Source: an uncultured Alphaproteobacteria bacterium
Lineage (GTDB): Bacteria > Pseudomonadota > Alphaproteobacteria > HIMB59 > GCA-002718135
Length of the DNA stretch: 64,000 bases
Assembly: GCA_902597795.1 (NCBI GenBank)
Contig: CACJZA010000003.1
Coordinates: 1-64,000 of the forward strand
Reading direction: 5' to 3'
Under the pieces are notes generated by a model, which saw only the letters and a program-made list of their open reading frames with translations, made no database searches and had not been told where the DNA came from. The position numbers and the translations under genes were made by a program. Below, one piece after another: positions 1 through 64,000 of this stretch (positions within the stretch are counted from its first letter, which is position 1; the number at the start of each line of letters is the position of its first letter).

Positions 1-992
1 AACTATCAAGTTTACAACCTATGCTACCTTTACTTGAATCTATAGTTCAATCTACAAAACCACTTCTGATTATTGCTGAAGATATTGAAGGTGAAGCATT
101 AGCGACTTTAGTTGTAAATAAACTTAGAGGTGGTCTAAAAATAGCAGCAGTTAAAGCTCCAGGTTTTGGAGATAGAAGAAAAGCTATGTTGGAAGACATT
201 GCAATCTTAACTGGTGGCCAGGTTATAAGTGAGGATCTTGGTATTAAATTAGAAAATGTTAATCTAGAAATGCTAGGAACTGCAAAACGTGTAGTTGTAG
301 ACAAAGAAAATACTACTATCGTTCAAGGTGCTGGTAAAAAGAAAGACATTGAAGGCAGATGTAACCAAATCAGAGCACAAATTGAAGAAACAACTTCTGA
401 CTATGATAGAGAAAAACTTCAAGAAAGACTTGCCAAATTAGCAGGTGGTGTGGCTGTTATCAGAGTTGGTGGAGCTACTGAAGTTGAGGTAAAAGAGAAA
501 AAAGACAGAGTCGAAGATGCAATGCATGCAACAAGAGCAGCCGTTGAAGAGGGTATTGTACCTGGTGGTGGTTCAGCTCTTGCATATGCTACAAATTCAT
601 TGAAATCAGTCAAAACTGCTAATGATGATCAAAAGATAGGTGTTGATATTGTAAGAAGAGCACTCTTTAATCCAATGAGACAAATTGCAGAAAATGCTGG
701 TGTTGATGGAGCAGTAGTAGCTGGTAAAATCCGTGAGAGTAAAGATCATAATATCGGTTATGATGCTCAAATGGACAAATACACTAACATGGTAAATGCT
801 GGTATAATTGATCCAACTAAAGTTGTTAGAACTGCACTACAAGATGCAGCATCTGTAGCTGGTTTACTAATTACAACTGAAGCTATGGTGGCTGATGCTC
901 CTGAAGATAAATCTGCAGCACCTGCAATGCCTGACATGGGCGGCGGAATGGGCGGCATGGGTGGCATGGGCGGCATGGGCGGCATGATGTAA
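1..992 (+). CDS. groEL: Chaperonin GroEL (Hsp60), 3' part; gene starts before the window
   Basis: The reading frame is open from base 3 at the left edge (L-S-S-L-Q-P before the first Met), so this is the C-terminal three fifths of a roughly 550-residue GroEL and the Met at base 21 is internal. Family signatures are visible: [14 protein letters not shown], the [14 protein letters not shown] stretch, [16 protein letters not shown] and [12 protein letters not shown], and [16 protein letters not shown] near the end. It closes with the usual Gly-Gly-Met tail, here several GGM units ending in MM. GroEL forms the double-ring cytosolic folding chamber with GroES. The groES gene, normally just upstream, lies outside the window. 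A strong terminator follows, so this is the end of its operon. rpoH, encoding the usual heat-shock regulator, is about 55 kb away. Confidence 0.97.
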
Positions 993-1013
993 TTATAAAA
1001 TAAATTTTTAAAG

Positions 1014-1043
1014 AAAAGGGCAATTTATTTGCCCTTTTTTTTT
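1014..1043 (+). terminator. Rho-independent terminator after groEL
   Basis: A perfect 10-bp inverted repeat (1014-1023 with 1029-1038, containing GGGC/GCCC) encloses a 5-base loop and runs into nine T residues (1035-1043). It lies 22 bases after the groEL stop. The stop codon of the convergent peroxidase gene sits in the T tract, and the A-rich left arm lets the same hairpin serve that gene too. Confidence 0.9.
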
Positions 1044-1578
1044 AAATTAAATTATCTATGTGATTAGTAATTTTTGAACTGTCTGGCTTTGTCATAGAAG
1101 ACCAAGATTTAATAAGCTGTCCATTTCTATCAAATAAATATTTGTAAAAATTCCACTTTGGTTTTTCGTTATACTCCTCCTCAATCCATGCATAAATTGG
1201 ATGAGCATTACTTCCTTTCACATCCATTGGTGAAGATGTAACAAAACCTACCCCATAATTAACTAAACATATTTGTTTAATATCCTCGGAGTCTAAGTAC
1301 TCTTGATTGAAGGAATTGCTTGTAGTAGCTATTATTGTTAAATCGCTATTTTTATAGTTCAAAAATAAATTTTGGAGGTCAGCATACTGTGGAGTGAAAC
1401 CACACCTAGAAGCTGTGTTCACTATTAAAATTGGCTTACCATCAAACTTCTCTAAATTTACTTGATTACCGTCTATATCTTCAAATGAAAAATCGTATAA
1501 ATTCACTGTATCATTAGCTAATAATGTATTCTTTAAGTTAAGCATAATCAAAAAAACAAGTAAAAATTTTAATTTCAT
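1042..1578 (-). CDS. Glutathione peroxidase-family thiol peroxidase, exported
   Basis: This 178-residue protein has a hydrophobic N-terminal signal (residues 1-21, ending near LLAND) followed by a compact thioredoxin-fold peroxidase domain. NTASRCGFTPQY carries the presumed peroxidatic Cys59, and WNFYKYLFD near residues 142-150 holds the conserved Trp and Asn. The loop that usually reads CNQFGxQEP is SNSFNQE here, so the classical tetrad glutamine appears to be Ser; related bacterial enzymes often have Asp at this place. Such proteins reduce hydroperoxides with glutathione or thioredoxin, and the signal suggests a periplasmic job. It converges on groEL and its start is only 26 bases from the divergent mscS start. 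The family is clear; the reductant and substrate are not. Confidence 0.88.
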   Translation of the reverse strand: MKLKFLLVFLIMLNLKNTLLANDTVNLYDFSFEDIDGNQVNLEKFDGKPILIVNTASRCGFTPQYADLQNLFLNYKNSDLTIIATTSNSFNQEYLDSEDIKQICLVNYGVGFVTSSPMDVKGSNAHPIYAWIEEEYNEKPKWNFYKYLFDRNGQLIKSWSSMTKPDSSKITNHIDNLI

Positions 1579-1604
1579 GTTAGTGAGTAATAAATATATC
1601 GCTT

Positions 1605-2741
1605 ATGGAAACATTCAATAGCTTTACAGACCTTTTTTTTGATGTTTGGAATAACGGTGTTTTTGGCATAAATGCTACAGATATAATAGTAAGCCTTGTA
1701 ATTTTCCTTCTTTTTTATTTACTCAGAAGGCTTATAGCTAGATTTATTCTTAATCGATTATCAAGAATTGTTTCAAGAACTTCCAATCAAATTGATGACG
1801 CTGTTATTGAAGTACTTGATGGGCCATTAAAATTTCTCCCTGTCGTTTTAGGTTTTTTTATAGCTTCTTCATATTTAAATGTTTCTGATAACAAGCAAGA
1901 TTTTTTAGATTTACTAAACAGATCATTAATTACAATTTTTATATTCTGGCTACTGCATCAATTGATTATACCGTTTTCATTTGTAATAAAAAACTTTGAG
2001 TCAAAAATTTCAAAACCTTTAGTTGATTGGACGCTTAAAGGTTTAAAAATTCTTGTTATTGTTCTTGGAGCGGTAGCAATTTTAGAATTGTGGGGAATAA
2101 GAGTGGGACCAGTAATTGCAGGATTAGGTTTATTTGGTGTAGCCGTTGCACTGGGTGCTCAAGATTTATTTAAAAATTTAATTAGTGGTATCATGATACT
2201 AATGGAAAAGAGGTTTACTGTTGGTGATGTTATATTAGTTTCAGGTGAAGTAGAGGGAGTTGTTGAACAAATTGGATTTAGATCAACCCTTGTTAGAAGA
2301 TTTGATTCAACTCCAGTAATGGTTCCAAATTATAAATTTGCAGAGCAGTCTGTAACTAATTACACAAGAAGACATCATCGACGTATAAGATGGCTAATTG
2401 GATTAGAATATAGAACTAGTATTGATCAATTAAAAAATATCAGAGACGAGATAAATAATTTAATTGAAAAAGATGACAACTTTGCAAAAAATCAAAATGC
2501 AAGTTTCTACGTTAGAATAGATAGTTTTTCTGATAGTTCTATCGATATGCTAGTACAAACATTTACTGTTACTAATGAATGGGCAGAATTTTTAAAAATA
2601 AAAGAAAACCTTGCTGTCAAAATAATAGAAATAGTTGAAAATAATGAAGCTGGTTTTGCTTTTCCGAGTCAATCACTTTATGTTGAAAAATTATCAGATG
2701 AAAAAACAGAAATTTTTAACCCTCAATCTACTAAGAAATAA
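1605..2741 (+). CDS. MscS-family small-conductance mechanosensitive channel
   Basis: The 378-residue protein has several N-terminal membrane segments (about 27-45, 75-92, 107-128, 145-162) and then the pore-lining helix at about 170-195, with its Gly/Ala packing pattern (GLGLFGVAVALGAQD). The MscS beta domain follows: FTVGDVILV, VEGVVEQIGFRSTLVRRFD and the VPN motif at 240-242. A C-terminal alpha/beta domain continues to about 355. These inner-membrane channels open under membrane tension to release solutes after osmotic downshift. The stop codon shares its last base with the start of the downstream AI-2E-family gene, so the two are probably co-transcribed and translationally coupled. Confidence 0.93.
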   Translation: METFNSFTDLFFDVWNNGVFGINATDIIVSLVIFLLFYLLRRLIARFILNRLSRIVSRTSNQIDDAVIEVLDGPLKFLPVVLGFFIASSYLNVSDNKQDFLDLLNRSLITIFIFWLLHQLIIPFSFVIKNFESKISKPLVDWTLKGLKILVIVLGAVAILELWGIRVGPVIAGLGLFGVAVALGAQDLFKNLISGIMILMEKRFTVGDVILVSGEVEGVVEQIGFRSTLVRRFDSTPVMVPNYKFAEQSVTNYTRRHHRRIRWLIGLEYRTSIDQLKNIRDEINNLIEKDDNFAKNQNASFYVRIDSFSDSSIDMLVQTFTVTNEWAEFLKIKENLAVKIIEIVENNEAGFAFPSQSLYVEKLSDEKTEIFNPQSTKK

Positions 2742-3745
2742 TGAATGAAAATAATCGTGTAATTTCTGGCTCTCTATTTATATTGGCTAGTATTGCTGTT
2801 GCATTTATTTTAAATTTTTCTCAACCTATAATGGTCCCATTTGTTTTAGCACTTCTTTTAAGGATATTAATTGATCCAATAATTGATTTTCAGACTATAA
2901 ATCTTCGTGTACACAGATTTATTGCAGTTTTAATTAGTATATGTTTAATTGTACTTTTATTTTCAATTATAGTTCCTTTTATTGTTGGTTCTGTAGCAAC
3001 TTTCTTGGAGTCTGCAGATGATTATAATCAAAAAGTAATCATTTTAATTGAGGCAGTCATAATACAGCTTCAAGAATTTGAAATCGATATTGATAGAGAC
3101 ACAATTAGAAATACAATTGCAGAGTTACCCATTACTAATTGGGCTGCAGCTATATTAAGTAATAGTGCGAATTTTATTTCAAAGTTTCTCCTAGTTGTAA
3201 TAATCACTCTTTTTTTATTACTTGGCACTCCTCCTAAAAATACTTCGGATGAGTGGAATGATATTATTAGATTAGTAAAAAAATATATTTTTACAAAATT
3301 TTTAACATCGGCTTTTACAGGTATTGCTGCTGGATTAATTTATTGGTTTTTGGGTTTAGAATTAGCCTTCATCTTTGGCAGCTTAACATTTATTTTAAAT
3401 TTTATTCCAGTTATTGGTTCTGTAATTGCTGTTTTACTTCCATTACCAATTGCTTTCCTTCAATATAATGATCCAACGCTAGTTGTATTAATTATAGTTT
3501 TGCCTACGATTATTCATCAAATAGTAGGAAATTTTGTAGAACCTAAAATATTTGGTGAGAGTTTTGGATTACATCCAATTACGATTATTTTATCTTTAAT
3601 TTTCTGGGGAATGATTTGGGGGTTTATTGGAGTTCTTCTTGCAGCACCCTTAACTGCAATCATCAGAATTTCATTTGAAAGATTTGAAACAACCAAACAA
3701 ATTGCAAGATTATTAGAAGGCAAGATTCATATTAAAGAAAATTAA
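2741..3745 (+). CDS. AI-2E family transporter (PerM/YdiK-like membrane protein)
   Basis: This is a 334-residue polytopic inner-membrane protein with the family layout: N-terminal hydrophobic pairs, a hydrophilic periplasmic stretch around residues 85-135, then a conserved C-terminal bundle with GSLTFILNFIPVIGSVIAV and VEPKIFGESFGLHP. Members export varied small molecules or ions; only some have been linked to autoinducer-2, so the substrate cannot be named. Its ATG overlaps the mscS stop by one base, and a joint role in osmotic or envelope homeostasis is plausible but inferred. The 3' end overlaps the convergent recX gene by 4 bases. Confidence 0.9.
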   Translation: MNENNRVISGSLFILASIAVAFILNFSQPIMVPFVLALLLRILIDPIIDFQTINLRVHRFIAVLISICLIVLLFSIIVPFIVGSVATFLESADDYNQKVIILIEAVIIQLQEFEIDIDRDTIRNTIAELPITNWAAAILSNSANFISKFLLVVIITLFLLLGTPPKNTSDEWNDIIRLVKKYIFTKFLTSAFTGIAAGLIYWFLGLELAFIFGSLTFILNFIPVIGSVIAVLLPLPIAFLQYNDPTLVVLIIVLPTIIHQIVGNFVEPKIFGESFGLHPITIILSLIFWGMIWGFIGVLLAAPLTAIIRISFERFETTKQIARLLEGKIHIKEN

Positions 3746-4227
3746 CTTAATATTTTTTTACATATATCATAACTAAAACCAGCTCTTGCCATTTTTGCTA
3801 ATTTTTTTTCATAGCTTTCATTTTTTTCTAACAAATTCTTTTTCTTAGCAAATATTTTTGCTGACTCTAATTCCCAATTATCGTTATCTTGTTGCATTAA
3901 ATTCAAATTATTTTGTATTTGAGATTTACTTACTCCTTTTTTTATCAGGTAACTAAAAATAAAATTTTTAGATCTACCAGAATTTGATAAAGAAAGAATT
4001 TTTGTTGCGCTATATCTATCATCATCAATAAATTTATTTTTTTCTAATTTAAAAATTATACTTTCGATAATATCTATGAGTTTTTTTTTCTCAAAATTTG
4101 TTACATTTAATCTTAAAATTTTTCTTTTAAGTACACTAACTAAATTATTCTTGGAGGAATCGTATTTACTTAAGTAATCAACTGCATATTTTAAGAGTTT
4201 TTTTTCGTCCACTAAATTAATATACAA
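3742..4227 (-). CDS. recX: Regulatory protein RecX
   Basis: The 161-residue, highly charged, helical protein fits RecX: tandem three-helix repeats, with KNKFIDDDRYSATKIL around residues 60-75, then the R-S-K-x-x-I-x-x-x-L-x-x-K-G-V stretch, and a final ARAGFSYDICKKIL close to the C-terminus. RecX caps and disassembles RecA filaments on single-stranded DNA, restraining recombination and the SOS response. It is not next to recA here. It is divergent from the ABC permease gene (33-base gap). Divergence is high, as usual for this family in AT-rich genomes, but the C-terminal motif is characteristic. Confidence 0.85.
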   Translation of the reverse strand: MYINLVDEKKLLKYAVDYLSKYDSSKNNLVSVLKRKILRLNVTNFEKKKLIDIIESIIFKLEKNKFIDDDRYSATKILSLSNSGRSKNFIFSYLIKKGVSKSQIQNNLNLMQQDNDNWELESAKIFAKKKNLLEKNESYEKKLAKMARAGFSYDICKKILS

Positions 4228-4260
4228 ATAATTTAAATATATTAAAAGAAAACTCCTAAT

Positions 4261-5031
4261 ATGATTTACTATAATTATCTTTGTTTTCTTACATTAGTAA
4301 AAAAAGAAGTCTTTAGATTCTTGAAAGTTGGCATACAAACTGTGATAGGACCAGCTATTAGTTCTTTATTATTTTTAGCAGTTTTTAGCCTAGCCCTAGG
4401 CAGATCTGTAAATTCAATAAATGGTATTGATCTTCCTTATTTTATTGCACCTGGTTTGATAATGATGACGATGCTTCAAAACTCTTTTGCTAATTCGGCA
4501 TCAAGTATTGGTCAATCAAAATTTCAAGGAAATATTGTAGACATATTAATGGCCCCATTAAATAACGTTGAATTAGCATTCGGATTTATAATTGGCTCAG
4601 TTTGCAGGGGTGTTGTGTGTGGTTTAGTAACAACCCTGGGAGTTATGATATTTGTGCCACTTCAGGTTCATTCTTTTACAGCACTATTATTTTTTACATT
4701 AATGGGATGCACAATGATGGGAACTTTGGGAACAATTGTAGGTATTTGGGCAGACAAATGGGATCAGCAACAAGGTATAACTAACTTTATTGTTTTACCG
4801 CTTACTTTTTTATCAGGAACATTCTATTCAATTTCAAGACTTCCTGATTTTTGGCAGACAGTTTCTTCATTTAATCCATTTTTTTATAATATTGATGGTT
4901 TCAGATATGCTTTTACAGGTATTTCTGATAGCTCATTAATTCGTGGATCAATATTCTTAATAATTATTAATATTATATTAATTTTAATATGTTATCTTAT
5001 GTTTCACAAAGGATATAAAATTAAATTTTAA
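4261..5031 (+). CDS. ABC-2 type transporter permease
   Basis: This 256-residue protein has about six membrane helices. An amphipathic N-terminus (KKEVFRFLKVGIQTVIGP) is followed by GLIMMTMLQNSFANSASSI and a central conserved region with NIVDILMAPLNN. The late signature LPLTFLSGTFYSISRLPDFWQ then NPFFYNIDGFRYAF is typical of ABC-2 exporters of the YadH/NodJ type. It would form a dimeric inner-membrane pore powered by a separate ATPase. No ATPase gene lies next to it, so the partner must be encoded elsewhere. The substrate (lipid, polysaccharide or drug) is unknown. The argD gene follows after 2 bases, suggesting shared transcription without an evident functional link. Confidence 0.88.
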   Translation: MIYYNYLCFLTLVKKEVFRFLKVGIQTVIGPAISSLLFLAVFSLALGRSVNSINGIDLPYFIAPGLIMMTMLQNSFANSASSIGQSKFQGNIVDILMAPLNNVELAFGFIIGSVCRGVVCGLVTTLGVMIFVPLQVHSFTALLFFTLMGCTMMGTLGTIVGIWADKWDQQQGITNFIVLPLTFLSGTFYSISRLPDFWQTVSSFNPFFYNIDGFRYAFTGISDSSLIRGSIFLIIINIILILICYLMFHKGYKIKF

Positions 5032-5033
5032 GT

Positions 5034-6212
5034 ATGGTTAGCAAACCTTTATCAAACGTTATGCCAACTTATGGCAATAAAACTCTTGAATTTGTAAAAG
5101 GTAAGGGGAGTTATTTATACACTAATAAAAATAAAAAATATTTAGATTTTGCAAGTGGAATAGCTGTAAACTCTCTCGGTCATTGTCATCCTAAGCTAGT
5201 AGAGGTACTGATTAAGCAATCGAAACAACTCTGGCATGTTTCAAACTTATATAAAATTAAAAAACAAGAACAATTTGCAAATTTACTTTGTAAAAATTCT
5301 TTCGCAGACAAAGTTTTTTTTACTAATTCTGGAACTGAGTCTATTGAATGTGGAATTAAAATAATTAGAGGATATCATTCATATCACAAGACTAAAAAAA
5401 CAGAGATTATAACTTTTGAAGGCGCATTTCATGGAAGAACTTACGGTGCACTTTCAGCACAAAAAAATAAAAAATATTCTAATGGCTTTGGCCCTATGCT
5501 CAAAGGTTTTAAACAAATTGAATTTAATAATGAAAAAAAATTAATATCTGCAATAAATAAAAAAACAGCTGGTATTATCATTGAACCAATTCAAGGGGAA
5601 GGTGGTATTCGTCCTGCTAATTTAAGTTTTTTAAAATTATTAAGAAAAATTTGTAATAAAAATGACATCTTACTTTTTTTTGATGAAGTTCAGTGTGGAT
5701 TTGGAAGATCAGGCAAATTATTCTCACATGAATGGGCAAAAATAAAACCTGATATTATGTCTGTAGCAAAAGGTATAGGATCGGGTTTTCCACTTGGAGC
5801 TTGTATGTCAACAAACAAAGCATGTGTTGCAATGACTAAAGGTAGTCACGGATCAACTTATGGTGGTAATCCGTTAGCTATGAGTGTAGGTTTAGAAGTT
5901 TTAAAAATTATCTCTAATAAAAAATTTCTCTCAAAGATTGATAAAACTGCTAGATATTTTTGGAAAAATTTAAAAAAATTAGAGAGTTCATCTAATATTA
6001 TTTTAGAGGTTAGAGGTGCAGGACTTTTATTGGGAATAAAAACAAATATTAATAATATAGATTTTTCTGAACAATTAAAAAAAAATAAATTACTAAATGT
6101 ACCAGCTGCAGATAACACAGTAAGATTAGCCCCACCACTTATTGTATCTTATAAAGAAATTGATAAATCAATTACAATAATTAGAGAGAGTTTAAAAGAA
6201 TTATCAAGATGA
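5034..6212 (+). CDS. argD: Acetylornithine/succinyldiaminopimelate aminotransferase
   Basis: A class-III PLP aminotransferase of 392 residues. It contains NSGTESIECGIKI (phosphate binding, about 98-110), FEGAFHGRT at 128-136, FDEVQCGFGRSG at 216-227 with the cofactor-contacting Asp, and the Schiff-base lysine at 246 in SVAKGIGSGFPLGA. ArgD transfers an amino group from glutamate to N-acetylglutamate semialdehyde in arginine synthesis, and many ArgD proteins also serve lysine synthesis. The gene overlaps argF by 4 bases (ATGA), the usual alphaproteobacterial argD-argF pairing, which supports this assignment over GABA or ornithine aminotransferase. Confidence 0.93.
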   Translation: MVSKPLSNVMPTYGNKTLEFVKGKGSYLYTNKNKKYLDFASGIAVNSLGHCHPKLVEVLIKQSKQLWHVSNLYKIKKQEQFANLLCKNSFADKVFFTNSGTESIECGIKIIRGYHSYHKTKKTEIITFEGAFHGRTYGALSAQKNKKYSNGFGPMLKGFKQIEFNNEKKLISAINKKTAGIIIEPIQGEGGIRPANLSFLKLLRKICNKNDILLFFDEVQCGFGRSGKLFSHEWAKIKPDIMSVAKGIGSGFPLGACMSTNKACVAMTKGSHGSTYGGNPLAMSVGLEVLKIISNKKFLSKIDKTARYFWKNLKKLESSSNIILEVRGAGLLLGIKTNINNIDFSEQLKKNKLLNVPAADNTVRLAPPLIVSYKEIDKSITIIRESLKELSR

Positions 6213-7102
6213 AACATTTTATTGATATTAATAGTTTTACAAAAAAAGAAATTGATGAAATAATTTCACTCGCTAAAAAAATAAAAAAAAACCCAAAAAA
6301 ATACGCTTCATCTTGCAAGGATAAAACTCTCGGTTTAATTTTTGAAAAACAATCACTAAGAACGAGATTAAGTTTCAATGTAGGAATGCAAAAATTAGGC
6401 GGTTATGTTTTAGAGTTGCAAAGTAAAGATATTGGTTTTGATAATAAAAGAGAAAAATCTGCAGATGTTCTAAATGTTTTAAGTCAATATATTGATTGTG
6501 TAATGATAAGAAATAATAATCACAAACAAATAGTAAATTTAAGTAAAGAAAATATTCTTCCAATAATAAATGGTCTAACTGAATTTAGTCATCCGTGTCA
6601 AATACTTGGGGATTTTTTAACTCTGCTAGAAAATTTTAATAACTATAAAAATTTTAGTATTGTTTGGATAGGTGACTACAACAATGTTTTACGTTCACTG
6701 ATTCAATTACAAAATATTTATAATTTTAAACTTAATGTAGTTGTACCAAATCAAATTTTTAAAAATTATAAAAATGAATTTCTAAAATCTAAGAATAAAA
6801 ATTTAAAATATTTTGATGATCTTTTTCAAGGTGTAAAAAAATCAAATTGCATAATGACTGACGTATGGGTTTCAATGGGTGAGAAAAATAATAAAACAAA
6901 ATATTTTAAAAATTTTACTGTGAATAAAAAAATTATGAGTAATGCTTCAAAAAATGCAATTTTTATGCATTGTTTACCTGCAAAAAGAGGGAAGGAAGTA
7001 ACTTCAGATGTTCTTGATGGTAAAAATTCTGTTGTATTACAGCAAGCAAAAAATAGAATGTATATTCAACAAGCTATATTAATTTATGTACTTAAAAAAT
7101 AG
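6209..7102 (+). CDS. argF: Ornithine carbamoyltransferase
   Basis: At 297 residues it is slightly shorter than most family members. The carbamoyl-phosphate loop reads S49-L-R-T-R53, where most enzymes have S-T-R-T-R. The His-Pro-x-Gln motif (SHPCQILGDFLT) and the ornithine-binding D-V-W-x-S-M-G-E are intact, and the catalytic H-C-L-P is present in MHCLPAKRGKEV. The cytosolic trimer joins carbamoyl phosphate and ornithine to give citrulline. It is translationally coupled to argD. The Thr-to-Leu change in the phosphate loop is the only odd point and could reflect a lineage variant. Confidence 0.93.
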   Translation: MKHFIDINSFTKKEIDEIISLAKKIKKNPKKYASSCKDKTLGLIFEKQSLRTRLSFNVGMQKLGGYVLELQSKDIGFDNKREKSADVLNVLSQYIDCVMIRNNNHKQIVNLSKENILPIINGLTEFSHPCQILGDFLTLLENFNNYKNFSIVWIGDYNNVLRSLIQLQNIYNFKLNVVVPNQIFKNYKNEFLKSKNKNLKYFDDLFQGVKKSNCIMTDVWVSMGEKNNKTKYFKNFTVNKKIMSNASKNAIFMHCLPAKRGKEVTSDVLDGKNSVVLQQAKNRMYIQQAILIYVLKK

Positions 7103-7658
7103 TTTTATTTTAATTTTATTTATTATTCTTTCTTGTCAACCAGTTGAAATATTAAAACCAATTGATATTGATACAACTAGATTTGAAAAAATATCAATAA
7201 ATGCAAAAAAAATTGAAGTTAACCAGAAATACAATTCAGTATTTTCTAAATCTAATATTGAAGAGCAAATAAAAAAATCTCCAATTAATTTAATGGTTGA
7301 ATGGAATAGTCAGAACATTCTTAAACTTGGAAATGAAAACAAGTTAATTGTAAACATTTTAGATGCATCTATTAAAAAAACTGAAATAATGAATGTAGAT
7401 GCTAAAAAATATGAGGAAAAAACTATATTTAATTACGAAGTATTTTATTTAGTTGAATACGAGCTTTATGATAGTAGTAATTTTTTAATAGCTAATTCTA
7501 CAGTAGAGGCTTCAAGATCTACAACTTCTCAAAAATATATTTCTTTAAATGAAACTGAAATAATTATTAATGATTTATTAATCTCAGCAATGAGAGATTA
7601 TATAAATGAAACGAAAAACCAGTTGTCAATTTATATGGGCGATTATTTAAGTTTTTAA
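7086..7658 (+). CDS. Putative lipoprotein of unknown function
   Basis: The 190-residue protein begins with a short lipoprotein signal: hydrophobic ILILFIILSC, with Cys17 in a lipobox-like L-S-C context. It should therefore be lipidated and membrane-anchored facing the periplasm. The rest is a mixed alpha/beta domain with no motif I recognise. It ends in a helix-rich stretch, NDLLISAMRDYINE, followed by a short tail. The start overlaps argF by 17 bases and no later Met is suitable, so translation is probably coupled to argF. In many alphaproteobacteria hslO (Hsp33) follows argF; here this lipoprotein does. Its stop overlaps the convergent trkH by 4 bases. Confidence 0.7.
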   Translation: MYLKNSFILILFIILSCQPVEILKPIDIDTTRFEKISINAKKIEVNQKYNSVFSKSNIEEQIKKSPINLMVEWNSQNILKLGNENKLIVNILDASIKKTEIMNVDAKKYEEKTIFNYEVFYLVEYELYDSSNFLIANSTVEASRSTTSQKYISLNETEIIINDLLISAMRDYINETKNQLSIYMGDYLSF

Positions 7659-9103
7659 CTTCTCCAAAAATTTATAGATAATAAAACTAACACTGTAAAA
7701 ATTTCCAATCTTCCAATAATCATAGTAATTGATAATATCCATTTAGCTCCATTATCTAATAAAAAATAATTTCCGCTAGGACCAATTATTTCACCTAAAC
7801 CAGGACCAACATTTGATATTGCAGAAGCTGCTGCTGAAAAGGCAGTTAAAAAATCTAAATTGAATAAGCTTAAACTTACTGCTGATAAAATAAATAAAAA
7901 TATATACATAAAGAAAAAACCCATTATTGAATTATAAGTATTTTCATTAACCGTTTTACCATTAAATCTCATAACCAAGACTGCATGTGGTTGAGTTAAC
8001 TTTCTAATTTGTGTAATTGCTCCTCTAAACAAAATTTGTAATCTAAATATTTTAATTCCGCCAGTGGTAGATCCTGCACACCCACCTACAAACATAATAA
8101 TTATCATTATTACAATGCCAAAACTGCCCCAATTGGAAAAGTTACTACTTGTATAACCTGTCCCAGTTAAAATTGATGTAATATTGAATAAAGCAATTCT
8201 AAAAGCAGAAATTGCACCCATAGATTGATTAGTAATAAGCCAAATTGTCGTTAACAAAATAATTATAAATAAAATTATAAAGAATAATTTTATTTGATCA
8301 TCTTTAAAAATCAATTTTTTTTGATTATGTAAAAATTGCAAATACAAGACAAATGGCAAACTGCCAACCAACATAAAAATTATGCTTATAATCTCAATTT
8401 GAAAAGAATTAAAATATAAAAAAGATTCATTATAATTTGAAAATCCACCAGTTGAAATCGTAGTCATTGCATGAATAATTGAATCAAAACCGTTCATTCC
8501 ATTCACAAAATACAAAAAGGCACAAATGATTGATAAAGATACGTAAAGTAAAAATAATTCAATTACAAATCGATTAACTTTAGGAATTGTTTTTTCATAA
8601 GGATCATCATGTTCCATATGAAGTAGCTGCATTCCACCAATTTGTAAAGTTGGCAATATAGCCATTGCAAGAACGATAATTCCTATCCCACCAAACCATT
8701 GAAGAAGTGATCTCCAGATTAATATACCTTCTGATAAGTTTTCTAAATTGTTAATAACAGTTGCGCCAGTTGTAGTAATTCCACTAACAGACTCAAAAAA
8801 AGCATCTGTATATGAAAGTGAAGATGATGAATACACAAATGGAATTGCTCCAAAAAGAGATATTACTAACCAAGATGAAATTGTTAATAAAAAAGCTTGT
8901 CTAATTCCAAACTTAATATTTTTTTTTCTAAATGAAAAGTATAAAATTATACCTATAAAAAAAGTTATTAGGCTAGAATAAAAAAACTGTAACCATTCGT
9001 AATTACCATGATAAAGATCAAAGCACATTGGTATTAGCATTGCCAATGCTTCAATACATATTAGTAAACCGATTATGTTTAATATCGACCTAAAGTCTCT
9101 CAT
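7655..9103 (-). CDS. trkH: Trk-type potassium uptake protein TrkH
   Basis: The 482-residue membrane protein has four M1-P-M2 repeats. Each pore loop is recognisable: GITTTGATV, TTISTGGFSN, TGTGYTSSNF and AISNVGPGLGE. A conserved GCAGSTTGGIKIFR segment (about residues 340-353) follows the third repeat. The family imports K+ together with a cytosolic NAD-binding regulator, TrkA, which is not in this window. The N-terminal pair of helices (about 7-57) is also typical. Its start lies 13 bases from the end of apaG, so apaG and trkH are likely co-transcribed. Confidence 0.93.
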   Translation of the reverse strand: MRDFRSILNIIGLLICIEALAMLIPMCFDLYHGNYEWLQFFYSSLITFFIGIILYFSFRKKNIKFGIRQAFLLTISSWLVISLFGAIPFVYSSSSLSYTDAFFESVSGITTTGATVINNLENLSEGILIWRSLLQWFGGIGIIVLAMAILPTLQIGGMQLLHMEHDDPYEKTIPKVNRFVIELFLLYVSLSIICAFLYFVNGMNGFDSIIHAMTTISTGGFSNYNESFLYFNSFQIEIISIIFMLVGSLPFVLYLQFLHNQKKLIFKDDQIKLFFIILFIIILLTTIWLITNQSMGAISAFRIALFNITSILTGTGYTSSNFSNWGSFGIVIMIIIMFVGGCAGSTTGGIKIFRLQILFRGAITQIRKLTQPHAVLVMRFNGKTVNENTYNSIMGFFFMYIFLFILSAVSLSLFNLDFLTAFSAAASAISNVGPGLGEIIGPSGNYFLLDNGAKWILSITMIIGRLEIFTVLVLLSINFWRS

Positions 9104-9116
9104 CTGTTTATATAAG

Positions 9117-9509
9117 TTAATTTATTTCGTTATTTTCAAATGGTGTATCTAATGAAAACTGAGGAATTTGAACATCAAAAGTGTTACCATTATCACTTTG
9201 CATCTCGTAAGTTCCTTCCATAAAACCGGATGAAGTAGTTAAGGGTGTTCCACTGGTATATTCAAATTTTTCACCTGGATTTAGTACAGGCTGTTCACCT
9301 ACAACACCTTTTCCACGCACTTCTTGTAATGTGCCATTAGCATCAATGATTTTCCAGTGTCTGTTTACAAGTTGAACTTTTTCATTACCTTGATTATCAA
9401 TTGTTACTTTATATGCCCATACATAATGCTGATCTTCTGGCTCAGATTGATCTTCAAGATAATAAGGTTTTACAGTAATGTTTATTTTTTTTGTTGTTTT
9501 AGAATACAT
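9117..9509 (-). CDS. apaG: ApaG domain protein
   Basis: This 130-residue all-beta protein matches ApaG along its full length: ITVKPYYLEDQSEPE, YVWAYKVTIDNQG, LVNRHWKIIDANG, the glycine-rich EVRGKGVVGEQPVL and the hallmark YTSGTPLTTSSGFMEGTY. ApaG folds as an immunoglobulin-like beta sandwich. It is linked genetically to cobalt and magnesium resistance, but its biochemical role is unresolved. It sits upstream of trkH on the same strand (13-base gap) and downstream of the OmpA-like lipoprotein gene (40-base gap). Confidence 0.95.
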   Translation of the reverse strand: MYSKTTKKINITVKPYYLEDQSEPEDQHYVWAYKVTIDNQGNEKVQLVNRHWKIIDANGTLQEVRGKGVVGEQPVLNPGEKFEYTSGTPLTTSSGFMEGTYEMQSDNGNTFDVQIPQFSLDTPFENNEIN

Positions 9510-9549
9510 TGAAAAAAGCTCAATATACCAAAATAATTATAAACAAAAG

Positions 9550-10458
9550 TTAATTTGTTTTTTTTATTTCTACTCTTCTATTTGCAGGTTGTTTTGTATC
9601 ATCTGGAGTATCTACAGCTAATGATTCTTCCCCTTTGCCCAATATTTTTATACTACTTTGTTGTACTCCATTATTAATTAAAATTTCTTTTACAACCTCA
9701 GCTCTTTTAATTGATAATGATAAGTTATATTTATTTGTTCCTTTGGTGTCAGTATGTCCAACGACAAGATACTCATTAATAACGTTTCCATAATTATTTA
9801 AAAATTTTTTTATTTTATCTTTACTTACTTCAGATAAATTAAATTGATCAAAATCAAAATATATTATCTGCATTAATTCTTTGTTTTCATTTTTAGTTAC
9901 AATTGTTACTTCATCTTTCGTTTCATTTTCTGAATTATTATTTTTGTTATTTACAGTTTCCTGCTCATCTTCCTCAGCAGATATTTTTTCATAAATACTA
10001 TGCATGGCATTTAAGAAATCATTCTTACAACTATTAATATCCCATGTTTGCCAATTTTCTTCCTGTTGCTCTGACCAGCAATCTAATGACGAGATAGCTT
10101 TAGCTAAATTAAAAGGATCAATTTTTTTTGCATCTTTATAAATTGTCATAAGGTTGTCATAAGCAATTCTTATCTCAGTAATATTTTCTTCAGGCAGTTT
10201 CCAGTATGAAATTTCTTCTGGATATATTTCGTCAGTTTCTAAACTTTTTAGAGCTTTTTCAGAATATAATTTTGCTGAATTCCAATCATGCATATCTTCT
10301 GCTTCGAAAGTAGCTCTCTTTTTGTATTCAGACAATAAGTGTTCTTGAAAGTTTTTTGGCTTATTAATTTCAATAGTAGATAGTTCTTTATAACTAGCAG
10401 AGCAACCTACTAGAAAAATTAGAATAGAGATGAATGATATTAAATATTTAAATTTCAT
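9550..10458 (-). CDS. OmpA-family peptidoglycan-associated lipoprotein
   Basis: I place the start at the second Met (MKFKYL), which puts the lipobox LVGC with Cys19 straight after a clean hydrophobic core; an upstream in-frame ATG at 10473 would add only five residues. The protein is then about 302 residues. A helical N-terminal half of unknown fold (YKKRATFEAEDMHDW, SEKALKSLE, with a TPR-like feel) leads into an acidic Glu/Asn-rich linker. The C-terminal OmpA-like domain has YFDFDQFNLSE, VVGHTDTKGTNKYNLSLSIKRA and PANRRVEI, holding the Asp and Arg that grip diaminopimelate in peptidoglycan. It is distinct from the canonical pal gene at 47.4 kb. Confidence 0.88.
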   Translation of the reverse strand: MKFKYLISFISILIFLVGCSASYKELSTIEINKPKNFQEHLLSEYKKRATFEAEDMHDWNSAKLYSEKALKSLETDEIYPEEISYWKLPEENITEIRIAYDNLMTIYKDAKKIDPFNLAKAISSLDCWSEQQEENWQTWDINSCKNDFLNAMHSIYEKISAEEDEQETVNNKNNNSENETKDEVTIVTKNENKELMQIIYFDFDQFNLSEVSKDKIKKFLNNYGNVINEYLVVGHTDTKGTNKYNLSLSIKRAEVVKEILINNGVQQSSIKILGKGEESLAVDTPDDTKQPANRRVEIKKTN

Positions 10459-10501
10459 AAAGTCTATTATCAATTTTTGCTGTCAAAACTAAGACTAAAT
10501 T

Positions 10502-10520
10502 TTGACCAAATTAAGGTCCA
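10502..10520. promoter_or_regulatory. Palindromic candidate operator upstream of the DmdA-like gene
   Basis: TTGACC (10502-10507) and GGTCCA (10515-10520) form an imperfect inverted repeat, five of six positions matching, with a 7-base AT spacer, one of few GC-containing symmetries in this 135-base gap. The size and shape suit a dimeric GntR- or LysR-type repressor site controlling the methyl-transferase gene 90 bases downstream. No regulator gene is nearby, so this is inference. The rest of the gap shows no convincing -35/-10 pair and no recognisable riboswitch fold. Confidence 0.35.
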
Positions 10521-10608
10521 CCATTTTTTTCGTATCATAGACATTTTATCATTGCAGAGTATTTAAAGATTAAATACAGAAATAGCATATTTATTTAAGG
10601 AGTTTATA

Positions 10609-11940
10609 ATGATTAAACATTCTACGTCGGTGGATCAATCGGACAGAAAGGTTCCCTACAATTTAAGACAAAGTGGTCCTACACCAGTTCAGATGCTTAT
10701 TTCAACAAGAGTGAGAAAATCACCTTATTGGCATTTGTCAATGGAGGCGGGATGTTGGAGAGCAACAGTTTATAATAGGATTTACCATCCAAGAGGTTAT
10801 GTAAAACCAGAAGATGGTGGGGCAATGGTTGAGTATGAGGCAATTAAAAATCATGTTACTATGTGGAATGTTGCAGTTGAAAGACAAATTCAAGTTAAAG
10901 GACCTGATGCTGAGGCTTTTGTTGATTACGTTATAACAAGAGATGCAACAAAAATATCTCCAATGAGAGGAAGATATGTAATTCTTTGTAATCAATATGG
11001 GGGCGTTTTAAACGATCCTATTCTTCTAAGAATTTCTAACGATGAGTTTTGGTTTTCTTTATCTGACTCAGATATTGGTTTGTATTTACAAGGTGTAAAT
11101 CATGACAATAGATTTAATGTCCATATTGATGAAATTGATGTAAGCCCAGTTCAAATTCAAGGTCCTAAAGCTCACGCTTTGATGAATGATTTAATAGGTG
11201 ATCAAGTTAAAGTTGATGAAATGCCATTCTACGGACTTGCGGCTGCGAAAGTTGGTGGAAGAGATTGTATAATTTCGCAAACTGGTTTTTCTGGAGAAGC
11301 AGGATTTGAAATATATTTATATGACTCAACGAAATATGCTGATGATATGTGGAATGCTGTTTTAGAAGCAGGAAAAAAACATAATCTTATGGTTATAGCT
11401 CCAGCCCATCACCGTAGAATACAAGCGGGCATTCTATCTTGGGGACAAGATATGGATAATCAGCATAATCCTTTTCAATGTAATCTAGGTTATCAAGTAT
11501 CTTTATCTGGTAAAGGTGAGTGGAATAAAACTTCTGATTATGTTGGCAAGACTGTTCTTGAAAAGATGAAGACAGATTTAAAAGATGGAAAAAAACCTTA
11601 TAAGCTTCAATTAGTTGGATTAAGCTTAGGTGGAAAACCTATCGAAGAATATGCTCCTGATTTTTGGCTTGTTTCAGAAGATGGCAATGAACCCTGTGGT
11701 TTCATAACATCTCCTTGGTATCATCCTGAGCAAGGAAGGAATATTGCTATGGGCTATGTACCATTTGATGGAACTCTAAATAAAAATGGTCTTCCTATTG
11801 GAAACTATGGTCGTAAATTCAAGGTTCATCTACCTGATATATATGCAGACTCACCTGGTGTACCAGTAGATGCAGAGGTTGTTCCAATTCCATTTACTGA
11901 ATCACACAACGCTAATACAAGAGAAGTAGTAGACAAATAA
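10609..11940 (+). CDS. DmdA/GcvT-like tetrahydrofolate-dependent methyltransferase, substrate unknown
   Basis: This 443-residue protein has the GcvT fold: about 80 residues of N-terminal extension, then HVTMWNVAVERQIQVKGPDA (81-100), GGVLNDP (131-137), QIQGPKA, SQTGFSGEAGFEIY (223-236) and DMDNQHNPF (281-289), with a C-terminal barrel after about 330. GcvT proper has two Asp in the GGxxDD loop. Here the loop reads L-N-D-P, as in the DMSP demethylase DmdA, and VERQIQ-KG and DMDN-x-xNPF are also DmdA-like. DmdA makes 5-methyl-tetrahydrofolate from dimethylsulfoniopropionate, but it is nearer 370 residues and lacks this long N-terminus, so the substrate may differ. A strong Shine-Dalgarno (AAGGAG, 10597-10602) lies 6 bases before the ATG. 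It is monocistronic, ending at a terminator. Confidence 0.8.
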   Translation: MIKHSTSVDQSDRKVPYNLRQSGPTPVQMLISTRVRKSPYWHLSMEAGCWRATVYNRIYHPRGYVKPEDGGAMVEYEAIKNHVTMWNVAVERQIQVKGPDAEAFVDYVITRDATKISPMRGRYVILCNQYGGVLNDPILLRISNDEFWFSLSDSDIGLYLQGVNHDNRFNVHIDEIDVSPVQIQGPKAHALMNDLIGDQVKVDEMPFYGLAAAKVGGRDCIISQTGFSGEAGFEIYLYDSTKYADDMWNAVLEAGKKHNLMVIAPAHHRRIQAGILSWGQDMDNQHNPFQCNLGYQVSLSGKGEWNKTSDYVGKTVLEKMKTDLKDGKKPYKLQLVGLSLGGKPIEEYAPDFWLVSEDGNEPCGFITSPWYHPEQGRNIAMGYVPFDGTLNKNGLPIGNYGRKFKVHLPDIYADSPGVPVDAEVVPIPFTESHNANTREVVDK

Positions 11941-11950
11941 AACTTTTTAG

Positions 11951-11985
11951 GAAGCTCTATTTAATTAATAGAGCTTCTTTATTTT
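11951..11985. terminator. Bidirectional rho-independent terminator
   Basis: A perfect 11-bp inverted repeat (11951-11961 with 11967-11977, GAAGCTC/GAGCTTC core) encloses a 5-base loop and is followed by TTTATTTT. It lies between the convergent DmdA-like and DsbA-like genes and overlaps none of the first coding region, so it can stop transcription from both sides. Confidence 0.88.
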
Positions 11986-12599
11986 AATAAAGCTTTTATT
12001 CTATCAATGGAGATATAACCAACAACAAGTTCTTCATTAACAAAAAAAGTAGGAGTGCCACGAGCACCTGATCCATTAGCTAAAAAAGAACTGAGTTTTA
12101 CAATATTGTTAACACTTTCTTTTGTCATATCGATATTTAATTTAGCATCATTTAACTCAAGATTTTCAATTATTTGTTTTAGTTTTGCATTATTTAAATT
12201 TCCTTCAACTTCAAACAATGCATTATGAAAATCAATACCTTTATTCTGCATATTTGCAGCTATAACCATATTTGCTAGTAATTTAGAAGACTCACTTAAA
12301 ATTGGATGTTGTAAGAATACTATCCGCGTATCTTTTCTTTCACTTGCTATCTGAAGTAATTCAGGATGAACTTTTTTACAATATCCGCAAAAATAATCCA
12401 TAAATTCAATAATAGTATTTTTTGCATTTTCATCACCAATTTGAACAATTCCTTCCTCAGGAATTACATTCAATATTTTTAAATGAAAAGGCTTAGACTC
12501 ATCAAAAAACAATTCTTTAAGAGTCATTTCAGCTTTAACGGGAAGACAAATAAACGCACTTATTATAACCACCAAAAATATTTTTTTGAAGTATCTCAT
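11979..12599 (-). CDS. DsbA-family thiol:disulfide oxidoreductase, exported
   Basis: The 206-residue protein has a signal peptide (residues 1-23, ending VKAE) and a thioredoxin fold with an inserted helical domain. The redox motif is C-G-Y-C at 71-74 in MDYFCGYCKKVHPEL, and the cis-proline loop is GARGTPTFFVN near the C-terminus. The layout is that of the Com1/BdbD-like DsbA group, which oxidises or isomerises disulfides in periplasmic proteins. No DsbB lies beside it. It shares a bidirectional terminator with the DmdA-like gene and diverges from the dimethylglycine-dehydrogenase-like gene (54-base gap). Confidence 0.9.
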   Translation of the reverse strand: MRYFKKIFLVVIISAFICLPVKAEMTLKELFFDESKPFHLKILNVIPEEGIVQIGDENAKNTIIEFMDYFCGYCKKVHPELLQIASERKDTRIVFLQHPILSESSKLLANMVIAANMQNKGIDFHNALFEVEGNLNNAKLKQIIENLELNDAKLNIDMTKESVNNIVKLSSFLANGSGARGTPTFFVNEELVVGYISIDRIKALLK

Positions 12600-12653
12600 G
12601 ATTGACCCACCTTATTTAATATGATTAATGAAGTACAGTATTAAATAGGAATA

Positions 12654-15089
12654 ATGAAATCAAAGTCAAAAGTAGTTGTCATCGGAGGAGGTGCTGTTGG
12701 TGTTAGTACTCTCTATCATTTAGCAAAAAAGGGTTGGTCAGATGTAGTTCTGGTTGAAAGAAAAGAATTAACTTCAGGATCAACATGGCATGCTGCAGGG
12801 TTACTTCCATTATTCAATATGAGTTATTCAGTAGGTCAATTGCATAAATACGCAGTCAAACTTTACAAAACTCTTGAAGAAGAAACAGGACAAAAAGTTG
12901 GGTTCAGTGTTGTTTCTAATATTCGTTTAGCAACTACTCAAGATAGAATGGATGAGTATTATCAATATTCAGGAGTTGCAAAAACAATAGGTGTTAATGT
13001 TAAATTTTTAACTCCTGAACAAGTAAAAGAAATATGGCCCCTTTGTAATACAGATGGATTAATAGGTGCAATTCAACATCCTGAAGATGGATACATTCAA
13101 CCAGCCGACTTAACTCAAGCTCTAGCAAAAGGAGCAAGAGATAAAGGTGCAGAAATTTATAGAAATACTTCAGTAACTGGTATTAAAAAAAATAAAGATG
13201 ATTTATGGATTGTAGAAACTGATAAAGGTTCTATTGAATGTGAGCATGTAGTGTCATGTAGTGGTAATTTTGCAAGACAGACTGGAAAGATGGTCGGACT
13301 TGACATTCCAGTTATACCTGTTGAACATCAATATATTGTAACCGACGATCATCCTGAAATATTAAAAAGAAAAGAAAAAGGACTTCCTGAAATGGGGGTC
13401 TTAAGAGATTCTGATAGTTCTTGGTACATGCGTGAAGAAAGAGGAGGATTGATTTTAGGGCCTTATGAAAAAGGAGCTCCCGTTTGTTATGTTGATGGAC
13501 CTGATAAAGAATCTGAATTCGAATTATTTCAAGAAGACCTGGAGCGTTTAGAGCCTCACATTGAATCAGCAATGCACCGTGTTCCTATTTTTGGAGAAGT
13601 TGGAGTTAAGAAAGTTTACAATGGTGCTATTTGTTATACACCAGATGGAAGTCCAATTGTTGGACCGGCATGGGGACTTAAAAATTTCTGGTTAAATGAA
13701 GGTCATAGTTTTGGAATTACTGCAGCTGGTGGAGCTGGATGGCAAATTGCCGAGTGGATAGTAGACGGTGAACCTACAATTGATATGTTAGGTGTAGATC
13801 CTAGAAGATTTGGTGATTATGCAACAGAGGCATATTTGATTAAAAAGAATGAAGAAGCTTACGCGAATGTCTTTACAGTACACTATCCTGATGAAGAAAG
13901 AGAAGAGGGACGTCCATTAAGACAAGCTCCTTGTTATGATAGATTAAAAAATCTTGGTGCAGTTTTTGGTCAAAAGTTTGGTTGGGAGCGCGCTAACTGG
14001 TTTGCACCTTCGAAAGAATTACAAAAAGATGATTGGTCATTTAGAAGATCAAAATGGTTTGAACATGTTGGCAACGAGTGCTTGAATGTTCAGAATAATG
14101 CTGGCCTTCTAGATATGACTGCCTTTGCTAAATGTCGGATTTCAGGACCTGGTGCAGAAGAGTTTCTAGACTATCTAGTAGCAAACAAAATTCCTAAAAA
14201 AATTGGAAGAGTTAATCTTTGTCATGCATTAAACACTGCTGGAGGAGTTCACTCAGAATTCACAATTGCAAAAGAAAAAGAAAATTCCTTTTATTTAGTT
14301 TCAGCAGGAGTGTTTCAACGATTAGATCATGATTGGATTCATAAATGGATCCCCAAAGATGGATCAGTAATTTATGAAAATTTAACTAATAGTATAGGCG
14401 TTCTTGTTTTAGCAGGCCCGAAATCTAGAGATATTCTCTCTAAGATTACCAAGACTGATTTATCTAATGAAAATTTTCCTTGGCTATCGTCAAAAAAAAT
14501 CAATGTAGGTTTAGCCCCTAGTATTGCTATGCGTATGAATTTTGTTGGTGAGCTCGGATGGGAATTACATCATCCAATTGAATATCAAAACCATATTTTT
14601 GATAAATTGATAGAAGCAGGAAAAGATCATGGACTTAAACCATTTGGTATTAGAGCGATGGAAAGCTTACGAATTGAAAAAACATATAAATTGGTTGGTA
14701 CAGAAATGTCTATAGAATACGCAGCTTTTGAGTCTGGGTTAGATAGATTTGTACATTTAAACAAAGGGAACTTTATCGGAAGAGATTCTCTTGTTAAATG
14801 GCAACAAAATGGTTTTAAAAATAAAATGGTAACTTTAGAGGTTCATAATGTTGAAGATGCGGATGCTTTGGGTAATAATCCAATCTATAGTAATGGTAAA
14901 GTTATAGGTCGTGCGACAGGAGGTAACTATGGTTTTAGAGTGAAAAAATCATTAGCTATTGGTATGGTAGAGCCTCAATTAGCAAACGTCGGTCAAAAAT
15001 TAGAAATGGATATATTAGATAAAAAATACAATGTAACTGTTATAGAGGATAGTCCTTATGATCCTAAAAATGAAAAACTAAAACAATAG
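12654..15089 (+). CDS. Dimethylglycine/sarcosine dehydrogenase-like flavoprotein
   Basis: This 811-residue fusion enzyme begins with a Rossmann FAD site ([18 protein letters not shown]). [10 protein letters not shown] follows, where His46 sits at the position of the histidine that binds FAD covalently in dimethylglycine dehydrogenase. A DAO domain runs to about residue 380, an FAO_M-type linker to about 440, then a GcvT domain and C-terminal barrel from about 465. The enzyme oxidises an N-methyl group, passes the electrons to ETF and transfers the one-carbon unit to tetrahydrofolate. The etfB-etfA-ETFQO genes directly downstream, 1 base away, support an ETF-linked dehydrogenase rather than an oxidase. 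Dimethylglycine or sarcosine is likely, but other methylated amines cannot be excluded. An AGGA lies a few bases before the ATG. Confidence 0.85.
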
Positions 15090-15090
15090 T

Positions 15091-15840
15091 ATGAAGTTAC
15101 TTGTTACCGTAAAAAGAGTCATAGATTATAATGTTCAAATCAGAGTTAAAGCTGATGGTTCTGGAGTTGAAAAAGATAATGTAAAAATGTCCATGAATCC
15201 TCCAGATGAAAATGCGGTAGAGGAAGCTCTACGAATAAAAGAAGCTGGTAAAGCAGACGAGATTATAATACTTTCCATAGGTAATGATAAGGCTCAAGAA
15301 ACTATACGGACTGCATTAGCAATGGGAGCTGATAGGGGTATACATATTAAAACGGATAATGATTTAGAGCCTCTAGCTATTTCTAAAATAATTTCTAAAG
15401 TTGCTAAAGAAGAAAAACCATCAATTATTTTAATGGGAAAACAAGCAATTGATGATGACTCTAATCAAACTGGTCAAATGACATCTGCTTTACTAAATTG
15501 GCCTCAGGCTACATTTGCATCTAAAATTGAAATTGATGGGCAAAACGCAATCGTTACTAGAGAAATAGATGAAGGTTTAGAAAGAATAAAAGTGTCTATA
15601 CCATTTGTAGCATCATGTGATCTTAGACTGAATGAACCTAGATATGCTTCTTTACCAAATATAATGAAAGCAAAGAAAAAACCAATTGATACAAAAGAAG
15701 CATCTTCACTTGGTATAAATATAGAACCTAGAATTGAACAAATAAAAGTAGAAGAACCACCAGTTAGACAAAAAGGAATTATGGTAAGTGATGTTGCTGA
15801 ATTAGTTCAAAAACTTAAACATGAGGCAAAAGTTATATGA
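15091..15840 (+). CDS. etfB: Electron transfer flavoprotein, beta subunit
   Basis: The 249-residue protein matches EtfB throughout: [61 protein letters not shown] and a conserved REIDEGLE loop, with a C-terminal arm that wraps EtfA. EtfB binds AMP and forms the soluble heterodimer that takes electrons from flavin dehydrogenases. Its start is 1 base after the dehydrogenase stop and its end overlaps etfA by 4 bases, so this ETF is probably made in step with the N-demethylating enzyme upstream. Confidence 0.97.
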
Positions 15841-16790
15841 CAATATTAGTTTTAGCAGAGCATAATAATATAGATATCAAATCATCAACCTTAAATACTA
15901 TATCTGCAGCTTCACAAATAGACCAAGATATCCATGTTTTGGTAACAGGCTATGAATGTGAAGAACTAGCTAAAAATATCTCTAAATGTGAAAAAGTTTC
16001 AAAAGTATATTTAGCCAATAATGAAAAACTTAAAAATCCAATTGCTGAAAATATTGAGCCCATCGTTGTATCTTTAGCTAATAATTATTCGCACATCATG
16101 GCACCTGCGACAACATTTGGAAAAAATATTTTTCCTAGAATTGCTGTTAAATTAGATATTGCACAAGTTAGTGATGTTATAAAAATATTAAGTTCCGATA
16201 CTTTTATGAGGCCAATTTATGCTGGGAACGCTATTGCTACAGTTAAATCAAATGATAAAATTAAAGTAGTAACAGTAAGACCAACATCTTTTGATCCTGT
16301 AGAAACTAGCGGTGGGACAGAAGAGGTTGAAAATATTTCTTTTGATAATGATAGTGGCAGTGTTGAATTTATAGATAGAGAAGAGTCTCAATCTGAAAGA
16401 CCAGAGTTAAGTTCTGCTCGGGTTGTGATATCTGGTGGCAGGGGATTACAAAGTGCCGAAAATTTTAAACTTTTAAATGAAATAGCAGATAAGCTTAATG
16501 CGGCAGTTGGTGCTTCTCGTGCTGCTGTAGATGCTGGTTATGTTTCTAATGATTATCAAGTTGGGCAAACTGGCAAAGTAGTTGTTCCAGATTTGTATAT
16601 TGCTGTTGGTATTTCTGGTGCAATACAGCACCTAGCGGGTATGAAAGAAAGTAAGGTAATTGTTGCAATCAATAAGGATGAAGAAGCACCAATATTTAAT
16701 GTTGCTGATTATGGATTAAATGCTGATTTATTTGAAGCATTGCCTCAATTATCTTCTGAACTAGATAAATTAAATACTATTCAACAATAA
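15837..16790 (+). CDS. etfA: Electron transfer flavoprotein, alpha subunit
   Basis: The 317-residue EtfA has an N-terminal nucleotide-binding-like half (ILVLAEHNN...) and the C-terminal FAD domain. Its signature runs [52 protein letters not shown] and [11 protein letters not shown]. It holds the redox-active FAD of the EtfAB dimer and passes electrons to ETF:quinone oxidoreductase, encoded 23 bases downstream. The gene is coupled to etfB by a 4-base overlap. Nothing is missing from the cofactor site. Confidence 0.97.
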
Positions 16791-16813
16791 ATTAATTTAT
16801 TACAATAAATAAA

Positions 16814-18442
16814 ATGGAAGTAGAACGCGAGTCAATGGACTATGATGTTGTTGTAGTAGGTGCTGGCCCATCAGGCCTATCAACTGCAATCAAACTAAAA
16901 CAGCTAAACCCTGAAATTAATGTTTGTATATTAGAAAAGGGATCAGAAGTAGGGGCCCATATTTTAAGTGGTAATGTCTTTGAAACAAGAGCACTCGATG
17001 AATTAATACCTGAGTGGAGAAGTAAAGACTCGCCAATTAAAACTAAAGTAACAAAAGAAAAGTTTTTATTCTTATCTTCGAAAGGTTCGTTAAATTGGCC
17101 TACATGGCTTCTTCCTAGTGTTCAAAAAAATCATAAGAATTACATCATTAGTCTTGCAAATTTATGTAGATGGCTCGCAAATGAGGCCGAAAGTTTAGGA
17201 GTAGAAATTTTTCCAGGATTTGCAGCGTCTAAAATATTATATTCAGATGATAATCATGTAATTGGTGTTCAAACTGGTGATATGGGTATTGATAAAGATG
17301 GTAACAAAAAAGATAGTTTTGAACCAGGTATTAATATTAAAGCTAAAGTAACAGTATTTGCTGAGGGTTGTAGAGGTCATTTGGGTAAAGAATTAATTAA
17401 AAAATACAATTTATCAAAAGATAAGTCACCACAACAATACGGAATTGGATTTAAAGAAATATGGGAAGTAGACGAAAGTCAGCATCAAGAAGGTCTTGTC
17501 ATGCATACTGCTGGATGGCCATTAGATAATGCAACTTATGGCGGGAGTTTTTGTTATCATGCTGAAAATAAACAAATATTTTTAGGATATGTAATCGGTC
17601 TTGATTATAAAAATCCTTATTTATCTCCTTATGATGAATTTCAAAAATTTAAAACTCACCCAGCAATAAAGAAAATTCTCACTAATGGAAAACGTATCGC
17701 TTATGGAGCAAGGGCACTTATTGAAGGCGGTATTCAAAGTTTACCTAAAATGTATATGCCAGGTGCATTACTAGTTGGATGTGATGCAGGTACTTTAAAT
17801 ATGCCAAAGATCAAAGGATCACATACTGCTATGAAAAGTGGAATTATAGCTGCTGAAACAATTAATGATCATTTAAGTAAATCTGCACCTCTTTCAGCAT
17901 ATGAAAATAAATTTAAACGTTCATGGCTTTATAAAGAATTATTTGCAGCAAGGAATGTGAAACCTAGTTTTAATTGGGGGCTAATACCTGCAATAATATT
18001 TACTGGAATCGATCAAATAATATTTAGAGGCAGGCTTCCTTTTACACTACAACACAAACATGCTGATCATGAAGCTTTACAATTAGCAAAAGATTCAAAA
18101 AAAATAGACTATCCAAAATACGATGGAATATTTACGTTTGATAAAACCAGTTCTGTTTATTTGACTGGAACTAACCATGAAGCTGATCAGCCAGCGCATT
18201 TACAATTAAAGGATAAGGAATTACCAATAAAATTTACTTTAAATGCCTATGATGAACCATCTCAAAGATATTGTCCTGCTAGTGTATATGAGATTGATAA
18301 GACAGATATTCAAAATCCTAAATTTGTAATTAATGCGCAAAACTGTATTCATTGTAAAACATGTGATATTAAAGAGCCATCACAAAACATAAATTGGGTT
18401 GTACCTGAAGGTAGTGGTGGGCCAAATTATGCAAATATGTAA
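16814..18442 (+). CDS. Electron transfer flavoprotein:ubiquinone oxidoreductase
   Basis: The 542-residue protein starts with an FAD Rossmann motif (DVVVVGAGPSGLSTAIKL) and has the membrane-surface quinone-binding region in the middle (GIGFKEIWEV, AYGARALIEGG, MLNMP-like NMPKIKGSHTAMKSG). It ends in a ferredoxin-like 4Fe-4S domain: one Cys in RYCPASVYE and three in NCIHCKTCDIKEP, then NWVVPEGSGGPNY. This monotopic enzyme moves electrons from EtfAB to ubiquinone, tying methyl-group oxidation to respiration. It completes the dehydrogenase-etfB-etfA-ETFQO operon. The start chosen keeps an eight-residue leader before the Rossmann strand; the Met at residue 8 is an alternative. Confidence 0.95.
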   Translation: MEVERESMDYDVVVVGAGPSGLSTAIKLKQLNPEINVCILEKGSEVGAHILSGNVFETRALDELIPEWRSKDSPIKTKVTKEKFLFLSSKGSLNWPTWLLPSVQKNHKNYIISLANLCRWLANEAESLGVEIFPGFAASKILYSDDNHVIGVQTGDMGIDKDGNKKDSFEPGINIKAKVTVFAEGCRGHLGKELIKKYNLSKDKSPQQYGIGFKEIWEVDESQHQEGLVMHTAGWPLDNATYGGSFCYHAENKQIFLGYVIGLDYKNPYLSPYDEFQKFKTHPAIKKILTNGKRIAYGARALIEGGIQSLPKMYMPGALLVGCDAGTLNMPKIKGSHTAMKSGIIAAETINDHLSKSAPLSAYENKFKRSWLYKELFAARNVKPSFNWGLIPAIIFTGIDQIIFRGRLPFTLQHKHADHEALQLAKDSKKIDYPKYDGIFTFDKTSSVYLTGTNHEADQPAHLQLKDKELPIKFTLNAYDEPSQRYCPASVYEIDKTDIQNPKFVINAQNCIHCKTCDIKEPSQNINWVVPEGSGGPNYANM

Positions 18443-18488
18443 TACATTTGTAAAATACTTATGTTAATTAAATTGACTAATTTTCATT

Positions 18489-19322
18489 ATGAATAAAAAT
18501 AAAATTGTATTTACTTTTGCTACAGCGGAAGTAAATTTTATTGGTCAAATATTTATCAAGATTACTGAATTATTAACAGGAAAATTAAAATTAAAAAAAT
18601 TATATGATGAATATTTATCTGAAGATAGACCGCCTGAGCTTTTTTGGGATGATGCAGTAGATAAATTAAATCTCAATTTAATAACTAATTTTAAGGATGG
18701 TAGTTATATACCAAAAAAAGGAAAATTAATTGTTATAGCAAATCATGCTTTTGGAGTTGCAGATGGCGTATCTATATGTTCAGCAATTTCAAAAGTAAGA
18801 CAAGATTATAAAATGGTTACACATAAAGTCTTAAGACAAGCAGAGGCAGTAAAAGATAAAATACTGCCAATTGATTTTAATGAAAATAGAGAAGCTCTAT
18901 TAATTAACATTAATACGCGTAAAGAAGCTAAACAAGTTTTGGATAATGAAGGTGTTATAGTTCTTTTCCCTTCTGGAACGATAGCAACTAAAAAAAACTT
19001 AAAAAAAAATACAAAAGCTGATGATGGTGAGTGGAAACAATGGGTATCAAAATTAGTTCTTAAAACTAAAAGCCCTGTGTTACCAATTTTTTTTGATGGT
19101 CAAAATAGTCAACTTTACCATATTGCTAATAAAATAGGACAAACCTTTAGATATTCTTTGTGTATGTATGAACTAAAAAGAAAAATTGGCGATAATATTT
19201 ATATGTATTTTGGATCTTTAATTCCCTATGAAACTTTAAAAAATATAGGAGATATTAAACAAATTACAGAATATCTTAGATTAACTACGTACTCGTTGGA
19301 TCCACAATTTAACAAAAATTAA
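18489..19322 (+). CDS. PlsC-type lysophospholipid acyltransferase-like protein
   Basis: The 277-residue protein carries an LPLAT domain. N85-H86 in IVIANHAFGVADG resembles the NHPFGxxDG form of the acyltransferase H-x(4-5)-D motif, and LFPSGTIA (159-166) is the block III equivalent of FPEG. There is no long membrane helix, only amphipathic stretches, so it probably sits on the membrane surface. It would acylate a lysolipid, with phosphatidic acid or aminolipid (OlsA-like) synthesis both possible. It lies 46 bases after ETFQO on the same strand, with no obvious functional tie, and 38 bases before the coiled-coil gene. Confidence 0.8.
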   Translation: MNKNKIVFTFATAEVNFIGQIFIKITELLTGKLKLKKLYDEYLSEDRPPELFWDDAVDKLNLNLITNFKDGSYIPKKGKLIVIANHAFGVADGVSICSAISKVRQDYKMVTHKVLRQAEAVKDKILPIDFNENREALLININTRKEAKQVLDNEGVIVLFPSGTIATKKNLKKNTKADDGEWKQWVSKLVLKTKSPVLPIFFDGQNSQLYHIANKIGQTFRYSLCMYELKRKIGDNIYMYFGSLIPYETLKNIGDIKQITEYLRLTTYSLDPQFNKN

Positions 19323-19360
19323 ATATTTATTTTTTATAACTAGCGCCTTATAGAGCTCTT

Positions 19361-20053
19361 ATGGTAGGTTATATTGGGGCACGTGCAAGAAAAAGAACAA
19401 GAAACAGATATTTATTTATAATATTTATTTTAGCAATATTTGGTATTTTTTTCTATTTGCCCTCTATAGATTTTAATACGGATGAAAAACAACCTTTAGA
19501 TCAAATCATTCCTAGTAATGTTGTTGATGAATCAAGCTTAAGAACTGAAATTGAAGAACTTAAGCTCGAAGTATTCCAAAAAAATCAAAGATTAAAATTT
19601 AGAGATGATCAAATCAAGAATTTAAGAGAAGAAATAAAAGATTTAAAAACGTCTTTTGATTCAGTTAAGGCAGAATATGAAAAGTCACTTAACAATATAT
19701 TAGATTTAGAAAATAATTCTTTAGAAAATCAATCAATAAATATTGAACAATTAAGTAATTTAGATAGTCAAATTGATGATCTAAATAATCAAATATCAGA
19801 ATATAAAAATCAAATACTTAAATTAGAAAATAAATTAAATAATTCTATATCTTCAGAAGAATTAGAGGAGATTAGTATTGAAAATTCCATTCTTAAATCT
19901 CAAATTAAGCAAATTAAAGAAAATACTTCTGATTCTAAAAATGAATTAGATGAATTAAAAAAAATAATTGAAAATAAAGATAAGGAAATTGAAAGTAAAA
20001 ATGAAGAAATAAAAAATTTATTATATTTAAAAGATTTACACCATCATAGTTGA
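19361..20053 (+). CDS. Membrane-anchored coiled-coil protein, function unknown
   Basis: The 230-residue protein has a basic N-terminus (ARARKRTRNR), a single transmembrane helix (about residues 18-34, ending FFYLPS) and a short linker. From about residue 60 to the end there is almost uninterrupted heptad-repeat coiled coil rich in Glu, Lys, Asn and Leu. The positive-inside rule puts the coiled coil in the periplasm. No catalytic motif is visible, so it may be a structural or scaffold protein of the envelope. Its stop codon directly abuts the stop of the convergent nuclease gene. I do not recognise a named family. Confidence 0.72.
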   Translation: MVGYIGARARKRTRNRYLFIIFILAIFGIFFYLPSIDFNTDEKQPLDQIIPSNVVDESSLRTEIEELKLEVFQKNQRLKFRDDQIKNLREEIKDLKTSFDSVKAEYEKSLNNILDLENNSLENQSINIEQLSNLDSQIDDLNNQISEYKNQILKLENKLNNSISSEELEEISIENSILKSQIKQIKENTSDSKNELDELKKIIENKDKEIESKNEEIKNLLYLKDLHHHS

Positions 20054-20536
20054 TTATCTATTTTTTTTTCTAAATAAATATGGCTCTTCAAAATCCCCAA
20101 TCCATATACCTTTTTTTTCTAGTTTTGCTTTTTCTTCTTCTTCAACATAATCTTTTGAATAATAGCGATAAGCTATCGCCCATCCATTCAGAACCATTTC
20201 ACTATTTAAATCTATATTATCTTTGTAGCAGATTCCAATAAATCTATTATATCGATCCTTACCTTGTGTTATGCATTCAATTTTATTATTACCAATTAAT
20301 TCTATTAAGAATTTTGTTGATTCCACACCACAATTCCACACTTTACTATTTTTATTACATGTTTGATTTATTTCAGGAGCGTCGATAGCATGCAGTCTTA
20401 TTTTATTATTGTTAATATGTATAGTATCACCATCAATTACTTTTGCTTTTCCAAATATAGTTTTGCCAGATGATACTGTGCTTAAAGAAATTAAAATAAA
20501 AAATAAATTAAATATTAAGATTTTTACTACCATCAA
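20054..20536 (-). CDS. Secreted thermonuclease-family (SNase-like) nuclease
   Basis: The 160-residue protein has an N-terminal signal (about residues 4-23, FNLFFILISLSTVSSG) and a staphylococcal-nuclease OB-fold: KVIDGDTIHI, IRLHAIDAPE with the catalytic Arg and metal-binding Asp/Glu, DRYNRFIG with the second Arg, and a late NGWAIAYRYYSKDY plus GIWIGDFEEP. Two extra Cys (in NQTCNK and WNCGVE) match the exported bacterial subfamily and could form a disulfide. It would cut DNA or RNA in the periplasm or outside, with Ca2+. The gene overlaps soxG by 29 bases, so it rides at the end of the sarcosine oxidase operon, possibly for phosphate or nucleotide scavenging. Confidence 0.88.
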   Translation of the reverse strand: MMVVKILIFNLFFILISLSTVSSGKTIFGKAKVIDGDTIHINNNKIRLHAIDAPEINQTCNKNSKVWNCGVESTKFLIELIGNNKIECITQGKDRYNRFIGICYKDNIDLNSEMVLNGWAIAYRYYSKDYVEEEEKAKLEKKGIWIGDFEEPYLFRKKNR

Positions 20537-21083
20537 CTAATAAATCATAAACATATTTTGCATGTGATCTGTTTAAATGTAAATCTAGTGAAGTCTCTTC
20601 TTTATCAGCATTATTTCTAATAAAAAGTATTGGAATTTTTATAAATATAGTTTGAGCTACAGAAAAATTAGTTTCCAAAATTTTTTCTAAGTTGGCTACA
20701 AGAAATTTAGATAGTAAAATAAATACTTTTTCCCCTTCAAGCCGAAAAACAGTTTTATTAAATGAAACATCAGTTATTGCTGTTTTTTCTGGATTGAGTT
20801 TAGATTCTAATAGAGAAATAATTTCATCTTTCTCATTTTCTGGTGTTTCGACTAACCATTCATTAGGACCAAGCCACATAATACTAATATTATTATTAAA
20901 AATTCTTACATTTGGCTCAATTGGTAAAACTAAATTTAATACTGAGCCTATATTTTTCATAAATTCTTTATCTGAACTTTTACCTCGTATATTTATTTTA
21001 CCTGATAGAGCTCTTTCTTCTATTGTTACTCCATTGTAATTTTTTTTATTTATATTCAAAACATTACTGTAAGTTAAACTCAT
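20508..21083 (-). CDS. soxG: Sarcosine oxidase, gamma subunit
   Basis: The 191-residue protein follows soxA with a 4-base overlap, the standard position of soxG. It has the family's short GcvT-like trace: MWLGPNEWLVETPE, TDVSFNKTVFRLEG and a late LHLNRSHAKYVYDLL. The gamma subunit is structural in the heterotetrameric enzyme and binds no cofactor of its own. The gene order soxB-soxD-soxA-soxG confirms the call. Sequence conservation is weak, as is normal for this subunit. The C-terminus overlaps the nuclease start. Confidence 0.87.
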   Translation of the reverse strand: MSLTYSNVLNINKKNYNGVTIEERALSGKINIRGKSSDKEFMKNIGSVLNLVLPIEPNVRIFNNNISIMWLGPNEWLVETPENEKDEIISLLESKLNPEKTAITDVSFNKTVFRLEGEKVFILLSKFLVANLEKILETNFSVAQTIFIKIPILFIRNNADKEETSLDLHLNRSHAKYVYDLLVDGSKNLNI

Positions 21084-24070
21084 TGATTAACCCTTTGATT
21101 CTCAGGATCAATAAATATTGGACTAGTTATTTCTACCTCAATATTTTCATTTTCCATCGGAGCAATTAAAACACTTCCTTTTTTTTCAAGACCACCTTTA
21201 ATTAAAGCTAAAGCAAAAGAACTTTTTAAATTAGGTGAATAGTAACTAGAGGTCACGTGACCAACCATTTTCATCGGTAAGGCAGTTATTTCTTCAACCA
21301 ATTGAGATCCTTCTTCAAGAACTTTATTTGGATCTTTAGTTTTTAATCCAACTAATTGTTTCCTATCTTTTTTAATAGTATCACTTCTATATAATGCCCT
21401 TTTACCAATAAAATCATATTTCTTCTTACTAACTATCCATTCCATATCCAGATCTATTGGTGTCACTGATCCATCTGTTTCTTGGCCAACAATGATAAAG
21501 CCTTTTTCAGCACGAAGTACATGCATCGCTTCAGTACCATATGGCGTAATATTAAATTCTTTACCTTTATCTATACAAAGTTCCCAAAGATTTTTAGCAT
21601 AGCCAGATGGCACATTTATTTCATAGCACATTTCCCCAGTAAAACTTATACGCATGACTCTACATTTTATTCCGTCAATATTAATATTCTTAAAACTCAT
21701 ATGAGGAAAATTTTCTTTTGAAAAATCAAAATCTGGAACTAGTTTTTGCATTAATTTTTTTGAATTTGGGCCATTTAAGCTTATCGTTCCATAGTTTTCT
21801 GTTACTGATGTTAAATATACTTCTAACTCTGGCCATTCTGTTTGCAACCAATCTTCTAATTTTGACATTACTGATGCTGCATTTCCTGTAGTTGTTGACA
21901 TGAGATAATGATACTCATCTAATCTAGTTGTTACACCATCATCAATAACCATTCCATCGTCACCTAACATTACACCATATCGACATTTTCCAATTTCTAA
22001 TTTTGACCATGAATTTGTGTAAACTCTATTTAAAAATTCACTTACATCTCTGCCCTTAATATCTATTTTACCAAGAGTTGATGCATCCAATATTCCTAGA
22101 CTATCTCTAGTTGCTTTTACTTCTCTATTTAAAGCAGATTGAAAACTTTCATTTTTTTGAGGATAATACCAGGCTCTTTTCCATTGGCCTACGTCCTCAA
22201 ATAAAGCTTTATTATCAATATGCCATTGATGCATTGGGCTTGTTCTCTCTAAATCAAAAAATTCTTTAACATGACGCCCAGCAATTGCTCCAAATGTTAC
22301 TGGTTTATAGGGTAAACGAAATGTTGTTGTACCTAATTCAGAGATTTCAGTATTTGTTAATTCTGATATTATTCCAAGTGCATTAACATTACTGGTCTTG
22401 CCTTGATCAGTTGCCATTCCTGTAGTTGTATATCGTTTGACATGTTCAATGGATTGAAAACCCTCTTTTAAAGCTAGTTTAATATCTTTTGCTGTTACAT
22501 CGTTTTGAAAATCTACAAACATTTTTGTTCGTGAGATATTGTTCTTTGATGTAATCCAAACATTTTCGTGTTTGCCATGCTTAACATTATCTGATTTGTA
22601 ATTTACTCCACCAAGTTCATTTTGCTTATTATCATTTAAATATTTATTTGTATCTTCTTTAGTTTTTATTAATATTTCATTTAAATTATAGTCACCATTG
22701 CAACTGCCAACACACAATGTATCTTGATAGACTTCACTAGGAATAAAACTTCCATCTACATCCCTAAATTTTAGTTTTCCTTTTGATTGAGTGAATAAAT
22801 GAACAGTAGGGGTCCAACCGCCAGCAATTGCTAAAAGATCGCATTTAATATTAATAGAAGATTTTTCATTATTGTTTTCAGTTTTTATTTTTCTTAATTT
22901 AACTTCTCTAATTTTTAATCTTCCAACAGTATCACTAATTTCATAACCTTTTAGTATAGTAATACCTAATTTATTTGCTTTTTTAGGGTAATATCCATCA
23001 CTACCATCTCTTGTATCGACAATAGCCTCTACTTTTATACCTTGTTCAAAAAAATCTATTGCAGTTTCATAGGCACTATCATTGTTCGTAAAAAAAACTA
23101 AATTTTTTCCAGGTGCAACTCCATACTTATTTAAGTATTTTTTCGCACTGTTAGAAAGCATAATACCAGGCCTATCATTATTGTTAAAAATTATTGGTCT
23201 TTCTATTGTGCCTGTCGCTAAAATAACTTTCTTTGATCTAATTTTCCAAATTCTTTCTTTAATATCGTTTTTTTTATATAATCCTTTTTCTGGATCAATT
23301 TCTTGAACAGCTAATAATAAATTATAATTTAAATAAGCAAAACAAGTTGTATTTTTTACTATTTTTATATTTGAATTTTTAGAAAGTTTATCAACGATTT
23401 TATTTTTCCATTCATTAATTGGTAAGTTATCTATTTTAATATCTTGATTTCTTGTAGATAAAATTTCACCTCCTAGATCATCTTCTTGCTCAATAAGTAA
23501 TACTTTATAATTTTTATTTGTTGCAATTTCTGCTGAAATTAATCCACTCACTCCTGCTCCAACAACTAAAACATCACAATGATAATGAAAATGTTCGTAT
23601 TTGTGGGGATCATCTTTTTTTGGAGATTTACCAAGTCCTGCAGCGTGTCTTATAAAAAACTCATATGCCTTCCAAAACTTTGGCGGCCACATAAAGGTCT
23701 TGTAATAGAACCCTGCAGGAAAAAATGGGGATAGTAAATCATTTATAGCGCCTGCATCAAATTTCACTGACGGCCAATTATTTTGACTAAAAGCTTTTAA
23801 CCCCTCATATATCTGGACTTCAGTTGCTCTTCTATTTGGTTCGGTATATTCTTTAGTCTCAAGCTGAACTATTCCATTAGGTTCTTCACTGCCAGCGGTA
23901 TAAATACCTCGCGGTCGATGATATTTAAAGCTTCTTCCTACTAAGTGAATATCATTTGCAAGAAGTGCTGAAGCTAGGGTGTCACCTTCAAAACCAAAAT
24001 ATTCTTTATTATCAAAATAGAACTTAACAGACTTATTATTTCCAAGATTTTTATTATTTTTGTATCGCAT
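21080..24070 (-). CDS. soxA: Sarcosine oxidase, alpha subunit
   Basis: The 996-residue protein has the complete alpha-subunit plan. There is an N-terminal ferredoxin-like region (FEGDTLASALLAND, SFKYHRPRGIYTAGSEEPNG) and an FAD/NAD-binding domain with VLVVGAGVSGLISAEIA near residue 168. A second nucleotide half with LLAIAGGWTPTVHLF follows. A C-terminal GcvT-like tetrahydrofolate domain starts at about 600 (RYGVMLGDDGMVIDDG, with the paired Asp). The enzyme oxidises sarcosine to glycine and, with tetrahydrofolate, yields 5,10-methylene-tetrahydrofolate plus hydrogen peroxide. It is cytosolic. The gene lies 8 bases after soxD and overlaps soxG. The fhs gene upstream in the same operon can use the one-carbon unit. 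Confidence 0.96.
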   Translation of the reverse strand: MRYKNNKNLGNNKSVKFYFDNKEYFGFEGDTLASALLANDIHLVGRSFKYHRPRGIYTAGSEEPNGIVQLETKEYTEPNRRATEVQIYEGLKAFSQNNWPSVKFDAGAINDLLSPFFPAGFYYKTFMWPPKFWKAYEFFIRHAAGLGKSPKKDDPHKYEHFHYHCDVLVVGAGVSGLISAEIATNKNYKVLLIEQEDDLGGEILSTRNQDIKIDNLPINEWKNKIVDKLSKNSNIKIVKNTTCFAYLNYNLLLAVQEIDPEKGLYKKNDIKERIWKIRSKKVILATGTIERPIIFNNNDRPGIMLSNSAKKYLNKYGVAPGKNLVFFTNNDSAYETAIDFFEQGIKVEAIVDTRDGSDGYYPKKANKLGITILKGYEISDTVGRLKIREVKLRKIKTENNNEKSSINIKCDLLAIAGGWTPTVHLFTQSKGKLKFRDVDGSFIPSEVYQDTLCVGSCNGDYNLNEILIKTKEDTNKYLNDNKQNELGGVNYKSDNVKHGKHENVWITSKNNISRTKMFVDFQNDVTAKDIKLALKEGFQSIEHVKRYTTTGMATDQGKTSNVNALGIISELTNTEISELGTTTFRLPYKPVTFGAIAGRHVKEFFDLERTSPMHQWHIDNKALFEDVGQWKRAWYYPQKNESFQSALNREVKATRDSLGILDASTLGKIDIKGRDVSEFLNRVYTNSWSKLEIGKCRYGVMLGDDGMVIDDGVTTRLDEYHYLMSTTTGNAASVMSKLEDWLQTEWPELEVYLTSVTENYGTISLNGPNSKKLMQKLVPDFDFSKENFPHMSFKNINIDGIKCRVMRISFTGEMCYEINVPSGYAKNLWELCIDKGKEFNITPYGTEAMHVLRAEKGFIIVGQETDGSVTPIDLDMEWIVSKKKYDFIGKRALYRSDTIKKDRKQLVGLKTKDPNKVLEEGSQLVEEITALPMKMVGHVTSSYYSPNLKSSFALALIKGGLEKKGSVLIAPMENENIEVEITSPIFIDPENQRVNQ

Positions 24071-24078
24071 CTTTATTT

Positions 24079-24435
24079 TTAAAATCTATCTTTTTTCGAT
24101 GTTGATAAATTCCCTGATCCAATACTTGGCTCACCTGAAGGAGTAGCTGGAATATTTGCTTTTAATTTGGGAGGAGCTTCTCCCATTTTATATACTGCAA
24201 GAATTTCATCAGTTGAAGTATTTCTTGCTAAATTAAACCATTGTCTGCATCCATATTCATGGTTCCATCTTTCATAATGAATACCTTTTTTGTTCTTTCG
24301 CAAGAATAAGTATTCTGCCCATTGATCATCAGAGAGTTCAGGAGGATTTTTTGGTCTTGCAATATGTGCCTCACCTCCACAAGAAAATTCAGCTTGATCT
24401 CTTTCTCCGCAGTATGGGCAATTTATTAAAAACAT
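24079..24435 (-). CDS. soxD: Sarcosine oxidase, delta subunit
   Basis: The 118-residue protein begins MFLINCPYCGERDQAEF. This C-x2-C, with further Cys and His in FSCGGEAHIARP and HEYGCRQWFNLARN, forms the zinc site known for the delta subunit. The conserved YLFLRKNKKGIHYERW segment is intact. Its C-terminus is a disordered Pro/Gly/Ser tail (about 95-118). SoxD is a small structural subunit of heterotetrameric sarcosine oxidase. It sits between soxB (3-base gap) and soxA (8-base gap), the canonical order. Confidence 0.94.
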   Translation of the reverse strand: MFLINCPYCGERDQAEFSCGGEAHIARPKNPPELSDDQWAEYLFLRKNKKGIHYERWNHEYGCRQWFNLARNTSTDEILAVYKMGEAPPKLKANIPATPSGEPSIGSGNLSTSKKDRF

Positions 24436-24438
24436 GAT

Positions 24439-25698
24439 TTAATGTGCTACGGCAGCTGCACCATGTTCATCAACTAATTCACCGCTAGAAAATCTATTTA
24501 TTGTAAAAGGAGCATTTAATTCATGTGCTTGATCATTAGCTATAGTGTGAGCAAATACCCAACCAGAACCTGGTGTTGCTTTGAAACCACCTGTGCCCCA
24601 ACCACAATTAAAATATAGTCCATTAACATGAGTTTTACTTATAATAGGACTAGCATCTGGACTTATATCAACGATTCCACCCCAGTGACGAAGCATTTTC
24701 ATTCTTGAAAATATTGGAAACATTTCAATTATTGCCATTAAGGTGTCTTCAACAATATTAAAGCCACCTCTCTGGGTGTATGATGTGTATGAATCAGTCC
24801 CTGCCCCAATAACCAATTCCCCTTTGTCAGATTGAGATACATATGCATGAATTGTATTCGACATTACTACTGTATCAATTATTGGTTTCACTGGTTCTGA
24901 TACCAAAGCCTGTAATGGTTTGCTTTCAAGAGGTAACTTTATACCTGCCATATTAGCAATAACACTTGTATGACCTGCAGCGGCAACACCTATTTTATTT
25001 GAATTAATGGTTCCTTTGTTTGTTTCAATCCCGGTAACATTTCCATTTTTTATATTAATACCAGTTACTTCACAATTTTGTATGATATCTACACCCATTT
25101 CATCAGCACCCCTAGCGTAACCCCAAGCAACTGCGTCGTGTCTAGCTGTTCCAGCTCTTCTTTGCAGTGTTGCCCCCAAAACAGGATATCTAATATTTGG
25201 AGATGTATTAATTATAGGACAAAATTCTTTTACTTTTTTTGTATCTAGCCACTCACAATCAATGTCGTTAAGTCTATTAGCGTGCCATCTTCTTTTTAAC
25301 TCTCTTACATCATGCAAATTATGCGCAACGTTGATTACACCTCTCTGAGAAAACATTACATTATAATTAAGTTCTTGTGACATTCCTTCCCAAAGTTTTA
25401 ATGCATGCTCGTATAAAGCTGCACTTTGATCCCATAAATAATTTGATCTAATAATAGTGGTATTTCGCCCTGTATTCCCACCGCCTATCCAACCTTTTTC
25501 AATTACTGCAATATTATTAATTCCATGGTTTTTTGCTAAATAGTAAGCAGTAGTTAAACCGTGTCCACCACCACCGACAATTATTGCATCATAACTTTTT
25601 TTTGGCTCAGGACTATTCCACGTCTTTTGCCAATTCTCGTGATGATTTAAAGCATTTCTAGCAATAGATAGAAATGAGTATTTATTTTTATTAAACAT
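24439..25698 (-). CDS. soxB: Sarcosine oxidase, beta subunit
   Basis: The 419-residue flavoprotein has an N-terminal FAD site ([19 protein letters not shown]) followed by the family's [19 protein letters not shown]. Later signatures are [36 protein letters not shown] and [16 protein letters not shown] near the C-terminus. The beta subunit holds the FAD at which sarcosine is oxidised and binds a covalent FMN at the interface with the alpha subunit. It is the first sox gene, 20 bases downstream of fhs, so the whole set looks like one transcript. Confidence 0.96.
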
Positions 25699-25718
25699 TA
25701 TAACTCTTTATAGCAGTT

Positions 25719-27392
25719 TTAAAAAAGACCTTCAATTTCTCCATGGTCATTTAGCTTTATCGAATTTGCCGCAGGAACACTTGGTAGACCTGGCATGGTC
25801 ATAATATCACCGCAAACAACTACTATAAATTCTGCTCCAGATGATAATCTTACCTCTCTAATAGGTAAAACGTGGCCAGTAGGGGCACCTTTTAAATTAG
25901 GGTCAGTTGAAAAACTATATTGAGTCTTTGCAATGCAAACAGGTAATTTGCCAAATCCTTTAGTTTCAAAATCCTTCAATTGTTGACGTACTTTCGTGTC
26001 TGCCACAACTTCACTTGCGTGATAAATCTCTTGTGCAATTTTTTCTATTTTTTTGAATAGAGTTAAATCATCTTCATATAAAAATTTAAATGTATTCTTA
26101 TTATCTTCACAAATATCTATTACATTTTGAGCTAATTCAGTTGCACCATCACCTCCATCAGACCAGTGAGTACACATAGAAGCCTTGACTCCTTGAGTTG
26201 TACAAAAACTTAGAACGGCATCAACTTCAGCTTTAGAATCAGTGACAAAATGATTAATAGCAACAGTTACTGGTAATCCAAATTTTCTAACATTATTAAT
26301 ATGTCTTTCCAGATTTACTAAACCTTTTTTAAGAGCATTTACATTTTCATTTTTTAAATCTTCTTTTGAAACATCGCCATGCATTTTTAGTGCTCTAATT
26401 GTAGCTACCAAAACCACACAATCAGGTTTTAAATTTGATTTTCTACATTTTATATCAAGGAATTTTTCTGCTCCTAGATCAGCTCCAAAGCCTGCTTCAG
26501 TTACAACGTAATCACTTAATTTTAAACTAGCTTTAGTTGCAATTACAGAATTGCAACCATGAGCAATATTTGCAAATGGCCCACCATGAATTATAGCAGG
26601 ATTATTTTCTAACGTTTGTGTTATGTTGGGCCTAATGGCATCTTTTAATAATACTGTCATTGGACCCTCTGCCTTTAAATCTTTTGCATAAATAGCTTTT
26701 TTATCTCGTGTATAAGCAATAGTTATATTTCCAATTCTCTCTTCAAGATCTTTTAAATCTTTTGCTAAGCAGAAAATTGCCATTATCTCCGATGCAACAG
26801 TAATATCAAAACCATCTTGTCTAGGATATCCATTTGCAACTCCTCCTAAATCAACAACAATAGATCTAAGTGATCTATCATTCATATCCATTACTCGCTT
26901 CCAAACAACCCTTCTAACATCAATATTTAATTTATTTCCCCAGTAGATATGATTATCAATCAATGCAGAAAGTAAATTATGAGCGGATGTAATTGCATGA
27001 AAATCTCCAGTAAAATGTAAATTAATTTGCTCCATTGGTACTACTTGAGCATAGCCTCCACCAGCTGCACCACCTTTCATACCGAATGATGGTCCAAGAC
27101 TCGGCTCTCTTAAACAAACTATTGATTTCTTTCCTAGTTTATTAAGACCGTCACTTAATCCAACAGAAGTTGTTGTTTTACCTTCTCCTGCTGGTGTTGG
27201 AGTTATTGCTGAGACTAGAACAAGTTTACCATCTTTATTTTTATTTAGTGACTCTATGTACTCTAAGTTTATTTTTGCTATATGACGACCCATAGGACTG
27301 AAGGCTTCAGGTGTGTCTGGTACATCAAGCCCTTTTAGAATTTCACTAATAGGCTTCATTTTAGCTTTTCTTGCTATTTCAATATCTGACAT
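25719..27392 (-). CDS. fhs: Formate-tetrahydrofolate ligase
   Basis: The 557-residue enzyme shows all main blocks: [20 protein letters not shown] (nucleotide loop), [55 protein letters not shown] and a C-terminal [15 protein letters not shown]. It interconverts formate plus ATP plus tetrahydrofolate with 10-formyl-tetrahydrofolate. Beside sarcosine oxidase it may run towards formate and ATP when methyl groups are oxidised, or supply purine synthesis; direction is inferred. A Shine-Dalgarno AAGGAG (complement of 27397-27402) lies 4 bases before the ATG. The 93-base gap upstream to the MetF-like gene holds no visible hairpin, so a separate promoter there is possible. Confidence 0.97.
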
Positions 27393-27485
27393 GAGGCTCC
27401 TTAATTATTAGATGCTTAATCTATAAATTAACTTAAATATCAAACAACTTTTGTTTCATTAAAAGATAAAAAAATTGTGAAGAAG

Positions 27486-28379
27486 CTAATTTAACTCGAA
27501 TTTCTGTTTATTATTATAAGAAAAATCTGAGTTATTAAATTGATTTAACCACTCTGATGTTTTTTTCATACCACCAAACGCATAGAAATGTATTTTTTCA
27601 AGTTTAGAGTCTTTGTTTATTTCGCTATGTTCAGCAAGATCATAAATTAATTTGTCAGGAGTGCTCAATGTTGCAAGTTTAGTTAAGTTAAAAGCCTGTT
27701 TTGTAATAAATCTTAAAGAATTTCCAATACCACAAGACCTTGCATAATTTACTAATGTTTTAATAGAGGCTGGACCTGGTATCCCAGCGTGGATTGGTAA
27801 TTTATTTCCAATTTTTACTAAGTGTTTTTCCCATTCGATTAAAGATTTAGCTTCAAAAAAAAATTGTGTTGCCAAATACATTTTAAAATCAACATTTTTT
27901 GCAAAATCATTCTTCTGTTTAATTGCTAAATCTAAATTTTCATTTGAAATATCCGGGCTCCCTTCGGGATGTCCAGCCACACCAACAAATTGATAATTAT
28001 ATTTTGAAAGAAAATCTGTTTTTAAAACATCAATTGAGGAAGATATTTCGCCAGCTTGATTTCCACCACCACCAATAATTAAAATCTTTGAACACCCAGA
28101 TTCATTTGCAAGTTCACCAATATATTTTTCTAAGACATTTTTATTTACAATAGTTCTCGCAGGCAAATGAGGTATAACATCATAACCTTCTAATTTTAAT
28201 TTTTTTGCAGTTCTAATAACATTTTTTGAATTTTCATCTGGTAAATAAGTTATATAAACATCATGATTTTTATTAAGAAATTCAGAAAAGCCTCCATATT
28301 TTTCGTAAACATTTGGAGTTGTTTCTATAGAATAACTATTGAGAAAATTTTTAACAATATTAATGGTTTCTTTAGACAT
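27486..28379 (-). CDS. Methylenetetrahydrofolate reductase-like protein (MetF family, divergent)
   Basis: The 297-residue TIM-barrel protein resembles MetF. An early SIETTP may correspond to the S-F-E-x-x-P strand with the catalytic Glu. Further on are DVIPHLPAR (the A-x-H-L strand), LIIGGGGNQAGEI (in place of L-R-G-D), FVGVAGHPEGSP (the Y-P-E-x-H/G strand), ATQFFFEAKSLIEW and IHAGIPGPASI. The usual R-G-D loop is GGGG here, which sets it apart from canonical MetF. It may interconvert 5-methyl- and 5,10-methylene-tetrahydrofolate. Placed upstream of fhs-soxBDAG, and in a genome with a DmdA-like methyltransferase, it may run in the oxidative direction. It diverges from trhO (33-base gap). Confidence 0.78.
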   Translation of the reverse strand: MSKETINIVKNFLNSYSIETTPNVYEKYGGFSEFLNKNHDVYITYLPDENSKNVIRTAKKLKLEGYDVIPHLPARTIVNKNVLEKYIGELANESGCSKILIIGGGGNQAGEISSSIDVLKTDFLSKYNYQFVGVAGHPEGSPDISNENLDLAIKQKNDFAKNVDFKMYLATQFFFEAKSLIEWEKHLVKIGNKLPIHAGIPGPASIKTLVNYARSCGIGNSLRFITKQAFNLTKLATLSTPDKLIYDLAEHSEINKDSKLEKIHFYAFGGMKKTSEWLNQFNNSDFSYNNKQKFELN

Positions 28380-28412
28380 AAATTTTTAAAGTTTTTTATA
28401 TTAATTAGATAA

Positions 28413-29348
28413 ATGAACAACAAGTACTTTACTATAATTACTTTTTATCAATTCAAAATAATTAAAGATAAAAATGATATCATTACTAAACTTAAAGATT
28501 TTTGTAAATTTAATAAAATAAAAGGTACAATATTGATTGCTGATGAAGGCATTAATGGAACAATAGCTGGCTTAGAAAAAAACATAAATTCTTTCATTAT
28601 ATATCTTGAAAATTTTAGTTTTGAGAAACTTAATCTTAAACGATCAAAATACAAATATATGCCTTTTCAAAAACTAAAAATTAGAAATAAAAATGAAATA
28701 GTCACACTCAGAACCAAATTTGCTGATCCTACAAAAATATCTGGAAAAAAAGTTAATTACAATGAATGGAATCAATTAATTAAAGACAAAGACACTATTG
28801 TGATTGATGTAAGAAATGAATTTGAGGTTAAAATAGGATCTTTTGAAGGAGCAATTAATCCAAAAACTAAAAGTTTCACTGACTTTAAATCTTTTATTCA
28901 AAAAAAACTAAATAAGTCAAAAGACAAAAAAATTGCAATGTTTTGCACTGGAGGTATCAGGTGTGAAAAGGCTTCATCATATATGATGATGAAGGGTTTT
29001 AAAAATGTTGCTCAGTTAGACGGAGGTATACTAAAGTATTTAGAAAAAACTCCAAAAAAAGATTCAATGTGGAATGGTGAATGTTTCGTATTTGATGGAA
29101 GAGTATCTTTAAAAAATGAATTAAAAGATGGAACTTACAAACTTTGTCATGCTTGTCGGTTACCCATTAGTATTAAAGATACTTATAATAAATATTATGA
29201 ACCAGGTGTATCTTGTCATAATTGTTTTGATAAAACATCTGAAGAAAAGAAAAAAAACTTACTTGAAAGAAATAAACAAATTAAACTTGATAAGAAAAGA
29301 GGAAATTTTAACCGTTTTATTAAGCAGTCAATTTCTGATTATGAATAA
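28413..29348 (+). CDS. trhO: tRNA uridine(34) hydroxylase TrhO (rhodanese-like)
   Basis: The 311-residue protein matches the YceA/TrhO family. An N-terminal acylphosphatase-like domain has KGTILIADEGINGTIAG (37-53). LRTKFADP leads into a rhodanese domain with VIDVRNEFEVKIG and the active-site loop MFCTGGIRCEKAS, with Cys178. A C-terminal Cys pair module follows (LCHACRLPIS and GVSCHNCFD), then a basic tail. TrhO hydroxylates uridine 34 of certain tRNAs, using oxygen, to give 5-hydroxyuridine. It is cytosolic. The next gene, rpmG, is also translational, 41 bases on. Confidence 0.95.
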   Translation: MNNKYFTIITFYQFKIIKDKNDIITKLKDFCKFNKIKGTILIADEGINGTIAGLEKNINSFIIYLENFSFEKLNLKRSKYKYMPFQKLKIRNKNEIVTLRTKFADPTKISGKKVNYNEWNQLIKDKDTIVIDVRNEFEVKIGSFEGAINPKTKSFTDFKSFIQKKLNKSKDKKIAMFCTGGIRCEKASSYMMMKGFKNVAQLDGGILKYLEKTPKKDSMWNGECFVFDGRVSLKNELKDGTYKLCHACRLPISIKDTYNKYYEPGVSCHNCFDKTSEEKKKNLLERNKQIKLDKKRGNFNRFIKQSISDYE

Positions 29349-29364
29349 ATAATACTTTATTTCA

Positions 29365-29370
29365 TATAAT
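29365..29370 (+). promoter_or_regulatory. Candidate -10 element for rpmG
   Basis: A perfect TATAAT lies 19 bases before the rpmG ATG in the 41-base trhO-rpmG gap, which would give a leader of about a dozen bases. The matching -35 region is poor (TGAATA at 17-base spacing). In a genome this AT-rich the hexamer can occur by chance. Confidence 0.3.
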
Positions 29371-29389
29371 TATTCTGTATAGACACCTC

Positions 29390-29584
29390 ATGGCAAAAAA
29401 AACTTCATTCGCTCTTAAACAACTAGTACCTGAAGAAAATCCAAAAACAGGAACTAAGTATATTGTAAGAAAACCGACAAAAGGATTGAAAGTTGCTGAA
29501 AAGCTTCGAATGAAAAAATATGATCCTGTGTTAAAAAAACACGTTTGGTTCGTAGAGAAAAAAATGCCTCCTCATAGTAAATAA
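29390..29584 (+). CDS. rpmG: 50S ribosomal protein bL33
   Basis: The 64-residue basic protein begins MAKKTSF and contains TGTKYIVRKPTK and EKLRMKKYDPVLKKHVWF, matching the bL33 core (T-G-x-x-Y ... K-L-x-x-K-K-Y-D-P-x-x-x-K-H-V). It is about ten residues longer than typical bL33: an insert makes the early loop VPEENPKTG rather than V-S-S-A-G-T-G, and the tail MPPHSK is extended. It lacks the CxxC pairs of zinc-binding L33, as expected for a C-minus form. It sits near the E-site of the large subunit. Confidence 0.87.
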   Translation: MAKKTSFALKQLVPEENPKTGTKYIVRKPTKGLKVAEKLRMKKYDPVLKKHVWFVEKKMPPHSK

Positions 29585-29630
29585 TAGATTTACCTCTTTA
29601 ATTTATTCTAAATTAACATAATTTAAACTC

Positions 29631-31052
29631 ATGGAAGGCACCTATGGAATTCATTGGTTTAGACAAGATTTGAGATTACATGAAAATCCATCTTTATTGT
29701 CACTTTCAAAAAAAGTTGATCAGATAATTCCAATTTATATTTTAGATTTTAATCAAAGAATTGGATCCACATCCAAATGGTGGTTAGAAAAATCCTTAAT
29801 TAGTTTATATGACTCAATAAAAAAACATAATGGCAAACTAAATATATTTGCTGGTGATCCAGAGAAAATTATATCTTCAATACTAAATAATTCAAATGTT
29901 AAATATGTATCCTGGAATAGACTATATGATCCATATTCAATTAAAAGAGATACTAAAATTAAATCTATAGTTACCTCATCTAAAATAGAATGCGACTCGC
30001 ACAATGGATATCTTTTAAATGAACCTTGGAATATTAAAAATAAAAGTGGAACCTTTTTTAAAGTATTTACCCCTTACTGGCGACATTGTGATGAACTACT
30101 AAAACTAAAAAATCTTAAATTTAAAAATACAAAAATAAGCTACGCCAATTCAAAATTTAAAAATGAAATAACTATACAAGATTTAAATCTAACAAACAAA
30201 AAAGAGAAATGGACCAAAAAAATTGAAAAATATTGGATACCTGGTGAAAGTAATGCAAAATTACAATTAAAAAAATATATTTCGCAAAAAGCAAATAACT
30301 ATTCAGTTGGAAGAGATAGACCCGATAAAGATTTAACTTCAAAATTATCACCTTATCTTCATTTTGGAGAAATATCCGCTTTGGAAGTTTATGATACCGT
30401 AAATATTGAAAAAAAAATTGATCCTGAAAATAAAAAAAAATTTCTTGCTGAACTTGGCTGGAGAGATTTTTCTTATAATCTTTTATTTCATTATCCAGAT
30501 ATGACTCATAAACCTATACAAAGTAAATTTAATAAATTTCCATGGATTAAAAATGCTAAAAATTTATCATTATGGTATAATGGTAAAACTGGTATTCCAA
30601 TTGTTGATGCTGGAATGAGACAACTATATAAAACAGGCTGGATGCATAATAGAGTAAGAATGATTGTAGGCTCGTTTCTAACAAAAAATTTATTGTTACA
30701 CTGGAAAAATGGAGAAGAGTGGTTTTTTGATACTTTAGTTGATGCTGACGTTGGGTCTAATTCCGCAGGTTGGCAATGGATATCTGGTTGTGGTGCTGAT
30801 GCAAGCCCATATTTTAGAATTTTTAATCCAATATTGCAGGGTCAAAAATTTGATCCAGATGGTGATTATGTAAAAGAATTTGTTCCTGAGTTGAATAATA
30901 TTCCAAAAAAATATATTCATAATCCTTGGGAGATGTCTATGGAGGATCAAAAGAAATATAATTTTGAGATTGGTACTTCATATCCAGCACCAATTGTAGA
31001 TTTAAAAGAAACAAGAAATAGAGCACTATCAGCGTTTAAAACTATTAGTTGA
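29631..31052 (+). CDS. phrB: Deoxyribodipyrimidine photolyase (cryptochrome/photolyase family)
   Basis: The 473-residue protein has the N-terminal antenna domain (HWFRQDLRLHENPSL) and the helical FAD domain. Its motifs are GRDRPDKDLTSKLSPYLHFG, ELGWRDFSYNLL, GIPIVDAGMRQLYKTGWMHNR, DADVGSNSAGWQW and CGADASPYFRIFNP. It fits class I cyclobutane pyrimidine dimer photolyases, which use blue light and FADH- to repair UV lesions, though relatives can be (6-4) enzymes. It is followed 1 base later by the FAD amine oxidase, DUF1365, CFA-like and DUF2878 genes, a grouping known from light and singlet-oxygen responses in other Proteobacteria. No ChrR or LitR regulator is in the window. Confidence 0.93.
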   Translation: MEGTYGIHWFRQDLRLHENPSLLSLSKKVDQIIPIYILDFNQRIGSTSKWWLEKSLISLYDSIKKHNGKLNIFAGDPEKIISSILNNSNVKYVSWNRLYDPYSIKRDTKIKSIVTSSKIECDSHNGYLLNEPWNIKNKSGTFFKVFTPYWRHCDELLKLKNLKFKNTKISYANSKFKNEITIQDLNLTNKKEKWTKKIEKYWIPGESNAKLQLKKYISQKANNYSVGRDRPDKDLTSKLSPYLHFGEISALEVYDTVNIEKKIDPENKKKFLAELGWRDFSYNLLFHYPDMTHKPIQSKFNKFPWIKNAKNLSLWYNGKTGIPIVDAGMRQLYKTGWMHNRVRMIVGSFLTKNLLLHWKNGEEWFFDTLVDADVGSNSAGWQWISGCGADASPYFRIFNPILQGQKFDPDGDYVKEFVPELNNIPKKYIHNPWEMSMEDQKKYNFEIGTSYPAPIVDLKETRNRALSAFKTIS

Positions 31053-31053
31053 T

Positions 31054-32349
31054 GTGAGAGAAAAAATAGCAATTATTGGCTCTGGTATTTCAGGAATAAG
31101 TGCAGCTTACCTTTTGTCTTCTAAATATGATGTTTATTTATTTGAAAAAAATAATAGATTGGGCGGACATACAAGAACTATCTATGTTGAAGAATCAACA
31201 AAGACAATCCCAGTCGATACAGGATTTATTGTATTCAATGAAAATAACTATCCAGATTTAACAAATTTTTTTAAATTACTTGATGTGAACTGCAATAATT
31301 CAGATATGTCTTTTTCCGTCTCAAATCAAGATCCTCAAATTGAATATAGTGGCAAAAATATCTTTTCTCTTTTTGCTAATTTTAGAAATGTGTTTTCTTT
31401 TAATTTTTATAAAATGTTATTTGAAATAAGAAAACTTTATTTATTATGTAATAGCTTGAATGTTAGTGATTTAGAGCAAACTAAAACCTTAAATGATTTT
31501 TTAAAAACTAATAATTTTTCAACATACCTAATAAATTATCATATTTTACCTATGATATCATCTATATGGTCAAGCAATATAAGCGATGTAAAAAATTTTC
31601 CTCTCATAACATTCATTAATTTTTTTAAAAATCATGCTTTATTTAATTTAAAAAAAAGACCCCAATGGAAATATGTAAAAGGCGGTAGTAACGAATATAT
31701 AAAAAAAATTATTAATAAAAATGTTTTTGAGTATAAAACAAATTTCAAAATTAAAAAAATTATTAGAGAAAATAATAAAATTAAAATAGAAGATGAGAAA
31801 AATAATTTATTAGAATTTCATAAGGTAATATTCGCAACCCATGCAAATCAAGTATTGGATATTTTGCAGAAACCAACAGAAGAAGAAGAAAAAATATTTT
31901 CACAATTTAAATATTCAACTAATTCAGCAATACTTCACTCCGATCACACTTTAATGCCTAAATCAAAATTTGCTTGGTCAAGTTGGAATTTTTTAAACAA
32001 GTCATCATCTTCTAAATTTACTTTAACTTATTGGATGAATTTCTTGCAAAAATTACCAACTAAACAAAATTATTTTGTAACCGTTAATCCATATAAAAAG
32101 CCTAAAAACATTATTAACGAAACAACATTTAATCATCCAATATATACTACCGATACTATTTTAGCTCAAAAAAATGTTATGGAAATTCAAGGAAAGAATA
32201 ATACATTTTTCTGTGGAGCTTACCTTGGATATGGCTTTCATGAAGACGGTATTCAATCATCTTCTTATATTTGTAAATTGTTAAATTGTGATTTACCTTG
32301 GAAGAGAGAGAAAAATTTTTATAATAGATTGCAAATTAATTTTAAATGA
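31054..32349 (+). CDS. FAD-dependent amine oxidase-like protein (NAD(P)-binding, photolyase/CFA cluster)
   Basis: Translation starts at a GTG one base after the photolyase stop. The 431-residue protein opens with an FAD Rossmann motif (IAIIGSGISGISAAYLLS), then FEKNNRLGGHTRTI with the flavin-monooxidase G-G-H/R loop, VDTGFIVFNENNYP, PMISSIWSS and the closing GAYLGYGFHEDGIQSS. This group always travels with DUF1365 and CFA synthase-like genes. It is thought to act on lipid acyl chains or photo-oxidation products, but no reaction is proven that I can cite. It overlaps the DUF1365 gene by 4 bases. Confidence 0.88.
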   Translation: MREKIAIIGSGISGISAAYLLSSKYDVYLFEKNNRLGGHTRTIYVEESTKTIPVDTGFIVFNENNYPDLTNFFKLLDVNCNNSDMSFSVSNQDPQIEYSGKNIFSLFANFRNVFSFNFYKMLFEIRKLYLLCNSLNVSDLEQTKTLNDFLKTNNFSTYLINYHILPMISSIWSSNISDVKNFPLITFINFFKNHALFNLKKRPQWKYVKGGSNEYIKKIINKNVFEYKTNFKIKKIIRENNKIKIEDEKNNLLEFHKVIFATHANQVLDILQKPTEEEEKIFSQFKYSTNSAILHSDHTLMPKSKFAWSSWNFLNKSSSSKFTLTYWMNFLQKLPTKQNYFVTVNPYKKPKNIINETTFNHPIYTTDTILAQKNVMEIQGKNNTFFCGAYLGYGFHEDGIQSSSYICKLLNCDLPWKREKNFYNRLQINFK

Positions 32350-33119
32350 TTTCTCAAATACTATTATCTAACATTATTCATAAAAGATTTATTCCATTTA
32401 AACACACATTGAAATATGAGGTACCAAGTCTTTTTATTAATTTGGATAATCTTGATCAATTAAGTAAAAACTATAAACTTTTTTCATTAAACTCTTTTAA
32501 TCTTTTTTCTATTTATGAAAAAGATCATGGGTATAGAGACAAAAGGTCAATAAAGACATTCGTTAAAGATTCCCTCTCTAAATTTAATATTAAATATAAA
32601 CATCTTAATATAATGATATTATGTTTTCCAAGAATTTTGGGATATGTATTTGATCCTTTATCAATTATATATTGTTATGATGATAAAAAATTAATATCTA
32701 TTTTCTATGAAGTCAAAAATACGACTAATGAACAACATACCTATATTTTTAAAGGAAATGTAAATTTTGAAGATTTTAAATTATCTCATGAATGTGCAAA
32801 GCAGTTTTATGTATCTCCATTTATAGAAATGGAGGCAAATTATAAATTTTTTAATCGAATGCAAAAGGATAAAATAAATATTAACATTGATCTTTATGAT
32901 AAAAATAATAAAAAAGTTCTAACAGCTACTCAGCATGGCAAATTTATAGATTTTAACTCAAAAAATATGTTTAAATTTTTATATTATAATCCACTTTTAG
33001 GCTTCAAGGTAATGGCTGGAATCCTTTATGAGGCTTTAAAAATAATTTACAAAGGTGGTAAATATTATGCACGAAAAAAGAAGCCAAATGATACAGTGAG
33101 TTTTGAAGGTAATTTTTAA
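32346..33119 (+). CDS. DUF1365 family protein
   Basis: The 257-residue protein matches DUF1365: an N-terminal IIHKRFIPFKHTLKYEV (family H-x-R-x-x-P-x-x-H-x-F), DHGYRDKRSIKTFV, NIMILCFPRILGYVFDPLSI with the N-P/D-P-L-S block, FYEVKNTTNEQHTY and the late VSPFIEMEANYKF. Its function is unknown. It is found fused or adjacent to FAD amine oxidases and CFA synthases. Both flanking junctions are tight: a 4-base overlap upstream, and the cfa-like ATG directly after its stop. The charged, non-membrane sequence suggests a soluble partner of the two enzymes. Confidence 0.9.
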   Translation: MISQILLSNIIHKRFIPFKHTLKYEVPSLFINLDNLDQLSKNYKLFSLNSFNLFSIYEKDHGYRDKRSIKTFVKDSLSKFNIKYKHLNIMILCFPRILGYVFDPLSIIYCYDDKKLISIFYEVKNTTNEQHTYIFKGNVNFEDFKLSHECAKQFYVSPFIEMEANYKFFNRMQKDKININIDLYDKNNKKVLTATQHGKFIDFNSKNMFKFLYYNPLLGFKVMAGILYEALKIIYKGGKYYARKKKPNDTVSFEGNF

Positions 33120-34313
33120 ATGAATTTTTTTAAAAAAAATTTTGATAAAACTGTCAAAAAATTATTAGTAAACTTTTTATCTAAAATTCGATATGGAAAA
33201 TTAACAGTTCAATTTCCAACTGGTGAGGAGAGAGTTTTTGTCGGAAAAGAGGAGGATATATCTGCAAATATAAAAATTCATAATTATAATTTTTTAAATT
33301 TAATTTTTAAAAAAGGTTCTGTAGGTTTTGCAGAAGCCTATATGAATGGTTACTTTTCAAGCACCGATTTAACTAATTTATTGCTACTTTCTCACAAAAA
33401 TGAGAGTTATTTTTTACAAAGTATAAATACTAATCTTTTTTTTGCTACTTTTGCCAAATTAAAGCATTTTTTAAATAACAATTCAAAATCACAGAGTAAA
33501 AAAAACATTAAATATCATTATGATTTAGGAAATAATTTTTACGAAAAGTGGTTAGATAAAACCATGACCTATTCTTCTGCTCTTTTTGATAATAAGAATA
33601 CCAATTTATTGGATGCACAATTTAACAAATATAGAAAGATTGCTGAAACTTTATCTTTAGACTCAAATTCTAAAACTTTAGAAATTGGATGTGGATGGGG
33701 AGGTTTTTCATCATTTGTAGCGAAAAATTACAATTGTTCAGTTGATGCTATAACTATTTCTAAGGAACAATACGAATATGCTTCTGAAAAAATTCAAAAT
33801 GAAGGTTTGTCTGAAAAAGTATCAGTTATATTCAGAGATTATAGGGATATCAAAAAAAAATATTCAAATATTGTTTCAATTGAAATGTTTGAAGCAGTTG
33901 GGAAGAAATACTGGTATAATTACTTTGATACAATTCGTAATTCTCTCAACGATGGCGGTATGGCTGCACTACAAGTCATAACGATTGATGAAAATAAGGC
34001 TAAAGATTATCAAAACAGACCAGATTTTATTCAACAATATATTTTTCCAGGTGGAATGCTTCCAACTAAAAAACAATTTGAATATTCGGCAAAACACGTT
34101 GGATTAAAATGTATTGAAAATCTAAGTTTCGGTGGTTCTTATGCAAAAACACTTAAAATGTGGAACAAACAATTTCAAAAATCTTGGAATGATTTATCTC
34201 AGTTTGGTTTTGATATTAAATTTAAAAGAATGTGGGAATTTTATCTATCTTATTGTGAAACAGGTTTTTCAAATAGTTCAACCGATGTTTCTCATTTCTT
34301 AATTCAAAAATAG
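33120..34313 (+). CDS. Cyclopropane-fatty-acyl-phospholipid synthase-like methyltransferase
   Basis: The 397-residue protein has an N-terminal lipid-binding-like domain (GKLTVQFPTGEE, GSVGFAEAYMNGYF). A class I SAM methyltransferase domain follows: KYHYDLGNNFYEKWLDKTMTYSSA, LEIGCGWGGFSSFVA (SAM loop), EMFEAVGKKYW and FIQQYIFPGGMLPT. These are the blocks of the CFA/mycolic-acid methyltransferase family, which acts on unsaturated phospholipid acyl chains. The neighbours point to the light-stress paralogue rather than housekeeping cfa, so the product could be a methylated, cyclopropane or furan-type acyl chain; I cannot tell which. Confidence 0.9.
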   Translation: MNFFKKNFDKTVKKLLVNFLSKIRYGKLTVQFPTGEERVFVGKEEDISANIKIHNYNFLNLIFKKGSVGFAEAYMNGYFSSTDLTNLLLLSHKNESYFLQSINTNLFFATFAKLKHFLNNNSKSQSKKNIKYHYDLGNNFYEKWLDKTMTYSSALFDNKNTNLLDAQFNKYRKIAETLSLDSNSKTLEIGCGWGGFSSFVAKNYNCSVDAITISKEQYEYASEKIQNEGLSEKVSVIFRDYRDIKKKYSNIVSIEMFEAVGKKYWYNYFDTIRNSLNDGGMAALQVITIDENKAKDYQNRPDFIQQYIFPGGMLPTKKQFEYSAKHVGLKCIENLSFGGSYAKTLKMWNKQFQKSWNDLSQFGFDIKFKRMWEFYLSYCETGFSNSSTDVSHFLIQK

Positions 34314-34315
34314 AA

Positions 34316-34828
34316 ATGCAAAAACTAAAAGTATTTTTAGTCTTAACTGGCTATCAACTAACTTGGTTAGCTTGTGTATTTGGTGAAACAAAATTTTCTA
34401 ATCCTATGTTGGGCGTCTGGGTTGGAATTATTTTCTTACTAACTTATTTTTATTTTAATTATAATAAACAAAAATTTATTAAGATTTCACTTTTGATTTC
34501 AGTTCCAGGATATTTTTTTGATACTTTATTAGTTTATTACCAAATTTACGATTTTGAAACTATTGCTAAATTTGGCACTCTGCCATTATGGATGATTGTT
34601 TTATGGTTTAGTTTCAGTACTCTTTTTGATGAAATTCTTACTTTTTTTAAAAGTTATAAAATTTTAGGAATTATTTTAAGTGGATTTTTAGGACCTTTAA
34701 CCTATTATCTTGGTGAGCCTATCGGAGTTATAAAAATATATAACTTTCAGATTTTTATTATTTCAATGGTATTATTTTGGATGATCTTGATGTTCTATTA
34801 TCTAAATTACGTTATAAAAAATAATTAA
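34316..34828 (+). CDS. DUF2878 family membrane protein
   Basis: The 170-residue protein consists of about five or six membrane helices with LTGYQLTWLACVFG at the start, GTLPLWMIVLWFSFSTLFDE in the middle and GFLGPLTYYLGEPIGVI later, matching DUF2878. It closes the photolyase-amine oxidase-DUF1365-CFA operon (2-base gap). The function is unknown; membrane location next to lipid-modifying enzymes suggests a role with acyl-chain substrates. The stop overlaps the convergent trcR gene by 4 bases. Confidence 0.85.
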   Translation: MQKLKVFLVLTGYQLTWLACVFGETKFSNPMLGVWVGIIFLLTYFYFNYNKQKFIKISLLISVPGYFFDTLLVYYQIYDFETIAKFGTLPLWMIVLWFSFSTLFDEILTFFKSYKILGIILSGFLGPLTYYLGEPIGVIKIYNFQIFIISMVLFWMILMFYYLNYVIKNN

Positions 34829-35367
34829 TTTTCTTGATCTACTTTTTTTGTTCTAGTTCTATTTAAAGTTCTTTCGAGATCCTTATAAGTACATAAACCA
34901 ACATCCATTGGACTCTTTGCCTCAAGAACTGCTTCTCTGTATGTACCATTTCTTATAGCCTCTACTGTATTTTTTGTTGAGCTGGTAAGTTTTGCAATTT
35001 GAGAACTACTTAATTCAGTCGGATATCTTTTTATAAGCCACAAAATAGCGTATGGCTTTTCTTGTCTTAAAGAAAGAGGTGTATATTTAGAGTCTTTTTT
35101 TCTTGGTGGTAAATCTTCAATTACATCAGACTTAATAAGATTCAAACGAGCTGCATTATCTTTTTCACATCTTTCAATTTCTTCTTTTGTCAATTGATTA
35201 TTATCAATCGGATCATAACCTCTCATACCTACAGCAACTTCTCCATCAGCTATTCCTTGAACCTCTAATTCATGTAATCCACAGAATTCAGCTATTTGAT
35301 CAAACGTTAAAGCTGTATTTTCAACTAACCATATCGCTGTTGCTTTAGGCATTAAAGGATATTTCAT
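34825..35367 (-). CDS. trcR: TrcR-like transcriptional regulator (DUF1013)
   Basis: I choose the start at MKYPLMPKATAIWLVENTAL, the invariant N-terminus of this alphaproteobacterial family; an in-frame ATG 24 bases upstream would add eight unconserved residues. The 180-residue protein continues with LTFDQIAEFCGLHELEVQGIADGE, a helix-turn-helix, and PYAILWLIKRYPTELSSSQIAKL followed by KNTVEAIRNGTY, a second DNA-binding-like module. DUF1013 proteins (TrcR) associate with promoters and are tied to the CtrA/GcrA cell-cycle network. The gene is divergent from the DUF1192 gene (44-base gap). The family is a strong alphaproteobacterial marker. Confidence 0.92.
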   Translation of the reverse strand: MKYPLMPKATAIWLVENTALTFDQIAEFCGLHELEVQGIADGEVAVGMRGYDPIDNNQLTKEEIERCEKDNAARLNLIKSDVIEDLPPRKKDSKYTPLSLRQEKPYAILWLIKRYPTELSSSQIAKLTSSTKNTVEAIRNGTYREAVLEAKSPMDVGLCTYKDLERTLNRTRTKKVDQEN

Positions 35368-35411
35368 AATTGGCTCATATAATATAATCAAAAAATAATA
35401 TATAACAAAAT

Positions 35412-35600
35412 ATGACTATGACAGATTTTTTTGAAGTTGATGAAAAACAAAAGACGGTTAAAATATTAAATTTGGATGATTTCAGTGTTGAGGATTTACA
35501 AAATTATATTTCTGAACTTCAAACTGAAATACTAAGAGTTCAAGATGAGATAAAAAAGAAGGAAAATTTAAAACTTAATGCTGAAAAGTTTTTTAAATAA
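35412..35600 (+). CDS. DUF1192 family small protein
   Basis: The 62-residue acidic protein has LDDFSVEDLQNYISELQTEI followed by a short coiled coil and ends AEKFFK, matching DUF1192 (L-S-x-x-E-L-x-x-R-I-x-x-L-x-x-E-I ... A-x-x-x-F). The family is confined to alphaproteobacteria and has no proven role. A second ATG six bases downstream could also serve as start. Its stop directly abuts the stop of the convergent rpmE. Confidence 0.82.
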   Translation: MTMTDFFEVDEKQKTVKILNLDDFSVEDLQNYISELQTEILRVQDEIKKKENLKLNAEKFFK

Positions 35601-35828
35601 TTATTTATTAATTTTAAGACCTTTAAATCTTTTTTGGAATCTAGCTACCTGTCCTTCAGATTCATTAAGACCAGCCTTACCACCGGTCCATGCTGGGTGA
35701 GATTTAGAATCAATTTCTAATTTAAGAGTATCACCTTCTTTACCCCAAGTAGATCTAGTTTTAAAAGTAGATCCATCAGTCATAACAACGTTTATTTCAT
35801 GATATTTAGGATGTATATCTTTTTTCAT
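35601..35828 (-). CDS. rpmE: 50S ribosomal protein bL31
   Basis: The 75-residue protein starts [12 protein letters not shown] and has [21 protein letters not shown] (in pieces), [11 protein letters not shown] and a basic end [13 protein letters not shown], the bL31 pattern. The CxxC zinc residues of the C-plus form are absent, as usual in alphaproteobacteria. bL31 bridges the two ribosomal subunits. It lies 24 bases after the suhB-like gene on the same strand and may be the last gene of the tkt-gap-efp operon. Confidence 0.95.
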
Positions 35829-35852
35829 GCCTGTCTTATATTTATATAGATT

Positions 35853-36629
35853 TCAAAGTAAAGTAAGTTTTTTAACTAATTCATTATGAATTTTATTATT
35901 TGAAGCAATTAAATCACGAGAATTTATTTCCCATGCATTTCCATCTATTTTAGAAATTTCCCCCCCAGCTTCTTTAACTAAAAGAATGCCCGTTGAAACA
36001 TCCCATAAATTTAGATCTTTTTCCCAAAAACCATCTAATTTACCAGAGGCAACATAAGCAAGATCAAGGCCTGCAGAACCGAGTCTCCTTATTCCTGCAG
36101 ATGATTTTAGGATTTCATCAATCTCACTTAAATAGTTTTTATAAATTCTTTCTCCAAACGGAAGCCCAGTGCCTATCAAGCAATCTGAAAAAATTTGCCT
36201 GTTTGACACTCTAAGTCTACTATTATTACACCACGAACCTTTACCTTTAGAACTCCAAAAAAATTCGTTTAAAATTGGATTATAAATCACACCGTCTGTG
36301 ATTTCATCATTTGTCATTTTGGCAACGATTATTCCAACATGAGGTATTCCATGAATAAAATTAGATGTTCCATCAATGGGATCAATAATAATGGTGTTTT
36401 CATCACCCTTTATTTCACCAGTTTCTTCAGTTATGTAAGTATAATCTGGATAATAATATTTTAGAGTTTCTAAAAGTGTTTTTTCTACTTTAATATCTGC
36501 ATTTGTTACAAAATCTCCAACTGATTTAGATTGTATTTGTAAATTTTCTAATTCTCCAAAATCTCTTAATAAAATTTTACCAGCTTTTTTTACTGCCTTT
36601 TCAAAGATATTAATTACAGCAGGCTGCAT
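35853..36629 (-). CDS. suhB: Inositol monophosphatase family protein (SuhB-like)
   Basis: The 258-residue protein has the metal-site motifs of the family: Y-I-T-E-E-T-G-E (65-72), IIIDPIDGTSNFIHG (80-94) with Asp83 and Asp86, and the C-terminal WDVSTGILLVKEAGGEI. These enzymes are Mg2+- and Li+-sensitive phosphatases of inositol phosphates or related sugar phosphates. SuhB additionally joins rRNA antitermination complexes in enterobacteria. Which activity dominates here is unknown. Its ATG overlaps the efp stop by one base, an efp-suhB link often seen in alphaproteobacteria. Confidence 0.93.
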   Translation of the reverse strand: MQPAVINIFEKAVKKAGKILLRDFGELENLQIQSKSVGDFVTNADIKVEKTLLETLKYYYPDYTYITEETGEIKGDENTIIIDPIDGTSNFIHGIPHVGIIVAKMTNDEITDGVIYNPILNEFFWSSKGKGSWCNNSRLRVSNRQIFSDCLIGTGLPFGERIYKNYLSEIDEILKSSAGIRRLGSAGLDLAYVASGKLDGFWEKDLNLWDVSTGILLVKEAGGEISKIDGNAWEINSRDLIASNNKIHNELVKKLTLL

Positions 36630-37198
36630 TAATTTTTTGATTTTTCGATATAACTACCGTCACTTGTACTTATTACTATTTTATCATTAACTGCAATAAA
36701 TTGCGGTACAGATGTTTTAATATTCTTTTCTAAAGTAGCTGGTTTATATGATGAAGCAGCTGTTTGACCTTTTACAACACCTTCAGTTTCTATAACAATT
36801 AATTCTACAGTATCAGGCAAGTCAATTCCGACCGGTTTTTCATTATAGAAATTAATAATAACATTACTATTCTCAACTAAAAATTTTGATTGATCATCAG
36901 TTAATATGTCTGAGCCAAGTTCTATTTGTTCATAAGTTTGTTTATCCATGAATATAAAATTATTATTATCATAATAAAGATATTGAAATTCTTTTTCATC
37001 AAGGATAGCTCTTTCTACTGTTTCTGATGATCTAAACCTACTATTCATTTTAGTACCTTCTCTTATTTCTTTAAGTTCAGCTTGCAAGTAGGCACCACCC
37101 TTTCCTGGTTGAGTATGCTGGGTTTTCAAAACTTTCCAAAGTTTGTTATTAATTTCTAAAATATTTCCGACTTTAATTTCATTTCCATCTATTTTCAT
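36629..37198 (-). CDS. efp: Translation elongation factor P
   Basis: The 189-residue protein has the three-beta-barrel EF-P layout. The N-terminal KOW-like domain has the modification loop QPGKGGAYLQ, with Lys33 at the site that is lysylated in enteric bacteria. Central and C-terminal OB domains follow (YLYYDNNNFIFMDKQTYEQ, PDTVELIVIETEG, ASSYKPATLE). EF-P relieves ribosome stalling at polyproline. No epmA/epmB modification genes are in the window. It is coupled on both sides: 4-base overlap with the unknown upstream ORF and 1-base overlap with the suhB-like gene. Confidence 0.97.
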   Translation of the reverse strand: MKIDGNEIKVGNILEINNKLWKVLKTQHTQPGKGGAYLQAELKEIREGTKMNSRFRSSETVERAILDEKEFQYLYYDNNNFIFMDKQTYEQIELGSDILTDDQSKFLVENSNVIINFYNEKPVGIDLPDTVELIVIETEGVVKGQTAASSYKPATLEKNIKTSVPQFIAVNDKIVISTSDGSYIEKSKN

Positions 37199-37593
37199 AG
37201 TTTTATCTTAAGTTTTTTTTGTATATTTTTAATTTTTGTAAGATCTACTACATCAAAATTTGGATTTAATAAAACCTTATTTTTTTTAGCAATTTGATTA
37301 ATTTTATTTAAGATGATTTTATTATTTTTTAATTTTAAATAATCAATATTTTCATGAGTTAATAATATACTAAGACCTTGATCATAGCCTGAGTCGATAA
37401 AAAACTTAATATTGTGTGTCTTATATTTATTTTTAATATGGTTTATTAACGTTCTAAGCCACTCTATCCCAAAACCTTTAATTAAAAAATATTTTATAAA
37501 TATGATCGAAGTTTTGAACTTTGATTTTCGAAATTCTATTAAATTTTCAATTTGTATTAGTGTCGATACTGCAAAACAGATTTTTTTAGGCAC
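37195..37593 (-). CDS. Hypothetical protein between gap and efp
   Basis: This 132-residue, Lys/Ile-rich, probably soluble alpha/beta protein shows regular alternation of strands and helices (FAVSTLIQIENLIEFRK, HNIKFFIDSGYDQGLSILL, KKNKVLLNPNFDVVDL), suggesting a small Rossmann- or half-barrel-like fold. I see no catalytic motif and no signal peptide. It is embedded in the tkt-gap-efp-suhB operon: its start is directly beside the gap stop and its stop overlaps efp by 4 bases, so it is surely translated. In many alphaproteobacteria pgk and fba occupy this stretch. It is neither of these; it could be a decayed (thiE-like) barrel, but that is a guess. Confidence 0.7.
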   Translation of the reverse strand: MPKKICFAVSTLIQIENLIEFRKSKFKTSIIFIKYFLIKGFGIEWLRTLINHIKNKYKTHNIKFFIDSGYDQGLSILLTHENIDYLKLKNNKIILNKINQIAKKNKVLLNPNFDVVDLTKIKNIQKKLKIKL

Positions 37594-38597
37594 TAAATAA
37601 ATTTTTTAAGATTAACCATAGTGTCTACCATTCTATTTGAGAATCCCCATTCATTATCATACCAAGATAAAACTCTGCAGAATTTATCTTTGACAACTTG
37701 TGTTTGACTCATATCAAATACAGAACTGCTTGAATTATGATTAAAATCAATTGAAACCAGAGGTAATGAGTTTGTTGTTAGTATTCCATTTAATTTTTTA
37801 GTTTTTGAAGCTTGAAGAACTATAGAATTAATTTTTTCTGGGCTAGTTTTTTTCTTACTTACAAATGTAAGATCTATAAGTGAGACATTAGGAGTAGGTA
37901 CTCGAATAGCTGTTCCATCTAGTTTACCTTTTAATTTTGGTAAGACTAGACTCAAAGCCTTTGCTGCTCCTGTAGAAGTTGGAATCATTGACTCAGCTGC
38001 AGCCCTTGCTCTTCTAAAGTCAGAATGGGTTTGATCAACAGTTCTTTGATCACCCGTGTAACTATGAATTGTTGTCATGAAACCACTTTCAATTCCTAAT
38101 TTTTCATCAAGAACCATAGCTAAAGGAGCAAGACAGTTAGTAGTACAAGATCCGTTTGAAATTACGTTATGATTTTTTTTAATGGTATCGTTATTTACAC
38201 CTTGAACAATTGTGGCATCTACATTTGAAGCTGGTGCTGAAATAATAACTTTTTTTGCTCCTGCATTTAAATGAGAAATCGCCTTTTCTTTTGAAGTAAA
38301 AACACCACTACATTCAAGAACAACATCTACCTTGAGTGATTTCCAAGGAAGGTTATTTGGATCTCTTTCGGAATAAAAATTAATTTTATGTTTACCAATT
38401 TTTAATCCATTTTTGATTGAGCTAATCTCATCTTTAAGAATACCGTGAACACTGTCATATTTAAGTAAGTGTGCACTGCTCTCAACACTTCCTAGTTCAT
38501 TAATAGCTACAATATTAATATCTTTAGGATTTTTTTCTAATAAAGCTCTAAAAACAAGTTTTCCAATTCTCCCAAATCCATTTATTGCAACTTTCAT
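37593..38597 (-). CDS. gap: Glyceraldehyde-3-phosphate dehydrogenase, type I
   Basis: The 334-residue protein has the NAD(P)-binding start VAINGFGRIGKLVFRALL, the active-site SNGSCTTNCLAPLA with catalytic Cys151, and HSYTGDQRTVD. RRARAAAESMIPTSTGAAKA and the closing WYDNEWGFSNRMVDT are also present. It catalyses the phosphorylating oxidation of glyceraldehyde-3-phosphate in central carbon metabolism, in either direction. A good Shine-Dalgarno (AAGGAGA) precedes the ATG. It lies 11 bases after tkt. No pgk gene follows, which is unusual for this locus. Confidence 0.97.
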   Translation of the reverse strand: MKVAINGFGRIGKLVFRALLEKNPKDINIVAINELGSVESSAHLLKYDSVHGILKDEISSIKNGLKIGKHKINFYSERDPNNLPWKSLKVDVVLECSGVFTSKEKAISHLNAGAKKVIISAPASNVDATIVQGVNNDTIKKNHNVISNGSCTTNCLAPLAMVLDEKLGIESGFMTTIHSYTGDQRTVDQTHSDFRRARAAAESMIPTSTGAAKALSLVLPKLKGKLDGTAIRVPTPNVSLIDLTFVSKKKTSPEKINSIVLQASKTKKLNGILTTNSLPLVSIDFNHNSSSSVFDMSQTQVVKDKFCRVLSWYDNEWGFSNRMVDTMVNLKKFI

Positions 38598-38608
38598 ATT
38601 TCTCCTTT

Positions 38609-40585
38609 TTATAAACTTTTAATTATTTTTTCAATTAAGTAATCATCTGTTATCTTAAAGTGCTTATATAAATCTTTGTATGGACCACTTTCACCAAAAG
38701 TTGACATGCCAACAAAATTTTCATTTTTAATATATTTTTCCCAACCATTTATTACTCCAGCCTCAATAGCAAAAATCGGTTTATTTCCTAAAATTTCATT
38801 TTTATAACCATCATCATTTTTCTCAAACAATTCAAATGAAGACATGCTTACAACTCTTATCTTTAAATTATTGTTTTCAAAAAGTTTATTTGATGCAGAG
38901 CAAGCAATCTCAACTTCAGAACCAGAAGATAAAATTGTTGCATCATATTCTTTAAAATCTCTTATTTTATATGCACCTTTATTTACAAGATTTTCTTTTC
39001 GATTATCTTTTTGTAACATTGGTAGGTTTTGTCTTGTTAAAACTAAGATTGTTGGTCCAGTATTGTTTATTGCACATTCCCATGCTTCTATAGTTTCAAT
39101 AATATCACAAGGCCTAATGACTGTTAAATTTGGTATAGCTCTTAAAGACGCAAGATGTTCAACTGGTTGATGGGTTGGCCCATCTTCTCCTAATCCTATT
39201 GAGTCATGCGTCATTACATAAATAACTGGTATATTCATAATAGCTGATAACCTAATTGAAGGTCTGCAATAATCGGTAAATACCAAAAACGTCCCTCCAT
39301 ATGGAATTAAACCTTTATGTAAAGCAATGCCATTCATTACTCCAGCCATTCCATGTTCTCTGATGCCGTAATGAATATAATTTCCATTAAAATTATTAGA
39401 TGTAATTACATTCATATCTTTTGCCTTAGTGTTATTTGATCCAGTAAGATCAGCAGATCCACCAATAAGATTTTTTTGATAGTTTGAAATTAAATTTAGC
39501 GTTAGCTCACTCGATTTTCTTGAAGCACAATTTGTTTTGTCATTAAAATGTTCAGATTTTAATTCAACTAATTTTTCTGGAATTTGATGATCAATTTTTT
39601 GATAAAAACTATCTTTAAAATTTTTACTTTCAATTAATTCTTTGTTTTTTGATAACCACGAATTTCTTGATTCTTCATTTCTTTTATAGAAACTTCTCCA
39701 CTCACGTAATAAATCATCTGGAATTTCAAACGGCGAATAATTCCATTCTAATTTTTTTCTTGTTAAACTTATTTCCTCTTCACCAAGAGGTGAACCATGT
39801 GATGAAGCTGAACCCTCTTTGTTTGGAGAGCCAAAACCAATTTTAGTTTTACAAGATATAATTGTTGGACCATCATTTTTTTTTGCTTGAATTATAGCTT
39901 CATCAATTTCCTCATATTTATGACCATCTATTTCAATTATGTTCCAATTATAAGCTTCAAATCTTTTTTTCACATTGTCTGAAACTGAAAGATCTGTTGA
40001 TCCATCTATGGAAATAGAATTATTATCAAAAAACATTATAAGTTTATTTAATTTTAAATGTCCTGCGAGACTACACGCTTCATGACTTAAACCTTCCATT
40101 AAGCATCCATCTCCAGCAAAAACATAAGTGTAATGATCGAATAATTCTTCTCCATAATTATTTGATAATTTTTTTTCCGCTAGCGCCATTCCAACTGCAT
40201 TTGCTAAACCTTGAGACAAAGGTCCAGTAGTTGTTTCTATTCCTTCTGCACTTCCGTATTCTGGGTGACCTGCAGTTTTATTATGTAATTGTCTAAAATT
40301 TTTAATTTGATTTATGTCTATGTCTTTATATCCTGTTAGATACAAACAAGAGTATAAAAGCATTGAGCCATGACCATTTGAAATAATTAATCTATCTCTA
40401 TCAATCCACTCCGGATCGTTCGGGTTAAACTTTAAATGATTTTTATAAAGAATTGTTGCGATGTCTGCCATACCCATAGGCATACCAGGATGACCAGATT
40501 TTGCTTTTTCCACTGCATCCATTGATAAAAATCTAATACAATTTGATAATTGTCTTAGATTGTTGATATTATTTAAATTATTCAA
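38609..40585 (-). CDS. tkt: Transketolase
   Basis: The 658-residue thiamine-diphosphate enzyme shows FLSMDAVEKAKSGHPGMPMG, GPLSQGLANAVGMALAEK, the ThDP motif GDGCLMEG followed about 30 residues later by N-N (FFDNNSISIDG), and GGSADLTGSNNT. The Pyr-domain YGIREHGMAGVMNGIALHKG and THDSIGLGEDGPTHQP complete the set. It shuttles two-carbon units between sugar phosphates in the pentose phosphate pathway. tkt-gap adjacency is standard in alphaproteobacteria. The gene diverges from the zapA operon with an 85-base gap. Confidence 0.97.
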   Translation of the reverse strand: MNNLNNINNLRQLSNCIRFLSMDAVEKAKSGHPGMPMGMADIATILYKNHLKFNPNDPEWIDRDRLIISNGHGSMLLYSCLYLTGYKDIDINQIKNFRQLHNKTAGHPEYGSAEGIETTTGPLSQGLANAVGMALAEKKLSNNYGEELFDHYTYVFAGDGCLMEGLSHEACSLAGHLKLNKLIMFFDNNSISIDGSTDLSVSDNVKKRFEAYNWNIIEIDGHKYEEIDEAIIQAKKNDGPTIISCKTKIGFGSPNKEGSASSHGSPLGEEEISLTRKKLEWNYSPFEIPDDLLREWRSFYKRNEESRNSWLSKNKELIESKNFKDSFYQKIDHQIPEKLVELKSEHFNDKTNCASRKSSELTLNLISNYQKNLIGGSADLTGSNNTKAKDMNVITSNNFNGNYIHYGIREHGMAGVMNGIALHKGLIPYGGTFLVFTDYCRPSIRLSAIMNIPVIYVMTHDSIGLGEDGPTHQPVEHLASLRAIPNLTVIRPCDIIETIEAWECAINNTGPTILVLTRQNLPMLQKDNRKENLVNKGAYKIRDFKEYDATILSSGSEVEIACSASNKLFENNNLKIRVVSMSSFELFEKNDDGYKNEILGNKPIFAIEAGVINGWEKYIKNENFVGMSTFGESGPYKDLYKHFKITDDYLIEKIIKSL

Positions 40586-40635
40586 ATACTTACCTTTATG
40601 GTTGATATAAAATTATTTAATATGGTTTCATTACA

Positions 40636-40664
40636 GTGACAATTATAAAATTACAAACTATAAA
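40636..40664 (+). promoter_or_regulatory. Candidate sigma-70 promoter for the zapA-fau-yebC operon
   Basis: GTGACA (40636-40641) and TATAAA (40659-40664) are separated by exactly 17 bases, giving five-of-six matches to each consensus hexamer. Transcription would begin about at the ATG at 40671, implying a leaderless or nearly leaderless message. No Shine-Dalgarno is visible upstream of that ATG, which fits. It is read by eye in very AT-rich DNA, so it remains tentative. Confidence 0.38.
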
Positions 40665-40670
40665 ATTATA

Positions 40671-40859
40671 ATGGAAATACAAAAAAAAATTACAGTTCTA
40701 AGCGAAAACTTAAATAATCTAAGATCAGCTTTAGAAGATTTTAGGGATCATCATATTTCCAAAAAAGAAAAAATTAAAAATCTTGAAAATGAAATTAAAA
40801 ATTTACGAAAACAAATGTCCGAGTATATTGATGAATTGGAACTTCTAATTAAGAAATAA
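40671..40859 (+). CDS. Small coiled-coil protein upstream of zapA (DUF4164-like position)
   Basis: The 62-residue protein is one continuous heptad-patterned coiled coil (LSENLNNLRSALEDFRD, then ENEIKNLRKQM), with no signal or membrane segment. Many alphaproteobacteria carry a similar small coiled-coil gene (DUF4164 in rhizobia) between tkt and zapA, so position rather than sequence suggests the match. A part in Z-ring assembly beside ZapA, like ZapB in enterobacteria, is conceivable. Its stop is 2 bases before the zapA ATG. Confidence 0.68.
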   Translation: MEIQKKITVLSENLNNLRSALEDFRDHHISKKEKIKNLENEIKNLRKQMSEYIDELELLIKK

Positions 40860-40861
40860 TT

Positions 40862-41281
40862 ATGCCTTTTTATAAGACAAAAATTTTAAATAGAGAAATA
40901 TCATTAGAATATGAAAAAAAAGATGAAAAAAAAATAATAGATTCAATAAATTTAATTAATGAAAAAATTGATGATAAATTACAAAATCCAAAATATTCTA
41001 ATGGAAAAATAAGTGATACTATATTGTTATCACTTCTCTCTATTGAGCTTCAAGCAGAGCTTTCAGAAAAATTAAATATAGAAAGAAGTTCAGAAGTAAA
41101 CGATACCAAGAAACAAGAATATCTAAAGAACAATTTAGAACTTAAAGACAAAATACTAAAACTACAAAATGAAAAAAAAATTTTAGAAGAAGAAAAATTG
41201 AAATTAGATCAAGAATTTGATGAAATAAATAAAAATGTAGAAGGTTTAATTAATATAATTAAGAATTCTTATTATGAATAA
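40862..41281 (+). CDS. zapA: Cell division protein ZapA
   Basis: The 139-residue protein has the ZapA head (ILNREISLEYEKKDEKKIIDSINLINEKI, in pieces) and a long C-terminal coiled coil (about 62-135). ZapA is a cytosolic tetramer that bundles FtsZ filaments at the division site. The C-terminal coiled coil is longer than in E. coli ZapA (109 residues). The neighbours fau, ymdB-like and yebC give the standard alphaproteobacterial order. It overlaps fau by 8 bases, too tightly for a 6S RNA gene, which in some bacteria lies at this junction. Confidence 0.82.
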   Translation: MPFYKTKILNREISLEYEKKDEKKIIDSINLINEKIDDKLQNPKYSNGKISDTILLSLLSIELQAELSEKLNIERSSEVNDTKKQEYLKNNLELKDKILKLQNEKKILEEEKLKLDQEFDEINKNVEGLINIIKNSYYE

Positions 41282-41855
41282 TATTAAAGATGAAAAATCA
41301 ATTATCAGAAAAAAACAAAAAATTATAAGAGATAAGATTTTTAATAATAAACCATCTCATTTTGCTTTAACTTTGTTTAATGACCTTTTTGAAAAAATTA
41401 ACTTTCAAGAAATTAATATAGTTTCTAGTTTTATTTCTATAAATTCTGAGATAAATACAAGAGAGCTTAACAATCTTATCTTTATTAAAAATAAAATTTT
41501 ATGTCTCCCTGTAATTGAAAAAAAAAATAGTCATTTAATCTTTAAGCAATTTAAGATTGAAGAGAATTTTGTAAAAGGACATATGAATATATTAGAGCCT
41601 CAAAATAAAAATAAAATTTTAAATCCTGAATTAATTTTTGTACCTTGTTTAGCTTTTGATAATAAGGGAAATAGATTAGGTTATGGTGGAGGTTATTATG
41701 ACAGGACTTTTGCTCATTTAAATAAAATCAATCATAGTTTCATCTCTGTAGCCTATGCATATGAAGAACAAAAGTTAGATTACATACCCATAGACAAATT
41801 TGATTTTAAAGTGGATTATGTTATTACTGAGAAAAATTTATATAGTTTTCAATGA
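41274..41855 (+). CDS. fau: 5-formyltetrahydrofolate cyclo-ligase
   Basis: The 193-residue enzyme has the N-terminal SIIRKKQKIIRDKI helix, VSSFISINSEINTREL, and the signature VPCLAFDNKGNRLGYGGGYYDR in which the glycine/tyrosine-rich loop binds ATP and folate. It converts 5-formyl-tetrahydrofolate and ATP to 5,10-methenyl-tetrahydrofolate, clearing a dead-end folate. That is useful in an organism running heavy one-carbon flux like the sox/fhs region here, though the gene is part of the ordinary zapA operon. It overlaps the next gene by 4 bases. Confidence 0.94.
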   Translation: MNNIKDEKSIIRKKQKIIRDKIFNNKPSHFALTLFNDLFEKINFQEINIVSSFISINSEINTRELNNLIFIKNKILCLPVIEKKNSHLIFKQFKIEENFVKGHMNILEPQNKNKILNPELIFVPCLAFDNKGNRLGYGGGYYDRTFAHLNKINHSFISVAYAYEEQKLDYIPIDKFDFKVDYVITEKNLYSFQ

Positions 41856-42643
41856 AAATTCTTTTTATAGGTGATATTGTCGGTAAGGCGTCACGAAAAA
41901 AAATTAAAGAAATTATCCCAACACTCAAATCTAAATACAATACAGATATGATTATTGCTAATGGTGAGAATGCTACTTCTGGTTATGGAATTTCAAAAAA
42001 GGATGCAGAAGAATTATTTTCTGGCGGAATTGATCTACTTACACTTGGGAATCATGCATGGGATCAAAGAGATATGTTATCTTACATTGAAGAAAATCCA
42101 AAAATAATCAGAGCTTTGAATTATCCTGAGGGGGTTCCTGGAAAAGGATATTATAAGCTTGAACTTTTAAATGGAAAAAAAATTATTGTAGTACAAGTAA
42201 TGCTCAGATTATTTATGAATTTATCATTAGATGATCCTTTTAAAGGCATAATTGAATTTCTTCAAAAAGAGAAGTTAGGCAGTACATGTGATGCGATAAT
42301 TATTGATATGCATGGTGAAGCAACTTCTGAAAAAAAGGCATTTGGATATTATGTTGATGGACAAGTTACGGCAGTTTTAGGCACACATACTCATGTGCCA
42401 ACGGCAGACAGCGTTATTTTACCTAAAGGTACAGCCTATCAAACAGACGTGGGGATGTCAGGTGATTATAATTCAATAATTGGTTTTGATATAAATAATC
42501 CAATACATGGATTTGTTAAGGGGTACAGGGCAGAAGGTAGATTTACACCTGCCACTGAAAACATAACAGTATGCGGTGCTTTAATAGAGATTGATACTAA
42601 TACTGGTTTAGCTAAAAATATCACCCCAATTCAAGAGACATAA
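41852..42643 (+). CDS. TIGR00282/YmdB-like metallophosphoesterase
   Basis: The 263-residue protein matches YmdB-type phosphodiesterases. It has ILFIGDIVGKASRK (metal ligand Asp), ANGENATSGYGIS (Glu/Asn ligands), LGNHAWDQRD (Asn-His), IDMHGEATSEKKAFGYYVDG, GTHTHVPTADS (His pair) and TDVGMSGDYNSIIG. All presumed metal ligands are present. The family's N-L-x-G-R strand reads QVMLR here, a local departure away from the metal site. YmdB hydrolyses 2',3'-cyclic nucleotides in Bacillus; the role in alphaproteobacteria is unclear. It lies between fau and yebC in the conserved order. Confidence 0.92.
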   Translation: MKILFIGDIVGKASRKKIKEIIPTLKSKYNTDMIIANGENATSGYGISKKDAEELFSGGIDLLTLGNHAWDQRDMLSYIEENPKIIRALNYPEGVPGKGYYKLELLNGKKIIVVQVMLRLFMNLSLDDPFKGIIEFLQKEKLGSTCDAIIIDMHGEATSEKKAFGYYVDGQVTAVLGTHTHVPTADSVILPKGTAYQTDVGMSGDYNSIIGFDINNPIHGFVKGYRAEGRFTPATENITVCGALIEIDTNTGLAKNITPIQET

Positions 42644-42722
42644 TTTACATATATTAGACACATTTATCTAATATTTTATATCTTTACTAACATCGGATTA
42701 AATATTTATAAATCTACTCGTA

Positions 42723-43472
42723 ATGGCAGGGCACTCGAAATTTAAAAATATTATGCATCGTAAAGGTGCTCAAGATAAAAAAAGAGCAAAAGTTTTCTCA
42801 AGACTTGGAAGAGAAATTTCTGTTGCTGTCAAAGTAGGAGGTGAAGATATTGAGAGTAATATTAGATTAAGATCTGCAATTTCGTCGGCCAAGTCACTCA
42901 ATATGCCAAAAGATAATATTGAGAGAGCAATAAAAAAAGGTCAAGGAAATGATCCCGATAGTAATTATGAAGAAGTAAGATATGAAGGATATGGCCCAGA
43001 AGGTATTGCAATAATAGTTGAGGCACTTACAAATAATAAAAATAGAACAGCTGCTGAAATTAGGTCCTCTTTTAGTAAATATGGAGGTAATTTGGGTGAA
43101 ACAGGAAGTGTTAGTTTTGGTTTTGATAGATTTGGAAATATCACTCTTGATAAAAACTTAGTAAAAGAAGATCAACTCTTAGAATTTCTTATTGAAAATA
43201 ATAGTGAAGATTATGAAATTAATGAAACAGAATATTCAATATACTGTGATCAAAACCATTTGCATGAACTTAATGATAAATTAATTAAACAGTATGGTCA
43301 GACTAACTCTGCAAATTTAATTTGGAAAAGTAAAAATAATATAAATATTGGAAAAGATACAGCAGACAAATTATTTAAATTACTTGAAGTTTTAGAAGAC
43401 AACGACGACGTACAAGTTGTATCATCAAATTTTGAAATTGATGATAATGTTTTATCTTCACTGACAGCCTAA
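42723..43472 (+). CDS. yebC: YebC/PmpR/TACO1 family regulatory protein
   Basis: The 249-residue protein starts MAGHSKFKNIMHRKGAQDKKRAKVF in family fashion (here MAGHSKFKNI, then KGAQDKKRAKVF). It has SLNMPKDNIERAIKKG, YEGYGPEGIAIIVEALTNNKNRT, SFSKYGGNLGETGSVSF and the C-terminal DDVQVVSSNFEI. YebC proteins have been treated as DNA-binding regulators and more recently as ribosome-associated factors that help translate proline stretches. In many alphaproteobacteria ruvC follows; here a small putative nuclease gene does (14-base gap). Confidence 0.96.
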   Translation: MAGHSKFKNIMHRKGAQDKKRAKVFSRLGREISVAVKVGGEDIESNIRLRSAISSAKSLNMPKDNIERAIKKGQGNDPDSNYEEVRYEGYGPEGIAIIVEALTNNKNRTAAEIRSSFSKYGGNLGETGSVSFGFDRFGNITLDKNLVKEDQLLEFLIENNSEDYEINETEYSIYCDQNHLHELNDKLIKQYGQTNSANLIWKSKNNINIGKDTADKLFKLLEVLEDNDDVQVVSSNFEIDDNVLSSLTA

Positions 43473-43486
43473 TGAAAGGAATATAG

Positions 43487-43780
43487 ATGCCTGATAAAGC
43501 CTGGAAAAAAAGAGAAAGAGATGTTGCAAATTATTTTAATGGGAAAAGGACACCTTTGAGCGGGGGTAATGGTAAAGTAACAAGAGCTGATGTAATTCAT
43601 GAAGACTTATTTATAGAATGTAAATTAAGAGCAAAGCATACAGCAATTAGTTTATGGGATGATACTGCAAAGCTTGCCAAAGAGGAGGGTAAGACACCAG
43701 TAATAGCTTTATGTGAAAAAAATAGACCAGGGTTTTGGGTTATGGTTCATAGTAGCGATCTTGAAAAAATTAAAAAATAA
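43487..43780 (+). CDS. Putative PD-(D/E)XK nuclease, Hjc resolvase-like
   Basis: The 97-residue soluble protein has a nuclease-like core: an N-terminal helix with Glu10 (KKRERDVANYF), the R21-T-P-L-S25-G26 loop, T-R-A-D35, and the F-I-E44-C-K46 strand. This E, S-G, D, E-x-K spacing is that of archaeal Hjc-type Holliday junction resolvases and related phage nucleases. A helix (about 55-67), the strand PVIALCEK (71-78) and GFWVMVHSSDL complete a small alpha/beta fold. It sits exactly between yebC and tolQ, where ruvC-ruvA-ruvB often lie. A Shine-Dalgarno-like AAAGGAA precedes the ATG. Resolvase function is inference; a generic PD-(D/E)XK endonuclease is the fallback. Confidence 0.7.
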   Translation: MPDKAWKKRERDVANYFNGKRTPLSGGNGKVTRADVIHEDLFIECKLRAKHTAISLWDDTAKLAKEEGKTPVIALCEKNRPGFWVMVHSSDLEKIKK

Positions 43781-43785
43781 TTACT

Positions 43786-44499
43786 ATGGCAGATATAAAT
43801 AGTGCAAATTTATCGACAGAAGCTCCAGATTTTTCAATGCTTGCTTTATTTATGCAAGCTGACCTTGTTGTAAAATCAGTAATTATAATTTTAATTTTAG
43901 CCTCTTTATATTCTTGGAATGTAATTATTTCAAAAATTTTAAGAATCAGACAATTAAAAAAACTTGAAAAAGAATTTGAAGATATTTTTTGGTCTGGAAA
44001 TTCATTTGAAGATTTATATGAAACTTTAAATTTCAATCAGACAGACCCAAAGTCAAAGTTATTTTGTGCTGCAATATTAGAGTGGAAAAAAAGTAAATCT
44101 CAATATGAAAATGATACTTCAGATATAAATTCTTTAAAGGATAGAATGATGAGATCAATGACAGTTGTTTTTAATAAAGAAAGTGAAAATGTTGAGAGAA
44201 ATTTAACATTTCTTGCAACTGCCGGATCAACTGCACCTTTTATAGGATTATTTGGAACAGTTTGGGGAATAATGAATAGCTTTAAATCTATTGCAATAGC
44301 TCAAAATACAAATTTAGCAGTAGTTGCACCAGGTATCGCAGAGGCTCTATTTGCAACAGCTCTAGGTCTTTTTGTAGCTATACCAGCCGTAGTTGCGTAT
44401 AACAAAATTTCTAACGATTTATCAAAATACTTTATATCTTTGGAAACATTCATGGATGAGTTCTCAACAATTTTTTTTAGACAGTTAGAGAAAAAATAA
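43786..44499 (+). CDS. tolQ: Tol-Pal system proton channel protein TolQ
   Basis: The 237-residue inner-membrane protein has three helices in MotA/TolQ/ExbB style: one near 28-46, then a cytosolic loop, then the pair with LATAGSTAPFIGLFGTVWGIMNSF (about 145-168) and APGIAEALFATALGLFVAIPAVVAYN (about 184-209). TolQ pentamers with TolR use proton motive force to energise TolA, which keeps the outer membrane closed during division. It starts 5 bases after the small nuclease gene and runs straight into tolR. Confidence 0.97.
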   Translation: MADINSANLSTEAPDFSMLALFMQADLVVKSVIIILILASLYSWNVIISKILRIRQLKKLEKEFEDIFWSGNSFEDLYETLNFNQTDPKSKLFCAAILEWKKSKSQYENDTSDINSLKDRMMRSMTVVFNKESENVERNLTFLATAGSTAPFIGLFGTVWGIMNSFKSIAIAQNTNLAVVAPGIAEALFATALGLFVAIPAVVAYNKISNDLSKYFISLETFMDEFSTIFFRQLEKK

Positions 44500-44500
44500 A

Positions 44501-44920
44501 TTGATTACTCCAAATAATACTAACAAACGTAGGAAACAAAGGTACACTCAAATGAGTGAAATTAATGTTACACCTTTTGTAGATGTTATGCTTGTTTTAC
44601 TTATTGTTTTTATGGTTACTGCACCTCTTTTAACAGTTGGAATAAAGGTTGATTTGCCCAAGGTTGAGGCAACTGCACTAACTGATATTAAAGATCCAAT
44701 TGAGATTACTATTAATTTAGAAGGTGATATTTATATAGGAGAATCAAAAGTTGAAGTTGAAAACTTAATTCCTAGATTAAATGCAATTACAGAGCAAAAT
44801 ACAGAAGCAAGAATTTATGTTAGAGGAGATCGCGTAGTAGCATATGGAAGAATTATGGAAATTATGGCAACAATAAATTCAGCAGGTTACGTAAAAGTTG
44901 CTTTAATTACTCAACAATAA
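44501..44920 (+). CDS. tolR: Tol-Pal system protein TolR (ExbD/TolR family)
   Basis: Translation probably begins at a TTG one base after the tolQ stop; the next Met (residue 18, MSEINVTPFVDVM) would delete the cytosolic N-terminus. The 139-residue protein has the single helix VDVMLVLLIVFMVTAPLL with the proton-relay Asp in P-F-V-D-V, and a periplasmic domain ending VKVALITQQ. It pairs with TolQ as the stator. It abuts tolA directly: the tolA ATG follows its stop without a gap. Confidence 0.93.
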   Translation: MITPNNTNKRRKQRYTQMSEINVTPFVDVMLVLLIVFMVTAPLLTVGIKVDLPKVEATALTDIKDPIEITINLEGDIYIGESKVEVENLIPRLNAITEQNTEARIYVRGDRVVAYGRIMEIMATINSAGYVKVALITQQ

Positions 44921-45991
44921 ATGGATAGGATAAGTTATAATAGCTTAAAATTATTAAGCTATTTTGAAAATCTAAATCCTCAAAAATCAGGAATTTTTTT
45001 TTCCATAATAATTCACTTATTTATTCTTCTATTCATGGTTGGTTTACCAAATTTTTTTTCTCCTAAAGAAATATATGTTCCCAACGTAATACCAATCGAA
45101 ATCCTTAATGTAACTGAAAGCACAAATTTAAAAAAAACAGAAACAAAAAAACTAGATAATAAAAATAAGGAAACGATCACTGAGCAAAAAAAATTCAATT
45201 CGTCAGATCAATTAGAGGTTAAGAAAAACATAGAAATTAGTAAATCAAAATTTGAAGAAAAAACTAACACAGATCAGCCAGTTTTAGAGACTAAACAAAC
45301 ACCAAGTTTAGACATTAAAGAAAAAGAAAAGATAAAAATTAAGGAAAAAGAGATTGTTGAAATTAAACAAAAAGTTGAAACAATTAAAACTGATAAAATA
45401 AAACCTAAGCTCAAACCAAAACCAAAAATTACTAACAATGAAAATACAAATTCTGATTTAGATCTAGAAACAAACATAAAGGAAAAACCAAAGTTAGAAA
45501 AAGAAAAAACTATTACTAAACTTAAGCCAAAGCCTGAAAAAGATTTTAGCATAGCTTCTATGTTAAAAGATTTAAGAAATGAGAAAACAAATATGGTAGA
45601 AAATGATACTAATAAACAAGTAGATAAAGTTGAAAATAAAAGTAACGATGAAAGTAATGAAAATGCAGCTTTGTCAATCTCTGAAATAGATTTATTAAGA
45701 CAGCAATTATCATCTTGTTGGAATGCTCCTGCGGGAGCTGTTATAGATCCTGGCATGGTTGTTAGGATTTCAGCAAAAGTTATGCAAAATATGAAGGTTT
45801 CATCAAGCAGTGTCCGTATTGTTGACACAAATATATCTAAAACTAATCCTTTTTATGGACCGATTACTGATAGCGCGATGAGAACCTTATTAAACCCACA
45901 ATGCACTCCTTTAAAACTTCCAAAAGATAAATATAATCTATGGAAAAATCTTACAATTACTTTTGATTATAGTATTATGAAAGGATATTGA
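44921..45991 (+). CDS. tolA: Tol-Pal system protein TolA
   Basis: The 356-residue protein has an N-terminal membrane anchor (about 25-43). A very Lys/Glu/Pro-rich periplasmic domain follows (about 70-210, with repeated K-P-K-L-K-P-K-P blocks). The C-terminal TolA/TonB-like globule (about 255-356) has LLRQQLSSCWNAPAGA, VVRISAKVMQN and LKLPKDKYNLWKNLTITFD. It spans the periplasm and pulls on Pal and TolB. The call rests on position and architecture, since the middle is low-complexity. It overlaps tolB by 4 bases. Confidence 0.88.
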   Translation: MDRISYNSLKLLSYFENLNPQKSGIFFSIIIHLFILLFMVGLPNFFSPKEIYVPNVIPIEILNVTESTNLKKTETKKLDNKNKETITEQKKFNSSDQLEVKKNIEISKSKFEEKTNTDQPVLETKQTPSLDIKEKEKIKIKEKEIVEIKQKVETIKTDKIKPKLKPKPKITNNENTNSDLDLETNIKEKPKLEKEKTITKLKPKPEKDFSIASMLKDLRNEKTNMVENDTNKQVDKVENKSNDESNENAALSISEIDLLRQQLSSCWNAPAGAVIDPGMVVRISAKVMQNMKVSSSSVRIVDTNISKTNPFYGPITDSAMRTLLNPQCTPLKLPKDKYNLWKNLTITFDYSIMKGY

Positions 45992-47307
45992 TGAAAAAAG
46001 TTTTTTTAATAACCCTTTTTTTATTTTCTAGTATTAAAGTCCATTCTTTAGAAGTGACTCTAACACAAGGTAGCGTGAAGCCAACACCAATAGCTGTAAC
46101 AGAGCTATACTCAAAAAATTCACAATTAACTAAAGTAGGTAAAAATATTTCAACTGTTATTTCAGATAATTTAGAGAGGTCTGGACTTTTTTTATCAATA
46201 GACAAAAGATCATTTATTCAAGATAACCAATCTCTATCTAATAAACCTAGATTTGAAGATTGGAAGTTAATAAAAGCACAACATTTAGTTTCAGGAAAAA
46301 TTTCATCTAATAATGGCAAAATATCTGTCGAATTTAGATTGTATGATGTGTTTCAACAAAAACAAATAGTTGGAAAAAAATATGAAACTAGTGAAAAAAA
46401 TTGGAGAAGAGTTGCTCATATTATTTCAGATTCCATTTTTAAAAATATAACTGGCGAAGGTGGTTACTTTGATACAAGGATAGTTTATGTTGCTGAGACA
46501 GGTCCAAAAGAAAATAAACAAAAAAGATTAGCAATCATGGATCAAGATCAATCAAACCATCGTTTTTTAACAGACGGATCCTATCTAGTTTTAACTCCAA
46601 GGTTCTCTCCTAATTCACAAAAAATTACATACATGTCTTATGTAAATAGAAACAATCCAAGAGTTTACATATTTGATATAGAAACTGGTAAGCAAGAAAT
46701 AGTTGGTGAGTTTCCTGGAATGACATTTGCCCCACGTTTTTCACCTGACGGTAATCAAATCGTCATGTCTTACACAGATCCAGAAATTGGTAATTCCGAA
46801 ATTTATATTCTTGATCTGAAAACAAGAATTTCAAAAAGGGTGACTAATAATTCTTCTATAGATGTTTCTGCAAGTTTTTCACCAGATGGAAAACAAATAG
46901 TTTTTAATTCAGATAGAAGTGGAAGAAGACATTTGTATGTAAGTGATAATAATGGAAAAAATATTAAAAGAATTAGCAGGGAAGCAGGAAGTTACTATAC
47001 TCCAGTTTGGTCACCAAGAGGTGATATGATAGCATTCACTAAACAAGAGGGAGGGCAATTTTATATAGGCGTTATGGAGGTAAATGGTTCTAATGAAAGA
47101 ATGATTGCAAAATCATTTCATGTTGAGGGACCAACATGGGCTCCAAATGGTAGATTTTTGATGTATTTTAAAGAAGAGAGAACCGCTGAAGATGGTTCGG
47201 GAGGTGAATCCAGTCTATATTCTATTGATTTAACCGGTTTTAATGAAAGAAAAGTAATAACTCCCTTAGGTGGGTCTGATCCAGCTTGGTCTCCATTGAT
47301 GCATTAA
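45988..47307 (+). CDS. tolB: Tol-Pal system beta-propeller protein TolB
   Basis: The 439-residue protein has a signal peptide (about 1-20, ending KVHS), the N-terminal TolB domain (VTLTQGSVKPTPIAV, VSGKISSNNGKISVEFRLYDV) and a six-blade beta-propeller. Its repeats are recognisable as F-S-P-D-G/N-x-x-x-I-x-x-x-S units (PRFSPNSQKITYMS, SFSPDGKQIVFNSDRSG, VWSPRGDMIAFT). TolB is periplasmic and toggles between Pal and the outer membrane partners. Pal follows after about 100 bases. Confidence 0.96.
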   Translation: MMKKVFLITLFLFSSIKVHSLEVTLTQGSVKPTPIAVTELYSKNSQLTKVGKNISTVISDNLERSGLFLSIDKRSFIQDNQSLSNKPRFEDWKLIKAQHLVSGKISSNNGKISVEFRLYDVFQQKQIVGKKYETSEKNWRRVAHIISDSIFKNITGEGGYFDTRIVYVAETGPKENKQKRLAIMDQDQSNHRFLTDGSYLVLTPRFSPNSQKITYMSYVNRNNPRVYIFDIETGKQEIVGEFPGMTFAPRFSPDGNQIVMSYTDPEIGNSEIYILDLKTRISKRVTNNSSIDVSASFSPDGKQIVFNSDRSGRRHLYVSDNNGKNIKRISREAGSYYTPVWSPRGDMIAFTKQEGGQFYIGVMEVNGSNERMIAKSFHVEGPTWAPNGRFLMYFKEERTAEDGSGGESSLYSIDLTGFNERKVITPLGGSDPAWSPLMH

Positions 47308-47346
47308 TTAAATATAATACAAAAAAATATACGAAATTTTAAAAAA

Positions 47347-47362
47347 AATGTTAAGAAACATT
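47347..47362 (+). other. Small hairpin in the tolB-pal gap
   Basis: AATGTT (47347-47352) and AACATT (47357-47362) form a perfect 6-bp stem with a 4-base loop, 40 bases after tolB. No T run follows, so it is not a terminator; an mRNA processing or stabilising element that lets pal be expressed more than tolB is possible. The rest of the 101-base gap is featureless apart from the pal Shine-Dalgarno. Confidence 0.25.
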
Positions 47363-47408
47363 GAATAATTTAGTATATCTACTCAAAGTATTAAGGGAGC
47401 AATTATTT

Positions 47409-47930
47409 ATGTTTTACAAGTTTTTTATCTCTATATTTATGGTTTTGTTTGTTGCCGCTTGTGCAACAACGCCAAAAGACTCAGCTGACTCATCAGGATC
47501 AGGATCCAGTAGTTCTGGAAGTGATGTTTCTTCAGAAGGAACTATAACTGAAACTGCAGGAAGTGGAATAGTTTCCGGATCACAGGAAGATTTAATTGTT
47601 AATGTTGGTGACAGAGTATTTTTTGGATATGACAGTTCAGACTTAGACTCAGACGCTTTAGAGTTACTTCAAGATCAAGTTGCATGGCTTAAGCAGAATA
47701 GCGATGTTTCTGTTACAATTGAAGGACATTGCGATGAAAGAGGAACTAGGGAGTACAACTTGGCTCTTGGTGAAAAAAGAGCACAAGCTGTTAAAAATTA
47801 CCTAATTGGATTAGGAATAAATCCTGATAGAGTTTCAACTATTAGTTATGGTAAAGAAAGACCAGCTGTTGTCGGGTCAAACGATGGAGCATGGGCTCAA
47901 AATAGAAGATCAGTAACTATAGTTAATTAA
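47409..47930 (+). CDS. pal: Peptidoglycan-associated lipoprotein Pal
   Basis: The start is the ATG at 47409, 9 bases after an AGGGAG Shine-Dalgarno (47394-47399); an in-frame TTG at 47361 would put 16 extra residues before the signal. The 173-residue precursor has a lipobox (L-F-V-A-A-C), a Ser/Gly-rich linker and the OmpA domain with VFFGYDSSDLDSDALE, EGHCDERGTREYNLALGEKRA and AQNRRSVTIVN. Pal is anchored in the outer membrane and binds peptidoglycan through the conserved Asp and Arg. A terminator follows. Confidence 0.95.
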   Translation: MFYKFFISIFMVLFVAACATTPKDSADSSGSGSSSSGSDVSSEGTITETAGSGIVSGSQEDLIVNVGDRVFFGYDSSDLDSDALELLQDQVAWLKQNSDVSVTIEGHCDERGTREYNLALGEKRAQAVKNYLIGLGINPDRVSTISYGKERPAVVGSNDGAWAQNRRSVTIVN

Positions 47931-47949
47931 TATACCTTCCTTAATACTT

Positions 47950-47980
47950 TGGCGCTATAAAAATGTAGCGCCATATTTTT
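47950..47980 (+). terminator. Rho-independent terminator after pal
   Basis: An 8-bp GC-rich stem (47950-47957 TGGCGCTA with 47966-47973 TAGCGCCA) has an 8-base loop and is followed by TATTTTT. It lies 19 bases after the pal stop, ending the tolQRAB-pal unit before cpoB. Confidence 0.85.
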
Positions 47981-48007
47981 ATCTCAATTAGAAATTAAAA
48001 TTCTTTC

Positions 48008-48925
48008 ATGTTTAAATACATACTCACTATTTTAATTTTATTTTTATCGACTTATGTCCAATCTAATGAAAGTGAGCTAACTATTTCGCAGCAATTAGAA
48101 AGATTACAAAGAGAAGTTTCTGATCTTTCTAAAGAAGTATTTTCAAATACATCAAGTCAATCAAGTGGAACAAATAATGATTTTGTAAAGAATCTATCTG
48201 CTATCGATTTGCGAATATATGATATTGAAAATGACATAAAAAATTTAACCTCTAACCTAGAGGAATTGTATTTTCAACTAGATGATATTTTTAATAAGTT
48301 AGAAAACTTAGAATTAGTCATTAATAATTTACAATCAGTTCCTTTAGATAATATTGAAGTAAATACTAATGATGTTTCACAAGATAGTTCTGAAGTTAAA
48401 AGCAATACTTTAAGTGATACTGAAACTGAAAACACACTTGGAACATTAAACATTTCAAAAAATACAAATGATACAAATGAAGCAGTTGTATCTAACGATC
48501 AGGAATTAAATTCTAATGAAAAAGAGGAGGTGTTATCACCGGAAGATCAATTCCAAGTAGCTTTTGATAATATTAGAAATAAAAAATGGCAGGATGCAAA
48601 AACTTTATTTGAACAGTTTATTTCAGATAATCCTGATAATCAATTATCAGGTTCTGCACATTATTGGCTTGGTGAACTTTATATTTTAGAAAAAAATTAT
48701 AGAGAAGCAGTATTTATATTTGCAGAAGGTTACCAAAAATACCCAAATAGTATTAAAGCTGCAGAAATGCTTTTCAAACTTTCTCAGTCATTATACAAAA
48801 TTGAAAAAACTACTGAGGCTTGTAAAACTATGGAACAATTAATTATTGATTTTCCAAAAAATAAAATGATCCCTCAAACTAAAAAACAAATTCTTGAGTA
48901 TAATTGTTTAGAAAATAATGAATGA
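48008..48925 (+). CDS. cpoB: Tol-Pal accessory protein CpoB/YbgF
   Basis: The 305-residue protein has a signal peptide (1-19, ending YVQS), an N-terminal trimerising coiled coil (about 25-110) and a long Asn/Ser/Thr/Asp-rich linker (about 115-175). A C-terminal TPR domain follows: AFDNIRNKKWQDAKTLFEQFI, SAHYWLGELYILEKNYREAV, AAEMLFKLSQSLYKIEKTTEA. CpoB coordinates peptidoglycan synthesis with outer-membrane constriction in enteric bacteria. It follows the pal terminator and overlaps tilS by 4 bases. Confidence 0.92.
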   Translation: MFKYILTILILFLSTYVQSNESELTISQQLERLQREVSDLSKEVFSNTSSQSSGTNNDFVKNLSAIDLRIYDIENDIKNLTSNLEELYFQLDDIFNKLENLELVINNLQSVPLDNIEVNTNDVSQDSSEVKSNTLSDTETENTLGTLNISKNTNDTNEAVVSNDQELNSNEKEEVLSPEDQFQVAFDNIRNKKWQDAKTLFEQFISDNPDNQLSGSAHYWLGELYILEKNYREAVFIFAEGYQKYPNSIKAAEMLFKLSQSLYKIEKTTEACKTMEQLIIDFPKNKMIPQTKKQILEYNCLENNE

Positions 48926-49893
48926 AGCTTACGCATAAAGAATTCATTAAAAGCATAGAAAAAAAATATACTTTTGAAAAAAAACCCTCTGTTGCTGTGG
49001 CAGTTTCTGGCGGTCCAGATAGTATGTCATTATTATTCCTTATGAATGTTTTTATAAAATATAAAAAAGGGAACTTGATAGCAGTAATTGTAGATCATCG
49101 TATTAGAAAAAATTCTAAAGAAGAAGCAAAATTTATTTCTGCCTATTTGGATAAAAATAACATTAACTCTCAAATTCTGACTGTAAACAAAGATAATGTA
49201 AGTAAGAAAAGCATGAATGAGGCTAGAAATAATCGTTATAATTTACTTACAAATTTTTGTATTAAAAATAATATTTTGCATTTATTTATCGCTCATCACA
49301 AAGATGATAATTTAGAAACTTTTTTGAATAGAAAAGTCGCTGGCAGTGACTTTTATGGCTTAAAATCAATCTCTGAATTCTCACTTTACAACAATATATG
49401 TATAATAAGACCACTGTTAAATTTTTCTAAAGAAACATTATTAGACTACAATAAGAAAAATAAAATTGAATATATTAACGATCCATCAAATTTTAATTTA
49501 GATTATACTCGTCCTTCAATAAGAAATTTTCTTAAAAAATCTGATCAAAAAATAATAAATGAAATAAATAAAGATTTTGAGAATTTACTTTTTTATTCAC
49601 CATATTTCATTCAAATGATATTTGAAGTACTTCTTAAAAATATTGTTCATGTTGATAGTAAACAAATTGTTATTAGTCTTAATAAAATAAAAAATTTAAA
49701 TGAAATTACTTCTGAAAATATTATAAGAAAAATATATCAGTTTTTATTTTATCAATCTAACGCTCCTAGATCAAAAAAAACTAGAATCTTAATAAGTGAA
49801 TTGAAGAAATTAAATTTTAATATTTTTAATCTCAAAGGTATGATTGTTAAAAAAAATCATGATTTTCTTATATTTTCAAGAAAATCTGTTTAA
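48922..49893 (+). CDS. tilS: tRNA(Ile)-lysidine synthase
   Basis: The 323-residue protein has the PP-loop ATPase motif AVAVSGGPDSMSLLFL (SGGPDS at 29-34), VIVDHRIRKNSKEEAKFI, IAHHKDDNLETFLNRK and RPLLNFSKETLLDY with the N-D-P-S-N motif. It modifies cytidine 34 of the minor isoleucine tRNA with lysine, changing its codon reading from AUG to AUA. It is essential in most bacteria. It is much shorter than E. coli TilS (about 430) because the C-terminal domains are reduced. pal-cpoB-tilS-ftsH is the usual alphaproteobacterial order. Confidence 0.94.
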   Translation: MKLTHKEFIKSIEKKYTFEKKPSVAVAVSGGPDSMSLLFLMNVFIKYKKGNLIAVIVDHRIRKNSKEEAKFISAYLDKNNINSQILTVNKDNVSKKSMNEARNNRYNLLTNFCIKNNILHLFIAHHKDDNLETFLNRKVAGSDFYGLKSISEFSLYNNICIIRPLLNFSKETLLDYNKKNKIEYINDPSNFNLDYTRPSIRNFLKKSDQKIINEINKDFENLLFYSPYFIQMIFEVLLKNIVHVDSKQIVISLNKIKNLNEITSENIIRKIYQFLFYQSNAPRSKKTRILISELKKLNFNIFNLKGMIVKKNHDFLIFSRKSV

Positions 49894-49944
49894 TTTTCTA
49901 CAAAACTATTGTGTTTTTATAATAAATTCCTATGTAATAAGTAG

Positions 49945-51846
49945 ATGAAAAACATAAGTAAAAATGTTGTATTATGGATTATAATTGGATTGCTCTTAAT
50001 TGTGCTTTTCAATCTTTTCCAAGGAAGTTCTAATAATAGAAATACTTCAAAAATATCCTTTTCCGACTTCATTGCAGCAACAGAAAGTGGTAACGTTTCT
50101 GAAGTTAATATTAATGGAAGCAATGTTACAGGATTTCTAAATGATGGTCGTTCATTTAGCACATATGTTCCTAATTACCCCAATTTGGTTGATAAATTAA
50201 ATGAAAGTGGGGTAAAAATTACTGCTGAGCCTTCTGAAAGATCAATGCACCCACTTTTAAGTGTATTACTTTCATGGTTTCCTATGCTTCTTTTAATTGG
50301 AGTTTGGATTTTCTTTATGCGCCAAATGCAAGGCGGCGGAGGAAAAGCAATGGGCTTTGGTAAATCTAAAGCTAAATTATTAAACGAGGCTGTAGGCAAA
50401 GTTACATTTGACGACGTAGCAGGAATCGATGAAGCTAAACAAGAATTAGAGGAAGTTGTTGAATTTTTAAAAGATCCTTCGAAGTTTTCTAGATTAGGGG
50501 GTAAGATTCCAAGAGGTGCACTTCTAGTAGGCCCTCCAGGTACTGGAAAAACATTACTTGCAAGAGCAATTGCTGGTGAAGCAAATGTTCCTTTCTTTTC
50601 AATTTCAGGATCAGATTTTGTTGAAATGTTTGTAGGAGTTGGAGCTAGTAGAGTTAGAGATATGTTTGACCAAGGTAAAAAAAATGCACCTTGTATAGTA
50701 TTTATTGATGAAATTGACGCTGTTGGAAGGCACCGTGGTGCTGGTCTTGGTGGTGGGAATGACGAAAGGGAACAAACTCTTAATCAACTTCTTGTGGAAA
50801 TGGATGGGTTTGAAGCTAATGCAGGTGTAATCATTATTGCTGCAACAAATAGGCCTGATGTTCTTGACCCAGCTTTGCTTAGACCAGGAAGATTTGACCG
50901 TCAAATAACAGTTAATAACCCTGATGTAATGGGAAGAGACAAAATACTTAAAGTTCATATTAAAAAAATAAAAGTTTCACCAAAATTTGACTCCAAAATT
51001 ATTGCAAGGGGAACTCCAGGATTTTCTGGAGCTGATTTAGCAAATTTAGTCAATGAAGCAGCATTATTAGCGGCTAGAAAAAACAAAAGAATGGTTACAA
51101 TTGAGGATTTTGAAAGTGCCAAAGATAAAGTGATGATGGGTGCTGAAAAAAGATCTATGGTCATGTCAGAAGACGAAAAGAAACTTACAGCCTATCATGA
51201 AGCAGGTCATGCAGTAGCAACTCTTCACTCACCAGCCTCTGATCCGATACATAAAGCGACTATAATACCGAGAGGTAGAGCCTTAGGCATGGTTATGAGA
51301 CTTCCTGAAAAAGATCAGCTATCCATGCGAAAAGATCAAATGAAAGCGCATTTATTAATAGCTACTGGAGGCAGAATTGCAGAAGAAATGATTTTTGGTA
51401 AAGATAAAATTACAAATGGTGCGGCAAGCGATATACAAATGGTTACAAATCTATCAAAAAAAATGATTACTGAATGGGGTATGAGTGAAAAATTAGGCCG
51501 TTTGAGATATAACAGTGATAGCGAGGAAGTCTTCCTTGGGCATTCTGTTGCACAATCAAAAAATTTATCTGACTCCACTGCAAAATTAATTGATGAAGAA
51601 GTTAGATCTCTTGCAGAAGAGGCTGAAAATAATTGTAGAAAAATTCTTCAAGATAATATCGAAGAATTGCATATAGTTGCTAAGGGGCTTTTAGAGTATG
51701 AAACATTATCAGGTGATGAAATCAAAGATTTAATCAAAGGTATAAAGCCAACTCGAGACGACTTTGATAATGATATAAACACACCAAAAAAACCAGCCAC
51801 ATCTGTTCCAAAAACAGGCGGATCAGCTACGGCACCGGCAAACTAA
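49945..51846 (+). CDS. ftsH: ATP-dependent zinc metalloprotease FtsH
   Basis: The 633-residue protein has two N-terminal helices (about 9-25 and 105-124) around a periplasmic domain. The AAA+ module follows, with Walker A GPPGTGKT (196-203), Walker B VFIDEIDA and [20 protein letters not shown]. The M41 protease has HEAGH at about residue 420. The tail is a low-complexity Pro/Lys/Thr stretch. This membrane hexamer degrades unassembled membrane proteins and regulators such as sigma-32, whose gene rpoH lies 4 kb away on the other strand. Confidence 0.98.
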
Positions 51847-51890
51847 TTTAATTACTTCACTTTATTTATATTTTTGAATAAAAGACACAA

Positions 51891-53238
51891 ATGTCTAAAA
51901 TATTTGGTACCGATGGTATACGGTGCTTAGTTAATGAGGAACCTCTTTCTGCAGAAACTTGTCTAAAAATATCAAAGACAGTAGCATTTCTTCTCAAAAA
52001 GAAAAATTCAAAAAATAGTAGAGTTGTCATCTGTAAAGATACAAGATTATCTGGTTATTTATACGAACCTCTTGTAACAGCTGGATTTATTTCTATGGGC
52101 ATGGATGTAATTTTAGTTGGTCCACTTCCAACACCTGCTGTACCATTGATGATTAAAACTTTAAGAGCTGATATTGGTGTAATGATTACAGCTTCTCATA
52201 ATACATATGAATATAATGGACTAAAATTTTTTGATAGTACTGGAACAAAATTAAGTTCATCAATAGAGCAAAAGGTTGAAAATATAGTTTTAAATAATAA
52301 AAAATATTCTAAAGTAACAAACAACACATTTGTATCTGGAAATGCAAAAAGATTAGAAGATGCTTCAGGCAGGTACTCAGAATTTTTAAAGAGTACTTTA
52401 AACAAAACGTCATCCAAGAAAAAATTAAAAATTGTTTTAGATTGTGCAAATGGAGCTACATACAATATAGCCCCAAATTTATTTTGGGAATTAGGTCACA
52501 ATGTAATAGCCATAAATAATAATCCCGATGGTTTGAATATTAATAAAAATTGTGGTGCAGTTGACGTTAAATCACTTTCAGAAAATGTCATAAAAGAAAA
52601 GGCAGATATTGGATTTGCATTTGACGGTGATGGAGATAGGTTAATTGTTGTAGATGAAGAGGGAAAAGAAGTTGATGGTGATAAGATTATAGGATTGCTA
52701 TGTAAAAGTTATGTAAAACCTAAGAAAAAATCCAATCAACACGATGTTATTATAACTGTAATGTCTAATATGGGATTAGAAAAATATCTAACAAATAAAT
52801 TGAAATTAAAGATAAAACGCACCACTGTTGGAGATATAAACGTTATATATCAAATGAAAAAATCCAAATCTATGATTGGTGGTGAACAATCTGGGCATAT
52901 AATCTTGTCAGAATACTCTGATACCGGCGATGGAATTTTAGCAGCTCTAAAAGTTACTGAAATTTTGATATTAAATAAAAATAAGGCAAGTAAACTTTTT
53001 GATTTGTATGATGACTTTGCTCAGGAAAAAATTAACTTACGCTATAAAACAAAGAATACCAAACTGTTAAAAATTCTTGGTAAGTTAAAAAAAGATAAAC
53101 TATATAATAATAAAAAAATAAGATCTCTTGTTAGGTTATCTGGAACTGAGCCATTAGTAAGAATACTAGTTGAAGGACAAGAAATTACCGAGGTTAAACA
53201 GAAGTCTTTAGAAATTAAAAGATTAGTAAGGCCCTATC

Positions 53239-53246
<8 letters not shown>
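51891..53246 (+). CDS. glmM: Phosphoglucosamine mutase
   Basis: The 451-residue enzyme has KIFGTDGIR at the start, the active-site phosphoserine loop TASHNTYEYNGLKFF (Ser102), the Mg2+ loop AFDGDGDRLIVVD, GGEQSGHII and the phosphate-binding RLSGTEPLVRILVEG. It converts glucosamine-6-phosphate to glucosamine-1-phosphate for peptidoglycan and lipopolysaccharide. ftsH-glmM adjacency is widely conserved. It overlaps the downstream hisZ start by 8 bases. Confidence 0.97.
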
Positions 53247-56474
<3,228 letters not shown>

Positions 56475-56504
56475 TATACGCCTATACCACAAATAAAATA
56501 TAAT

Positions 56505-57476
56505 TTAATATTTAAGCAATAATTCTATTAAATTCTTAAAATCTTCAGGAATTTCAATATCAAAATTCATCCTTTTTTTTGATGTTGGATGATCAAAACC
56601 TAGATGATAGGCATGTAATGCTTGTCTTTCAAAATTTTTTAAAATCATGAATTTATTAAATGTATTTTTATCTTTTCCAAATTGATTAATTTTACTTTTC
56701 CCATAAATCTTATCACCAATTATAGGAGAATTTTTAGAAGTTAGATGAAGTCTAATTTGATGTGTTCTTCCAGTATGTAAATGGCAGTCAACTATACTAG
56801 CAATACCAAAAGTTTTTTCTAATTTAATATCGGTTTTAGAATATTTTCCAAAACCCTTATTATTTAAACTCATTTTTTTTCTATTTTTTCTATTTCTCTC
56901 AATATACCCTTCAATTGATTGATTATCAGGCATTCCCCAAACTACTGCTTTATATCTACGAGATATCGTATGTTCTTTGAACTGTTTGGCTAAATTAATA
57001 TGAACATTATTATTTTTTGCAACAACAAGAATTCCACTTGTGTCTTTATCTAAACGATGGACTATTCCTGGTCTAGCATTATTATCTAAATTACTTAGTT
57101 GATTATTAGTGTAATGCATAAGAGCATTCACAAGAGTGCCGCTTTCATTTCCAGGAGCTGGATGCATTACTAAATTTGGAGGTTTATTTATAACGATTAG
57201 ATCTTCATCTTCAAAAATAATGTTTAAGTCAATATTTTCAGCTGAATGTTTTGTTTCTTGTTTCAAGATAATATTTATAAAGTAATTTTCATTTTCTTTA
57301 GTTATGTAAGATGGATCTTTTATTTCCTTTTTATCAAGACTTACATTACCATTTAATATTAAAGTTTTAATTTGTGTTCTTGAATATCCTTCCAATTTTG
57401 AAACGAGCACTTTATCTAATCTTTGTGCACTTAATTGTTTATTTATAGTTAATTTAAGATTATAGAATTCGTTCAT
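56505..57476 (-). CDS. rluD: Ribosomal large-subunit pseudouridine synthase, RluD-like
   Basis: The 323-residue protein has an N-terminal S4 domain (QRLDKVLVSKLEGYSRTQIKTLI, in pieces) and the RluA-family catalytic core. That core has PPNLVMHPAPGNESGTLVNAL, the RPGIVHRLDKDTSGILVVAK loop with the catalytic Asp, RRYKAVVWG and HTGRTHQIRLHL. It would isomerise uridines of 23S rRNA helix 69. Its ATG overlaps the divergent DUF6476-like ATG on the opposite strand (shared CATG at 57474-57477). rluD followed by rpoH is the common alphaproteobacterial order. Confidence 0.94.
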   Translation of the reverse strand: MNEFYNLKLTINKQLSAQRLDKVLVSKLEGYSRTQIKTLILNGNVSLDKKEIKDPSYITKENENYFINIILKQETKHSAENIDLNIIFEDEDLIVINKPPNLVMHPAPGNESGTLVNALMHYTNNQLSNLDNNARPGIVHRLDKDTSGILVVAKNNNVHINLAKQFKEHTISRRYKAVVWGMPDNQSIEGYIERNRKNRKKMSLNNKGFGKYSKTDIKLEKTFGIASIVDCHLHTGRTHQIRLHLTSKNSPIIGDKIYGKSKINQFGKDKNTFNKFMILKNFERQALHAYHLGFDHPTSKKRMNFDIEIPEDFKNLIELLLKY

Positions 57477-57768
57477 GTCTCAAAAAATTCTTAAATTTAT
57501 TGTAATATTTTTAGGTATATTAATTGTTATTTGTTTTTTAGCTCTTGTTTATGGTTTGTATATAAAAACAACAAAAAAACAAAGTAATTTAGAAACAAAT
57601 TTAATTGATTACAATTTAAATTTAGAAAAAGGTCATAAAATTACAGATATAGATATGATTGATAATAATAGGATTTTGTTTACAATAAAAAGTAATGATA
57701 AAGTTTATGCTTTAATATATGATATAGAAACATCAAATATTACAAAAATAGATACATCTAATGAATAA
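57475..57768 (+). CDS. DUF6476-like single-pass membrane protein
   Basis: The 97-residue protein has one N-terminal transmembrane helix (about 7-29, IVIFLGILIVICFLALVYGL) and a short beta-rich exported domain (KITDIDMIDNNRILFTIK, VYALIYDIETSNITKID). It resembles the DUF6476 proteins that lie next to rluD and rpoH in many alphaproteobacteria; the match is by position and architecture. Function is unknown. The start overlaps the rluD start head to head. Its end overlaps xseB by 8 bases, suggesting co-transcription with xseB and tlyA. Confidence 0.72.
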   Translation: MSQKILKFIVIFLGILIVICFLALVYGLYIKTTKKQSNLETNLIDYNLNLEKGHKITDIDMIDNNRILFTIKSNDKVYALIYDIETSNITKIDTSNE

Positions 57769-57979
57769 AGATAATAATTTTGAAAATAATTTAAAAAAGC
57801 TTGAGTCTATTGTAGAGAAATTAGAAAATGGTGAAGTTGATTTAGAAGAATCTGTAAAACTTTACGAAGAAGGAATGAATTTAAAAAAAGCATGCGAAGA
57901 AAAATTAAAAAGTATTGAAATCCAAATTAAAAAAATTAAGCAAGTAAACAATAAAGTCACAAAAGAAGATTTCAAGTAA
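57761..57979 (+). CDS. xseB: Exodeoxyribonuclease VII small subunit
   Basis: The 72-residue helical protein contains FENNLKKLESIVEKLENGEVDLEESVKLYEEGM in segments; FEN-L-K-L-E-x-I-V-x-x-L-E-x-G and L-E-E-S-V-x-L-Y-E-x-G are the XseB hallmarks. Several copies bind each XseA large subunit to form the single-strand exonuclease used in repair. xseA is not in the window. It overlaps the upstream DUF6476-like gene by 8 bases and lies 9 bases before tlyA. In many alphaproteobacteria ispA and dxs sit between xseB and tlyA; they do not here. Confidence 0.92.
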   Translation: MNKDNNFENNLKKLESIVEKLENGEVDLEESVKLYEEGMNLKKACEEKLKSIEIQIKKIKQVNNKVTKEDFK

Positions 57980-57988
57980 TTTTCAAAT

Positions 57989-58738
57989 TTGAGTAAAAAT
58001 CTAAAAATAAGACTTGATCAGCTTTTAATGGATAGAAACTTAGCTGATAGTAAGACAAAAGCCCAATCTATGATTATGGCTGGCCAAGTTTATGTAAACG
58101 ATAAAATTATTACCAAAAGTGGTAACAGTTTTAATGAAAACTCAAAAATAAAAATTAAACAACTTCATCCTCCATGGGTATCAAGAGGTGCATTCAAATT
58201 ACTGAAAGCGATTGAACATTTTAAGATTGATATTGAAAATAAAATTTGTCTAGATATCGGTTCATCAACTGGTGGTTTCACAGAAGTTCTTTTAAAAAAA
58301 AATGCTAAAAAAATATATTCTATTGATGTTGGTACAAATCAACTTCATGAAAAATTAAAAAAAGAAAAAAAAATTATTAGTATAGAAAATTTCAACGCTA
58401 AATATTTAGATAACTCAATAATTCATGAAAAAATTAATTTGGTAGTCTGTGATGTTAGTTTCATTAGTCTAACAAAGGTTATAGAACCTAGCTTGAAGCT
58501 TTTATCAAGTAAAGCTGAGATTATTTCACTAATTAAGCCGCAATTTGAAACTAATAAAATAAATTTGAAAAAAGGTATTGTGAAAGATCCATTGATTCAT
58601 GAACAAGTATGTAATGATATATCTAATTGGTTTAAAAAAACAATTAAGGCTGAAGTTGTAGGTTTAGTCGAAAGTCCAATAACAGGACCAAAAGGAAATA
58701 AAGAATTTTTGATTTATAGTATTTTAAAGAAATCTTAA
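57989..58738 (+). CDS. tlyA: TlyA-family rRNA methyltransferase
   Basis: The 249-residue protein starts at a TTG 9 bases after xseB. It has an N-terminal S4 RNA-binding domain ([29 protein letters not shown], in pieces). A SAM-binding FtsJ-like domain follows: [45 protein letters not shown] and LIKPQFE (K-D-K-E tetrad partners). The family 2'-O-methylates cytidines in 16S and 23S rRNA in some bacteria, and older annotations call it hemolysin A. The 3' end overlaps the convergent aroC by 15 bases. Confidence 0.92.
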
Positions 58739-59794
58739 ACAATGATCAGCTATAGTTGTGGCAACCATTGCTTCACCAACAGGAACAGCTCTTATACCAA
58801 CACATGGATCATGACGACCTTTAGTAGATATTGTTGTTTCTTTTAATTTTGTATTAATTGTTTTTTTTGGCGATAATATTGAGCTTGTAGGTTTTACTAC
58901 AAATCTAGTAATTAATTCTTGGCCCGTTGTAATACCCCCAAGAACTCCACCATTATTATTTGAAAGAAATAAAGGTTTTTTATTTTTTATTCTCATTTCA
59001 TCAACATTAGAAATTCCAGTTTCATAAACACTGCTAAATCCATTTCCCATTTCTACTCCCTTAACAGCATTAATAGACATCAATGCCTTAGCAATATCAG
59101 AGTCTATTTTTTCATAAATAGGCTCTCCTAATCCAGCTGGCAAACCTTTCACTCTAATTTCAATTATTGCTCCTAAAGAGGAACCAGATTTTCTTGCAGT
59201 TTGTATTTCGTTTTCCCATATTTTAATAATTTCTTTATCAGGACTCCAAAAATTATTTTTTGGAATAAAATTATTATTCCAATTATCATAATTAATTTTA
59301 TGATTACCTATTTGAATTAATGCACCTGTTATTACAACTTGATTTTTAATTTTATTTTTTATGATTTTTCTTGCTATTGCCCCTGCTGCTACTCTCATTG
59401 CAGTTTCTCTAGCACTAGATCTACCTCCACCCCTATAATCTCTTATGCCATATTTTTTCCAATATGTATAATCTGCATGACCTGGTCTAAATTTACTTTT
59501 GATATCACCATAATCTTTTGATCTCTGATCTTGATTGTAGATAATTAGAGAAATAGGATGACCTGTTGTTTTTCCCTCAAAAGTTCCAGATAGTATTTCA
59601 ACTTTATCTTCTTCTTTTCTTTGAGTTGTAAATTTTGACTGACCAGGTTTTCTTTTATCTAAATAGGGTTGAATATCTTTTTCAGTTAAATTTATGTTTG
59701 ATGGAACTCCATCGACAACACAACCAATAGCTTTGCCATGGCTTTCTCCCCATGTGGTAAAGTTAAAGATTTTTCCTATTGAATTAGAAGTCAT
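58724..59794 (-). CDS. aroC: Chorismate synthase
   Basis: The 356-residue enzyme has the FMN/substrate blocks [20 protein letters not shown], the [14 protein letters not shown] and [19 protein letters not shown] motifs, and the end [18 protein letters not shown]. It removes phosphate from EPSP to make chorismate, the last common step to aromatic amino acids, and needs reduced FMN. It is cytosolic. The start overlaps the fabI stop by 4 bases, so fabI and aroC form a two-gene operon on this strand. Confidence 0.98.
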
Positions 59795-60612
59795 TTTTTA
59801 GAATTTGTAAATTCACCTAATAATTCTGAAACACTTTCACTCTCATCAACTGCAACCATTCCTACAGTATGATAGCCACAATCGACATGTTGTATCTCAC
59901 CAGTAACAGCGCTCCCAAGATTACTTAAGAGATACAAAGCAGAATTTCCAACATCTTGCTGATTTACATTTCTTTTTAGTGGAGCATTAAGCTCGTTCCA
60001 TTTTAGAATAAATCTAAAATCACCTATTCCTGATGCTGCCAAAGTTTTAATTGGCCCAGCACTAATAGCATTAACTCTTATATTTTTTTCTCCCAAATCA
60101 ACTGCTAAATATCTTACACTTGCCTCTAAAGCTGCTTTTGCAACTCCCATAACATTATAATGAGGCATAACTTGTTCTGATCCATAATATGTTAAAGTTA
60201 AAATTGATCCACCATTATTCATTAAAGGTTCTGCTAACCTACAAGCCTCTGTAAAAGAATAACATGATATATGCATAGTTTGTTTAAAATTATCAGAAGA
60301 TGTATTGTAATATTTACCTCTTAATTCATCTTTGTTGGAAAAACCAATTCCATGAACAAGAAAATCTAATTCACCCCATTTATTTTTAAGTGTTTCAAAA
60401 ACGTTATTCATACTTTGTGAGTCTGAAACATCACAAGGAATTATAGTGTTAGACCCTATTTCTTCTGCAAGTGGTTGAACTCTTTTTTTAAGAGCTTCTC
60501 CTTGATAAGTAAGTGCAATTTCTGCTCCCTGTTCTGCTAATTTTTTCGCAATACCCCAAGCAATAGATCTGTCATTTGCCACTCCCATAATCAGACCTTT
60601 TTTATTTTGCAT
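59791..60612 (-). CDS. fabI: Enoyl-[acyl-carrier-protein] reductase FabI
   Basis: I place the start at [16 protein letters not shown], the usual FabI N-terminus. A longer frame extends 50 residues upstream, but that part is unconserved and runs into the divergent pdxH gene; another Met lies 6 bases before my start. The 273-residue SDR protein has [14 protein letters not shown] (NADH loop), [11 protein letters not shown] and the catalytic Tyr152-x6-Lys159 in HYNVMGVAK. It ends with [18 protein letters not shown] and a Gly/Val/Asp tail. It performs the last reduction in fatty-acid elongation and is the triclosan target type. Confidence 0.95.
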
Positions 60613-60686
60613 CAACATATTGTAAATCAGTGTTTTTTTATAAATATAGATATATATACTTATAAAATAATATTCATATCTATAAT

Positions 60687-61292
60687 ATGCAATCAAATCA
60701 AAAATTAATAAATTCTGATAAAAAACCAATTGAACTTTTTCAAGAATGGTTTGAAGAGGCAAAGAAAAATGAAATCAATGATCCAAATGCTATGAACCTT
60801 GCTACTATATCTTCTGATGGCAAACCCAGCTCGCGAATTGTTTTACTTAAATCATATGATGATAAAGGGTTTGTTTTTTACACAAATTCAAATAGCAAAA
60901 AAGGTAGAGCAATTAAAAACAACGATAGTGTAGCTTTAAATTTTCATTGGAAAACACTTCAAAGACAAATAAGAATAGAGGGCAATGTTTCACAAATTTC
61001 AAACGCTGAAGCTGATGAATATTATAATTCAAGGCCGCTAGGAAGTAGAATAGGAGCTTGGGCTTCATTACAGTCAGAAGAATTAGATGATAGATCGACA
61101 TTAACTAAAAGAGTAGAAGAGTTTGAAAAAAAATTTTCAGATAATGATGTACCAAGACCTTCACATTGGAATGGTTACTTAGTAGCACCTATGTTAATTG
61201 AATTTTGGCAAGATATGCCATTTAGATTGCATGACAGACTTGAATTCCGTATGGAAAATGATGGTTGGGTTACAAGAAAATTATATCCTTAA
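60687..61292 (+). CDS. pdxH: Pyridoxamine 5'-phosphate oxidase
   Basis: The 201-residue FMN enzyme has the N-terminal PIELFQEWFEEAKKNEINDPNAM, then GKPSSRIVLLKSYDDKGFVFYTN, SKKGRAIKNN, NFHWKTLQRQIRIEG, SRPLGSRIGAWASLQS (reads NSRPLGSRIGAWAS) and the C-terminal FRLHDRLEFR with the PLP/FMN-binding Arg-His. It makes PLP, needed by ArgD and other aminotransferases. It is divergent from fabI across a 74-base AT-rich gap. Its stop overlaps the convergent nucleotidyltransferase gene by 4 bases. Confidence 0.97.
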   Translation: MQSNQKLINSDKKPIELFQEWFEEAKKNEINDPNAMNLATISSDGKPSSRIVLLKSYDDKGFVFYTNSNSKKGRAIKNNDSVALNFHWKTLQRQIRIEGNVSQISNAEADEYYNSRPLGSRIGAWASLQSEELDDRSTLTKRVEEFEKKFSDNDVPRPSHWNGYLVAPMLIEFWQDMPFRLHDRLEFRMENDGWVTRKLYP

Positions 61293-61723
61293 TTATCTTC
61301 CTTCCATTTTTGTAAAATCCATGAACTAGAATTTGATTTATTGTCACCACCTATACCCCAAAGTAACTGTATATTGTTTTTTTCACAGAATATTGATTCT
61401 GGTGTTGTACTATTATTTCTATCACCTCCATTTGCAAATTTAATAATTGATTTTGGATATTTATTTTTTACTTTTTTAAGACCATCGATGCACGTCTTAT
61501 CTCCGTCATCAAATTCTATAACATCAATAACATTTTTTAACTCATTCATAATTATAGTTCTTTCAATAAAAGGAAGAAATTCCTTACCCTTCTTTTTTTG
61601 AAGCCATAAATCAGAATTTAGCAAAACTACAACTTCACCATGATTAGCAGCTTCTTTAATTAATTTTATATGACCACTGTGAATTGGGTCAAAACCTCCA
61701 CTGACAACAACTATTTCACGCAT
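61289..61723 (-). CDS. Cytidylyltransferase-like nucleotidyltransferase, substrate unknown
   Basis: The 144-residue protein has the class signature SGGFDPIHSGHIKLIKEA, with H15-x-x-H18 as the nucleotide-binding HxGH pair, LLNSDLWLQKKKGKEFLP, and ERTIIMNELKNV for the middle helix. The usual late I-S-S-T-x-I/R motif is only partly kept (SNSSSWILQKW). It resembles RfaE domain II and glycerol-3-phosphate cytidylyltransferase. It would attach a nucleotide to a small phosphate substrate, possibly for surface carbohydrate. It overlaps the pyrE stop by 8 bases, so translation is coupled to pyrE. Confidence 0.82.
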   Translation of the reverse strand: MREIVVVSGGFDPIHSGHIKLIKEAANHGEVVVLLNSDLWLQKKKGKEFLPFIERTIIMNELKNVIDVIEFDDGDKTCIDGLKKVKNKYPKSIIKFANGGDRNNSTTPESIFCEKNNIQLLWGIGGDNKSNSSSWILQKWKEDN

Positions 61724-62351
61724 ACTTGCTTCTCCATTTTTCTGGATCTTCTAAAAATTCTTTTAAGTTTGAAACCTTATCTTCAGAATATATTTTTTCA
61801 CTTTCAATATAATTTATTACATCTTTCCATGTACACAGTGAGTGCATATTTACATTTAATTTAAATAATTCTGATTCATTGAAATTAAAAATATCATAAT
61901 AAAATATTACAAATATATCTTTAACTTTTAATCCAGCTTCACGCATTGCGTTAATAAAAATTATTTTACTACCTCCATCGGTAGCTAGATCTTCAACTAA
62001 AAGAGCTTTTTGATTTTTTTCAAATTCACCTTCAATTTGTTTGTTTTTTCCAAAACCCTTTGTTTTTTTTCTAATATAAATCATTTTTTTATCTAATTTT
62101 TGAGAAATAAAAGCAGCATAGGGAATTCCAGCGGTCTCTCCACCAGCAATAATTTCTGTCTCAATATTATTTTTAGTTAAATAATCTATGGCTTTATCAA
62201 TTATAAAATTTCTTTCTTTTGTAAAAGAAATAATTTTTCTACAGTCAACATAAACAGGACTAGCCAAGCCTGATGTAAGAGTAAAATATTCATCAAATGA
62301 AAAATTAATGGACTTTATATCTACTAATATTTTAGCTATCTCTTTAGACAT
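61716..62351 (-). CDS. pyrE: Orotate phosphoribosyltransferase
   Basis: The 211-residue enzyme has the FTLTSGLASPVYVDCRKII start of the family. Further on are AGGETAGIPYAAFISQ (phosphate contact), IRKKTKGFGKNKQIEG (flexible catalytic loop) and the PRPP loop KALLVEDLATDGGSK. It makes orotidine monophosphate in pyrimidine synthesis. The PRPP motif and the KGFGKNKQIEGEF loop exclude other phosphoribosyltransferases. It is followed by the nucleotidyltransferase gene with an 8-base overlap and preceded (5 bases) by the universal stress protein gene. Confidence 0.95.
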   Translation of the reverse strand: MSKEIAKILVDIKSINFSFDEYFTLTSGLASPVYVDCRKIISFTKERNFIIDKAIDYLTKNNIETEIIAGGETAGIPYAAFISQKLDKKMIYIRKKTKGFGKNKQIEGEFEKNQKALLVEDLATDGGSKIIFINAMREAGLKVKDIFVIFYYDIFNFNESELFKLNVNMHSLCTWKDVINYIESEKIYSEDKVSNLKEFLEDPEKWRSKYA

Positions 62352-62356
62352 TTTTT

Positions 62357-62830
62357 TTAAGTTATTTGCGCAATATGTTCAAATGATAAATTTCCAGGGA
62401 CAATCATTATTGGTATTCTTAGGTTTGTTATTTCATTACTCACCAGAGAAGTTATTATTGGACCAGGGTTTTTACTATTTGGATCAGTATTGGCAGCTAA
62501 AACAAGAACATTAATATTTTTTTCCTCATCTAATAATTGTTTTAATTCAGATATAGTATCCCCCTCTCTTAAAGAGAGAGCAGGATAGTCGCCTGTTCTT
62601 TCTTGGACAAATGAGGCAGCTTTTTTAAGAATTGTTTCTGCTTCTTCTCTAGCTTCCTCTTTCATAATGTCTGTAACACCCTTGGTAGTTAGAACATCCA
62701 AAGGCTCTATGAATGTTGCAATTATAATTTTTCTTCCCGTTTTTTTTGATCTTGCACAAGCATATTCAAGAGCTGTATTCATTTCTTCTGAATTATCTGC
62801 GACAACTAGAATATATCTATCATCACTCAT
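62357..62830 (-). CDS. Universal stress protein (UspA family)
   Basis: The 157-residue protein shows a single Usp domain: YILVVADNSEEMNTALEYAC at the start, a central LREGDTISELKQLL, the NVLVLAANTDPNSKNPGP strand-loop and a last strand IPIMIVPGNLS. The usual G-x2-G-x9-G-S ATP motif is not clear, so it may be a non-ATP-binding form. It overlaps the TIGR02186 gene by 4 bases, an association also found elsewhere in alphaproteobacteria, and precedes pyrE. Confidence 0.85.
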   Translation of the reverse strand: MSDDRYILVVADNSEEMNTALEYACARSKKTGRKIIIATFIEPLDVLTTKGVTDIMKEEAREEAETILKKAASFVQERTGDYPALSLREGDTISELKQLLDEEKNINVLVLAANTDPNSKNPGPIITSLVSNEITNLRIPIMIVPGNLSFEHIAQIT

Positions 62831-63591
62831 TTACTTCTCCTAAATAAAGCAGCAGCAATAAAACCTGAAAATATTGAAAAGATAATTACAAAAACTCCGT
62901 ATGTAGCTGCATTTTCATTAGCAAAGTCAAATATTTGACTTCCTATACCAGTTTTTTTTATAACTATATTTTTCTGATCAGTACTCATAATTGTATTATT
63001 TCTTATATAGTAAATATCAACATTATAAATCCCTGGTATTGTATTTGTTGGAAAAAAAACGCTAGTTTGAAACAATTTATCTTTGACCTTTTTCATTTCA
63101 AAACTTTTATAAAATGATTGTTCTTTTTTTATTCTAACAAAATTTTCATTCCAATTTTTTTGGTCATTTTTGAAAATAAAATTTTGATTAAAAGTCTTAT
63201 TATTCAAAATTTTTTCAAAACTTAGATCTTCATTAATTAATATCGATTCAGGCAAGATTTCGTTAATTTCTTTTGAGGAGGATAAAAAGAATAAAGATGG
63301 AATGTTACTATAGGTAACGTATTGATTATTTATCCATATTCCAAAATACCTCTCTTTTTTTTGTATTCTCATTTTTGATGGCGGTCCTTTTATTGTCAAA
63401 AGTGTCTCATGATCATCTTTTAGTAATCCAAAAATAATAATTTCTTTTCCATTAAAATCTGTTTTTAATTCAATACTATCCTCAGATAAGTCAAAGTAAA
63501 TTTCTTCAGCATTAAGAAAGTTACAAAAAAAAATTATAGTAAATAAAATTAATAGATTAAAAGAAAATTTTATATATAAATTTTTAATCAT
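62827..63591 (-). CDS. TIGR02186 family membrane-anchored protein
   Basis: The 254-residue protein has an N-terminal signal or anchor (about 9-28), a beta-rich periplasmic domain and a C-terminal transmembrane helix (about 230-248) with a short basic tail (FRRSK). It includes EIIIFGLLKDDHETLLTIKGPPSKMRIQKKERYFGIWIN (in pieces) and a long S/T-rich strand region. The pattern fits the alphaproteobacterial transmembrane family TIGR02186/PF09608. The function is unknown. It is translationally coupled to the Usp gene, and its start overlaps the upstream membrane-protein gene by 8 bases. Confidence 0.82.
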   Translation of the reverse strand: MIKNLYIKFSFNLLILFTIIFFCNFLNAEEIYFDLSEDSIELKTDFNGKEIIIFGLLKDDHETLLTIKGPPSKMRIQKKERYFGIWINNQYVTYSNIPSLFFLSSSKEINEILPESILINEDLSFEKILNNKTFNQNFIFKNDQKNWNENFVRIKKEQSFYKSFEMKKVKDKLFQTSVFFPTNTIPGIYNVDIYYIRNNTIMSTDQKNIVIKKTGIGSQIFDFANENAATYGVFVIIFSIFSGFIAAALFRRSK

Positions 63592-63991
63592 CTTTTTTTG
63601 TCACTTCTAAAATATAAAATTCTAAATAAAATCCAATTAATGCAAAAATTGATACTAATAAAAAAGATGCTTTCTCAATCAATATATCAACCACTAATAT
63701 ATCTTTTTGCATAAGCATATAAATTGGAATTACGGTGGATAAAATAATAATACTTAGTTTTGCAAATGAATCATTAAATAATATGTCTCTAAATATTTTA
63801 TTAAGATCTTTTTTAATAAATACTCTGAAATTTGACCAAATATAAATTTTGTTAAATGAATTTATAACAATTATTAGAATTAAAAAATATTCAATATTCT
63901 CCAGATTAAAATCAATAGTTGTAAAAATAAAATATATGAAGAGACAAAGTACGATCAAAAAATTAATTGAAAAATTAAATATTGATATCAT
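63584..63991 (-). CDS. Hypothetical polytopic membrane protein at the window edge
   Basis: The 135-residue protein has about four hydrophobic helices (near 7-28, 33-50, 76-94 and 104-128) and a basic cytosolic loop between the second and third (FRVFIKKDLNK). I recognise no family. In other alphaproteobacteria a TauE/SafE permease sits at this place upstream of TIGR02186, but this is shorter and does not look like one. The ATG used lies 9 bases from the window edge, so the real start could lie beyond it. It overlaps the TIGR02186 start by 8 bases. Confidence 0.6.
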   Translation of the reverse strand: MISIFNFSINFLIVLCLFIYFIFTTIDFNLENIEYFLILIIVINSFNKIYIWSNFRVFIKKDLNKIFRDILFNDSFAKLSIIILSTVIPIYMLMQKDILVVDILIEKASFLLVSIFALIGFYLEFYILEVTKKDD

Positions 63992-64000
63992 ATCATTACC

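Follow-up and report, generated by a model that had tools for sequence, protein, structure and literature searches.

A phage-type Hjc-like nuclease as the proposed Holliday junction resolvase in the ruvC slot of RuvABC-less HIMB59 Alphaproteobacteria

The resolvase RecU has a fold of the PD-(D/E)XK type. In the available part of PMC1193525, RecU is described as replacing RuvC in the Firmicutes and Mollicutes, with RuvAB co-occurring with either RuvC or RecU and with recU lying beside ruvAB in only two genomes; the same text counts RuvAB and RuvC/RecU among the nearly ubiquitous bacterial recombination genes. Outside the bacteria, a resolvase of the archaeal Hjc kind is encoded by the Thermus phage Tth15-6 (Hjc_15-6; PDB 7bgs and 7bnx), with catalytic residues Glu10, Asp40, Glu53 and Lys55, and this enzyme cuts X-shaped DNA and spares blunt linear DNA (PMC8805305, available part). 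Holliday junction resolvases are also mentioned for some marine phages, e.g. the CRP-810 type (excerpt of PMC11288001), and RusA for an OM43 phage (excerpt of PMC8024684). For HIMB59 itself, one genomic island has been suggested to be exchanged by homologous recombination (PMC10734472, available part); ruv gene names and the word “resolvase” are absent from the main text of the HIMB59 papers PMC10308909, PMC3815206, and PMC10734472, and we found no account of a resolvase swap for RuvABC in HIMB59 in the open-licence literature. The enzyme type is thus known from archaea and phages, and so are bacteria in which RecU stands in for RuvC and RuvAB is kept. The case proposed here is new in that bacteria lacking RuvABC appear to have fixed a phage-type Hjc-like resolvase at the ruvC position: like RecU, it would be a RuvC substitute, but with RecU the RuvAB proteins are kept, whereas here they are lost and the gene occupies the place of ruvC.

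The window analysed is a stretch of 64 000 nucleotides from an uncultured alphaproteobacterium of the order HIMB59, whose source genome measures 1.19 Mb and is 70.7% complete. On the forward strand it carries a 97-residue open reading frame (43487..43780, +), the proposed resolvase gene, with an ATG 14 bases past yebC (42723..43472, +), the gene on its upstream side by which the ruvC slot is recognised, and a TAA stop 5 bases short of tolQ (43786..44499, +), which is followed by tolR, tolA, tolB, and pal. An earlier note, made from the DNA alone, had described this frame as a small Hjc-like PD-(D/E)XK nuclease between yebC and tolQ, and the coordinates, length, neighbours and residues that it gave all agree with the sequence and its translation. 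The residues are the motif I glutamate E10 in the N-terminal helix (codon 43514..43516, +), R21-T-P-L-S25 (43547..43561, +) and then G26 in the loop joining helix 1 to the sheet, D35 of motif II (43589..43591, +), and E44-C45-K46, the E-x-K of motif III (43616..43624, +).

The frame is a genuine gene under strong purifying selection. Of 61 genomes, comprising the source genome of the window and 60 relatives, 52 have it, among them every one of the 10 with a completeness of 90% or more; the nine genomes without it are all <90% complete. Mean pN/pS is 0.067 across 3003 pairs drawn from 78 distinct DNA versions of the gene, and dN/dS is ∼0.04 for the 1947 pairs with 0.1<pS<0.6; a chance or spurious open reading frame is ruled out by this conservation and dN/dS. 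Among named genome contigs, 98 stretches encode a relative, of which we kept the best 80, all at least 90% identical and mostly “AG-” and “AH-” records of uncultured Alphaproteobacteria. In these best 80 of 98, yebC lies directly upstream in 80 and tolQ directly downstream in 79, and queries with RuvA, RuvB, and RuvC matched at none of the 80 loci. A prophage remnant is unlikely given such housekeeping neighbours. In one isolate record, AG-457-I08, the nuclease and an orotate phosphoribosyltransferase (pyrE; NCBIfam E 1.3e-78) form a single in-frame fusion at L095:2118-3023 (+), with tolQ not found downstream; the genome may truly be rearranged here, or the assembly may have joined two pieces.

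Conservation extends to the putative active site. In 28 aligned sequences, with identity down to 41%, E10, R21, S25, G26, D35, E44, and K46 are all invariant, so that none of the four presumed catalytic positions (E10, D35, E44, and K46) whose loss in orthologues would have told against the nuclease reading has been lost. Further invariant positions in the same alignment are W6, K7, R11, A14, F17, L24, T32, H38, and L41, among others.

By sequence, the window protein matches the PHROGs v4 family phrog_2002, “Holliday junction resolvase”, over nearly its full length (E 2.5e-10; residues 3-94 on profile positions 16-112 of 130), as do all 28 aligned members, 11 of which also match phrog_244 weakly. 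PHROGs is a phage library, whereas here the gene is chromosomal and fixed at the position of ruvC. In the HMM search against Hjc families that had been suggested earlier, Pfam Hjc (PF01870) gave no match to the window protein at E 10, and because the Pfam gathering cut-off is not reached we do not file the protein under PF01870. Only one of the 28 aligned members matched Pfam Hjc, at E 0.13. The protein is covered by none of the NCBIfam models and by no Pfam model over its cut-off; the Pfam scan returned no RuvC (PF02075) match, RecU was listed in neither the Pfam nor the NCBIfam scan, and PDB sequence searches with the protein or its family gave no match, archaeal Hjc and Hjc_15-6 included. 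A defence gene was considered and rejected, PADLOC defence families having matched none of the three nuclease members tested.

Hjc-type enzymes are defined by three motifs, namely a motif I glutamate, hDhhXp, and hhh(E/D/Q)hK (PMC8805305, available part). The window protein conforms to the second with A-D35-V-I-H-E and to the third with L-F-I-E44-C-K46, and the G/P and G(F/Y) flanks of motif I in Hjc are not kept. An hhalign comparison with five Hjc sequences gave E 2.5e-4, a value for a single comparison, with a probability of just 43%, and paired E10, R11, R21, D35, E44, and K46 of the window protein with E9, R10, R25, D33, E46, and K48 of Pyrococcus furiosus Hjc. Of these, E9, D33, E46, and K48 are what we take to be the catalytic residues of the archaeal enzyme, and the Hjc-like layout of Glu, Asp, and Glu-x-Lys given in the earlier note is kept in register as well as in order.

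The AlphaFold model is a small alpha/beta protein (pLDDT 81, pTM 0.75) with a helix at 2-16, a strand at 41-47, a helix at 53-66, strands at 70-76 and 84-86, and a helix at 89-96; the loop residues 26-30 have pLDDT <50. With this model, the first 15 rows of a Foldseek search of the PDB are all archaeal Hjc (best E 7.7e-3, probability 0.99). For a second member, a phage homologue 57% identical to the window protein, Foldseek again ranks Hjc first, and for neither protein is there a PDB match at E 0.001 or better. VIA-align places 1gef first for the window model (Z 7.6, rmsd 3.6, 86 residues aligned) and aligns the second member to it with Z 8.0, rmsd 3.4, and 88 residues, a Z range of 7.6-8.0 being one that the tool calls middling. 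Other nuclease-like chains, from arenavirus and bunyavirus endonucleases and SSO0001, all presumably PD-(D/E)XK-like, reach VIA Z 5-6.8. Among predicted viral structures there are 13 matches at E <= 0.001, mostly to unnamed phage proteins, with one named Holliday junction resolvase. Structure prediction, proposed in the earlier note as the way to compare the protein with Hjc, has accordingly returned a PD-(D/E)XK-like fold for which Hjc is the best solved match in two members, and not an unlike fold. The predicted membership of the PD-(D/E)XK fold class is firm; closeness to Hjc is likely rather than proven, because the Z scores are middling and other nucleases stand at 5-6.8.

Set against the described enzymes, the window protein thus has its best predicted-fold match in archaeal Hjc/Hje (PF01870; 1gef, 2wcw, and 1ob8), with which it shares the order E, R, D, E-x-K, the archaeal PDB chains measuring 123-147 aa as compared to 97 aa. 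The phage-encoded, archaeal-like Hjc_15-6 has the same motif layout, and a modelled homologue of the window protein superposes on its chain 7bgs_A with Z 5.8 and rmsd 2.6 over 75 residues; it comes from a thermophile and reads E-SD-EVK, versus E-AD-ECK in the window protein.

An intact ruvC-ruvAB elsewhere in the genome would have weakened the case for replacement, and we see none. The RuvC profile (PF02075) matched 0 of the 61 genomes and 8 of 14 control genomes. RuvB was judged by its specific C-terminal domain, RuvB_N being less specific: RuvB_C and RuvA_N were both absent from all 16 HIMB59-order genomes searched and from four genomes of a family outside the order (f25), and present in four of four RuvC-bearing controls. 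The negative set includes G037, which is 99% complete and consists of a single 1.41 Mb contig. RuvB_N (PF05496) did match all 61 genomes, 55 of them above the 27-bit cut-off and none beyond ∼35 bits, the open frames concerned being ∼420, 540-600, and ∼800 aa long; from these frame lengths we read the matches as ClpX-, DnaX-, and Lon-type AAA ATPases and not as RuvB. Absence of RuvAB along with RuvC goes beyond the earlier note, as does the finding that, outside the order, the nearest relatives are proteins of apparently marine phages. RecG, on the other hand, matched at full length in 21 of 24 genomes tested, 11 of 12 among the window's family (GCA-002718135, here f1), a second family (f2, presumably family HIMB59) of the same order, for which AEGEAN-169 is another name, and f25; only 6 of the 24 passed its curated cut-off, and full-length matches were missing in G040, G271, and G360.

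Across 337 genomes of the class, RuvC is found in 308 and the nuclease family in eight (two of f1, two of f2, and four of f25), with no genome holding both. The corresponding Fisher value, 1e-9, ignores kinship, and just two or three independent lineages lie behind it. The gene sits between yebC and tolQ in 12 of 12 f2 loci and 4 of 4 f25 loci, so that a survey of yebC-tolQ neighbourhoods places it in the slot in all three families; wide co-occurrence with ruvC is not seen (0/337). The premise that ruvC usually follows yebC in Alphaproteobacteria is upheld by 16 of 20 RuvC-bearing loci, counting gaps up to ∼1 kb, these loci having been hand-picked for high RuvC scores and roomy contigs and not drawn at random; tolQ was recognised within ∼1.3 kb downstream of ruvB in 8 of the 20, some of which end too soon.

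The 29 RuvC-less genomes comprise eight with this nuclease, four with a MOC1-like protein, two with a PDDEXK_15 protein, six that are RuvB_C-positive, perhaps reflecting assembly gaps, and nine with none of these. Nine of the 29 were picked by gaps in numbering; all nine were included in the RuvA_N and RuvB_C searches and five in the yebC search. The MOC1-like proteins, of 164-166 residues, directly follow yebC in three genomes of family f99 and one of f119, all without RuvABC (L318:5931-6425 (-), L319:5908-6399 (-), L320:2570-3061 (+), and L328:5808-6305 (-)). These phage-type relatives of RuvC match phrog_1770, “Holliday junction resolvase”, at E 5e-37 to 8e-22 and escape the Pfam model for RuvC, and the one tested against the PDB matched chloroplast MOC1 (E 2e-14). 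Since four of the eight genomes among the 337 that match the MOC1-like model carry RuvC (G253, G273, G305, and G370), it is the slot position, not the family itself, that accompanies the loss of RuvC here. Two genomes of family f50 have a 168-residue PDDEXK_15/phrog_244 protein immediately behind yebC (L325:5940-6443 (-) and L326:1745-2248 (+)), with no RuvABC hits and with genes that by eye resemble tilS, ftsH, and glmM following in place of tolQ. A third f50 genome, G328, gave neither a PDDEXK_15 nor a yebC hit, and PDDEXK_15 was found in 3 of the 337 genomes, one of which, G159, falls below the cut-off and bears RuvC. None of the six genomes with a MOC1-like or PDDEXK_15 protein in the slot has RuvA_N or RuvB_C.

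Both of these protein families share with the window gene the slot, the absence of RuvABC, and a phage-type resolvase annotation, and their profile similarity to the window family is undetectable (MOC1-like) or remote and insignificant (PDDEXK_15). Loss of RuvABC need not force such a replacement, because 9 of the 29 RuvC-less genomes have no RuvA_N, no RuvB_C, and none of the three replacement families, yebC being unfound in four of the nine. Two genomes of family f108, G271 and G360, gave no RuvABC hit and no visible replacement after yebC; at L321:2644-4800 in that family, ∼2 kb without a long open reading frame separate yebC from a ybgC-like gene, in the expected place of ruvCAB.

Close homologues occur in IMG/VR viral contigs: one scan gave 78 loci, and a second gave 198 confirmed stretches, 80 of them retained. 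The neighbours and the diversity of these contigs suggest that they are marine. The phage loci total 133, including several contigs fetched twice, and 20 of them end too soon. In 105 of the remaining 113 the terminase large subunit directly follows the gene (84 with a gap >0 and 21 with zero or few-base overlap; the other eight are arranged otherwise), and yebC is near the gene in 0 of the 133. Isolated phages yielded only two distant gut-phage records (41-48% identity), and a plasmid origin was rejected on finding no match among 72 556 plasmid records. In Bacteroides phage BS162P1 (L127:4323-5312 (+)), a Hjc-like domain is fused behind NUMOD4/HNH homing-endonuclease domains, in a protein annotated only as an I-HmuI-like DNA endonuclease.

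The f1 nuclease is 67-77% identical to that of f2 and up to ∼85% identical to phage copies, which range from 49% to 100% among themselves. In a tree of 44 of 101 distinct sequences (pieces <85 aa or with a stop were dropped), rooted on the two distant gut-phage sequences and with many weak nodes, the phage copies surround three separate bacterial groups: f1 falls with two phage types (SH 0.92), and f2 and f25 lie elsewhere among the phage copies. A four-gene tree of 33 of 47 loci, the other 14 having at most two of the four genes, joins f25 to f119 (support 87) and not to f1 and f2; its grouping of f99 with f1 and f2 may result from base composition, an artefact like that described for SAR11 and AEGEAN-169 in the available part of PMC10308909. 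A single origin for the HIMB59 and f25 genes is disfavoured, as both trees separate f25 from f1 and f2, each weakly because the protein has 97 residues and the genomes are AT-rich. The nuclease tree mildly favours phages as the source of the bacterial gene, perhaps with more than one entry. Transfer from host to phage, in which a vertically inherited bacterial gene was picked up by phages, would also accommodate the close grouping of f1 copies with two phage types, a pattern that fits either direction, yet we think it rather unlikely: the phage set is the more diverse and surrounds the bacterial groups, and the family is confined to 8 of the 337 class genomes.

We consider it probable (roughly 0.8) that a phage-derived Hjc-like resolvase took over the ruvC slot and does the job of RuvC without RuvAB. 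This was one of the two possibilities raised in the earlier note, a non-homologous resolvase at the ruvC site, and the sharing of the slot by two other resolvase families in RuvABC-less Alphaproteobacteria lends it support. The product would belong to the archaeal-Hjc/phage type of PD-(D/E)XK endonucleases and would be small, dependent on Mg2+ and probably a dimer. Its gene would have passed from a tailed-phage lineage to the chromosome in the place of ruvC-ruvA-ruvB between yebC and tolQ. RecA would form joint molecules, and four-way junctions would be left by this recombination and by stalled forks; the retained RecG would be the likely partner for branch migration, moving the branch point. 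The Hjc-like dimer would then bind the four-way junction, with the R21/S25 loop contacting the strands, and E10, D35, E44, and K46 would hold Mg2+ for two opposed nicks that ligase could seal. We infer this junction-cleavage chemistry by analogy with Hjc and the Thermus phage enzyme.

Two other readings of the function deserve weighing. T7 endonuclease I and T4 endonuclease VII act in debranching and packaging of branched DNA, and the window protein could be a phage-derived nuclease of that kind, able to cut many branched structures, whose bacterial role is fork or flap clean-up and not Holliday junction resolution. The terminase large subunit does come straight after the gene in 105 of 113 phage loci, a packaging context, and viral resolvases are described as typically more promiscuous than bacterial ones (PMC3864405, available part). 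Broad specificity is nonetheless compatible with being the resolvase, and the bacterial copy occupies the ruvC slot and, among the 337 class genomes, is found only in those without RuvC; we therefore judge the clean-up role improbable. We give appreciably less credence still to a PD-(D/E)XK nuclease of other function (anti-phage, restriction, or repair) that is in the slot by coincidence, with HIMB59 either lacking a dedicated resolvase or using YqgF or RecG. Such a state is conceivable in that nine RuvC-less genomes show neither RuvABC nor any of the three replacements, and YqgF is a proposed stand-in where RuvC and RecU are absent (PMC1193525, available part). It fits poorly with the lack of a PADLOC match for three members, with Hjc twice coming first among solved folds, and with the slot being held by this family in two lineages and by different resolvase families in others. 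Defence genes, moreover, are expected to change fast, unlike this gene with its strong purifying selection.

Returning to the phage-derived resolvase as the favoured reading, we lean slightly toward a broader proposal, in which the site after yebC is a repeated replacement site in streamlined, RuvABC-less Alphaproteobacteria, filled by at least three phage-type, RuvAB-independent resolvase families (Hjc-like, MOC1-like, and PDDEXK_15), possibly with renewed exchange between the bacteria and phages of their own. If true, much of the alphaproteobacterial plankton of the surface ocean recombines via virus-derived resolvases and RecG, not RuvABC. The HIMB59 case would account for a gene to which annotation assigns nothing, and it is a small system in which to ask directly if chromosomal recombination can run on a phage-type resolvase by itself. 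An abundant ocean bacterial group appears to have swapped its standard junction machinery, which suggests that this machinery is replaceable.
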